The notes beneath the pieces are model-generated. The model searched no databases. It was not told the origin of the DNA and was given only the letters and a program-made list of their open reading frames with translations. This document shows positions 1 to 31,451 of a DNA stretch of 31,451 nt, piece by piece. Location of the stretch: positions 1-31,451 of the IMG/VR virus record IMGVR_UViG_3300035698_003362; one strand, 5' to 3'. Each line of letters opens with the position of its first letter. Positions within the stretch are counted from its first letter, which is position 1. The position numbers and the translations under genes were made by a program. The DNA is from a virus.

Positions 1-59
1 CCGGGAGGGCGATTTGTAGCTGCCCATCTAATTACTTTTGATATGCTTTTTGTTTTCAT
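1..59 (-). CDS. Partial CDS, N-terminus only, unknown
   Basis: Open reading frame running off the left edge of the window. It starts at ATG 59, one base after the TAA stop of the cysteine-rich gene before it, the same tight spacing seen throughout this operon. Only 19-20 residues are visible; they begin MKTKSISKVIRWAATNRPPG and are basic. No ribosome site of good quality is visible, so translational coupling is the main argument. No function can be given. Confidence 0.45.
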   Translation of the reverse strand, partial: MKTKSISKVIRWAATNRPP

Positions 60-60
60 T

Positions 61-915
61 TTATGGCCCCGGAGTATCGCACACTCCGTTATTACTTAAA
101 GTTACAAAGTTGTCATAATGATGATCCCGCCAATAACGATCTCCTGAGTTAAAATGGTATGTACAAGTACCGTTGTATGTGTCTGATCCTCCTGCACACG
201 CCGTTATTATAGATAATGCTATGTTTGATCTGAAATCCCAATGAGGAGTGGTGGTGGTAATGTATCTTAATTGAACAGTACCAACAACGCCAACAGGAGT
301 TGCACCCCAAGGAAAGGCACAGTCATTTGCTAAAACACCTGATGCGTATCTCAATCCAGTTCCTCGCCAATAATTACAAGAAATGTCACTCATTGGAATG
401 TCGGTTCCCTCGATCCATTCTCCAGTAACACGGTAGGGAGTGCCAGTACAACTGCTATTGCGATAATAACAGTACCATCTTTTTAATCTGAATGTTATCG
501 TGGAAGTTGTCCTGTTGAATGAGCACCCGCCGATATCATAACAGGGGCCACAACACGCCTTGCATGCTTCGTCTAAATCTGCTCCAGTATAGCGTTCTTC
601 TACTACTACTACATCAGTGCCGGCTTCTGAAGATGTATAAGTAACTTTCCAACACGCGGTCGAGCCTGATATTTTAACTACCTTACCGACATCAGACGGG
701 GTAAGTGTAGGCGATTTCGCTGGGGTTGTTTGTAAATCCGACCCAGAGCCGTCACAATCATCTTGTCCGCAAGTAATATCGCATTGTGATAGAATATAAC
801 CGCCCGGCGGTGGGGCACAACAACAATCTACCCAATCATCATATTCCGCAATTACAGGAACGCCGCCCTGCATGAAAGGATTGCCGCCAGCATTTAATAT
901 CGGAACTTTCGCCAT
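61..915 (-). CDS. Cysteine-rich probable virion protein
   Basis: 284 residues from ATG 915, two bases after the stop of the preceding gene; a TTG 15 bases upstream is possible but less likely. I do not recognise the family. It has 19 cysteines (about 7%), with clusters CCC near residue 30 and CKACCGPC near residue 120, and many Thr, Tyr and Trp residues. There is no signal peptide or membrane segment. It lies at the distal end of the virion operon after a tail-fibre-like protein and two other unknown proteins, so a surface or receptor-binding role is an inference from position and composition. The cysteine pairs could bind metal or form disulfides after release. Confidence 0.8.
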   Translation of the reverse strand: MAKVPILNAGGNPFMQGGVPVIAEYDDWVDCCCAPPPGGYILSQCDITCGQDDCDGSGSDLQTTPAKSPTLTPSDVGKVVKISGSTACWKVTYTSSEAGTDVVVVEERYTGADLDEACKACCGPCYDIGGCSFNRTTSTITFRLKRWYCYYRNSSCTGTPYRVTGEWIEGTDIPMSDISCNYWRGTGLRYASGVLANDCAFPWGATPVGVVGTVQLRYITTTTPHWDFRSNIALSIITACAGGSDTYNGTCTYHFNSGDRYWRDHHYDNFVTLSNNGVCDTPGP

Positions 916-917
916 GT

Positions 918-1769
918 TTATGCCGGACAAACAAAGTTTGTAAATGTTATAATTGTAAACACCGTTTCGGCAGTAGAAGACACCAACCTACCAGTAGAAT
1001 CATAAACCTCATCCCACCAAGCACCCTTAATTGACGGAGAGTCCCAAAAAGTTCTTTCGCGATATACGGTAACGCCATCATTTACGCCCTGACTGGTTAC
1101 ATCCCAAGTAGCAGTGCGGGCGGTTGAAGTGCCCGGCGTTACGGTTAAATCAAGTGGGCTGCTGTGTGTGCCAGCATCGCCTTTGGTGAAGAAATAGTGC
1201 GGGTCACCGTCGTCGTCAAAAAACTCTATCATTACAGCATAAAAATCATCGAGGTATAAATCCTCTGTTCCGTTAAGCTCCTTAGCTGCATCAATAGAAG
1301 TTGTCCCACTCCTGCCGTCGTCCTTATCGGTTAAAACGCCAATGGTAGAAACATCCTGCTCTGTCCAAGCATAATCACCAGAAGACTCGCCGGTTATCTT
1401 GGCCACAAAAACATAATCAACATCTTCCCCGCCCCCGCCCTCCTCGTCAACATCAGTGCTTTCGATGAAATCTTCGTGCAGCTTAACGATGTACTGACCT
1501 GCACCCAGATCGTCTGCCAAAACAGGATATTGACCCACAATACTAATGTCAGAAAGAAGCGGTTCAAGTTTATCACCCTCCTCAATATCAACACCCGGCC
1601 CCTCCCTCATGGCGTTAAGCTCGGAAGAAATATCGTTCACCTTGGATTTAAGTGCAGCGATTTCAGAGCTATCATTTTCGCCCGATTCGATAGGACCAAT
1701 CGGCTCTCCACCCTGAATGGAATTAACGGCACGAAGTAAATCTTCTGTTTTGTCAATAATCTTTGCCAC
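918..1769 (-). CDS. Hypothetical acidic virion-operon protein
   Basis: 283 residues, unrecognised. It starts with GTG at 1769, overlapping the TAG stop of the upstream gene by one base (TAGTG), with GGTGAG a few bases upstream; the next in-frame ATG is some 50 codons further on. The N-terminal part (to about residue 60) is rich in Glu, Asp, Ser and Lys and could be helical or coiled. The middle carries an acidic EEGGGGEDVD stretch near residue 110, and the C-terminal half is beta-type and rich in Thr, Asp and Gly. Its position between the 528-residue and cysteine-rich genes suggests a tail, fibre or adaptor component, which is inference only. Confidence 0.8.
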   Translation of the reverse strand: MAKIIDKTEDLLRAVNSIQGGEPIGPIESGENDSSEIAALKSKVNDISSELNAMREGPGVDIEEGDKLEPLLSDISIVGQYPVLADDLGAGQYIVKLHEDFIESTDVDEEGGGGEDVDYVFVAKITGESSGDYAWTEQDVSTIGVLTDKDDGRSGTTSIDAAKELNGTEDLYLDDFYAVMIEFFDDDGDPHYFFTKGDAGTHSSPLDLTVTPGTSTARTATWDVTSQGVNDGVTVYRERTFWDSPSIKGAWWDEVYDSTGRLVSSTAETVFTIITFTNFVCPA

Positions 1770-3355
1770 TAACTCACCAGCCCACCAAAGTACGAAAAGT
1801 CATGGGTGTTCAGTAGATTAGCGTAGAACTCGCCCGGATGCGGGGTAACTCCGTCGTCATTATCAGTCAATTTAACCTCTACCCAGCCAGAATATCGACC
1901 AAGTGTCAGATCATCATCGTCGAAGTTGACCCAAATCTTGCGAGTTTCCCACAGCGTCAAGTAACATTGGTCGTTCCAGTCTTTTGTGTTTGCAAGGAAG
2001 CTAGCCTCCATCTGCCATAAACGGTCGGCTGTTCCTGTAATTGGGGTAAGGCTTGCCCCAAGATATATCCCATGCTGTTTAGGTAGGCTTAACGAATCTA
2101 TTGCAGCGTCGTTTATTTCGCCCTGATACGAGTCGAAAGCAGCAGCATCGTCACTATCAACTATTGCACGGATAATAATTCTGGTCTTGGGAATGAATGC
2201 TACGTTTTCACCCTTAGTAACGCGGTAATGAGAGTTGGGATACGATTCGCTTTTACCGAACAGTTTCTTATCGTCAAGGTCAACTAATTTTGCATACGAT
2301 GTCATTGCTGGTACGCGGTAAACCAATGCGCTGTTAATGTTCTGCATCATCCACTCGTCAGCAGTCAAAGTAGAATAGTTCAAAACAACTCTGGCTTCAT
2401 CCTCGATCCAGTTATTGTCTACTTGAAAATCATTAAGATACAGACCATCGTAAGTATGCCCGGCCCGAGCAGCGTTGATTGTGAAGGTGGAATCGGCAAG
2501 AGCGTTCGGCATGTGCAATATAATCATCGAAGAACGATATATTCCATTGATTTTTGAATTTCTACGTCGTGTTTGATACGCCGCCCATTCGCTAGTAGCA
2601 GCAGCGTCTTGTCTTGGTGCAGAATAGCTACACGTTACAAGTGTTCGTCCAGGAATGATGTTCGTTGTATACTGAACTCCAGTACAAAGCCGGGCGAAAT
2701 TACCAGTATCAGTAGCGGCAAGACGATCGATAAAAGCATCGCCCTTTTCGGGAATGCTCGCATCTGCCACATCAGTCGTTACAAAAACACGCTCACCACT
2801 TTTGGGGTCACTGTCAATCTCTTTCCTCGAACCCTCTATCTCATAGGTTTGACCAACAGTAATATCTGAAATTGTGCGGAACCGGGTATATGTAACAGTG
2901 GTAAAAAGTAGGCCAACGATAAAATCATTATCTTCGTTGGCATTTGTAACAACGTATTTATTACCAGTACCGACCTCTGTGTGTACAACAGTAGCAGAAG
3001 AGAGGTATAGGTATGTCAAACGTTCGTATTGACCGTCTACGCTGTATTTGCGGCTACTACGAACCTCCATAGGGTCGGGATCACCGTCGTAACCAGTACC
3101 GCCATCATAATCAAGCGGCTGAACTGCTGTAACAACGATTTCATTAGTGGGTTTGCCACGTTCCTGCCTATCGGCAACACTAGTGACGTAGCTACCTGTA
3201 AGGATGTACTGACCATCGCCGTTATCAGGCAGTGAATCACCCAAAGCCGGGCGTGTTTCACCTTCAGATATCGCGTATATACGGGTATGTTGATAGCCGA
3301 TAGGTATCTCCACCCGAAGGCGAAGGGTTGTATTTTCTCTATACTGGTGTTCCAT
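1769..3355 (-). CDS. Large hypothetical virion-operon protein
   Basis: 528 residues, unrecognised. ATG 3355 is preceded by AAGG with normal spacing, but this ribosome site directly follows the T-run of a terminator-like hairpin (3366-3408), so expression may be limited by attenuation. The sequence is mainly polar and beta-rich (Thr, Tyr, Asp), with no membrane segment, signal peptide or obvious repeats. Size and place, directly downstream of the tail fibre and a small acidic protein, suggest a tail or baseplate-like structural protein. It is translationally coupled to the next gene through TAGTG. Confidence 0.82.
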   Translation of the reverse strand: MEHQYRENTTLRLRVEIPIGYQHTRIYAISEGETRPALGDSLPDNGDGQYILTGSYVTSVADRQERGKPTNEIVVTAVQPLDYDGGTGYDGDPDPMEVRSSRKYSVDGQYERLTYLYLSSATVVHTEVGTGNKYVVTNANEDNDFIVGLLFTTVTYTRFRTISDITVGQTYEIEGSRKEIDSDPKSGERVFVTTDVADASIPEKGDAFIDRLAATDTGNFARLCTGVQYTTNIIPGRTLVTCSYSAPRQDAAATSEWAAYQTRRRNSKINGIYRSSMIILHMPNALADSTFTINAARAGHTYDGLYLNDFQVDNNWIEDEARVVLNYSTLTADEWMMQNINSALVYRVPAMTSYAKLVDLDDKKLFGKSESYPNSHYRVTKGENVAFIPKTRIIIRAIVDSDDAAAFDSYQGEINDAAIDSLSLPKQHGIYLGASLTPITGTADRLWQMEASFLANTKDWNDQCYLTLWETRKIWVNFDDDDLTLGRYSGWVEVKLTDNDDGVTPHPGEFYANLLNTHDFSYFGGLVS

Positions 3356-3365
3356 AAGCTACCTT

Positions 3366-3408
3366 AAAAAAATAGAGGCAGGCAAGGCATGTTGACCTCA
3401 CCTGCCTC
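3366..3408 (-). terminator. Intrinsic terminator/attenuator before the 528-aa gene
   Basis: Read on the minus strand, GAGGCAGG (3408-3401) pairs perfectly with CCTGCCTC (3382-3375), giving an 8-bp stem with an 18-base loop, followed by TA and seven T residues. This is a classic rho-independent terminator. The T-run runs straight into AAGG, the ribosome site of the gene starting at 3355, leaving no room for a new promoter. Distal genes must therefore depend on read-through or on a promoter further upstream. Confidence 0.75.
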
Positions 3409-3435
3409 ATAAACATTACAAAAATCTACCGTTGA

Positions 3436-3666
3436 CTACACCTTTAATGCAGCGATAGCCTGTTGGCATAACGCACTCATTTCTAAGCGCGTCATACCTT
3501 CCGGGGTAAACGAAATGTGCATTTTTTCGCCTTCAAGAAGATTTATCGTTACTTGTCGAAGAATCTTTACTTCGGCAGGAGCCTCGCGTGGTTCCTTAAT
3601 ATCTTCAGTAACTTCATCTACAACATCTTCTTGAACTTCTTCTACGGTGTCTTTTTCTTCAGTCAT
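3436..3666 (-). CDS. Small acidic hypothetical protein
   Basis: 76 residues. ATG 3666 is preceded by AAAGGAA. The first 30 residues are very rich in Glu, Asp and Val (TEEKDTVEEVQEDVVDEV) and probably disordered or coiled. The C-terminal half is more ordered, with a predicted beta segment followed by a helix ending QQAIAALKV. It sits between the tail fibre and the terminator at 3366-3408. It might be a tail-assembly or fibre chaperone, but nothing in the sequence proves this. Confidence 0.7.
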   Translation of the reverse strand: MTEEKDTVEEVQEDVVDEVTEDIKEPREAPAEVKILRQVTINLLEGEKMHISFTPEGMTRLEMSALCQQAIAALKV

Positions 3667-3688
3667 TGGAAATTCCTTTCCCGGTTAT

Positions 3689-3700
3689 GCCCTTACGGGC
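3689..3700 (-). other. Small GNRA-type hairpin after the tail fibre stop
   Basis: Minus-strand GCCC-GTAA-GGGC: a 4-bp GC stem closed by a GTAA (GNRA) tetraloop, a few bases after the tail fibre stop codon and before the ribosome site of the next gene. There is no T-run, so it is not a terminator by itself. It could stabilise or mark the mRNA junction. Confidence 0.35.
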
Positions 3701-3703
3701 GGT

Positions 3704-5881
3704 TTATATCAGTATGTAACTGATTATGAATCGAACAGATGTAGCCGTATCGGCATCGCCACCAGTTTTACTGACGCTAAGGTCAACACCAGCCGTTTGT
3801 GCAGCGAATGACGCACCATCGGCAATAACCGTTACACCAGCCGTATCCAACTGATTTACAACAGATTGTGCAAGTGTCGCAGCGGTTGTACTTGTCAGAT
3901 CAGTTGCACCACAACCAACTTCTACAGAAGTCGTAGTTCCAACTGTCCCGCCAATGGCGATTTGTTTCAAATCAACCAACTGGAATTGTCTATTAGCCGG
4001 AACCGTAACAAGTACATGTCCTGCGTTAATTTCAGCAACAGAAGCATCCACGACCAACGTATGAGTCATGTAGCCTTCAGCTTCGCCTTTAACTGCGCCA
4101 TTCAAAGTAATTACAGTTGCAGCAGTCGCAGCTTTACCAACAGCTACGGTAGTGGCATTTGTAGAACCAATAGTGATTCCGGCGGCAGTACCACCGTTGA
4201 CAGCACCAGTATCAATAGTTACCGCACCAGCAGCACCATCACCATCAGACGATGCACCACCAGTTATTGTTACAGCTCCACCCTGGGAAGACCCAGATGT
4301 TGAAATACCACCAGCAATAGTAACTGTACCGCCATCGCCAGTCGTTGTTCCACCGGCTCCACCAGTGACATTCAAAGCACCACCATATCCAGTAGTAGTT
4401 CCACCAAGACCTGCGGTTAAGTTAAGAATCGCACCTGCGGATGTTCCAGCACCAGCTTTGGCAGCAATGTCGGTTGACGTTGCATTTGAACCCACGATTG
4501 CAGCGGCAGCCGAAAGTGTCACAGTCCCAGAGGCAGCGATTGTAGTAACGCCAGAAAGCGCACCGCCCATAGCAAGAGTTGTAATCCCGGTCCATGCACC
4601 AGAAGTAAGTGTTGCTGTTCCATCAGTAATTGAATCGCCTGTTACAGCACCATCGGAAGTAAATGCTCCATTGGCTTGAATAACGCCAGCAGTTGAAATG
4701 GTAACACCTGTTGCTCCGTATCCACCGCCGAAAGTTGCACCAGCAGTACATGATATATCTGCAAGGGTAGATGTTCCAGTAACTTCAAGCGTAGTATCAC
4801 AAGTAACTGCTCCAGCAATTTCTACAACACCAGCAGTAGAGATTGAAACACCAGTAGAAGCATAGCCTCCTCCAAATGTAGCACCAGCGGTACACACAAG
4901 ACTTGCTAGCGTCGCAGCACCAGAAGTAGAAGCGGTTGTAAACGCACCAGCAGCAGGAGTGGCTCCACCAATAGCGGCTGCGTCAATCGTTCCACCATTG
5001 ATATCAACAGTTGTTACAGTTCCAAGGTCAGTCCAAGTACCTGTTACAGATGGAGTTGTTATCGCAACTGCGCCGGTAATAGTACATGCGTTAATAGTCG
5101 GGTCTGTAAGCGTTGCAGTAGTCAGTGTTTTGCCAGCAACCGTCTGTGCAAGGGCGAGATAAACAAGACTATCATCTCCACCGGGGTCTGGAGCAGAAAG
5201 TGTACTTGATTGACCAACAGAATCTGGTTTAAGAGTAAGATTAAATCCACTTCCACCAGTTGCAGCACCAGAAAGGATTAACTGGCTGTTCGATGAATCA
5301 GAATCAACTGTAAAGGTTGTGTTCGTTGTACCAGTTGAATCGGATACAGCCGAAAGTGCACCACCAGTTGTTGCACCAGCATGAGTATGATTAGCATTCG
5401 CCCAACCTGTAGCTGCAATCGTCGGAGTTGTCAGTGTCTTGTTCGTCAGCGTTTGTGTCGCTGATAAACTGACAAGCGTATCAGCCACAACGTCAGGAAG
5501 CGTCAGCGTAACGGCCTGGGTTGTTATAGGAGCTTTAAGCGTAACAGCGTGATCTGTTCCTGTAGTATTTACAGAAAGAACAAATGTTCCGTCGCTTTCG
5601 CCATTTGCAAGCGTGAAGGTATCGCTTGTTGTTACTGATTCTGTACCACTGGCGACACCAGAGGCAGAAAGGGCATCAAAATTTGCAGAAGCAAAAGTCC
5701 CAACATTAACGTAATAAATTGCCGTAACATCTACACTGTCGGTTTTTAAGAACTTACACCCCTTTGCATAGCCTGACGTTCCGTTTACTGGAACGGTCGT
5801 TCCTTCCGCATAAATTAGCCCACCATCCGGGTCCATAGCCCGTTTCTTATCACTTAACCATCTGTGTACACTTGAAGACAT
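3704..5881 (-). CDS. Tail fibre-like repetitive protein
   Basis: 725 residues, ATG 5881 preceded by AGGAGA. Residues 1-75 form an N-terminal domain with GYAKGC and YYVNVGT motifs often seen in environmental phage fibre proteins. Residues 125-160 and 240-265 carry TLTNKTLTTPTI-type repeats typical of fibre shafts. Residues 330-352 and 378-400 are near-identical copies of a CTAGATFGGGY module. Residues 490-575 are Gly/Thr-rich triplet-like repeats. About 110 residues at the C-terminus are non-repetitive and look like a terminal head domain. This is the usual architecture of a trimeric fibre that contacts the host surface. Function is assigned from composition and position, not from a recognised named family. 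Confidence 0.8.
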   Translation of the reverse strand: MSSSVHRWLSDKKRAMDPDGGLIYAEGTTVPVNGTSGYAKGCKFLKTDSVDVTAIYYVNVGTFASANFDALSASGVASGTESVTTSDTFTLANGESDGTFVLSVNTTGTDHAVTLKAPITTQAVTLTLPDVVADTLVSLSATQTLTNKTLTTPTIAATGWANANHTHAGATTGGALSAVSDSTGTTNTTFTVDSDSSNSQLILSGAATGGSGFNLTLKPDSVGQSSTLSAPDPGGDDSLVYLALAQTVAGKTLTTATLTDPTINACTITGAVAITTPSVTGTWTDLGTVTTVDINGGTIDAAAIGGATPAAGAFTTASTSGAATLASLVCTAGATFGGGYASTGVSISTAGVVEIAGAVTCDTTLEVTGTSTLADISCTAGATFGGGYGATGVTISTAGVIQANGAFTSDGAVTGDSITDGTATLTSGAWTGITTLAMGGALSGVTTIAASGTVTLSAAAAIVGSNATSTDIAAKAGAGTSAGAILNLTAGLGGTTTGYGGALNVTGGAGGTTTGDGGTVTIAGGISTSGSSQGGAVTITGGASSDGDGAAGAVTIDTGAVNGGTAAGITIGSTNATTVAVGKAATAATVITLNGAVKGEAEGYMTHTLVVDASVAEINAGHVLVTVPANRQFQLVDLKQIAIGGTVGTTTSVEVGCGATDLTSTTAATLAQSVVNQLDTAGVTVIADGASFAAQTAGVDLSVSKTGGDADTATSVRFIISYILI
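4682..4750 (-). repeat. Fibre shaft repeat, copy 2
   Basis: Encodes residues 378-400 of the tail fibre-like protein, a second copy of the 23-residue CTAGATFGGGY...ISTAGV module, 48 residues after the first. The copies differ at three residues (AS to GA, and S to T). At DNA level they differ mainly at third positions, so this is an old protein-level duplication, not a recent DNA duplication. Confidence 0.7.
4826..4894 (-). repeat. Fibre shaft repeat, copy 1
   Basis: Encodes residues 330-352 of the tail fibre-like protein, the first copy of the CTAGATFGGGY...ISTAGV module. Each copy starts with a cysteine, which is unusual in a fibre shaft and could allow regularly spaced disulfide or metal contacts between chains. 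Confidence 0.7.
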
Positions 5882-5972
5882 AATCTTTCTCCTATAAAGG
5901 GGTTTGGCGGGCCTATACTTTCAGCCCTATTGTTTACAAAATACGGTCTTTTCCCAAAGCCCTATCGAGAAG

Positions 5973-6203
5973 TTACCTCTTTGGTAATTTCACAATCAAT
6001 TTCTGAATCTTTTTCTTAATAATGTCTTCCGAGTCTTTTCGACTTGTTTTATTTTCCTGCTCGAAAACATATAATCCATGTGCCTTGAAATACTCGCTGG
6101 TGGTAATCAGGTGAAGGCGAAGCGCCCGTCTTTCTTTATCAGAACCAGGCACAAGTTTGTCTACCAACCTAGCTACCATCAGCGTGTATTTTCTGTCGTT
6201 CAT
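5973..6203 (-). CDS. Small basic hypothetical protein
   Basis: 76 residues. ATG 6203 follows directly on the TAA of the upstream two-span membrane protein, so translation is probably coupled. The protein is basic and helical, with a lysine-rich C-terminus (KKKIQKLIVKLPKR). No family is recognised. It ends the membrane-protein cluster that lies upstream of the tail fibre. Confidence 0.65.
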   Translation of the reverse strand: MNDRKYTLMVARLVDKLVPGSDKERRALRLHLITTSEYFKAHGLYVFEQENKTSRKDSEDIIKKKIQKLIVKLPKR

Positions 6204-6362
6204 TTATTTAACTGTAGAATCCTTCGCGGCGATACCAATGAGCAGCACTCCACCAGCGGAAAGGATTCCACCAGCAAATTTCGCGTAGATATTATCCAGG
6301 AGAATTAACGCTGCTCCTATAGTCGCTAAGATTCCACCAATAGTCGTTTTCCAATTTTTCAT
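6204..6362 (-). CDS. Two-span membrane protein, holin-like candidate
   Basis: 52 residues from ATG 6362; a longer upstream start lacks support. Two hydrophobic segments lie at about residues 8-21 and 28-44, separated by a short DNIYAKFAG turn, with a charged tail at the end. Size and topology fit small class II holins, though many phage membrane proteins look alike. The ATG lies one base after the TAA of the transmembrane reading frame at 6364-6558, which argues that both are translated in sequence. No endolysin lies next to it. Confidence 0.6.
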   Translation of the reverse strand: MKNWKTTIGGILATIGAALILLDNIYAKFAGGILSAGGVLLIGIAAKDSTVK

Positions 6363-6363
6363 G

Positions 6364-6558
6364 TTACTTTTTTCTTTTCTTAATAAACGCACCAACCACA
6401 AGGGTTGTTACGATTCCTATGGGCCATGCTATCCACCACGGGAACCCCGCAGCAGTAGCGATTGTCTTTGCTACGTTTCCGGCGTTTCTGGCTGTGTCGT
6501 CTCCGGTTCCGTCGCCGTCTGCGGAACCTCCACCGAAGGGCTTTCCAGTGTCCCACCG
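6364..6558 (-). CDS. Start-less transmembrane reading frame (possible -1 frameshift product)
   Basis: An open frame of 64 codons in the -1 frame relative to the lipoprotein-like gene at 6471-6761. It has no in-frame ATG, and no GTG or TTG before the membrane segment. It encodes a Gly/Asp-rich linker, then GFPWWIAWPIGIVTTLVVGA, a convincing membrane helix, then IKKRKK and TAA. The next gene starts one base after this TAA, as expected for a translated frame. A possible slip site is the proline codon CCT at 6539-6537, which can re-pair as CCC. The alternatives are a sequencing indel or a decayed gene. The joined product would be an N-terminal lipoprotein with a C-terminal membrane helix, the layout of a unimolecular spanin. 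Confidence 0.45.
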   Translation of the reverse strand, partial: RWDTGKPFGGGSADGDGTGDDTARNAGNVAKTIATAAGFPWWIAWPIGIVTTLVVGAFIKKRKK

Positions 6559-6761
6559 TCATCAATGGTAGTAGTGATCGTGGATGTGTTCGATCCCGAT
6601 CCGGGTATGCTAGCATCAGGGGTTGCGTTCTGGTAAACGTTAATCACTAAACCCTGACCACCCATACCGCCACTACCATCACATCCTTGCGAACATACCA
6701 TTCCGCACATTAGTACGAAGCACGCCGCAGCCATCGAAATGTAAAACAGTATCTTTTTCAT
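6471..6761 (-). CDS. Lipoprotein-like secreted protein
   Basis: 96 residues. ATG 6761 is preceded by GGAG at good spacing. The N-terminus has a KK charge pair, a hydrophobic stretch (ISMAAACFVLMCGMV) and several cysteines (positions 15, 19, 23 and 27), resembling a lipoprotein signal peptide, although no cysteine has a perfect lipobox. The remainder is a Gly/Ser/Thr-rich, then Pro/Glu/Thr-rich linker expected to be extracytoplasmic. The gene overlaps the transmembrane frame at 6364-6558. It could be an outer-membrane spanin subunit, or the first part of a frameshifted single-gene spanin. Confidence 0.65.
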   Translation of the reverse strand: MKKILFYISMAAACFVLMCGMVCSQGCDGSGGMGGQGLVINVYQNATPDASIPGSGSNTSTITTTIDDGGTLESPSVEVPQTATEPETTQPETPET

Positions 6762-6772
6762 GCTCGTGTCTC

Positions 6773-6892
6773 CTATCGCTTAGGGCATTTCTGTCCTGCC
6801 AGTTTTCGCTTGCCTTTATTGCCTGTTGCATGACGTTGTGAACTGCCGCTTCTTGGACCTGTTCCGTCACGGGTACCTCTTACTTTTGCCAT
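6773..6892 (-). CDS. 39-residue basic peptide
   Basis: Short gene from ATG 6892 to TAG 6773, with a strong ribosome site (TAGGAG) seven bases upstream. The product has about 11 Arg/Lys in 39 residues. It begins MAKVRGTRDGTGPRSGSS and ends KRKLAGQKCPKR. The RGTRDGTGP start resembles short phage peptides of unknown role. The next gene's ribosome site overlaps its stop codon, which supports real translation. It could bind nucleic acid or be a small virion component; no function is assigned. Confidence 0.65.
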   Translation of the reverse strand: MAKVRGTRDGTGPRSGSSQRHATGNKGKRKLAGQKCPKR

Positions 6893-6902
6893 ATTCTATC
6901 TC

Positions 6903-7121
6903 CTATCCTGTAAAAAGTTTCGCTATTGTAAACCCAATGCCACCGCCACCAGCAAACATCACGCCAGACCCAAACCATATGAGTTTATTAAATCGCTTAC
7001 CATGACCACATCCTTCTTGGTGTTGAGTGAACATTTCAGGAAGACCATTTTCAAGAAAGCCGTCAAAGTATTGTCTTATCCTTAATTCAACTCTATCCAT
7101 GTCTTGTTCTGTTAATGACAT
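6903..7121 (-). CDS. Single-span membrane protein, holin-like candidate
   Basis: 72 residues, ATG 7121 preceded by AAGGGAA. A charged cytoplasmic-type N-terminus (about 45 residues, with a CGHGKRFNK segment) is followed by one hydrophobic segment at residues 47-69 (LIWFGSGVMFAGGGGIGFTIAKLF). This layout, an amphipathic head and one C-terminal span, is shared by small phage membrane proteins of the haemolysin XhlA or holin type. It stands between the tail spike and the lipoprotein-like cluster. Confidence 0.6.
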   Translation of the reverse strand: MSLTEQDMDRVELRIRQYFDGFLENGLPEMFTQHQEGCGHGKRFNKLIWFGSGVMFAGGGGIGFTIAKLFTG

Positions 7122-7130
7122 TATTTCCCT

Positions 7131-8477
7131 TTATGCTGCTTCGCTTGCAAATTGAACTATTGGTTTTAATATATTTTCTGGTGCGTCACGTTGCGGGTAA
7201 ACAGGCCCAATACAATCAGCGTCTGAACGCAATTTGGGACGACCATAAATATCGTTGTCACCTATTGTTGGTCGGATAGTAGGATGACCCATGCCGACAT
7301 CGCAGTTGCCGCCTTTAATTGGAATTTTATACGCATCTATATCTGGAGCATTTGAGGTTTCTGTCGAATTTAGAGTAAATCCGAAAGTTGAACCAGTCAT
7401 AATGTTATAACCGTGAGTTGTTCGAGCATCAGCCAAAACGCCATATTGAGAATTGTCAAAATCAATGTTATTATAAAAAGAAATTGCACCAGAAGTGTTT
7501 CTTAAATCATATCCTCTAACTCCACCACTCATAAGATTATTATAGATGTAAGTGTTGCCGATATTCCCAGTGCCGATAAAGATTCCATTGCCATCGGACT
7601 GTGTACAATCATAAACATAATTTGAGATAACAGAACACCCAGTTATGTGTAATCCGAAAAGGATTCCTTTATCTGCATATGAATTACCGTTGACGATATT
7701 TCCTACAACAGAACCATCATTAGTATTCAGCCTAACACCTTCAGAACCATTATAAGAAGCGGCGGTAACATGACATGAAACAGTATGTCTCGCCGACACA
7801 AGGCCACCAACTACTGACGCTCCGTATGCGTCGATAATAGAAGTAGCATTATCTGGCTTCATTATTTGCACGCCAGCGGTCGTGTTGCCGGGAGAATGAA
7901 ACTTGCCGCCATACACATAAATTGCGAAGCCATTATGGGCTGTTATGAGTTGATCATTGGAAGCTGTCCCAGATGAATATGATTCACAATGTATTACTTT
8001 CAAAGACGATCCAGACGCCACACCGGCACCGCCCGGAGCCTTAGAACTAATACAATCATCACCAGCATCAGAAATTATACATCTTCTAAGATATCCAACA
8101 CAAGCATGTGAGTCTGCAACAGCAGTGAAGCAGTTGTTTGTACATTCCGTTATTCTGACATTTGTAAGAACAAATTCGCCATTTGCGATCTCGTTTTGAC
8201 CATTATTTGTACCAACGACCGCTTCTCCAGTAGAATCAATTGTCAAGTCGCTAATTGTTAGAACATTTGCAGAACCACCAAGATCAGAGTAAACACCAGC
8301 CTGAATAGTTGCGGAATCGATATCTGTGTCGTAATGATCTACGCCAGCCTTAGGCGTTAGTGTAGAAGCAGTACAATCAGATGTACCTTCTGGAATAATA
8401 ACAGTATCACCATTTGAGGCATTGTTATTGATATCGTCAATAATCTCGGCGGCATTTGAAGGACTATAAGTTGTCAT
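7131..8477 (-). CDS. Right-handed beta-helix tail spike-like protein
   Basis: 448 residues. ATG 8477 directly follows the TAA of the preceding gene. The N-terminal part contains NGDTVIIPEG, the start typical of parallel beta-helix proteins. It is followed by repeating short strands with Asn/Gly turns (e.g. GIFIGTGNIGNTYIYNN) through about residue 360, and a C-terminal DIYGRPKLRSDADCIGPV, the ending seen in many pectate-lyase-fold proteins. Such proteins act as phage tail spikes or depolymerases that cut or bind surface polysaccharide. No catalytic residues can be assigned from sequence alone, so enzymatic activity is uncertain. Confidence 0.8.
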   Translation of the reverse strand: MTTYSPSNAAEIIDDINNNASNGDTVIIPEGTSDCTASTLTPKAGVDHYDTDIDSATIQAGVYSDLGGSANVLTISDLTIDSTGEAVVGTNNGQNEIANGEFVLTNVRITECTNNCFTAVADSHACVGYLRRCIISDAGDDCISSKAPGGAGVASGSSLKVIHCESYSSGTASNDQLITAHNGFAIYVYGGKFHSPGNTTAGVQIMKPDNATSIIDAYGASVVGGLVSARHTVSCHVTAASYNGSEGVRLNTNDGSVVGNIVNGNSYADKGILFGLHITGCSVISNYVYDCTQSDGNGIFIGTGNIGNTYIYNNLMSGGVRGYDLRNTSGAISFYNNIDFDNSQYGVLADARTTHGYNIMTGSTFGFTLNSTETSNAPDIDAYKIPIKGGNCDVGMGHPTIRPTIGDNDIYGRPKLRSDADCIGPVYPQRDAPENILKPIVQFASEAA

Positions 8478-8948
8478 TTAGACACCCCCAAGAAGACCGT
8501 AACGAAGATACTTCGCTCCAGAGGCGCTTTCTGCTGCAATAGATATCATCAAATAAGAACCAGGAGTAACAACGGTACGGATCGGTGATTTTGCATACCC
8601 TACCGCGGTAGACAATCCAACCATTTGTAAATCAGCCTCAACAGCAAGATCGGTAGTAGGAACCTGCACTTCTGTTTGTCTTATTTGATTGGCCACTGTT
8701 GGAGTTCCAGAACTATACTCAGTTAAAAGAAGTGTTAAACTCTCGCCAGCAGCAGCATTTACAATTTGAATATCAGCGACATTTTTGCCGTCACAATCAA
8801 TTACAGCACCACCACCAGCAACGACAGCAGCAGTATCAGCTTCAAGTTGTAAAGCATTGGTGGTGCCGCCCCCGTCGTAAAGTGTGCTAGTAACATCATT
8901 AGTGGATTTTTTAAGTGTTCCGCTTATGGTTTCTAAAAATCTTAACAT
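8478..8948 (-). CDS. Hypothetical structural protein
   Basis: 156 residues, ATG 8948 with AGGAGC upstream. Rich in Ala, Gly, Thr and Val with beta-strand character (GGGAVIDCDGKNVADIQIV and similar), without membrane segments. It is co-translated with the beta-helix protein (TAA directly followed by ATG). Position after the head-tail gene suggests a virion decoration or tail component; the family is not recognised. Confidence 0.7.
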   Translation of the reverse strand: MLRFLETISGTLKKSTNDVTSTLYDGGGTTNALQLEADTAAVVAGGGAVIDCDGKNVADIQIVNAAAGESLTLLLTEYSSGTPTVANQIRQTEVQVPTTDLAVEADLQMVGLSTAVGYAKSPIRTVVTPGSYLMISIAAESASGAKYLRYGLLGGV

Positions 8949-8957
8949 AATTTGCTC

Positions 8958-9248
8958 CTAATCAACCTGAACGATTGATACTTCGCCACCAGTTATGGCG
9001 TCGATATAAATTACTCTACTCTCTGGTGCTAATCGAATATACATTGGGAAATTAGTCGGAACCTTAGCACCGCCAGCTTTGGCTTGTGCGGAAGTAAGAC
9101 CAACAGCCGCCCATGTATCAATTCCGGTTACGAGCAATAAGGCACCCAAGTCAAACGCAACATCGCCAGTAATAGATTCGGGAGTTTGTGTTATCGTATG
9201 AGTATGCTTTGTTGACTTTCCTATATTCGCTATTTTAATTGATTTCAT
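8958..9248 (-). CDS. Small hypothetical structural protein
   Basis: 96 residues, ATG 9248 with TAGGAAT upstream. It begins with a basic strand (MKSIKIANIGKSTKHTHTI), includes a hydrophobic Ala/Leu/Gly stretch in the middle that is too short and polar to be a membrane span, and ends GGEVSIVQVD. It lies between the head-tail adaptor-like gene and the 156-residue protein, so a minor virion role is likely; not recognised. Confidence 0.65.
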   Translation of the reverse strand: MKSIKIANIGKSTKHTHTITQTPESITGDVAFDLGALLLVTGIDTWAAVGLTSAQAKAGGAKVPTNFPMYIRLAPESRVIYIDAITGGEVSIVQVD

Positions 9249-9257
9249 ATTTTATTC

Positions 9258-9968
9258 CTACCCAACACCATCAATTGATACTAGCGTGGTATAAAGGTTT
9301 CGTGTTCGACCTGCTCGAATAGTATTCGGGATCAAGTCATTGTTAATTCTAATACTGTTCTGTAATGATTTATCGTACCTTGCAGCCTGTATGCTTGCCG
9401 TAGCGTCTTTCTCCTGCTCCCAGACCGCATAAGCGGCGTGAAGTATCGTTATGGAGTGCAATGCACCACCAAGTGGATAATCAGAGGCATTAGAAAGCAA
9501 ATCTGCCGCAACTCGATATTGGAACGCCAGCGTAATTCCTGTGCTTGGTTTTGGATAGACAAGCATTTCCCATTGCTGCCCTATAGTTGTTGCAAATGTT
9601 TTCGGACTTATTGCGTACAAAGACGGAATTCCAGGGCTATCGTTTAACGCACGTCGTCGCCTAATCTCACTTGGATCGACTTCCTGCAACCCACCGTAAT
9701 ACGAACCGGCCGACCGTGATACTTTGCCACGAATTGAAGCGAAATTAAGAGGCAAATCCGTGTCAACATCCTCAGAAGCAATAGTTAAAGAAGCTGTGGG
9801 GTACATAAAACCCCATTCATATTCTTGTAAAAACTGCTGGTAGCCTTCGTTTACAAATCTCTTGCACGTTGTTAATTGTGTTCCTGTAGGCGCAGCGGTA
9901 TTAAACACACGCGAACCAATGGCGTTGTAATAAGTTTCAAAAGTCCATGCTGTTGTTGGTTGTGCCAT
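9258..9968 (-). CDS. Head-tail adaptor/neck-like protein
   Basis: 236 residues. ATG 9968 sits just downstream of a GC-rich hairpin with a T-run. The N-terminal half has a helical RFVNEGYQQFLQEYEWGFMYP segment (residues 37-57) followed by a strand and DLPLNFASIRGKV (residues 71-83). This pattern recurs in podovirus neck or tail-tube-A type adaptors, which join the portal to the tail. The C-terminal half is helical (HSITILHAAYAVWEQEKDA). Assignment rests on this pattern and on its place two genes after the capsid protein, so the precise family is uncertain. Confidence 0.6.
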   Translation of the reverse strand: MAQPTTAWTFETYYNAIGSRVFNTAAPTGTQLTTCKRFVNEGYQQFLQEYEWGFMYPTASLTIASEDVDTDLPLNFASIRGKVSRSAGSYYGGLQEVDPSEIRRRRALNDSPGIPSLYAISPKTFATTIGQQWEMLVYPKPSTGITLAFQYRVAADLLSNASDYPLGGALHSITILHAAYAVWEQEKDATASIQAARYDKSLQNSIRINNDLIPNTIRAGRTRNLYTTLVSIDGVG

Positions 9969-9981
9969 ATAAAAACCTTAT

Positions 9982-10009
9982 GGGGCGGGCCAGATAACTA
10001 ACCCACCCC
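9982..10009 (-). terminator. GC-rich hairpin with T-run before adaptor gene
   Basis: On the minus strand GGGGTGGG (10009-10002) pairs with CCCGCCCC (9989-9982), an 8-bp stem with one G-T wobble and a 12-base loop, followed by ATAAGG and five T residues. The T-run lies between the ribosome-site-like AAGG and ATG 9968. It probably acts as a partial terminator or RNA stabiliser inside the virion operon rather than a full stop. Confidence 0.5.
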
Positions 10010-10018
10010 GTAAGAGGG

Positions 10019-10468
10019 TTAAGCTGTAAAAGTAATCACGCCTACGTTATAGATGTCACCACCAAGATCAGCGTATACATACTTAGTGTCTGTACCTGAA
10101 TTCGTAAACGTCATAAGAAGCACGCCGCTTGAATTCGTCATAGCTTCTATGACACAGTCGGTCTCTATCTCGTAGAGTTCAACGCCAGTAGTAACAGCAG
10201 TCGTAGTGTTTGCTGCGTCTGGTGCGCCAAGATCGGTTTCTGACAAATAAACCGTAATCTTGAAGTAGTCAGCTAAATCCAAGCCATTCTCTTGTACTTG
10301 CATAGAACAGAGAATGTCATTGTCGCCTGTAGCACCGCCAGTAGTAGTAAACTCTAAACTGCGGTATCTCGATGGATATCCACCTGTTGGAACTCGCGGC
10401 GGGCGAAGGGCTTGAGGGTTACCCATAGAGGTTGTGCCTCTTGTAAAAGTTGAATTTGTATCAGCCAT
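10019..10468 (-). CDS. Head decoration or head-associated protein
   Basis: 149 residues starting MADTNSTFTRG at ATG 10468, preceded by AGGAG; an earlier in-frame start at 10591 would overlap the capsid gene and has no ribosome site. It is a beta-rich protein, directly after the capsid gene and enclosed by two strong intergenic hairpins (10502-10540 and 9982-10009), which suggests a separately controlled, abundant product. A capsid decoration or stabilising protein is a reasonable inference from position; the family is not recognised. Confidence 0.7.
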   Translation of the reverse strand: MADTNSTFTRGTTSMGNPQALRPPRVPTGGYPSRYRSLEFTTTGGATGDNDILCSMQVQENGLDLADYFKITVYLSETDLGAPDAANTTTAVTTGVELYEIETDCVIEAMTNSSGVLLMTFTNSGTDTKYVYADLGGDIYNVGVITFTA

Positions 10469-10501
10469 AATTTGTCTCCTAATTGTTAGAATAAAGGGCT
10501 T

Positions 10502-10540
10502 GGTGAGGGCGGTCAAAATGAATAACGCACCGCCCCCACC
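10502..10540 (-). other. Strong hairpin downstream of the capsid gene
   Basis: GGTGAGGGCGGT (10502-10513) and ACCGCCCCCACC (10529-10540) form a 12-bp stem, perfect except for one G-T wobble when read on the minus strand, with a 15-base loop. It lies in the gap after the capsid stop codon. Only a weak T-rich tail follows (CCCTTTATTCT), so it may protect capsid mRNA from 3' decay or act as a leaky terminator. Confidence 0.6.
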
Positions 10541-10562
10541 ATGCAGGGAAAGGCTTAAATGC

Positions 10563-11696
10563 CTATGCAACGTAACTAATAACGCCACCACATTTTTGAG
10601 GATCGCGGGGCATTAACTGGCATCGAACACTGGTGATCTCAAGGAATGAGTCGTCAGTACCAGGAACGATCTGGGTATCCGCATGACGGAACCACTTCTT
10701 TTTGTCAACACCAAACTTCATCTGGTCAAGGTTGGTGAAGTACATCGGGTTCTCGCCTCGAAGTGTATCCGGCGAAGCAAACGCATCGTCAAGAGCATCA
10801 ACTCGATGAACCGGAATACCGTTAATCATGTGAGTCATGCGATATTTGGTAATATCAGCACCGATATTATCATTCATCTGCTCTTTAACATTACCCAAAG
10901 ACTTCCACATGGTAGCGTTCGTGTATATCCGCTTATTCTTAAATGCGGGCATATCCAACTCATCCATATTGCCGGGAGCCTTAAAATCAAGCTGATATAA
11001 TACTTCTGCAATGCGTTCGCGGTCAACCTGAGCTATTTCGCCACTAGAGTTTGACCAACCTGCATTATAACTACGCAAATCAGCATAGGTAGCAGAACTT
11101 TTATCAACCTGAGCAGAACCAGCCGCGGCAAGTGTTGAGTTTACGGCACTGGCGACATTAGCACCCTGGAACGCACCCGCGATAGTCGAGGTAGCGGCCT
11201 GTGCGCTGGTAATCGGTGGAAGCCACATGGGAATACTGAAAATCTGAGTCTGTGAAATCGTGGAATCAACATAACCCCACATATCCTGCTCAAGACCACG
11301 AAGATAACGAAGTTTTTCCGTGATTCTACGTGCTTTGACAACATTGACAAGTTGGGCTGCGTCCCTATTTGCGAGCAACTCCTCTTCCAGATACGATACG
11401 TTGTATCCACCATTAGCAATTTGGACACTGCCAAGTACTGAGTTATCGGTCAAGCGGCCCGAATGTACTGTTCCGGGATTATACCATCGGTCAGACTTCG
11501 TGTCTGATTCCATGTCATAATACCAACGCTCTTCAAGATATTTGCCGCCTGGGATGCCTTCTTGATTGCCGTTAATAAATCCATCGAGTGTATGCCAACT
11601 GTTTTGCTTCATCATAGCGATGATGCTTTTTCGGCGTATTCTCGGTAGTGTTTGGCGAACTACGTCTGCTAATTCTGAGGTTTTGTAACCGGCCAT
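10563..11696 (-). CDS. Major capsid protein
   Basis: 377 residues, ATG 11696 with TAGGAG upstream. The call rests on the order terminase, portal, scaffold, then this gene, on a length typical for capsid subunits, and on features common in HK97-fold and related capsid proteins. These include a long helix with RRITEKLRYLRGLEQDMWG (residues 125-143), an Ala/Thr-rich central region around residues 165-200, and a conserved-looking HMINGIPVHRVDALDD segment near residue 290. A strong ribosome site and a stable hairpin after the gene fit high expression. No recognisable protease cleavage site is claimed. Confidence 0.8.
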   Translation of the reverse strand: MAGYKTSELADVVRQTLPRIRRKSIIAMMKQNSWHTLDGFINGNQEGIPGGKYLEERWYYDMESDTKSDRWYNPGTVHSGRLTDNSVLGSVQIANGGYNVSYLEEELLANRDAAQLVNVVKARRITEKLRYLRGLEQDMWGYVDSTISQTQIFSIPMWLPPITSAQAATSTIAGAFQGANVASAVNSTLAAAGSAQVDKSSATYADLRSYNAGWSNSSGEIAQVDRERIAEVLYQLDFKAPGNMDELDMPAFKNKRIYTNATMWKSLGNVKEQMNDNIGADITKYRMTHMINGIPVHRVDALDDAFASPDTLRGENPMYFTNLDQMKFGVDKKKWFRHADTQIVPGTDDSFLEITSVRCQLMPRDPQKCGGVISYVA

Positions 11697-11732
11697 AATA
11701 ATTTCTCCTACACATCACAAAAACATAAAACT

Positions 11733-12698
11733 CTATCTAAAATCGCCTGTCTCTCGCAAAGCTCGCAATACCTCACCATCATCATCGTAATTATCAACAG
11801 CACCAGCTGGAATAGTCTTGGTACTGTTTGGAGGTGGCATATTACCCTTATTGACACGGCGTGCTTTATCTGTAGCACTACGTTTTATAGATGCTTTGTA
11901 TTCGTTTGGATAGACATCAAAGCAGGCTTTGTCAATCGCATCAGGTAGTTCTAATTCCTCACCAGTTCGCTCTAAATAACTCTTGCGAAACATCTGTGCC
12001 GAATCAAATACTTTGTCACGATTCTTTTTCTCCAAGCTACCGTCCTCAAGCGAGGATCGCGGCCCGGAACCAAAGAGCTTTTCCCAATCTTTCTTGGGTA
12101 AGCCCTCAAAGACCTTATCAACTGCCTTCTCCATCTTTTTGTTCTCGGCATTTTGGATTTTTGTTGACAACTCTTTGTTTTGCTTTTCAGCAGCACCGAG
12201 TTTTGTGTGAAGGTCGTTTATTTGAGTAACAATCTCATTAACGCCTTCGTCAGAATCAATCTTATCAAAAATGTCATCGTCGCTAACTGTTTTAGTTTCT
12301 ACAGGCGACTCTTCTGTAGAATTATCTTCTCTACCATATCCATGCTTGGTTGGTAGCCCCTGAGACTTTCTTGTTAGTTCTGATCTCAGGTCAGCGGCGT
12401 GTTCAAGGATTTTACCATCAATGTTTTTGGCTTCATCCTCAGTTAAATCCAGTGCTTTCGCACCAGCTTTTTGCCGCTTAGTCAACTTCGGCGTATCGTC
12501 CTTATCTTCTTCATCTGAAGGTTCGACAGGTTTTACGTCGTCGTCATTGTCAGTATCCGCATCAGGTTGGGGTTGATCTGTCGCTGGAGAGTCGTCCATT
12601 GCAGTGTCAAGCGAGGAAATTAACTCCTGCTCTTCCGCATCAGACGATGAATCTTCTAACTCAGAGTCCTGAATTTGATCTTCTACTGTATCTTCCAT
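11733..12698 (-). CDS. Scaffolding-like acidic protein
   Basis: 321 residues from ATG 12698 (AGGAG eight bases upstream); a start 30 bases earlier lacks a ribosome site. The first 100 residues are extremely acidic (DTVEDQIQDSELEDSSSD and further Asp/Glu runs). Residues 165-215 form a predicted coiled coil (INDLHTKLGAAEKQNKELS), and the C-terminus is basic (KRSATDKARRVNKG). An acidic, helical protein immediately before the capsid gene is the normal position and composition of a phage scaffold, which guides capsid assembly and is removed later. No protease motif is seen. Confidence 0.7.
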   Translation of the reverse strand: MEDTVEDQIQDSELEDSSSDAEEQELISSLDTAMDDSPATDQPQPDADTDNDDDVKPVEPSDEEDKDDTPKLTKRQKAGAKALDLTEDEAKNIDGKILEHAADLRSELTRKSQGLPTKHGYGREDNSTEESPVETKTVSDDDIFDKIDSDEGVNEIVTQINDLHTKLGAAEKQNKELSTKIQNAENKKMEKAVDKVFEGLPKKDWEKLFGSGPRSSLEDGSLEKKNRDKVFDSAQMFRKSYLERTGEELELPDAIDKACFDVYPNEYKASIKRSATDKARRVNKGNMPPPNSTKTIPAGAVDNYDDDGEVLRALRETGDFR

Positions 12699-12801
12699 TA
12701 TTTTTCTCCTAAACTTCCCATGAGTCATGCGCGTACACCGAGCAGGTTGGTCGATGGGAAAATTTGCTTCTAACTAAATTGCCGCCCTTATAGACGGTTT
12801 A

Positions 12802-13104
12802 TTATAAATACTTTGCTAAAATGTCTTCGAGCAAACAAATAACACGATGTTCGTTGTTGTCTGGTATGTCATCCAAAAACGCGTCAGCAAACACGATGTG
12901 CAACAACTCGTGGATAATTGCAGATCGCTGCTTATCACCAACTGGCGACCAAATGATACAAGTTCGTCTGAAAGCATCAAAATTAACCTGTGCAGAAGCA
13001 TCAAGTCCAACCCAAATAGGCCTCTCTTTGCACTCAGACAGCTTTATATTCCATGCGTCCAGCTTAAACAGCTTGATAAGTTTTTGGAATTCCCTGCTTT
13101 TCAT
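12802..13104 (-). CDS. Small HExxH zinc metallopeptidase-like protein
   Basis: 100 residues, ATG 13104 with AAGGAA upstream. Residues 65-69 are HELLH, the zinc-binding and catalytic motif of many metallopeptidases, in the context SAIIHELLHIVF, preceded by a strand and followed by DNNEHRVICLLEDIL, which can supply a third ligand. The whole protein is close to a minimal SprT/M78-like domain. Neighbouring genes are the scaffold and two small unknown proteins. It might process a head protein or an early host factor; the substrate is unknown. Confidence 0.65.
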   Translation of the reverse strand: MKSREFQKLIKLFKLDAWNIKLSECKERPIWVGLDASAQVNFDAFRRTCIIWSPVGDKQRSAIIHELLHIVFADAFLDDIPDNNEHRVICLLEDILAKYL

Positions 13105-13116
13105 GTAACCATTTCC

Positions 13117-13491
13117 TTACCCTACATCTAAAACGCCATCACTATAGAACTTACACAGCTTCTTTTGAGTAGTAAGCCCACCTCTAAACTGCAACCCACC
13201 GCCTTTATCATACCCAACTGCGTTAATTCCAGCCTTTTTCAGCCTAGCAAGTTCTGAAACTTGTTCGCCACGAGTACGGCCGAAAGTAATAGAGGTCATT
13301 AGTGTCGCATCATTGTTTGATATTTCACCAACTCCAGCTTTGACTAACTCGCCATTGCCACTTAAAACAAAAACACCACTGGATTCCTCAAGTTCTGCTT
13401 CTGTCTTTAGATATGAAGGCTTCTTATCTCTCCACAAAAAGCAATCATCGGGCAATGATCCCGATCTATTTCTGTCACCTTTCCCACTCAT
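13117..13491 (-). CDS. Hypothetical protein
   Basis: 124 residues. ATG 13491 shares its A with the TAA stop of the upstream gene (TAATG), so translation is coupled. It has an N-terminal Gly/Asp/Arg-rich segment (MSGKGDRNRSGSLPDD) and a central mixed region with Gly-rich turns, and it ends with FYSDGVLDVG. No recognised domain, signal or membrane segment. It forms a block with the gene before it and the metallopeptidase after it. Confidence 0.65.
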   Translation of the reverse strand: MSGKGDRNRSGSLPDDCFLWRDKKPSYLKTEAELEESSGVFVLSGNGELVKAGVGEISNNDATLMTSITFGRTRGEQVSELARLKKAGINAVGYDKGGGLQFRGGLTTQKKLCKFYSDGVLDVG

Positions 13492-14072
13492 TAGATAGTG
13501 GCCTTAATCGTAGCCCGCATCTCATCTGTGGAAATAGTCCAAGCAACCTTAATTGGAGGGTCTTGAGCTTTAGCCCAATCGTACATCTGCTTCTTATCCA
13601 TTACATCAAGGTCTATAGAAGCGTCCTGGGTGCCGTTCTTAGCCACTTCGGGCGTATCAACCGCCTGTTTCTCGACTATCTCGCGAATGCTCTCAAAAAC
13701 GGCGTTGTGTAGATGATCAAGGTAGCCGGAAATAGTCAAACCTTCTGGCATAATAACGCGGAACTTATCGTAACCCTTACGGTTTATCAGCTTGATTTCG
13801 CGTAGCCATGTCATATATTTTGCATTGTCAACCTTCAACTTAGCAATTTCTGCCTGAAGTGAAGGTACAAGTTCAAGTTTGAGATTTTCACCGTCATCAG
13901 CAGCAACTTCTAGCATATCTTTCGGTGGAGCAGCAACAACAACGCTTTGCCCACCCTTAATATCGGCAATCTGCTTCCTCAAATCTGCACAAGTTTTGGT
14001 GTCCCACTGTGTTTCCGGATTAGCCAGTAGTTTTTCCAACTTCGCTATTCTGTCAATATCTGTTTGGTTCAT
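13491..14072 (-). CDS. Hypothetical coiled-coil-containing protein
   Basis: 193 residues. ATG 14072 overlaps the TGA of the GroES-like gene (ATGA), with GGAAAGG upstream. The N-terminal 30 residues (IDRIAKLEKLLANPETQWD) and residues 65-95 (LELVPSLQAEIAKLKVDN) are helical with heptad spacing. The remainder is mixed, ending in a KVAWTISTDEMRATIKATI segment. Not recognised. Position between co-chaperonin and scaffold suggests a head-assembly accessory role, inference only. Confidence 0.7.
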   Translation of the reverse strand: MNQTDIDRIAKLEKLLANPETQWDTKTCADLRKQIADIKGGQSVVVAAPPKDMLEVAADDGENLKLELVPSLQAEIAKLKVDNAKYMTWLREIKLINRKGYDKFRVIMPEGLTISGYLDHLHNAVFESIREIVEKQAVDTPEVAKNGTQDASIDLDVMDKKQMYDWAKAQDPPIKVAWTISTDEMRATIKATI

Positions 14073-14371
14073 TTTGTGCCTTTCCGTATCTTCACAAGTA
14101 TATCAATTTCTCGCAAAACTATGATCTTTTTGTCATCAACTTTCACATCTTTGACACCAGCAAATTCGCTAAAGATAACCTCGTCGCCGACCTCAATATC
14201 CATTGGTAATCGGTCATTTGTGACAATCGACCATTTGCCCGGGCCGCGTACAACTACTTCACCACGGCAAAAATCCATTGGAACACCATCTGGTAAAATC
14301 AATCCACCAGATGTTTTCGTTTGTTTTTTTACCTCAACTGCAATTCTGTCATCCAATAATTCAAAACTCAT
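14069..14371 (-). CDS. Phage GroES-like co-chaperonin
   Basis: 100 residues, matching the usual size of GroES/Cpn10. Landmarks of the family are visible in order: LLDDRIAVEV (residues 5-14), a mobile loop with TKTSGGLIL (18-26) that in GroES docks onto GroEL, RGEVVVRGPGK (36-46), VGDEVIFSEFAG (61-72) and IIVLREIDIL (83-92). GroES caps the GroEL chamber and assists folding; phage versions (T4 gp31, RB49 CocO) adapt it for the capsid protein. Its place in the head operon, coupled by ATGA overlaps to the genes before and after, suggests a similar role here. Confidence in the fold is high. Confidence 0.9.
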   Translation of the reverse strand: MSFELLDDRIAVEVKKQTKTSGGLILPDGVPMDFCRGEVVVRGPGKWSIVTNDRLPMDIEVGDEVIFSEFAGVKDVKVDDKKIIVLREIDILVKIRKGTK

Positions 14372-14589
14372 TTTTCATTTTCCTTTCCTGTAGTTTTCCA
14401 TACTAACCCTTCTTCGTAAATTATCTCCCCAGCAGTTAAACGCTCACCAGCAAACCAATTTGAACGTGTGTGTCCGTTTTTATCGAGCCAAAAACAAAGA
14501 TACTTTCCATCACTAACATCTTTCTCAACCATAACCATTTGTGGGCCACCAGAATTCAGTACAACTGTCTGTCCTTTTTCAATTTTCAT
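14368..14589 (-). CDS. DUF2158/YodC-like small protein
   Basis: 73 residues, ATG 14589 with AAAGGAA upstream. The N-terminus IEKGQTVVLNSGGPQMVM (residues 3-20) and the following KYLCFWLDKNGHTRSNWF match the pattern of the DUF2158 (YodC-like) family: a 'GD.V.LKSGGP.M' opening and a 'C.W' strand. The family has no established function. The gene overlaps the GroES-like gene by four bases, so the two are translated together. An SH3-like beta barrel is likely. Confidence 0.7.
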   Translation of the reverse strand: MKIEKGQTVVLNSGGPQMVMVEKDVSDGKYLCFWLDKNGHTRSNWFAGERLTAGEIIYEEGLVWKTTGKENEK

Positions 14590-14607
14590 TTTACTGTTCC
14601 TTTCCTA

Positions 14608-16374
14608 CTACTCTAAGCCCACACTTGCCGTCTCTAACGGCGTTTTGCTCGTAGTGCCTTGGCCTGTGTTAATTGTTGTGTTATCTCCACCCCGAGAACC
14701 CGCCTGTATGCCTTGTTGTGGTAGTTCCTGTTGTACTTCTACCCAGAAATCATCTGGATCGTCAATACCCTGATCGCCACCAAGTTCCCTTGTAATCTTG
14801 TCGACATTAGGCTCCTTACCCTGCAATTGTGCAAATGGAGCAAGACCCATGATTATGTCCTGAACAAACTTCGATTTACGTGCATATCGCTCGTTTGTAG
14901 TATCGGCCTGGCCTACAAAAACAGCTATGTCGAAATTGTAGTCGTCAAACGTACCCTCGCGATAGTCTGGTTCCCACTGTTCGAACACACCATCGTCAGG
15001 CAGCCCGGTATTCAATGGGAATTCGTCAAACTCATCATGCCAAAGCCAATACGCAGCCTTCTGACACAAACTTTTCGCAACTTTAATGATCATACCCTGC
15101 AAGTCACTCATTTTAATACCAGCAGAATCAAGTAGTTGCTGATCTTGTGCTGCCGTCTGAGATTGCGGACCAAGCCCGCCAAGGACTTCTGCATTCATAG
15201 CAGCGTCATTGTACCATTCTTTGACCTGCTGAGAGCTTGCAAGCATCGCCTGGGAGACGCCTCCTACCTTCACGGTATCAATAGTACCACCAAGCGATAG
15301 AATACCATCACCATCTTTTGCGTCAGCCATGCTCTCGAGTTGTTTTTTATCTCCAAAGTTACCTGTAGGGAAATCTCGCTCATTTATTGCACGATCTACA
15401 AACTTCGCAGCCAAATCATTCGCCGCACGATGCAAGTCTATAAATGTACTGACAATAGAAATTGGCTTTACTGTGCCGGGCTTATCAAGAAATGATGTTC
15501 TATCATATGGCCCTTCTTCCGGCCCCTCATATGGGCGGCGTGATAATATGCCAACCTTTTCAATTTCGTCTAAATCGCCTGGCAGCGTAACAATCTCGCG
15601 GGTTTGTGGCAAATACAAGTGAAGTAACTTGATCTCATCATAAATGTTGGGAATACGCTTCTCGTCACCACCAGTGAGTTTCGCCTCAATCGGCTCGATC
15701 AATTCGACTTGATCTGGATCGTACAGCTCGCAACCAGTAGCAAACGCCTTCGGCACATCTTGATAATGGCCCATAAACTTGCACGTATCCCATGTCCGAG
15801 CGTCACTATCGTAAACGAAATCCTTCGCATCAATACATCTGACGTAGAACTTGCCCGGATCGTCAAGGTAGCCAGTAGCCTCTTCAAGATTACCAACGAC
15901 CTTATCTGGGGCAACGCCACTAACTAAAATACCCTGCCCAAACAATGCCTGTACGACAAAATCACGCATAACATCGTTTAGATTAGCCTGATTGAACCGG
16001 TGTTTAACACCACGCTCAAATATCCGTGCAAAAACATCTAAACCAGTAGAAGTATACCCAAACTTCGGTAACGGGTCGATTGCAAGTAATGGCCGAAGCG
16101 TAATGATAGTCGTAAACACCATAGCCAACTGACGATCTCGCTCACCCAACCCACGAGCATTTACGCCCGAACCATCTTGAAGCACACCATCGACATACTT
16201 TCCGTTAGGGCCGCTACCGTCGAAATACAGCCCGCAAAGCTCGTCAAGCATTAACTGTCGCTGTCTTTCAACCTCCTCACAATGCTTCTGAGCCTTACGC
16301 ACAGCACGCACCAATCGCAAATCCTGCTCGGTAAGCTTAGGTTCTATCTCGGTTTTTTCTGCTACTTCTACCAT
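14608..16374 (-). CDS. Portal protein
   Basis: 588 residues from ATG 16374. It follows the large terminase directly (17-base gap). The N-terminal helix bundle and FTTIITLRPLLAIDPLPKFG (about residues 87-106) resemble portals of short-tailed phages. The central region has alternating strands and helices (IVTLPGDLDEIEKVGILSRR), and a long C-terminal helical part (MSDLQGMIIKVAKSLC) ends in a flexible Gln/Gly/Thr-rich tail. Portals form the 12-fold ring through which DNA is packaged and later exits, and bind the terminase and neck. Assignment is by position, length and general pattern; the exact family is not determined. Confidence 0.78.
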   Translation of the reverse strand: MVEVAEKTEIEPKLTEQDLRLVRAVRKAQKHCEEVERQRQLMLDELCGLYFDGSGPNGKYVDGVLQDGSGVNARGLGERDRQLAMVFTTIITLRPLLAIDPLPKFGYTSTGLDVFARIFERGVKHRFNQANLNDVMRDFVVQALFGQGILVSGVAPDKVVGNLEEATGYLDDPGKFYVRCIDAKDFVYDSDARTWDTCKFMGHYQDVPKAFATGCELYDPDQVELIEPIEAKLTGGDEKRIPNIYDEIKLLHLYLPQTREIVTLPGDLDEIEKVGILSRRPYEGPEEGPYDRTSFLDKPGTVKPISIVSTFIDLHRAANDLAAKFVDRAINERDFPTGNFGDKKQLESMADAKDGDGILSLGGTIDTVKVGGVSQAMLASSQQVKEWYNDAAMNAEVLGGLGPQSQTAAQDQQLLDSAGIKMSDLQGMIIKVAKSLCQKAAYWLWHDEFDEFPLNTGLPDDGVFEQWEPDYREGTFDDYNFDIAVFVGQADTTNERYARKSKFVQDIIMGLAPFAQLQGKEPNVDKITRELGGDQGIDDPDDFWVEVQQELPQQGIQAGSRGGDNTTINTGQGTTSKTPLETASVGLE

Positions 16375-16391
16375 ATGTTACAAATTACCTA

Positions 16392-18182
16392 TTAAAAGCG
16401 CCTTTGTTTCTGTTGTTTACGCTCTTCCATCATCTCAGCATATAGCTGTGAGCCAAATAACGGCTTCTCCTGCTCTGGTTCCCATAACTTCGTCATCATA
16501 CGCGATCTGTGAGTTACCAGCCCGGTTATCATACGTGCCATTAAATCATCGTCGTGCATCCCCTCAGGAGCGCCCATAATAGCCTTTTCGCCCTTCAAAG
16601 TCTTGATATATGCCGCCATCTGGTCAACAGTCTCAGAATCGGCCCAGTCCATCTCACCAGCAAGTGTCGCCTGGATTGCAAAGTAAACCAAGTCGCTTTT
16701 GCTTGCGGGGCCTGTATACCAACCATAGTTTATACCACCCCTGGCATTGAGCTGATTAGGCTCACCACGGACGAAGATGTTCGGATACCGCCATTCTTGC
16801 CTAAATTCACCCAACAATAACGGTAACAACACCAACGCAGGCGGGCCGCCATTGACTTCAGGTGCAAGCAAAGCAGTATTGTAATGATAGCCGATACCCA
16901 TAATGATACGGCCCCAAGTCATGATTGGGAAATACCCCTTAACCTTCGCGACTATCTTGTTAGTTTCCATACATTGAACAAGGAGAGAATCGTAATCTGT
17001 CTCGTCTGATGAGCCCCACATGGAATCTGCTCCGACAACATAGTGATATCGCTCGTCAGGATACTGCCATATCTTGACATTGCCAGCGACACGCTCTGAA
17101 AGTTCGTACTCTCTGGGGTGTTTGTCGTCCGTGACAAGCATATCCCCAACCCATTCGGGCTGTCGGACTGTTCTTCTTGCCACAATGATTTCTGGTTGCT
17201 GGAATACATTCAAACCACCCGATAAGAAAGCCTCTTGCTCAGTCGATGGGAACTTATTAGCCCAGAATACCTCATCACCGTTGAATTCCACCAACGACGC
17301 CCGACGCCACATCATCTGACCAGCAGTAACGCCAGTGAAATCTACCAGTGCAGCGTCCTCAGTTAGCTTGTAAGCGTCTGATGCGGCCACAATAGCCTTC
17401 TCATTATCTGTAAGCTCGCCCATGTCGTCCCATGTGATCTCAGCGCCGCTATCATACTCTTCGTCAAGGAACCATGGACAGAATATCGCCCGGTAATGAC
17501 AGGGTAATCCATTGGCAAGTATACCATTCTTGGCAGCGTAGTAATCTCGATACCATTCGTCACCAACCGATAAACCTGTTGACTCTTGTATGATAAACGT
17601 ATCCGACTTCATCGGTACGGCGGGGATAAGCTCGTTTACAGTAGAATCAACATGTAACCAATATGGTTTCTCAGAGAAATGCACGCCCTGAAGCGTTGAA
17701 CCCATACCAGGCGTAGTACCCTCAGAGCTACCAATCCGATAATGACTGTCAATCACATCGTATGATAAACCCATTTCATTAGTCGCTTTGGTTTTCGGTG
17801 GGCTTTCGAGTTCGTTTTCCAACTGTTCTTGCAATAACTTCAACTTCCCCAACCAGTCGCGAGGCAAGTCTTTCTTGTTAGCAATACTAATCGACGTATG
17901 CCCAGGATTGGTTATCGTCCACCACCAACAGAAGATTATCACAAACAACGACCCGCCAAGCTGCCGATACTTCAACAATCGTATCCTGATAGGTTTGCCA
18001 ATTGCCACCTGCTCACATATAGCAAGCCATAACAACCTTTGGCCTCGCTTGAACTTGAACGGAACCAGCTCCCCGGCTTTGTTCCTGATCTTGACGAACC
18101 GTAAGCAAAAGGCCTCAAAGTCCATTATGAGCTTGCGGGCCTGTTTGATTGTGTTATCTGTCACTATTCTATCGTCTACCAT
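16392..18182 (-). CDS. terL: Terminase large subunit
   Basis: 596 residues from ATG 18182, chosen because GGAGG lies eight bases upstream; a GTG six bases earlier is too close to it. The ATPase domain has a deviant Walker A, LKYRQLGGSL (residues 70-79), of the type found in phage terminases, and GVHFSEKPYW (167-176) at the Walker B/adenine region. FPSTEQEAFLSGG (311-323) is a common linker signature. The nuclease domain (RNase H fold) shows VVGADSMWG (D386), PEVNG (E442) and MHDDDLMAR (D544-546), the expected acidic triad. It drives DNA into the prohead and cuts it. It overlaps the preceding gene by seven bases. Confidence 0.92.
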   Translation of the reverse strand: MVDDRIVTDNTIKQARKLIMDFEAFCLRFVKIRNKAGELVPFKFKRGQRLLWLAICEQVAIGKPIRIRLLKYRQLGGSLFVIIFCWWWTITNPGHTSISIANKKDLPRDWLGKLKLLQEQLENELESPPKTKATNEMGLSYDVIDSHYRIGSSEGTTPGMGSTLQGVHFSEKPYWLHVDSTVNELIPAVPMKSDTFIIQESTGLSVGDEWYRDYYAAKNGILANGLPCHYRAIFCPWFLDEEYDSGAEITWDDMGELTDNEKAIVAASDAYKLTEDAALVDFTGVTAGQMMWRRASLVEFNGDEVFWANKFPSTEQEAFLSGGLNVFQQPEIIVARRTVRQPEWVGDMLVTDDKHPREYELSERVAGNVKIWQYPDERYHYVVGADSMWGSSDETDYDSLLVQCMETNKIVAKVKGYFPIMTWGRIIMGIGYHYNTALLAPEVNGGPPALVLLPLLLGEFRQEWRYPNIFVRGEPNQLNARGGINYGWYTGPASKSDLVYFAIQATLAGEMDWADSETVDQMAAYIKTLKGEKAIMGAPEGMHDDDLMARMITGLVTHRSRMMTKLWEPEQEKPLFGSQLYAEMMEERKQQKQRRF

Positions 18183-18604
18183 ATCCACAGCCTCCAGAAT
18201 GAGCGGCGGGGCTTGTTTTGAACATTGCGTACAACGAAGGGGTGTAGCTTAGTGGTCTCTCGAAGTCCGTCAACGAACTGCAACATGCGAGTACGACGTT
18301 CGTCTGGTGTCTCTGCCGGCTTCTCGGTTTCTTTTGCTTCAAATCCTGGACAGTTTTCGTTTATATAGTGCATGGCTGGACTTGGAGATCGAGAACATCT
18401 GAATGTGGCGTAATCGGGAACATACCACTTGCAATCTTTACAGTATACCCTTGATTGAAGCTTTTTGACATCAGCTTTGAGACCAACAACCTCCACTGCT
18501 GGCATAATGCACCACGCAGAAACCTGGTGGCAATGGGGACAATACGCTAAACCAGTATTTTCACCTTTGAAAACGATTGGAAATTTTTCATGCCCACAAG
18601 TCAT
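18176..18604 (-). CDS. Zinc-ribbon hypothetical protein
   Basis: 142 residues from ATG 18604, which shares a base with the TGA of the gene before it. It carries a CGHE start, CPHCHQ (residues 21-26), then CKDCKWY (about 55-61) and later cysteines CSRS and CPGF, enough for two zinc-binding knuckles. The C-terminal half is helical and charged, ending in RRSFWRLWIW. It lies directly upstream of the large terminase. A DNA- or RNA-binding helper of packaging is possible, but unproven. Confidence 0.7.
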   Translation of the reverse strand: MTCGHEKFPIVFKGENTGLAYCPHCHQVSAWCIMPAVEVVGLKADVKKLQSRVYCKDCKWYVPDYATFRCSRSPSPAMHYINENCPGFEAKETEKPAETPDERRTRMLQFVDGLRETTKLHPFVVRNVQNKPRRSFWRLWIW

Positions 18605-18960
18605 CACTCCACCCCCTTCGGAGCCTTACCTAATACCTTCAACGCTTCCTTGTCGGCTGTTGTAAGGCACTCCCATTTCCAAGATTGATACTTCCCACAA
18701 CTACCGCATTTATATAGATAGTGATAACCACCAGCCGCGAATAGTTCCTCAAACTCCCACTCGTGCTTGCAAGGATAGGTTGGACTTTCTTTAGGTGACA
18801 CATTCTCTGTGTGCTCTTCAGTTGTAAGTATAAGCGTCGGGTCAATTGCTTTAATCTTTCTCGCCAAGAAGGAGACACGATTATGCAATCGATTAAGTTT
18901 GTCAGTTATATCACGCAAATTGTTTTTTACACGCGTACTGCTTAAACAAGACTCATTCAT
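18604..18960 (-). CDS. Coiled-coil zinc-ribbon protein
   Basis: 118 residues from ATG 18960, selected because AAAGGAA lies at correct spacing; an upstream in-frame start (19008) lacks one. Residues 8-45 form a helical segment (VKNNLRDITDKLNRLHNRV). The C-terminal part has CKHEW, then CGSCGKYQSWKWEC, a zinc-ribbon arrangement. It is coupled to the second zinc-ribbon gene through TGATG. It may bind nucleic acid during packaging or late regulation; the family is not recognised. Confidence 0.7.
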   Translation of the reverse strand: MNESCLSSTRVKNNLRDITDKLNRLHNRVSFLARKIKAIDPTLILTTEEHTENVSPKESPTYPCKHEWEFEELFAAGGYHYLYKCGSCGKYQSWKWECLTTADKEALKVLGKAPKGVE

Positions 18961-19060
18961 TTTATTGTTCCTTTTCCCGGCATTTACGCCGACCTTACCC
19001 ATACCCAAGCGCCCAACAGCAGCTTACGAAGCAACCTCGACGCCGATTATTCCTAGTATC

Positions 19061-19087
19061 TACCGTAAGCCGCGAAGACTTACGGTA
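19061..19087. other. Perfect 9-bp inverted repeat in noncoding gap
   Basis: TACCGTAAG (19061-19069) and CTTACGGTA (19079-19087) are perfect inverted copies with a nine-base loop. They lie in the roughly 230-base stretch between the small-terminase-like gene and the zinc-ribbon gene, where no convincing gene is seen. No T-run follows on either strand, so it is not a standard terminator. A protein-binding site, packaging signal or regulatory RNA hairpin are all possible. Confidence 0.6.
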
Positions 19088-19190
19088 ATCAACACAAAAC
19101 TACTCACCCCGTAGCACTTCGCATAAATACCAATGTTTACGCCATTATCACACACGAGCAACAACACCATAAATTGACATAAGTGCCATT

Positions 19191-19493
19191 TTAACCCTCA
19201 TTGCCAGCAATTATCTGATCCCAAGTCAACTTTCCAGTCACTTCCGCCTCAATCTTCGCGGGCATAAGCTTGTTCACTAACGCACCCCAGATAGCCCTAT
19301 CCGTTCTATCACCCTTTGCAAGCGTCGCAAGGTACTTTGTACCGCCTAGCCGCTTATAGGTGGTTATAACGTCGTCTACAATAGCTTTGTTGACAGCGTT
19401 CTTACTACCCTTGGGACGCCCCGGCCCTGCACCTTGAATCATGTGTTTTCCGTTGCTCTGTCTAGTTTCTGTTATTTTTTTCTTCTTAATCAT
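19191..19493 (-). CDS. Small terminase-like/DNA-binding protein
   Basis: 100 residues from ATG 19493. It begins with a lysine-rich segment and contains GAGPGRPKGSKNAVNK (about residues 22-37), an AT-hook-like opening common in phage small proteins found just before terminases. A helical part (IVDDVITTYKRLGGTKYLATLA) and a KLMPAKIEAEVTGKLTWDQI ending follow, as in DUF5681-like/small terminase relatives. It is the first gene of the leftward virion operon, two genes ahead of the zinc-ribbon and large terminase genes. It could select DNA for packaging. No good ribosome site is seen before the ATG, and a GTG nine bases upstream is an alternative start. Confidence 0.6.
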   Translation of the reverse strand: MIKKKKITETRQSNGKHMIQGAGPGRPKGSKNAVNKAIVDDVITTYKRLGGTKYLATLAKGDRTDRAIWGALVNKLMPAKIEAEVTGKLTWDQIIAGNEG

Positions 19494-19521
19494 AATAAAC
19501 ACACAATAATAAATAAATTTT

Positions 19522-19540
19522 ACCCCTGTTTAATTGGGGT
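19522..19540. promoter_or_regulatory. Inverted repeat in divergent control region
   Basis: ACCCC-N9-GGGGT in the 150-base gap between the divergent operons, followed on the plus strand by TTTTG. It lies between the leftward start codon and the rightward promoter. It could be an operator for a phage regulator such as the XRE-type protein encoded at 23405, or a small hairpin in the leftward leader. No definite leftward promoter is recognisable here. Confidence 0.35.
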
Positions 19541-19574
19541 TTTGTACAATTTTGAAAAACTTTGAAAATAACTA

Positions 19575-19602
19575 TTGACTCTCTCATGTAATACGTTACA
19601 AT
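19575..19602 (+). promoter_or_regulatory. Sigma-70 type promoter of the rightward operon
   Basis: TTGACT (-35, 19575-19580), a 16-base spacer and TACAAT (-10, 19597-19602) match the sigma-70 consensus at five of six positions each. Transcription would start near 19609 and leave a leader of about 45 bases before ATG 19655. The upstream DNA is AT-rich. It is the best promoter in the window and probably drives the ten plus-strand genes. Confidence 0.75.
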
Positions 19603-19654
19603 TACCGATAGATAGAACAGAAGTTAAACCGCTAATCCTTGGGAGTAATGAATC

Positions 19655-19972
19655 ATGAAAGACATAATTACAGTTTATTGCGTTTGCTACCATAAAACTG
19701 ATGTTTTTAGTTATTGGACGCTTGCGGTTCCAAACGATTGGGTAATTATAGACAAGCAAGATCGGGTTATCGGCCCCGGAATCAATGTTACCGACGACAA
19801 ATACGAACCAGATTATAAGTATTCAGAGTGTGAGTGCGGTGACGCAATTACGTACGCGCCGGGTCAGACACTAGAGTGTTGCTCAAAATGCGGGACACCG
19901 CGCCAGATAAGCTCAACGGCTGCAATGTCCGAGACCGACACCCTTATCCACCAACACGCCTTCAACACTTAA
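19655..19972 (+). CDS. Zinc-ribbon hypothetical protein, first early gene
   Basis: 105 residues. ATG 19655 is nine bases after GGGAG; an ATG in another frame lies closer to it. The N-terminal half is beta-type and hydrophobic (MKDIITVYCVCYHKTDVF). The C-terminal part has CECGD and later CCSKCGTPR (about residues 59-62 and 76-84), a short zinc ribbon. First gene after the rightward promoter, so probably expressed early. Function unknown. Confidence 0.7.
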   Translation: MKDIITVYCVCYHKTDVFSYWTLAVPNDWVIIDKQDRVIGPGINVTDDKYEPDYKYSECECGDAITYAPGQTLECCSKCGTPRQISSTAAMSETDTLIHQHAFNT

Positions 19973-19997
19973 CCTTAACCTTACGGGAGAAATGAAA

Positions 19998-20390
19998 ATG
20001 AAACATACTACAGAAGAGAAAAAAGAGTACATGACTAGCTTGCGTAACCGATGGAACCAAGCCAAAAAGCTATTCACGGACGGAGAAGCAAAAGCGGTCG
20101 ATATTATTATGGCAATACACGGCATGAAGTATTCGCGGATGGGCTTTTTCTTTTGCAAGTTACAAATGCAACAACAAAACCTTGACGGAATACCATACCT
20201 TGACTGTAAGACTTTCAAAGGCTGGATTGACAATGGGTTTTGTGTCCGCAAGGGTGAAAAAAGTACTGTATCCGGTGTTTCCTGGGTGTCCGTCGGTTCC
20301 AAGGGTGAGGAAGCAAAAGACTTAGATAATAGCTACATGTTTCCCAAAGAGTATAAGTTATTCCACCGATCACAAGTTGACGCGGCATAA
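19998..20390 (+). CDS. ArdC-N-like protein
   Basis: 130 residues from the second of two nearby ATGs, chosen for its eight-base distance from GGGAG. After a helical N-terminus, residues 60-90 read GIPYLDCKTFKGWIDNGF then CVRKGEKSTVSG, and the end has YKLFHRSQVD. The 'W...G..VRKGEKS' and 'LF..SQVD' pair is the pattern of the ArdC antirestriction N-terminal domain, which binds single-stranded DNA. A role in protecting incoming DNA would suit an early gene, but the match is by motif only and the ArdC protease domain is absent. Confidence 0.55.
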   Translation: MKHTTEEKKEYMTSLRNRWNQAKKLFTDGEAKAVDIIMAIHGMKYSRMGFFFCKLQMQQQNLDGIPYLDCKTFKGWIDNGFCVRKGEKSTVSGVSWVSVGSKGEEAKDLDNSYMFPKEYKLFHRSQVDAA

Positions 20391-20399
20391 ATCGGCATT

Positions 20400-20430
20400 T
20401 TGCATAGGCTGGTATCGCCAGCCCTTGCAA
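20400..20430 (+). other. Nested hairpin in early-operon intergenic leader
   Basis: GGCTGG-TATCG-CCAGCC (20407-20423) is a perfect 6-bp stem, enclosed by TTGCA (20400-20404) and TGCAA (20426-20430) across a 2x2 internal loop. It lies in the 87-base gap after the ArdC-like gene. There is no T-run. It may be an mRNA processing or stability element, or a binding site. Confidence 0.5.
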
Positions 20431-20477
20431 TATATCGAAAATCGGTGTATTACTACTTTTACCGGGAGATTATTACA

Positions 20478-20807
20478 ATGAAAACTATTGAAACAAAAAC
20501 AAAAACAATGTGGAATGAATCGGGCTTGACATGGGAACAATTCGCAGCACCCGGCGACCTTGTAGACGATAGCGTTGTCGACTATTTCCGCGAAGTGGTC
20601 CCGCCTATTACAAATACGTGCGTAATCGTACAATGCGGCGAGGCATACGACTACAGGGACGGAGGCGACACTTACGCGACGTTTAAGCTAGTTGCGTTTC
20701 GGGGGGTTGACCGTTGGGTTTATGACGGCCACCAACACCGGATTTATTTGGGTAAGTGTAGGCCCCCGCTTATTGTAGTCAAACAACCTCTCGGTTATGG
20801 CCGGTAG
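20478..20807 (+). CDS. Hypothetical early protein
   Basis: 109 residues from ATG 20478, nine bases after GGGAG; an in-frame TTG at 20400 lies inside a hairpin and has no ribosome site. The first 12 residues are Thr/Lys-rich, then acidic helix, then a beta-rich half (CVIVQCGEAYDYRDGGDTYATF) and a basic end. Not recognised. Confidence 0.65.
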   Translation: MKTIETKTKTMWNESGLTWEQFAAPGDLVDDSVVDYFREVVPPITNTCVIVQCGEAYDYRDGGDTYATFKLVAFRGVDRWVYDGHQHRIYLGKCRPPLIVVKQPLGYGR

Positions 20808-20863
20808 CGCGGCCCCTGGCGATGGATTGAAACTAAACCACTAACCTTTGGGAGAATAGAATT

Positions 20864-21151
20864 ATGAAAATTAGCGACATAATACCAGCATTGCAAAGGG
20901 CAGCTCGATATCTAAAGCATCCTCGCGTCGAAGCGATTGATTTTGTTTTGCCGTCCTCGACTTGTGCGGATACGCTTGATCAAATTTGCGAGGATTTGCT
21001 GCGGGACTGTAACGAGCAACAAAACGCCACAGATCGATTGTCGGATATTCTATCTAAAATCGATGAGGTGACTACAAATGCCGAGGATGCACGGAAAATC
21101 AACAAATTGGTATTAGAGGCGCAAACCATACTTTGCAATTTTTCCACCTAA
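20864..21151 (+). CDS. Hypothetical helical early protein
   Basis: 95 residues, ATG 20864 after the leader CTAACCTTTGGGAG. Almost entirely helical, starting MKISDIIPALQRAARYL and ending in a coiled segment (KINKLVLEAQTILC). Three cysteines, no metal-binding arrangement. Its stop codon TAA is part of the next gene's CTAACCTTT leader. Unknown function; small helical early proteins often bind host factors. Confidence 0.65.
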   Translation: MKISDIIPALQRAARYLKHPRVEAIDFVLPSSTCADTLDQICEDLLRDCNEQQNATDRLSDILSKIDEVTTNAEDARKINKLVLEAQTILCNFST

Positions 21152-21177
21152 CCTTTAACAATACGGGAGTAATGAAA

Positions 21178-22065
21178 ATGGAAACTACATATCAGCCGCT
21201 TGATAAAAAACTGGCCTATTTATCTCACCACGGAACCAGTTTTAGCCCGGAAAAGCGCGGAGAAGATGAGATCAGGAAGCACAAAGAGGCTTTCGATGGA
21301 CTGACTGAAGAGCTTGGGGGGGTTTTTACACAAGCCCACGCGGACAAGTTGCATATTCTCTGGACTGACTGGCTGCACTCGCACAGTAATGTTATGTCTT
21401 CGATGATTACAGGCCCGGCCAATTTCCCAGTCGCAAGGAACCGCAAGCGGGGCGATTGGGCAGACAATAAACGTCAGAAGATTTGGGAGTTTTGCGACAA
21501 TCTCCGCAAGTGGAAACGAAAAGCAGACAAGATAGAAAAGATCAGTGCTGCCGGTGGTGAATTGGCAATGAAAAAAGCGGAGCTGGAAAACTCTTTAAAA
21601 TGGCACGAAGCTATGAAAACAGCGAATAAAATCATCAAATCGGCAATCAAAAGCGGTGGCATTAACGCCGAAACACGCGAATCATTGCGAGCGTTGGGGA
21701 TAAACACAATGCCGGAGAGTTTCGAAAAATATGGGTTTCGTTCCTTTGAACTAACAAATTCAAACGCCCGTATTAAAAACCAAACCGCCAGGGTTGCTGA
21801 ACTCGAACGCAGGGAAGCTGCAAAAGAATCAGGCTTAGAGCCAAAAGAATTTGAGATTGACGGCGGAAAAGTAACCTATGATTATGCCGAGAACCGAATC
21901 AATGTTAAACACGACGAAAAGCCGCCACGAGAAATAATTGATACAATCAAGAGCCACGGTTTCCGCTGGAGCCGCAATTTTAGCACGTGGACGCGCAAAA
22001 TGACCCCGAACGCGAAATATAGCACAAAATCACTGATCGCAGCCCTTGGTAATTTATCAACCTAA
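21178..22065 (+). CDS. Conserved phage/mobile-element protein with C-terminal 'GFRWS' domain
   Basis: 295 residues from ATG 21178, eight bases after GGGAG; upstream ATG 21172 is an alternative. The N-terminal half has HHGTSFSPEKRGEDEI (residues 17-32) and MITGPANFPVARNRKRGDWADN (about 61-82), a signature of a conserved phage protein family of unknown function. A helical middle (residues 95-220) ends in coiled-coil AELERREAA. The C-terminus has FEIDGGKVTYDYAENRI then SHGFRWSRNFSTWTRKMT, a compact domain also found in this family and in some mobile-element proteins. Possible DNA-associated role next to the ArdC-like gene, unproven. Confidence 0.7.
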   Translation: METTYQPLDKKLAYLSHHGTSFSPEKRGEDEIRKHKEAFDGLTEELGGVFTQAHADKLHILWTDWLHSHSNVMSSMITGPANFPVARNRKRGDWADNKRQKIWEFCDNLRKWKRKADKIEKISAAGGELAMKKAELENSLKWHEAMKTANKIIKSAIKSGGINAETRESLRALGINTMPESFEKYGFRSFELTNSNARIKNQTARVAELERREAAKESGLEPKEFEIDGGKVTYDYAENRINVKHDEKPPREIIDTIKSHGFRWSRNFSTWTRKMTPNAKYSTKSLIAALGNLST

Positions 22066-22103
22066 GCACTCCCGCCCCGCAAGGTACTCGCCAGGGTTCG
22101 ACT

Positions 22104-22115
22104 CCCCGGCCGGGG
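22104..22115. other. Perfect 12-bp GC palindrome
   Basis: CCCCGGCCGGGG in the 86-base gap before the alanine-repeat gene, preceded by GGTTCGACTCC (22095-22105), which resembles a tRNA T-arm. No full tRNA folds here. The palindrome could be a protein site or a loopless hairpin that slows transcription. Its strongly GC-rich composition contrasts with its neighbours. Confidence 0.4.
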
Positions 22116-22151
22116 TTTGAACGATTAACCTTTAGAATAGGAGCAATTACG

Positions 22152-22775
<624 letters not shown>

Positions 22776-22780
22776 TAATC

Positions 22781-22885
22781 ATGTTATACATCTTATCAGC
22801 AATAGCGACCATAGTCTCGCTTTGCCTCGCAGCGGTCTGGCTTCTCGAAGCCCTAGACGATGACGATTCGGGGGTGCGATTATGA
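22781..22885 (+). CDS. 34-residue membrane peptide
   Basis: ATG 22781 follows AGGAG nine bases upstream, just after the alanine-repeat gene. The product begins MLYILSAIATIVSLCLAAVW, a single membrane segment over residues 2-22, followed by an acidic DDDDS tail. The stop TGA overlaps the next ATG (ATGA). A membrane-inserted micropeptide; function unknown. Confidence 0.6.
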   Translation: MLYILSAIATIVSLCLAAVWLLEALDDDDSGVRL

Positions 22886-23265
22886 GAGAAAATAAACCCT
22901 TACTAACACCATACGCGATAGAACCGACGTTAGACGTGTATATAAACAACATACGGCACGCGGTTATCCCGATAGTAAGCAATGAACCGGTAAATGGTTA
23001 TTGTGGTTCTTGGGTTGCTATGGTTGCTTTGCCGCAAAACGACGCAACATCGGCGAGCAAAGCAGAGAGGCTTGCAACCGCCGAGTTTATCGCCCGTGCT
23101 TGTAATTCGCACACCCAGCTAGTGAAGGCGATGGAAAATTACCTACCAATACTTGAACGGGCAGAACGACGCGTTCAAGTATGGGACAATCTTACCCTCG
23201 GAACTGGCGTCGCAACCACAAATAGTTATAAAGCGGCCCTAGCTACAGCAAAAGAGCAATTATGA
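22882..23265 (+). CDS. Hypothetical early protein
   Basis: 127 residues, coupled to genes on both sides through ATGA overlaps. Residues 60-95 have AERLATAEFIARACNSHTQL then VKAMENYLPIL, a pattern very common in small phage proteins of unknown function (a helical 'ANAEFI.RACNAH..L..AL' segment). N-terminal 55 residues are beta-rich. No membrane segment. Confidence 0.7.
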   Translation: MRENKPLLTPYAIEPTLDVYINNIRHAVIPIVSNEPVNGYCGSWVAMVALPQNDATSASKAERLATAEFIARACNSHTQLVKAMENYLPILERAERRVQVWDNLTLGTGVATTNSYKAALATAKEQL

Positions 23266-23408
23266 TTGAAACATACAAAACCTACGACGAAGCAGCCGCG
23301 AATATGACTTGTGACGGGCGATTGTTGTCAAATCCACACATGCCTAACGACCCGAACGCTGATGCTTATGGGCGTGTGTGGATAATCGTATTGCCGAGGG
23401 TAGCATGA
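23262..23408 (+). CDS. 48-residue hypothetical peptide
   Basis: ATG 23262 overlaps the TGA of the previous gene and its own TGA overlaps the ATG of the XRE-type gene (ATGA at both ends). This double overlap is the main evidence that it is translated. The product begins MIETYKTYDEAAANMTCDG and ends with a short hydrophobic strand (VWIIVLPRVA). Not recognised. Confidence 0.6.
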   Translation: MIETYKTYDEAAANMTCDGRLLSNPHMPNDPNADAYGRVWIIVLPRVA

Positions 23409-23614
23409 CCCCTGGAAAGCTCGTTCAGCGAGCGCGTAAGGCAATTCGGCCGCCAACTAGCCAAGATACACTTGGGAAGCTCGCGGGGCTTGCTAAGGGG
23501 CATTTATGTCGCATTGAAAGCGATGAGTACGCTGTTACTATTGCAACACTTGAGAAGATTGCAGCGGCGATGAATAGCGAATTGCTTATCCAATTCGTTA
23601 AAAATATCAACTAG
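23405..23614 (+). CDS. XRE-type helix-turn-helix regulator
   Basis: 69 residues from ATG 23405, selected because GAGGG lies five bases upstream and the ATG overlaps the preceding TGA; an in-frame GTG at 23378 is less likely. Residues 5-60 form a Cro/C1-type DNA-binding domain: LVQRARKAI, then DTLGKLAGLAKGHLCRIES (the helix-turn-helix) and TIATLEKIAAAMNSEL. No effector or dimerisation domain follows, so it resembles small phage repressors or antitoxin-like regulators. It ends the rightward operon, and may repress its promoter. Confidence 0.78.
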   Translation: MTPGKLVQRARKAIRPPTSQDTLGKLAGLAKGHLCRIESDEYAVTIATLEKIAAAMNSELLIQFVKNIN

Positions 23615-23883
23615 CCTACCCCATTCCAACTATTTACGTCGGCCGTAAAGCAATTGTGAGGCGTTCGTTTTTTACCCTGCCAAGGTTTGGGGGGCTTAAA
23701 TCCAAGCTTTTTGACTACCTTCCGATGTCGCTCATATACTGCGGTGCGAGTTACACCTAATACCCCAGCTATTTGAATAAAAGTCAAACCTTCACAGTAG
23801 TAGTACAATGCTACAGTTTTCTCGCGGGCGGTAAACGATTTTATTATATCACGGGGACTATTGGCAAGAATATCTTTTTGCAT
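23611..23883 (-). CDS. Sigma region 4-like regulator
   Basis: 90 residues, ATG 23883 with AAGGAT upstream. Residues 17-60 (FTAREKTVALYYYCEGLTF, IQIAGVLGVTRTAVYERHRKV) match the sigma-70 region 4 helix-turn-helix, which binds the -35 promoter element; no region 2 is present. The C-terminal 30 residues are basic, then Asn-rich. It may act as a promoter-recruiting activator or an anti-host factor for later phage genes. It ends head-to-head with the XRE-type gene, and the two stop codons share one CTAG. Confidence 0.7.
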   Translation of the reverse strand: MQKDILANSPRDIIKSFTAREKTVALYYYCEGLTFIQIAGVLGVTRTAVYERHRKVVKKLGFKPPKPWQGKKRTPHNCFTADVNSWNGVG

Positions 23884-23921
23884 ATAAATCCTTCTACTTA
23901 CTAGGTGATGTAGAAATTTGT

Positions 23922-24266
23922 CTAAAACTCAAAAAAGCAACCCAAATACTCTAAATTGTTAAGCCCTTCCTCTTGTTCTACAGCCTGTAAACTCTTGATA
24001 GAGCTATGGGTTAGGTTTAATGAAGAAAGTTTTACAGTTTTTTCAGAATTATCAAGCATTGGAACCCCAGTCGGAGGACAAACTCGCCAATCTGCCCTTG
24101 CTGGTTCACCATCTTCGCCATTTTGGTAGTGTTCCCTTTTGGCGGAAAACCATCCGGGAACCCAGTCATTGCTTTTGCACCCCTCGCACAGATTTCCTTG
24201 CGTGAATGTCTTAATAGGCGACTGGCATTGTATACAAATTGCTAATTTTGTCATATCTATACCCAT
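23922..24266 (-). CDS. Zinc-ribbon hypothetical protein
   Basis: 114 residues from ATG 24266, preceded by AAGGA at eight bases; ATGs at 24293 and 24254 are alternatives. It has CIQCQS and CEGCKS (about residues 10-15 and 27-32), a four-cysteine zinc ribbon, then an aromatic/charged middle with VPGWFSAKREHYQNGEDGEP and a helical end. Probably coexpressed with the sigma-like gene. Function unknown. Confidence 0.65.
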   Translation of the reverse strand: MGIDMTKLAICIQCQSPIKTFTQGNLCEGCKSNDWVPGWFSAKREHYQNGEDGEPARADWRVCPPTGVPMLDNSEKTVKLSSLNLTHSSIKSLQAVEQEEGLNNLEYLGCFFEF

Positions 24267-24337
24267 ATTTACCGTCCTTGGTGTTAAATTCATACTTCTA
24301 CTTTGGTTTTACTACATATTCATAGCAACATCCTAAC

Positions 24338-24346
24338 AGTATACCA
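24338..24346 (-). promoter_or_regulatory. Extended -10 promoter candidate
   Basis: On the minus strand TGGTATACT matches an extended -10 element (TGnTATAAT-like) about 70 bases before ATG 24266, inside the 120-base gap after the metallophosphoesterase operon. The upstream -35 region is weak. It would start a separate transcript for the zinc-ribbon and sigma-like genes. Confidence 0.4.
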
Positions 24347-24413
24347 CACTTGTATAGTATTTTAACCATATTGTGGATAGAATTGGATGTACTTATTCAT
24401 AAGTATTGCTTTC

Positions 24414-24560
24414 TTATTCGTGTTTATTTCTAATCTCATCTTCTATCAGTTCTTGGATAGCCAGTATCATCTCGAAATACTCAGCTTCCTTGGCGAACCC
24501 ACGTATGCGAAGGCGTAGCTTGATTCTGGCCTGTCGGTCGGTGGCTGCTTGGATGGTCAT
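24414..24560 (-). CDS. 48-residue helical peptide
   Basis: ATG 24560 overlaps the TGA of the metallophosphoesterase gene (ATGA). The product starts MTIQAATDRQARIKLRLRIR and continues as one charged, amphipathic helix to its TAA at 24414. No family is recognised. The coupling to the phosphoesterase suggests a partner or regulator of it, by position only. Confidence 0.6.
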   Translation of the reverse strand: MTIQAATDRQARIKLRLRIRGFAKEAEYFEMILAIQELIEDEIRNKHE

Positions 24561-25531
24561 GCGTAGAATGGATAGAAGGTTTCGGTAATCTTGCCAACAC
24601 CCATTTCGTTTACAACAGCCTCAATAATCCCAAATCCGGTATGGGCTTGTATTTTCTTGCCGCGCATCCACTTGCTTTGTTTCTCGATACACCCAGCCCC
24701 AATACAGTGTACGTTTCTGATAAAGAACTTCCCGTACTTATGTACATGACCGGCAATTAAAATGTTTGGCTTTTCACCACCAGATAAACTTTCAATTAGC
24801 TTCTGAAGCCTATATGATATCGCATACGACGAACCATCTTCTCCGTGCCATAGTTTAATGGTGGCATTTTCGCCAAGCTCAATATCTCCCTCGTCGTGCC
24901 CTAAGAACTTGGCGCACGGAAGGTCTTTGCAAATATCCTTAACTATCCGTGCGCCGTTGCTCTTCAAAAACCATCGGTCATGATTGCCGTCAATCATATA
25001 CAGCGGGCAGAAGTCAAATGGTTCAAACAAATCAATAGCTTTTTCTTTTTGTGCATCAAACCCAAGCTCTGAACATTCGTAAATATGTCCAGCCCTATTA
25101 CTAAGCCCTTCGGTAACATCACCAGCGTGAACAACCATATCTACGCCTTCTTTGGCGAACTCTTCGCGGGCATCAGATATATAACTGGTATCAAGATATA
25201 TAGAGCCAATGTGTGTGTCAGACATATATCCTATCTTGACCGTCTTTCCGGTAAAATCGTGGACTGGAGTGTGCTTATACCCCATATCAAGATTGCCTTC
25301 GGCTAAGAGGCGGAGTTCTTTGCCGGTATATCTCTCGGCTATCTTTGCAAGTGTTGGGCTTTGTGATGCCACATCTTTGTTGCATGCCCTTGCATCAATA
25401 CCATTAGACTTGCGCATGTATCGCCTGATGGTTTCTCGGGTAACACCAAATTTTTTAGCAGCAACATCAACACTGGTTTTAGCTACATAATCACGAACTT
25501 CAGTCTTTCGTTCTATTGATGTATTACTCAT
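24557..25531 (-). CDS. Calcineurin-like metallophosphoesterase with N-terminal HTH
   Basis: 324 residues. The N-terminal 45 residues contain a helix-turn-helix (VDVAAKKFGVTRETIRRYMR, residues 21-40) of resolvase/transposase type. Residues 100-270 hold all calcineurin-like motifs: SDTHIG (D105, H107), GDVTEG (D138), GNHDR (N183, H184), WHG (H229) and GHVHKYG (H262, H264), which bind two metal ions for phosphoester hydrolysis. Similar phage proteins are annotated as phosphoesterases or DNA-repair exonuclease-like enzymes, substrate unknown. It is coupled to the DUF1937 gene by ATGA. The HTH may direct it to particular DNA sites. Confidence 0.88.
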   Translation of the reverse strand: MSNTSIERKTEVRDYVAKTSVDVAAKKFGVTRETIRRYMRKSNGIDARACNKDVASQSPTLAKIAERYTGKELRLLAEGNLDMGYKHTPVHDFTGKTVKIGYMSDTHIGSIYLDTSYISDAREEFAKEGVDMVVHAGDVTEGLSNRAGHIYECSELGFDAQKEKAIDLFEPFDFCPLYMIDGNHDRWFLKSNGARIVKDICKDLPCAKFLGHDEGDIELGENATIKLWHGEDGSSYAISYRLQKLIESLSGGEKPNILIAGHVHKYGKFFIRNVHCIGAGCIEKQSKWMRGKKIQAHTGFGIIEAVVNEMGVGKITETFYPFYA

Positions 25532-25890
25532 ATTACAGTTCCTTCATGGGTTAATTCAAGTGTTTCAGGGTCAAGGTATCCAACAGGAATATTGTGTTGC
25601 CTGGCGAATTCTGTCTCCCACCCAACGCCGTAAGATCCTTCCCAGCCGTCGAGCATTAGTATCCACATCACATCGCTGCGTATAATAAACTCTTTGTCGA
25701 AGTTCAGCCAGAAGTCAGCATCCATTCCGTCAAGATTACCAAACTCTGCAATTGGGTGAGTATGAGCAATGGGTGAAAACACTACAATGTTCTCGGCCAT
25801 GAGTTCACCAGCTACGGCACACACCGCTTCAAATCGTTCTTCTCTCACTTCAGGGTCTTCGTGGCTATACGGACTTGCTAGATATATCAT
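25528..25890 (-). CDS. DUF1937 protein (nucleoside deoxyribosyltransferase-like)
   Basis: 120 residues, ATG 25890 with AGGAGA inside the end of the upstream gene (26-base overlap). The sequence shows the DUF1937 signature: MIYLASPYSHEDPEVREERF (residues 1-20), FSPIAHTHPIA (38-48), and MLDGWEGSYGVGWETEFA (near residues 79-96). Fold comparison links DUF1937 to nucleoside 2-deoxyribosyltransferases, which act on nucleotide bases, although activity of DUF1937 itself is not established. Neighbours are a nucleotide diphosphohydrolase-like gene and a phosphoesterase, consistent with nucleotide metabolism. Confidence 0.82.
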   Translation of the reverse strand: MIYLASPYSHEDPEVREERFEAVCAVAGELMAENIVVFSPIAHTHPIAEFGNLDGMDADFWLNFDKEFIIRSDVMWILMLDGWEGSYGVGWETEFARQHNIPVGYLDPETLELTHEGTVI

Positions 25891-26365
25891 TTGTTTCTCC
25901 TAACTTAGAGTAAATTGGCATGTCGTTTAATTCGGGTTTGTTTTCTATGTAGTGAATTATGAACATAAGGTTGCAAGACATTGCAGCACCATTATCTTCC
26001 TCGGCCTCGCCACAGCTTTCATTTTTCATATGCCTGCCTTCACTATCAAAACATCTAGCAACAGACATTCCAGCAGCCCAATTATACGGGGCATATTTCT
26101 CAGCACCCTTTTCCAGCCATCCGCACAACCTCCCGTAGCCACCTTGAGCTTCTATCATTACAAAAAAAGCGTCTTTTAAGTGTTGAACATTGCCGTCAAT
26201 GAGGAATTTTTTAATATCTGTGCCAGCTTGAGCGTAATTAGTCTCCTCTAGTATAGAATCCCACCACCACGGCGCCATCCAGTGCATCTTCGGCTTCCCA
26301 TCTGCCGCATCACGCACCGCACCTGTTTCAAACTCCTGTCGCTTACCCGAATCTTGCATATCCAT
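25865..26365 (-). CDS. dATP/dGTP diphosphohydrolase-like protein (DUF5664-type)
   Basis: 166 residues from ATG 26365; ATG 26359 is an alternative. Residues 13-30 include the ETGAVRDAADGKPKMHW segment that opens this phage family. A central helical region has KGAEKYAPYNWAAGM (about residues 86-100), CFDSEGRHMKNES, and EEDNGAAMSCNLMFIIHYIE, the metal-ligand-like D/E pattern of the MazG-like fold. Family members are annotated as dATP/dGTP pyrophosphohydrolases; in some phages related enzymes shape the nucleotide pool for modified-base genomes. No base-synthesis gene is seen here, so that link is only a possibility. Confidence 0.72.
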   Translation of the reverse strand: MDMQDSGKRQEFETGAVRDAADGKPKMHWMAPWWWDSILEETNYAQAGTDIKKFLIDGNVQHLKDAFFVMIEAQGGYGRLCGWLEKGAEKYAPYNWAAGMSVARCFDSEGRHMKNESCGEAEEDNGAAMSCNLMFIIHYIENKPELNDMPIYSKLGETNDISSKSV

Positions 26366-26386
26366 AATCAGTTTACCTTTCGTGTT

Positions 26387-26420
26387 AAAAGTTGCCCCAC
26401 CCCGGCTTACTGGGGTGAGG
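26387..26420 (-). terminator. Rho-independent terminator after lysis pair
   Basis: Minus strand CCTCACCCC (26420-26412) pairs with GGGGTGGGG (26403-26395), a 9-bp stem with one wobble and an 8-base loop, followed by CAAC and four T residues. It lies in the gap between the small membrane protein and the nucleotide-metabolism genes, so it separates two units. The T-run is short, so termination may be partial. Confidence 0.6.
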
Positions 26421-26448
26421 CGTGTTGGAAGACTTTGAATTTGCAGTG

Positions 26449-26670
26449 CTATCCGCCTTTTCTGGCTGGTTCTGCCAGCCTTTGTGTATGTTCGGAGCTT
26501 CCCTGCCCCTTGATTATCTGCGATCCTTCCGCAGTGTAAAATGTTAGTAAGATAGTGAGTGCCGCTACAATAATGGCTAACACTGTCAGTTTTCGCCAGT
26601 CGCGCTCATTTTTGCGGCGCCTGTTGCATTCGGCTTGCAATTCAAAATATGTTGGCGGCCTGAGGTTCAT
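26449..26670 (-). CDS. Small membrane protein, holin candidate
   Basis: 73 residues, ATG 26670 six bases after the stop of the lysozyme-like gene. The basic N-terminal 25 residues (ELQAECNRRRKNERDWRK) precede a hydrophobic span LTVLAIIVAALTILLTFY (residues 28-45) and a polar tail. A single-span, N-in topology next to a lysozyme-like gene is compatible with a holin or pinholin. A terminator follows directly. Function is inferred only. Confidence 0.6.
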   Translation of the reverse strand: MNLRPPTYFELQAECNRRRKNERDWRKLTVLAIIVAALTILLTFYTAEGSQIIKGQGSSEHTQRLAEPARKGG

Positions 26671-26676
26671 CGTTTA

Positions 26677-27216
26677 CTATTCGCTTCCTTCCCACGGTGC
26701 GGGCGCATATTGTCTACACTCCCACTCCCAAATGATGTTCTGTGCCAACTTACCATAAGCACGTCCTGTGTCGCCCTTACAGCCGCCTGGGCCTTTCCGG
26801 TGCATCGCAGCCGCGTGTTCGTCGTTTCGTGCCTTGTGGATGGTGTTATACGCCCTCACGAGCTTCCCTACGTAGTCCCAATCGGCAAGATTACCGCCTG
26901 TTAGGCCGCAGTAGTGCATCCGCACGTTATCGAGGTAACTAGGGGTGAAGTTCCATGGGTTATCGGCAGGCCCGTTTTCCAGGGGTAGTATTGCTTGCAG
27001 GAACACGGCTGTGTCGGTCAGCCAATACTGCGTAGGCTGCTCAATATGAACTGGCAATGGGTCTTGGGTTTGCGATACCTCGTCGTGGTTGGCAGTGGGG
27101 CAGGGCTTGTTTATGTGTCGTTGAATTTTAGCCCCAACCCCTATACCAATTAACGAAAAGAGGGCTGCAACACAAATTATTGCTCCTGCTGTTAATAGTT
27201 TAACATTAGTTTTCAT
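26677..27216 (-). CDS. Membrane-anchored lysozyme-like endolysin candidate
   Basis: 179 residues from ATG 27216, selected because AAAGGAA lies upstream; an in-frame start at 27237 lacks one. Residues 7-29 form a Gly/Ala-rich hydrophobic span (LLTAGAIICVAALFSLIG...), like signal-anchor-release or plain anchors. The remainder resembles a lysozyme/transglycosylase-like family of phages: VFLQAILPLENGP (E80 the candidate catalytic acid), NPWNFTPSY (86-94), a helix LVRAYNTIH, and AAAMHRKGPGG (135-145), which in relatives reads like 'W/H.GPGG'. It would cut peptidoglycan from the periplasmic side. The match is by pattern, so a different hydrolase is possible. Confidence 0.5.
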   Translation of the reverse strand: MKTNVKLLTAGAIICVAALFSLIGIGVGAKIQRHINKPCPTANHDEVSQTQDPLPVHIEQPTQYWLTDTAVFLQAILPLENGPADNPWNFTPSYLDNVRMHYCGLTGGNLADWDYVGKLVRAYNTIHKARNDEHAAAMHRKGPGGCKGDTGRAYGKLAQNIIWEWECRQYAPAPWEGSE

Positions 27217-27229
27217 GTCTCGTTCCTTT

Positions 27230-27427
27230 CTATACAATCCTAAGGCCGGTATATCCGCATGATGGACAGTGAATGTTTTTCTGGGGCGGGTGGCTAGTTA
27301 AGATCATATCGTCTGTGTCTATTAGTTCTGTTTTGCATTCAGGGCATTCAATACCAGTTGTCTTACTATTCCACCTAAAAATCTCTTTTCTTCTCTCTTC
27401 ATTAAACTTATCCAGCGTTTTCATCAT
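27230..27427 (-). CDS. Small zinc-ribbon protein
   Basis: 65 residues from ATG 27427 (AAAGGAA upstream); the ATG three bases further on is equally possible. A helical basic N-terminus (LDKFNEERRKEIFRW) is followed by CPEC (residues 28-31) and CPSC (54-57), forming a four-cysteine zinc ribbon. Role unknown; ribbon proteins of this size often bind nucleic acid or other proteins. Confidence 0.68.
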   Translation of the reverse strand: MMKTLDKFNEERRKEIFRWNSKTTGIECPECKTELIDTDDMILTSHPPQKNIHCPSCGYTGLRIV

Positions 27428-27441
27428 TATTCCTTTCCAGT

Positions 27442-27609
27442 TTAAGATTTTACCGCGATTGCTATGCCAAGAAGCAATAGACCGATAATGATAATAAAAA
27501 TAGTGATTACTGTTTCCCATTTATCTAGCCAGATCGCATGTCTATTAACATAATCATAGTCAGCCTTGCTCGGCCATCGATCCGGTTCTTCTCCAGGGTA
27601 AAATGCCAT
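27442..27609 (-). CDS. 55-residue single-span membrane protein
   Basis: ATG 27609 shares its base with the TAA stop of the DUF551 gene (TAATG), so translation is coupled. The product begins MAFYPGEEPDRWPSKADY and carries one clear hydrophobic span near its C-terminus (VITIFIIIIGLLLLGIAIAV, residues 34-53), ending in KS. N-out/C-in or tail-anchored topology. Two genes upstream of the lysozyme-like gene, so it might belong to a lysis module, but nothing specific shows this. Confidence 0.65.
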   Translation of the reverse strand: MAFYPGEEPDRWPSKADYDYVNRHAIWLDKWETVITIFIIIIGLLLLGIAIAVKS

Positions 27610-28085
27610 TATGCGTTCCTTTCCTTGGGGAGCATCCAGTGAGTTACTTGGTCAAATCTGCGTTTGTTTGAAGTCCAGCTAAATATCTCAGACTCCGAAT
27701 CTTTGTCCCAGCGAATAAAATCTTTTCTGCCGGGCCTATAGTTCAAAACAGCGTATTTTGTATAAGGGGAGGCTTCCGGCCCCGTGAGTCCGTTAATTAT
27801 AACCCATACATCAGTATCATATAGGACTTTCGGCAACCTCTCCTCAACTGGTATCCACCTCGTCGATTCCTTCAACGCTGATAGTTCGGATTGGAGGGAT
27901 TGGCAACCAGAACATTTGATTTCATTATCATAATCATCATTTAGTTTTTCACACTCTTGGCAATAGCCACTGTGTCTATTAAAACACTCAACGCAAAGGT
28001 ATAAATCACTGCAACCAATACACGATAAAGCAGCAGTATCGTTAATAACATCTCCGCAATAATCGCAACATTTAACCTCGCTCAT
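27609..28085 (-). CDS. Zinc-finger plus DUF551 protein
   Basis: 158 residues from ATG 28085; the frame stays open upstream, but that overlaps the previous gene. Residues 5-55 are rich in CxxC pairs (CCDYCGD, CIGC, CVEC, CQEC and later CSGC), a multi-knuckle zinc region. Residues 80-158 match DUF551: RWIPVEERLPKVLYDTDVWV at its start and a VTHWMLP end, typical of small phage proteins of unknown role. DUF551 alone is common; the added zinc domain is unusual. Confidence 0.8.
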   Translation of the reverse strand: MSEVKCCDYCGDVINDTAALSCIGCSDLYLCVECFNRHSGYCQECEKLNDDYDNEIKCSGCQSLQSELSALKESTRWIPVEERLPKVLYDTDVWVIINGLTGPEASPYTKYAVLNYRPGRKDFIRWDKDSESEIFSWTSNKRRFDQVTHWMLPKERNA

Positions 28086-28086
28086 T

Positions 28087-28500
28087 TCATTCACCGTCGC
28101 TTTCTGGCTTGGGGTACAGCACCTTGCAGGTGGCGGGGGACATGCCTGCAATGGCTTGGTTGTCAACTTGGGCGATAGAGTCTAAAATATGCCCGCCTTC
28201 TTGGTGGAGATATATTATTTCCTCGTCACGTTCTACCCAAAAAATCCATTGCGATGGTATTTGACGTATCGTTGTTGGCGAAGGCAGCGTCTTCAGCCAC
28301 TCCCAGCCTGTAAGTTCCCTGCGTTTCAAGACGTAATAATTTGAATCAGACTTACCGCCGCAAAGCCATTCACAACAGTAGTCAACATTAAGATAAAAGT
28401 CTCCATTCTTTACTCCCCGATATTCTCCGGTTGCTATCCAGTAATCTGGCACTTGGATTTTAACTGTTACTTCTTCCTCGTGTGTGTTTTGCTTTGGCAT
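28087..28500 (-). CDS. Hypothetical phage protein
   Basis: 137 residues, ATG 28500 with AAAGGAA upstream. N-terminal beta region with VPDYWIATGEYRGVKNGDFY (residues 17-36), a phrase often met in small phage proteins; then CCEWLCGG and a helical end that finishes in KPESDGE. No recognised domain. Ends one base before the DUF551 gene. Confidence 0.68.
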   Translation of the reverse strand: MPKQNTHEEEVTVKIQVPDYWIATGEYRGVKNGDFYLNVDYCCEWLCGGKSDSNYYVLKRRELTGWEWLKTLPSPTTIRQIPSQWIFWVERDEEIIYLHQEGGHILDSIAQVDNQAIAGMSPATCKVLYPKPESDGE

Positions 28501-28502
28501 GA

Positions 28503-29093
28503 TTATTCCTTTCGTGCTAAAATTGTCAATACTTGCCTCTTTATGCGCCAGTCGCCGCGCGTCATCACATAATTTGCATCTTTTTTAGCCAGTTCGTGTG
28601 AATAAGCTACGTTCGCGGGGTTCATGTGTTCGCTGTAGATTTCATTCACTTCGTTAATAGCCTGGTGAACAACGCCTTCGAGCTTGCCGTCCAGTTGTAG
28701 CTTGGTTATCTGTGCATCATCTTTCTTCTGCTGGATTATCTTCGGGTCGAGTGCGTCTACCATTTGGTCGGTGAGCTGTTTCGTCGCTGGGTTGATCTTG
28801 TTCTTGATCTTCGGCGGTACAGTTACGCCCAGCTTCGCATCGTAATACGCTTGATTCAGCCACTTATGAGGGGTGGGAACGTACATGCCGCCATTTTTTG
28901 TCCATTCTTCGCAAATCTTCCATTGTTCCAGTGACGGCATAATCTTAGCTTTTTCTTTAGCAGACAGCGCAGCGAACTTCTTTCGGCACTGAGGTTTTGC
29001 CACCTTCCGCTTGCCGGGGTACGCAGCCCAGAACTCATCGAAGGTTGTCGCTTCTACAGGCACGTCAGGTTGTACTCCGAATAGGTCGTTCAT
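28503..29093 (-). CDS. Replication-protein-like (primosome C-terminal domain)
   Basis: 196 residues, coupled to the methyltransferase by ATGA. Residues 18-45 (FDEFWAAYPGKRKVAKPQC, then RKKFAAL) and YVPTPHKWLNQAYYDAKLG (about residues 76-94) match the C-terminal domain found in phage replication organisers and DnaT-like primosomal proteins, which interact with helicase loaders. The usual N-terminal DNA-binding domain is missing here, so it is a short form, or a split partner lies elsewhere. The C-terminal half is helical and basic. Confidence 0.65.
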   Translation of the reverse strand: MNDLFGVQPDVPVEATTFDEFWAAYPGKRKVAKPQCRKKFAALSAKEKAKIMPSLEQWKICEEWTKNGGMYVPTPHKWLNQAYYDAKLGVTVPPKIKNKINPATKQLTDQMVDALDPKIIQQKKDDAQITKLQLDGKLEGVVHQAINEVNEIYSEHMNPANVAYSHELAKKDANYVMTRGDWRIKRQVLTILARKE

Positions 29094-30079
29094 TTTATTT
29101 CTCCTGAGAACATGGGGCCATGTACTCGCCTGCGGGCTATCTCGGCGTACTCTGGGTTCAATTCAGTACCAATGTACCTCCTGCCAAGCCCAGCGGCCGC
29201 CAGTGCGGTTGTGCCTGCACCCATGAACGGGTCGAATACTATGCCACCTTCAGGACATCCAGCCAGGATGCAGGGTTCTATTAGCTTTGGAGGGTATGTG
29301 GCGAAGTGTGCTTCTTTGTAGGGGTGGACGTTGACAGACCAAACATCACGCTTGTTGACTTTCTCAAAAGTTTTGCCATCACCTTTGCGGCCTTTGTCAA
29401 TAGAGTTAGGATTGCTATTGGGTCGTGCATTTGCTTTGATAATAGCTGTAGCTGCTCTAAACTTTCTACCCTTGTAGCTTTCGGGGTCAACTGCATCTTC
29501 TTTTATTGCCTCATGGTCATAGTGATACTTCGCAGACTTTGACAGCAGGAAAATATACTCATGGGATTTTGTACACCTATCCGTTACGCTCTCTGGCATA
29601 GGGTTGGGCTTCTGCCATATGATGTCCTGACGTAACCACCACCCATCTGAACGTAATGCAAACGCTACCATCCAAGGGATGCCGCAAAGGTCTTTGGGTT
29701 TAAGCCATGATGGGCGAACAACTTTATTGGATGCGTTTTTGTCAATTTCTGGAATGTTTCGTTGCCCTGTACCCGGAAAGCCTTTTCCTTGTTGTGCTAA
29801 GTATGAATCACCCAAATTCAACCAGCATGTACCATCGTCTCTGAGTATGCGTTTAACCTCGCGGAATACATCAACCATCTTGGCAACATATTCTTCAGGG
29901 GTTTGCTCAAGTCCGAATTGTCCATCAACGCCATAGTCCCGCAATCCCCAATATGGTGGGCTGGTAACGCAACACTGCACAGACTTGTCAGGCATATCCT
30001 TCATTACAGATATGCAATCGCCGTCTATGATGCAACCTTCAGACTCGCCATTGATTACAGATTGGATTTTATTATTCAT
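29090..30079 (-). CDS. DNA methyltransferase, beta class
   Basis: 329 residues. Motif IV TSPPYW (residues 39-44) comes before motif I FDPFMGAGTT (282-291) and IGTELNPEYAEIA, the beta-class order of N4-cytosine and N6-adenine methyltransferases; SPPY is more frequent in N4-cytosine enzymes, but base choice cannot be decided. DRCTKSHEYIFLLSKS in the middle is common in this class. No restriction gene is nearby, so it is probably an orphan enzyme that protects phage DNA. Coupled at both ends by ATGA. Confidence 0.9.
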   Translation of the reverse strand: MNNKIQSVINGESEGCIIDGDCISVMKDMPDKSVQCCVTSPPYWGLRDYGVDGQFGLEQTPEEYVAKMVDVFREVKRILRDDGTCWLNLGDSYLAQQGKGFPGTGQRNIPEIDKNASNKVVRPSWLKPKDLCGIPWMVAFALRSDGWWLRQDIIWQKPNPMPESVTDRCTKSHEYIFLLSKSAKYHYDHEAIKEDAVDPESYKGRKFRAATAIIKANARPNSNPNSIDKGRKGDGKTFEKVNKRDVWSVNVHPYKEAHFATYPPKLIEPCILAGCPEGGIVFDPFMGAGTTALAAAGLGRRYIGTELNPEYAEIARRRVHGPMFSGEIK

Positions 30080-30372
30080 TTCTTACCCCCAATTAGCCCA
30101 GCCTTAATTAGCAGACCTTTGGTGTCGTTAAAGTGCATGTGACATTTATGTGCGGTAGCTTTTATTGAGCCTAGCCTCTTGTACGCCTGCACGACTGCAG
30201 CATACATCCGCTGTTTGTCTTTCGCATTTTCGATGGGTAGCTGTGCTTGTATTCGCAACGTATGTGCTGCGTAAGCCTTTGCTCGGCGTGGCAAGTCTGC
30301 GTCTAATACCTCCTGGGCGTAGCCTAGGTGGTAGCCTCGCAAGTCAATGGTTTTATTTCTAGTGGGGTTCAT
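30076..30372 (-). CDS. Small HTH-like hypothetical protein
   Basis: 98 residues. ATG 30372 shares a base with the RusA stop (TAATG). Helical throughout; the C-terminal RLGSIKATAHKCHMHFNDTK (about residues 67-86) can form a helix-turn-helix of the kind that recognises DNA. The N-terminal segment is basic. It sits between resolvase and methyltransferase. A regulator or DNA-bound partner is possible, unproven. Confidence 0.65.
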   Translation of the reverse strand: MNPTRNKTIDLRGYHLGYAQEVLDADLPRRAKAYAAHTLRIQAQLPIENAKDKQRMYAAVVQAYKRLGSIKATAHKCHMHFNDTKGLLIKAGLIGGKK

Positions 30373-30947
30373 TATTCCACCTCGGTAATTATTATCTCTA
30401 CGCGTGGTTTTACTTTGTCAATCTTGAAGATTGGCGGTAGTGGGTCGATAACCTTATCGTTCGTAACTAATCCTGCAATAGCCATCCCGTCCTGAAAGCC
30501 CTTTAATGATCCGTTAGCGTTGTCTTTATCTCTACCTCTATTGGTAGCAAAATAAAACGTGGCTTGCAGTTCGGCCTTCCCCCACAGCGGCTTGTTTCTT
30601 CTGCCAATAGCTTCTTTTGTTACTATCGCCGCCAATTGGGTATCAGCTTTTTTAGCCCTAGCTTTTGCCATTGCTGTTTTGCGATTAACGGGTGTATAAT
30701 TGGGCGACATCTCCTTTAACGGTAGCCTAAGTGATATGGTAATAGTAGCCATGCCTTTTGCAGCCCTAGCCATCTCGCGGTTCGCTGTAAGCAGGTGGTT
30801 TATTAACTGCCGCGATTTGACAATAGACAACTCGATACATGCAGCGTTGCCATTAAGCTCCTCAATATGCATAATACACTGTTCACCAGTGTCGTGTTTG
30901 ATTGATAGTGTGTCGCCGAAGTTGTCAGTAATAGTTTTAAGTTTCAT
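30372..30947 (-). CDS. RusA-type Holliday junction resolvase with extra N-terminal domain
   Basis: 191 residues, ATG 30947 with GGAG upstream and ATGA overlap with the HNH gene. Residues 66-190 match RusA, which cuts four-way DNA junctions: SPNYTPVNRKTAMAKAR, then RGRDKDNANGSLKGFQD (D140, D142, D153) and GLVTNDKVID (D164), the acidic residues that bind metal. Normal RusA is about 120 residues; here some 65 residues precede it (DTLSIKHDTGEQCIMHIEEL and a helix), resembling small stand-alone phage proteins. The internal ATG at codon 66 has no good ribosome site, so the fusion seems real. Confidence 0.82.
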   Translation of the reverse strand: MKLKTITDNFGDTLSIKHDTGEQCIMHIEELNGNAACIELSIVKSRQLINHLLTANREMARAAKGMATITISLRLPLKEMSPNYTPVNRKTAMAKARAKKADTQLAAIVTKEAIGRRNKPLWGKAELQATFYFATNRGRDKDNANGSLKGFQDGMAIAGLVTNDKVIDPLPPIFKIDKVKPRVEIIITEVE

Positions 30948-31309
30948 GTCTTATCTCCGTATAGGTGTTCATATTGTTCTGGTCGGTGGGTACGTAGCCA
31001 TTCTTTTGCATCTTTCTTCTCGGCATGCGCCCAATCGTGGCCATACTGACTCACACGTAACCCGTTTTTAACATCAAACTTCAATCCGGGCCATGCTTGA
31101 CGACTTTTAATGTGATGGGCAATAATACCGCGTAGCTCAGGGAAAAATACACACATATCTCCGTCTCGTTCAAACACAGCATCGTGCCATGCTCGCATCT
31201 GTGGCATTTCCTGTCGCCGCTTCGGGGAAGTTTTCGCAAGTGGCTTGCCTCGTTTAAGAAATCCAGTGCGTTTAAGCGGGGTCTTGCGTTTTAATGGGCT
31301 ACGCTTCAT
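30944..31309 (-). CDS. HNH endonuclease
   Basis: 121 residues from ATG 31309 (AAGGAAG upstream); a start at 31345 would overlap the previous gene by 47 bases. The N-terminus is very basic (MKRSPLKRKTPLKRTGFLKR). The catalytic region has RDGDMC, then AHHIKSRQAW (HH at residues 65-66) and NGLRVSQYGHDWAH (N82, H91), the His-Asn-His layout that binds a metal and cuts DNA. One usual zinc CxxC is only partly kept. In phages such proteins act in packaging, recombination or as mobile nucleases; no neighbour decides which. Confidence 0.82.
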   Translation of the reverse strand: MKRSPLKRKTPLKRTGFLKRGKPLAKTSPKRRQEMPQMRAWHDAVFERDGDMCVFFPELRGIIAHHIKSRQAWPGLKFDVKNGLRVSQYGHDWAHAEKKDAKEWLRTHRPEQYEHLYGDKT

Positions 31310-31451
31310 CAGCTTCCTTGCTTGGGGTGGAGTCGCAAAGTTCATTGTGCAGGTTTATTGATGGAATGGGTATTGCTGCATTGTTTTGGATATCAGCCCA
31401 AGACCAATTGTATTCACCAGCCACATGGAGCTGAAACGATATCTCTCCGTC
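31299..31451 (-). CDS. Partial CDS, C-terminal end, unknown
   Basis: Open frame entering from the right edge of the window and ending at TAG 31301-31299; 50 residues are visible. It overlaps the HNH start by 11 bases, like other neighbours in this operon. The visible part begins DGEISFQLHVAGEYNWSWAD and ends with a charged, Glu-rich tail. Not recognised. Confidence 0.5.
   Translation of the reverse strand, partial: DGEISFQLHVAGEYNWSWADIQNNAAIPIPSINLHNELCDSTPSKEADEA

Follow-up and report, generated by a model that had tools for sequence, protein, structure and literature searches.

Organization of the locus

The analyzed window is the whole of IMG/VR record IMGVR_UViG_3300035698_003362 (31,451 bases), which belongs to a very divergent tailed phage. 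On its minus strand, positions 6471 to 6761 hold a 96-aa open reading frame, hereafter frame A, that runs from an ATG at 6761 to a TAG ending at 6471 and is preceded by an AGGAG sequence 8 nt 5' of the start codon. The product of frame A begins with MKK and carries a signal-like hydrophobic stretch (residues 4-23), with cysteines at positions 14, 19, 23 and 27, i.e., in or just past this stretch. It continues with a Gly/Ser/Thr linker, and its final ~25 codons, rich in Pro/Glu/Thr, overlap a second open frame. This second frame (frame B; 6364 to 6558, minus strand) lies at -1 relative to frame A and encodes 64 residues up to a TAA at 6366-6364, comprising a Gly/Asp linker, the membrane helix AAGFPWWIAWPIGIVTTLVVGAF with WW at its start, and a KKRKK end. 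No ATG, GTG or TTG is found ahead of the helix in frame B, the first of these codons being a GTG within the helix; translation of frame B from a start of its own was therefore rejected. A GGAGG sequence within 6533-6528 was likewise considered as a ribosome site for frame B, and has no frame B start codon at the proper spacing. The ATG of the next gene, at 6362, is one base past the frame B stop. The first-pass annotation had described the two frames correctly, including their coordinates, their -1 relation, the start-less character of frame B and its stop abutting the next ATG.

Coding signal in the two frames

Coding potential was expressed as log-odds per codon under a codon model for which 28 other genes of the window served as training set. 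Where only frame A is open, it scored 0.22 per codon versus -0.4 for the other frames. In the overlap, frame B reached 0.39 per codon versus 0.06 for frame A, and in the part covered by frame B alone it scored 0.10 versus -0.10 and -0.57 in the other frames. According to codon likelihood, a path switching from frame A to frame B gained 14.3 nats, compared with 5.7 nats for frame A followed by non-coding sequence. The likeliest switch point lies at 6548 to 6554 (minus strand), on a flat optimum within which positions 6557 to 6518 differ by about 3 nats at most.

When the principal coding stretches of the window were searched for frame-switch paths, this switch was placed at 6552. Compared with the list of open reading frames, the other switches that persisted at high cost all coincided with boundaries between genes, the second gene having a start codon of its own. 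The passage from frame A to frame B was the sole start-less frame switch detected in the coding sequence of the window. Besides, among 200,000 random sequences matched in dinucleotide composition, none combined a helix as hydrophobic as that of frame B with a K/R end. Because both frames carry a coding signal, the switch between them is the only start-less one, and the helix with its basic tail is not a product of chance, frames A and B very probably belong to one gene.

Neighbourhood and search for relatives

The gene that follows (6204 to 6362, minus strand) encodes a small, holin-like membrane protein of 52 aa belonging to the NWKTTIGG family. Its relatives adjoin a lysozyme gene in one genome (L002) and a muramidase-type gene in another (L006), these names being read from sequence and not from a family search. 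On the upstream side, the neighbour within the presumed lysis region is a 72-aa protein with a C-terminal membrane helix (6903 to 7121, minus strand). No endolysin was recognised among the window proteins scanned; the window may be a fragment. Elsewhere, a 100-aa protein with an HELLH motif, possibly a small zinc metallopeptidase, is encoded among the structural genes (12802-13104, minus strand), and a 207-aa open reading frame (22152-22775, plus strand) contains a long Ala/Tyr/Asp low-complexity tract, with an overlapping frame that is almost pure Leu/Met. Matches to DUF1937 (25528-25890, minus strand; E 6.4e-15) and dGTP_diPhyd_N (25865-26365, minus strand; E 2.1e-10) likely mark a nucleotide-metabolism pair.

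The divergence of this phage is illustrated by its terminase, for which solely distant matches (21-32% identity) were retrieved from IMG/VR, GTDB genomes, a phage collection and two bacterial phyla. Nothing close was found either for frames A and B, for the 52-aa gene downstream or for the capsid in these same sources, and 688 bacterial genomes likewise gave no close relative. None of the viral, phage or bacterial genome searches yielded a close relative in which the frame is intact. Apart from weak, non-informative matches, frame A, frame B and the joined chain had no counterpart in Pfam, PHROGs and phage records, and the joined chain resembled no known spanin family in these three sources.

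By its terminase, the nearest phage (TerL 32%) is L007/L023, record IMGVR_UViG_3300033148_005591. It encodes in one frame a 194-aa lipoprotein that has an LLGC lipobox and, at its C-terminus, a helix followed by a GRRKDK tail (L023:4417-5001, minus strand), located downstream of the structural genes, on the same strand and after a small helix-bearing gene. No sequence similarity to the joined chain is detectable and the two proteins cannot be aligned; the same holds for the upstream neighbours. Since the sequences are not alignable, the L023 protein is regarded as an analogous layout, not as a homolog. Its periplasmic part also contains a near-identical internal duplication (LSPGEKVTRPQLQAEA...; within 4417-5001, minus strand). 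Together, the codon signal, the neighbourhood and the single-frame layout in this distant relative support the initial claim that the two frames form one gene with the layout of a unimolecular spanin.

Origin of the frame split

The two frames are out of register by one step, as would result from a single-base indel, whether introduced by error during assembly or truly present in the phage as a mutation. Such an indel would be the simplest cause of the split and is more likely than programmed slippage. The first-pass annotation had kept this possibility, a plain spanin gene interrupted by an indel, as an alternative to the slippage that it favoured. The order of the two is now reversed, although the coding sequence of the window shows no sign of a further indel, for which reason an assembly error exactly at this place is unlikely a priori.

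Under programmed -1 frameshifting, most ribosomes would make the 96-aa product and a minority the joined chain, perhaps by slipping at a C_CC.T tetramer (6537 to 6540, minus strand) upstream of a hairpin. This is unlikely, and the signals examined do not support it. The overlap contains no slippery heptamer of the X_XXY_YYZ type, and the tetramer, the one Z_ZZ.N motif that frame A has within the overlap, is a weak candidate slip site. Indeed, C_CC.U is among the six Z_ZZ.N tetramers that are active in E. coli with the help of a stimulator, but it is barely shifty without one; with the IS3 pseudoknot, the six tetramers span 0.26 to 5.6%, C_CC.U standing well below A_AA.G (PMC4066793). The slip from CCT to CCC at 6539-6537, as proposed at first reading, therefore falls in a real motif class, but by our estimate a stretch of 29 codons contains on average about 0.7 copies of the six active tetramers, and one would occur by chance about half the time. 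Moreover, the best switch point by codon likelihood is slightly upstream of this tetramer.

A possible stimulator begins 8 nt after the tetramer, in the form of a perfect 7-bp hairpin (GGTTCCG/CGGAACC; 6505 to 6528, minus strand; -10.6 kcal/mol). This finding and the lack of any other indel in the coding sequence of the window speak for slippage. However, the hairpin is ordinary for its GC content, its stability being matched by 6-8% of 30-nt windows at the same GC, and the whole 121-nt region folds no better than its shuffles (z 0.15). At 6654-6648 (minus strand), frame A also contains the canonical slippery heptamer G_GGT_TTA, probably by chance; it was rejected as a slip site because the -1 frame there stops within a few codons and cannot reach frame B.

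If slippage yielded two products, the tail of frame A could be under selection as the end of the shorter one. This was evaluated by permutation of the codons of frame B and by synonymous resampling. Permuted codons left an equally long open frame A in 17% of cases and an equal PET content in 16-20%. Synonymous resampling lowered the score of frame A (p 0.004), whereas permutation of codon order had no such effect, and the former result was consequently read as reflecting local GC content. The tail of frame A is as the codon content of frame B predicts, with no sign of selection beyond it. With no heptamer in the overlap and no selection on this tail, there is no requirement for programmed slippage, and no precedent for a spanin made by frameshifting was found in the openly licensed literature searched.

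A proposed spanin-like membrane protein

Read as a single chain, positions 6761 to 6364 would encode about 132 residues with an N-terminal signal, a linker, a C-terminal helix and KKRKK, the helix being coding but in the -1 frame relative to the signal. The locus would then correspond to a single membrane gene, with a unimolecular-spanin layout, in the lysis region of a divergent tailed phage. In the proposed mechanism, the N-terminal signal would target the membrane and be followed by some 80 residues of flexible periplasmic linker, while the C-terminal helix would span the inner membrane and leave the KKRKK end in the cytoplasm. The joined protein would in this way tether both host membranes and disrupt the outer one at lysis. 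We give about an even chance to the view that this is one spanin-like lysis-region gene whose frames were most likely separated by an indel, of either technical or real origin.

The N-terminus is the delicate point of this interpretation. It had been called lipoprotein-like, and it is indeed hydrophobic and signal-like, but no cysteine of frame A conforms to the consensus lipobox [LVI][ASTVI][GAS]C, with SQGC (C27) and AAAC (C14) both missing it. By position, the best candidate is SQGC at residue 27, which is off-consensus and has an Asp at +2. As judged from these residues, the identity of frame A as a lipoprotein is weak. Deviant spanin lipoboxes such as AWAC exist, so that an off-consensus lipobox is not fatal to the spanin interpretation. 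In E. coli, Asp at +2 retains lipoproteins in the inner membrane; the Asp following C27 would have this effect under the E. coli rule, which is not universal and may not hold in the host of this phage. No cysteine occurs after C27 in either part, leaving the periplasmic portion free of cysteines if C27 is the lipidated one.

These features could also describe an inner-membrane protein that has two helices joined by a loop in the periplasm, acting as a holin-region accessory and not as a spanin. The N-terminal 19 residues could form an uncleaved helix, the consensus lipobox is absent, and C27, the only cysteine past the hydrophobic stretch with an acceptable -1 residue, carries the Asp associated with retention in E. 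coli. This interpretation nevertheless appears improbable, given that the Cys- and Gly-rich stretch past the helix resembles a lipoprotein start, that a relaxed search of the window gave no better sense-strand lipoprotein candidate, and that the +2 rule may not apply in this host. Most improbable is that frame A alone makes the product, as a small, Pro-rich lipoprotein with an o-spanin-like or other function, and that frame B is an unused remnant: the 96-aa frame is intact with a good ribosome site and o-spanins are short and Pro-rich (PMC6139136), but a remnant would soon lose a coding signal as strong as that of frame B (0.39-0.49 per codon), no i-spanin partner adjoins, and the lipobox is off-consensus.

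Significance and comparison with known systems

The spanin-like gene split by an indel thus remains our preferred interpretation, and the present evidence adds a very divergent spanin-like candidate. It also emphasizes that such split genes would escape an annotation made one reading frame at a time. A spanin made solely through -1 slippage from the lipoprotein-like frame, with a fixed minority of bridging protein over a short form devoid of the bridge, is quite unlikely. If it were true, the product ratio would set the dose of outer-membrane disruption, or its timing. Were slippage real, this would be the first spanin known to us in which a translational ratio sets the membrane bridge.

Compared with -1 frameshift genes relying on Z_ZZ.N tetramers, of the IS3-family type (PMC4066793), the locus shares an open -1 frame across the tetramer and a downstream hairpin, but differs from them by a C_CC.U far weaker than A_AA.G and by the lack of a demonstrated pseudoknot or conserved signal. 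The L023 lipoprotein is similar in layout and in its comparable place downstream of structural genes; it differs in being encoded in one frame, in its consensus-like LLGC and in its charged, repeated periplasmic part. Unimolecular spanins, of the phage T1 gp11 type, comprise 58 members in 13 families (PMC6139136). Unlike these, the present candidate is distributed over two frames, has an off-consensus lipobox with Asp at +2, and matches no phage record or PHROGs family in sequence. If read as a joined chain, it shares with them an N-terminal export signal, a C-terminal helix with a basic end, a presumed lysis-type neighbourhood and a chain devoid of cysteine past C27.

Follow-up and report, generated by a model that had tools for sequence, protein, structure and literature searches.

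The question of why a few phages supply a GroES themselves, when most rely on that of the host, is still argued mainly from bacteriophage T4. In the published account of co-chaperonins from T4 and its relatives, gp31 is required for the folding of gp23 and GroES is no substitute for it, and both gp31 and CocO of phage RB49 are described as able to replace GroES (PMC3012670). The chamber formed by GroEL and gp31 is reported to be about 8% larger, which is linked to a bigger subunit and longer loops; the roof loops of gp31 are described as missing, and these differences are said to be generally believed to enable the folding of the 56 kDa gp23 (PMC6318259).

Outside T4-like phages, Pseudoalteromonas phage B8b is reported as the first siphovirus with a GroES, with earlier cases in myoviruses and podoviruses, and its authors suggest that a capsid or tail of greater complexity needs a dedicated chaperonin (PMC4294664). 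GroES is described as a core gene of the HTVC023P-type phages (PMC9599517) and is marked in the legend of the CRP-901 genome map (PMC10149686); two GroES-like genes are reported for phage CBB (PMC5259590). A sequence-only reading of the locus described here had held that most other phages lack a GroES, which is fair as a generalization, but phage GroES has already been reported in several groups. Phage GroES is thus already known, and the present protein is an ordinary-looking further example. By description, it shares with the HTVC023P-type and CRP-901-type podoviruses the carriage of a GroES (PMC9599517, PMC10149686) and with B8b a position within a series of structural genes in a tailed phage; also by description, the B8b gene differs in lying shortly before the tape-measure gene and not after the portal (PMC4294664).

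Identification and model of the GroES protein

The window corresponds to a linear virus record of IMG/VR, 31451 bases long, and contains one Cpn10 match (Table 1). The product matches Pfam family PF00166 (Cpn10) with an E value of 2.9e-17 (62.9 bits, cut-off 21.1) over profile positions 4–93 of 93, i.e. the full length, and the 'co-chaperonin GroES' family phrog_3188 at 8.1e-17; among solved chains, E. coli GroES is the closest in sequence (5.6e-14). Scored against the codon usage of four large neighbouring genes, the reading frame gives 0.361 per codon, and the five other frames give −0.116 to −0.643. An AlphaFold2 model built from 30 aligned sequences has the GroES β-barrel fold at a mean pLDDT of 87, matches 1p3h in Foldseek with an E value of 5.5e-9 and superimposes on GroES structures with TM-scores of up to 0.82 (by query length). 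Since Pfam, PHROG, codon usage, the nearest solved chain and the model all agree, the gene is real.

Table 1. Genes of the packaging and head run of the window, and GroES loci of other viruses used in the comparison
Record	Feature	Coordinates	Strand	Details
Window	Terminase large subunit	16392..18188	minus	598 aa, GTG start; sequence matches
Window	Portal candidate	14608..16374	minus	588 aa; place after terminase, sub-threshold SU10_portal match
Window	DUF2158 gene	14368..14589	minus	73 aa; Pfam 26.6 bits, cut-off 22.3
Window	GroES (Cpn10) gene	14069..14371	minus	100 aa, 11.2 kDa, ATG start
Window	193-aa gene, function unassigned	13491..14072	minus	4-base overlap with GroES stop
Window	Scaffold candidate	11733..12728	minus	331 aa, acidic, pI 4.6; from position and composition
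Window	Major capsid protein candidate	10563..11696	minus	377 aa, 42.1 kDa; from position
DSL-LC05 (L173)	Roof-less GroES beside portal	6001-6249
L130, L134, L140, L143, L161, L170	Roof-less GroES beside portal
L090	Long-loop GroES, roof kept	5376-5699		loop 31
L174 (PBR31)	Long-loop GroES, roof kept	6891-7214		loop 29
L102, L104, L107, L115, L117, L118, L123, L130, L134	GroES directly before portal
L140, L143, L144, L156, L161, L164, L167, L170	GroES directly before portal

The mobile loop comprises approximately residues 15–36, with GGLIL at 22–26, and the roof hairpin approximately residues 44–57, which form short strands at 47–48 and 53–54 in the model. The description of a complete GroES with a mobile loop and core motifs, GGLIL being kept in the loop, therefore holds. 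The full-length match, the hydrophobic loop tripeptide and the roof hairpin are shared with bacterial GroES and Cpn10 (E. coli GroES and M. tuberculosis Cpn10), from which the window protein differs in being encoded in a phage operon without groEL, in an identity of at most 41% and in a leucine in place of Pro5. At this proline it departs from the PROSITE-type N-terminal signature, which the GroES of phage PBR31 and T4 gp31 also fail; the signature describes bacterial members, and the mismatch is a small departure and not decisive.

Comparison with gp31

The window GroES was aligned with 26 viral GroES sequences from IMG/VR, T4 gp31, two bacterial GroES and the GroES of phages PBR31 and DSL-LC05, and the lengths of the loop and roof segments were taken as the residues between fixed alignment columns. 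The loop segment has 22 residues in the window protein, 23 in the two bacterial proteins and 28 in gp31, and the roof segment has 14, 12–13 and 7 residues, respectively. Neither the lengthened mobile loop nor the missing roof of gp31 is observed in the window protein, and BLASTP gave no alignment between the two. Unlike the window GroES, gp31 combines a longer loop with a reduced roof and is encoded beside rIII and 31.1, away from the head genes.

The expectation of a larger cavity, as in gp31, finds no support in a loop no longer than the bacterial one, a roof that is present and a capsid candidate of 42 kDa, compared with about 56 kDa for T4 gp23 (PMC6318259). No sequence feature of the window calls for a larger chamber.

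Gene neighbourhood

The order on the minus strand is terminase, portal candidate, DUF2158, GroES and then genes for 193-aa, 124-aa, 100-aa, 331-aa and 377-aa products, with intergenic gaps of −4 to 73 bases between the terminase and the 377-aa gene. The GroES gene is the second after the portal candidate, on the same strand, and its start is overlapped by 4 bases by the DUF2158 gene and its stop by 4 bases by the 193-aa gene. The overlaps on which a coupling to a DUF2158-like gene before it and another gene after it had been proposed are thus confirmed on both sides. The 100-aa product of the same run (12802-13104) contains an HELLH motif, as found in small zinc peptidases. In T4, gene 31.1 beside gene 31 (L092, 3182-3882) is annotated as an SH3 barrel and belongs to Pfam family WYL_2; a relationship between the DUF2158 protein and this product was considered and rejected, as the two give no alignment and their Pfam families differ.

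The terminase assignment is solid: at E values of up to 0.01 it has matches in 170 phage records, 19 of which cover at least 80% of the query in one place. Gene order, size and charge or composition are the main basis of the portal, scaffold and capsid labels. The match of the portal candidate to PF23899 (SU10_portal) reaches 18.9 bits, below the cut-off of 30; profile, sequence and PDB searches with the portal, scaffold and capsid candidates gave nothing decisive, the portal and capsid candidates gave no match to phage records in tblastn searches, and a profile comparison found the portal candidate to be unrelated to P22-like portals. Scanned with one protein at a time, IMG/VR gave no confirmed relative for GroES or for the portal, terminase or capsid candidates. 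The contig is thus an orphan virus fragment, with no close relative found for its GroES, portal or capsid candidate. 'Head operon' is a likely name for this gene run but is unproven gene by gene, because the portal, scaffold and capsid labels lack decisive homology; of the position between portal and scaffold given in the sequence-only reading, the run that starts with the terminase stands, and the portal label (sub-threshold) and the scaffold label (from position and composition) are weaker.

Relatives of the terminase were collected as 80 loci (24–29% identity) using a three-sequence terminase alignment. A GroES frame was present in the fetched flanks of none of the 80, and among 38 of them searched as whole records a Cpn10 match was found in one, that of L197, outside the fetched stretch. 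This terminase type does not usually travel with a GroES, and relatives of at most 29% identity lie too far away to reveal whether the lineage of the window itself gained or lost GroES. Absence from related phages, which had been named as grounds for refuting the sequence-only reading, is seen in part: the gene is missing from nearly all of these relatives, but they are too distant to decide the matter.

GroES beside portals in other viruses

A scan of IMG/VR with a GroES alignment yielded 85 confirmed viral loci, 80 of which were kept; some look bacterial, with GroEL adjoining GroES. Forty-six of the 80 were searched as whole records, with near copies left out by eye. GroEL was found in ten of these records and a P22-like portal (phrog_156) in 11; DUF2158 was found in none of the 46, indicating no shared DUF2158–GroES cassette. 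Of 11 scan loci in which the portal ORF spans 500 codons or more, six have GroES directly before it. PHROG matches place a portal directly after GroES in L084, L041, L050 and L053 and 1.6 kb past it in L090.

These five portals served as the query for a portal search, biased towards GroES-linked viruses, that gave 80 loci. With this biased query and a home-made profile, GroES was found in 21 of the 80, in 17 of them directly before a P22-like portal with gaps of −11 to +13 bases (Table 1). Pfam searches of the whole records of these loci found GroES in 22 of 80; L161 was missed in this search, and its GroES frame passes the cut-off (22.7 bits). Set against one of 38 terminase-relative records, 22 of 80 corresponds to a Fisher p of 9e-4, which is optimistic because the query is biased and the loci are related. 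The 91 loci whose portal ORF reaches 500 codons (L086, in which the portal is truncated, was not counted) fall into 80 clusters, 22 with an adjacent GroES, at 95% identity, and into 22 clusters, four with an adjacent GroES, at 70%. The GroES of L140 and L167 are identical. Sixteen portal-linked GroES form a supported split (95/96), outside of which lie the window protein and, likewise, the portal-linked GroES of L050, L053, L090 and PBR31. The window gene follows its portal candidate, with DUF2158 in between, and so does not have the arrangement directly before a phrog_156 portal.

The recurrence of GroES before P22-like portals, usually overlapping, in many uncultivated viruses is new here. 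A literature search that covered few subscription journals yielded no publication on GroES next to P22-like portals, nor any on roof-less portal-linked GroES, and the main texts of the PBR31 and Dishui Lake papers nowhere mention GroES or a chaperonin.

GroES is not always a head gene, since it lies among replication or nucleotide genes in Motura, Munch, L060 and L066. The L060 locus had been taken from gene sizes as terminase–GroES–portal, an assignment that was rejected when PHROGs identified an SbcC-like protein and ribonucleotide reductase. Several further observations were made in the loci collected. Portal loci without GroES (L105, L106, L109–L114 and others) often have a basic frame of 40–80 aa just before the portal, ending like MPLVKS..AFRKN..KQAVAIAY. 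Two neighbouring frames with GroES matches occur in the viral locus L091 (7836-8291 and 8836-9585). Flavobacterium phage elemoA (L003) has an annotated GroEL–GroES pair at 7430-9243 and a second annotated 'cpn10' at 1744-2286.

Roof-less and long-loop variants

In six of the 19 aligned portal-linked GroES from IMG/VR, the roof segment is 4 residues long and the loop segment 18, and the same roof-less, shortened-loop form is found in the deposited phage DSL-LC05, in which the GroES and portal genes overlap by 4 bases. All ten portal-linked GroES tried, the six roof-less sequences included, pass the Pfam Cpn10 cut-off, and a model of the L140 protein (pLDDT 82) keeps the barrel, with strands absent at the roof position. 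These roof-less proteins are reminiscent of gp31 in the missing roof but have a short loop. In L090 and in Xanthomonas phage PBR31 the roof is kept and the loop segments exceed that of gp31; the gene order in PBR31 is GroES, a small gene, terminase, portal, scaffold and capsid. DSL-LC05 and PBR31 resemble the window in having an annotated GroES in the terminase–portal region. They differ from it in a GroES without the roof segment (DSL-LC05) or with a long loop (PBR31), and the portals of these and similar viruses are P22-like, with no profile relation to the portal candidate of the window.

A general scheme can be offered tentatively, and we consider it somewhat more likely to need revision than to stand as worded. 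Tailed phages may repeatedly have placed a private GroES in the packaging and head module, translation-coupled to the portal region, as a lid for head proteins; in P22-like viruses this lid would have been remodelled in two ways, by loss of the roof with a short loop or, in PBR31 and L090, by lengthening of the loop with the roof kept, both altering the chamber. The window would stand apart, its lid being unmodified and its portal of a different type, and as such speaks against a phage lid always meaning a larger chamber. The portal-linked family, which extends from ordinary to roof-less, offers a test of which lid features a head protein needs, and the roof-less and long-loop variants beside P22-like portals are a more interesting result than the GroES of the window.

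Origin of the gene

In a sample of 100 genomes from the phylum of a Gaiellaceae hit, 90 gave a GroES match, with a best identity of 41% to the window protein; other phyla were thinly sampled, by six plasmid-borne GroES and a single GroES on a contig that is bacterial but deposited as phage. In a tree of 59 rows and 98 columns the branch of the window GroES measures 1.55 changes per site, and the protein belongs to no starred set, so that the tree cannot place it: the branch is long and its position unsure. Recent capture from the sampled hosts appears unlikely, because the best identity is 41% and the long branch falls in no starred set, and the phylogeny proposed as a check for such a capture thus gave no sign of one. 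Capture from an unsampled host is possible, other phyla being thinly sampled.

Functional implications

The explanation that we consider the best, and on balance probable, is that the window GroES is a working cap for the host GroEL, made with the head proteins and helping to fold at least one of them. The product would most likely form a seven-membered ring that docks on host GroEL through the LIL of its mobile loop, shutting the folding chamber. Translation alongside the head genes would time GroES to head-protein production, presumably late in infection, and supply an extra lid when these proteins are made in bulk. Its most likely client would be the capsid protein, and a candidate of 42 kDa should fit the normal chamber. 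In such a role it would resemble T4 gp31 and RB49 CocO, phage-encoded co-chaperonins described as working with host GroEL (PMC3012670, PMC6318259). A search of the whole window record found no GroEL match, and this and the 36 of 46 GroES-bearing records without GroEL are as expected if the host supplies it. The full-length Cpn10 match, the GroES model, the bacterial-sized loop and roof, the overlaps and spacing of the gene run and the coding signal support the role as a cap, and the recurrence of GroES beside head genes, at the portal loci and in DSL-LC05 and PBR31, supports the link to the head. Counting against a cap for head proteins are the terminase relatives, which mostly lack GroES, the GroES located elsewhere in Motura, Munch, L060 and L066, and T4 gene 31 outside the head genes.

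The ordinary dimensions of the protein, without a gp31-like change, and the occurrence of GroES outside head modules in other phages would also suit a general supplement that reinforces or commandeers the host chaperonin for many proteins during infection, the site among the head genes merely securing late and strong expression; this we judge rather unlikely, as tight portal linkage recurs elsewhere, in contrast to none of the 80 terminase-relative loci. The DUF2158 and GroES genes overlap and sit as a pair, and the terminase relatives lack GroES, as might be seen if the two were passengers, a moron cassette that entered the run after the portal and ahead of the downstream head genes and serves some purpose other than head folding. 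The gene after GroES overlaps it too, however, the pair is no known unit (DUF2158 being in none of the 46 GroES-bearing records) and GroES–portal couplings recur in other viruses, all of which make such a cassette improbable. Even less probable is a repurposed fold that has kept the barrel and lost the partnership with GroEL, becoming, for instance, a small structural component of the head: the long branch, the loss of Pro5 of the PROSITE-type signature and the roof-less, loop-shortened GroES beside portals in other viruses are compatible with it, but the window protein keeps the loop tripeptide, the loop length and the roof.

A bacterial groES brought into the contig by contamination or misassembly is the least credible alternative and can practically be dismissed, although some GroES-bearing 'phage' records are indeed mislabelled bacterial DNA. 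The window record has no groEL, its genes overlap GroES on both sides within a same-strand run that includes the terminase, the codon usage of GroES is that of its neighbours and the identity to any bacterial GroES compared is at most 41%. The mislabelled records include the two strongest 'phage' GroES matches, both from Acinetobacter phage MD-2021a, which were rejected on the basis of one of the two: L005 (CAKLQH020000021.1) resembles a bacterial chromosome, with groES–groEL among metabolic genes, and misleads GroES searches in phage collections.
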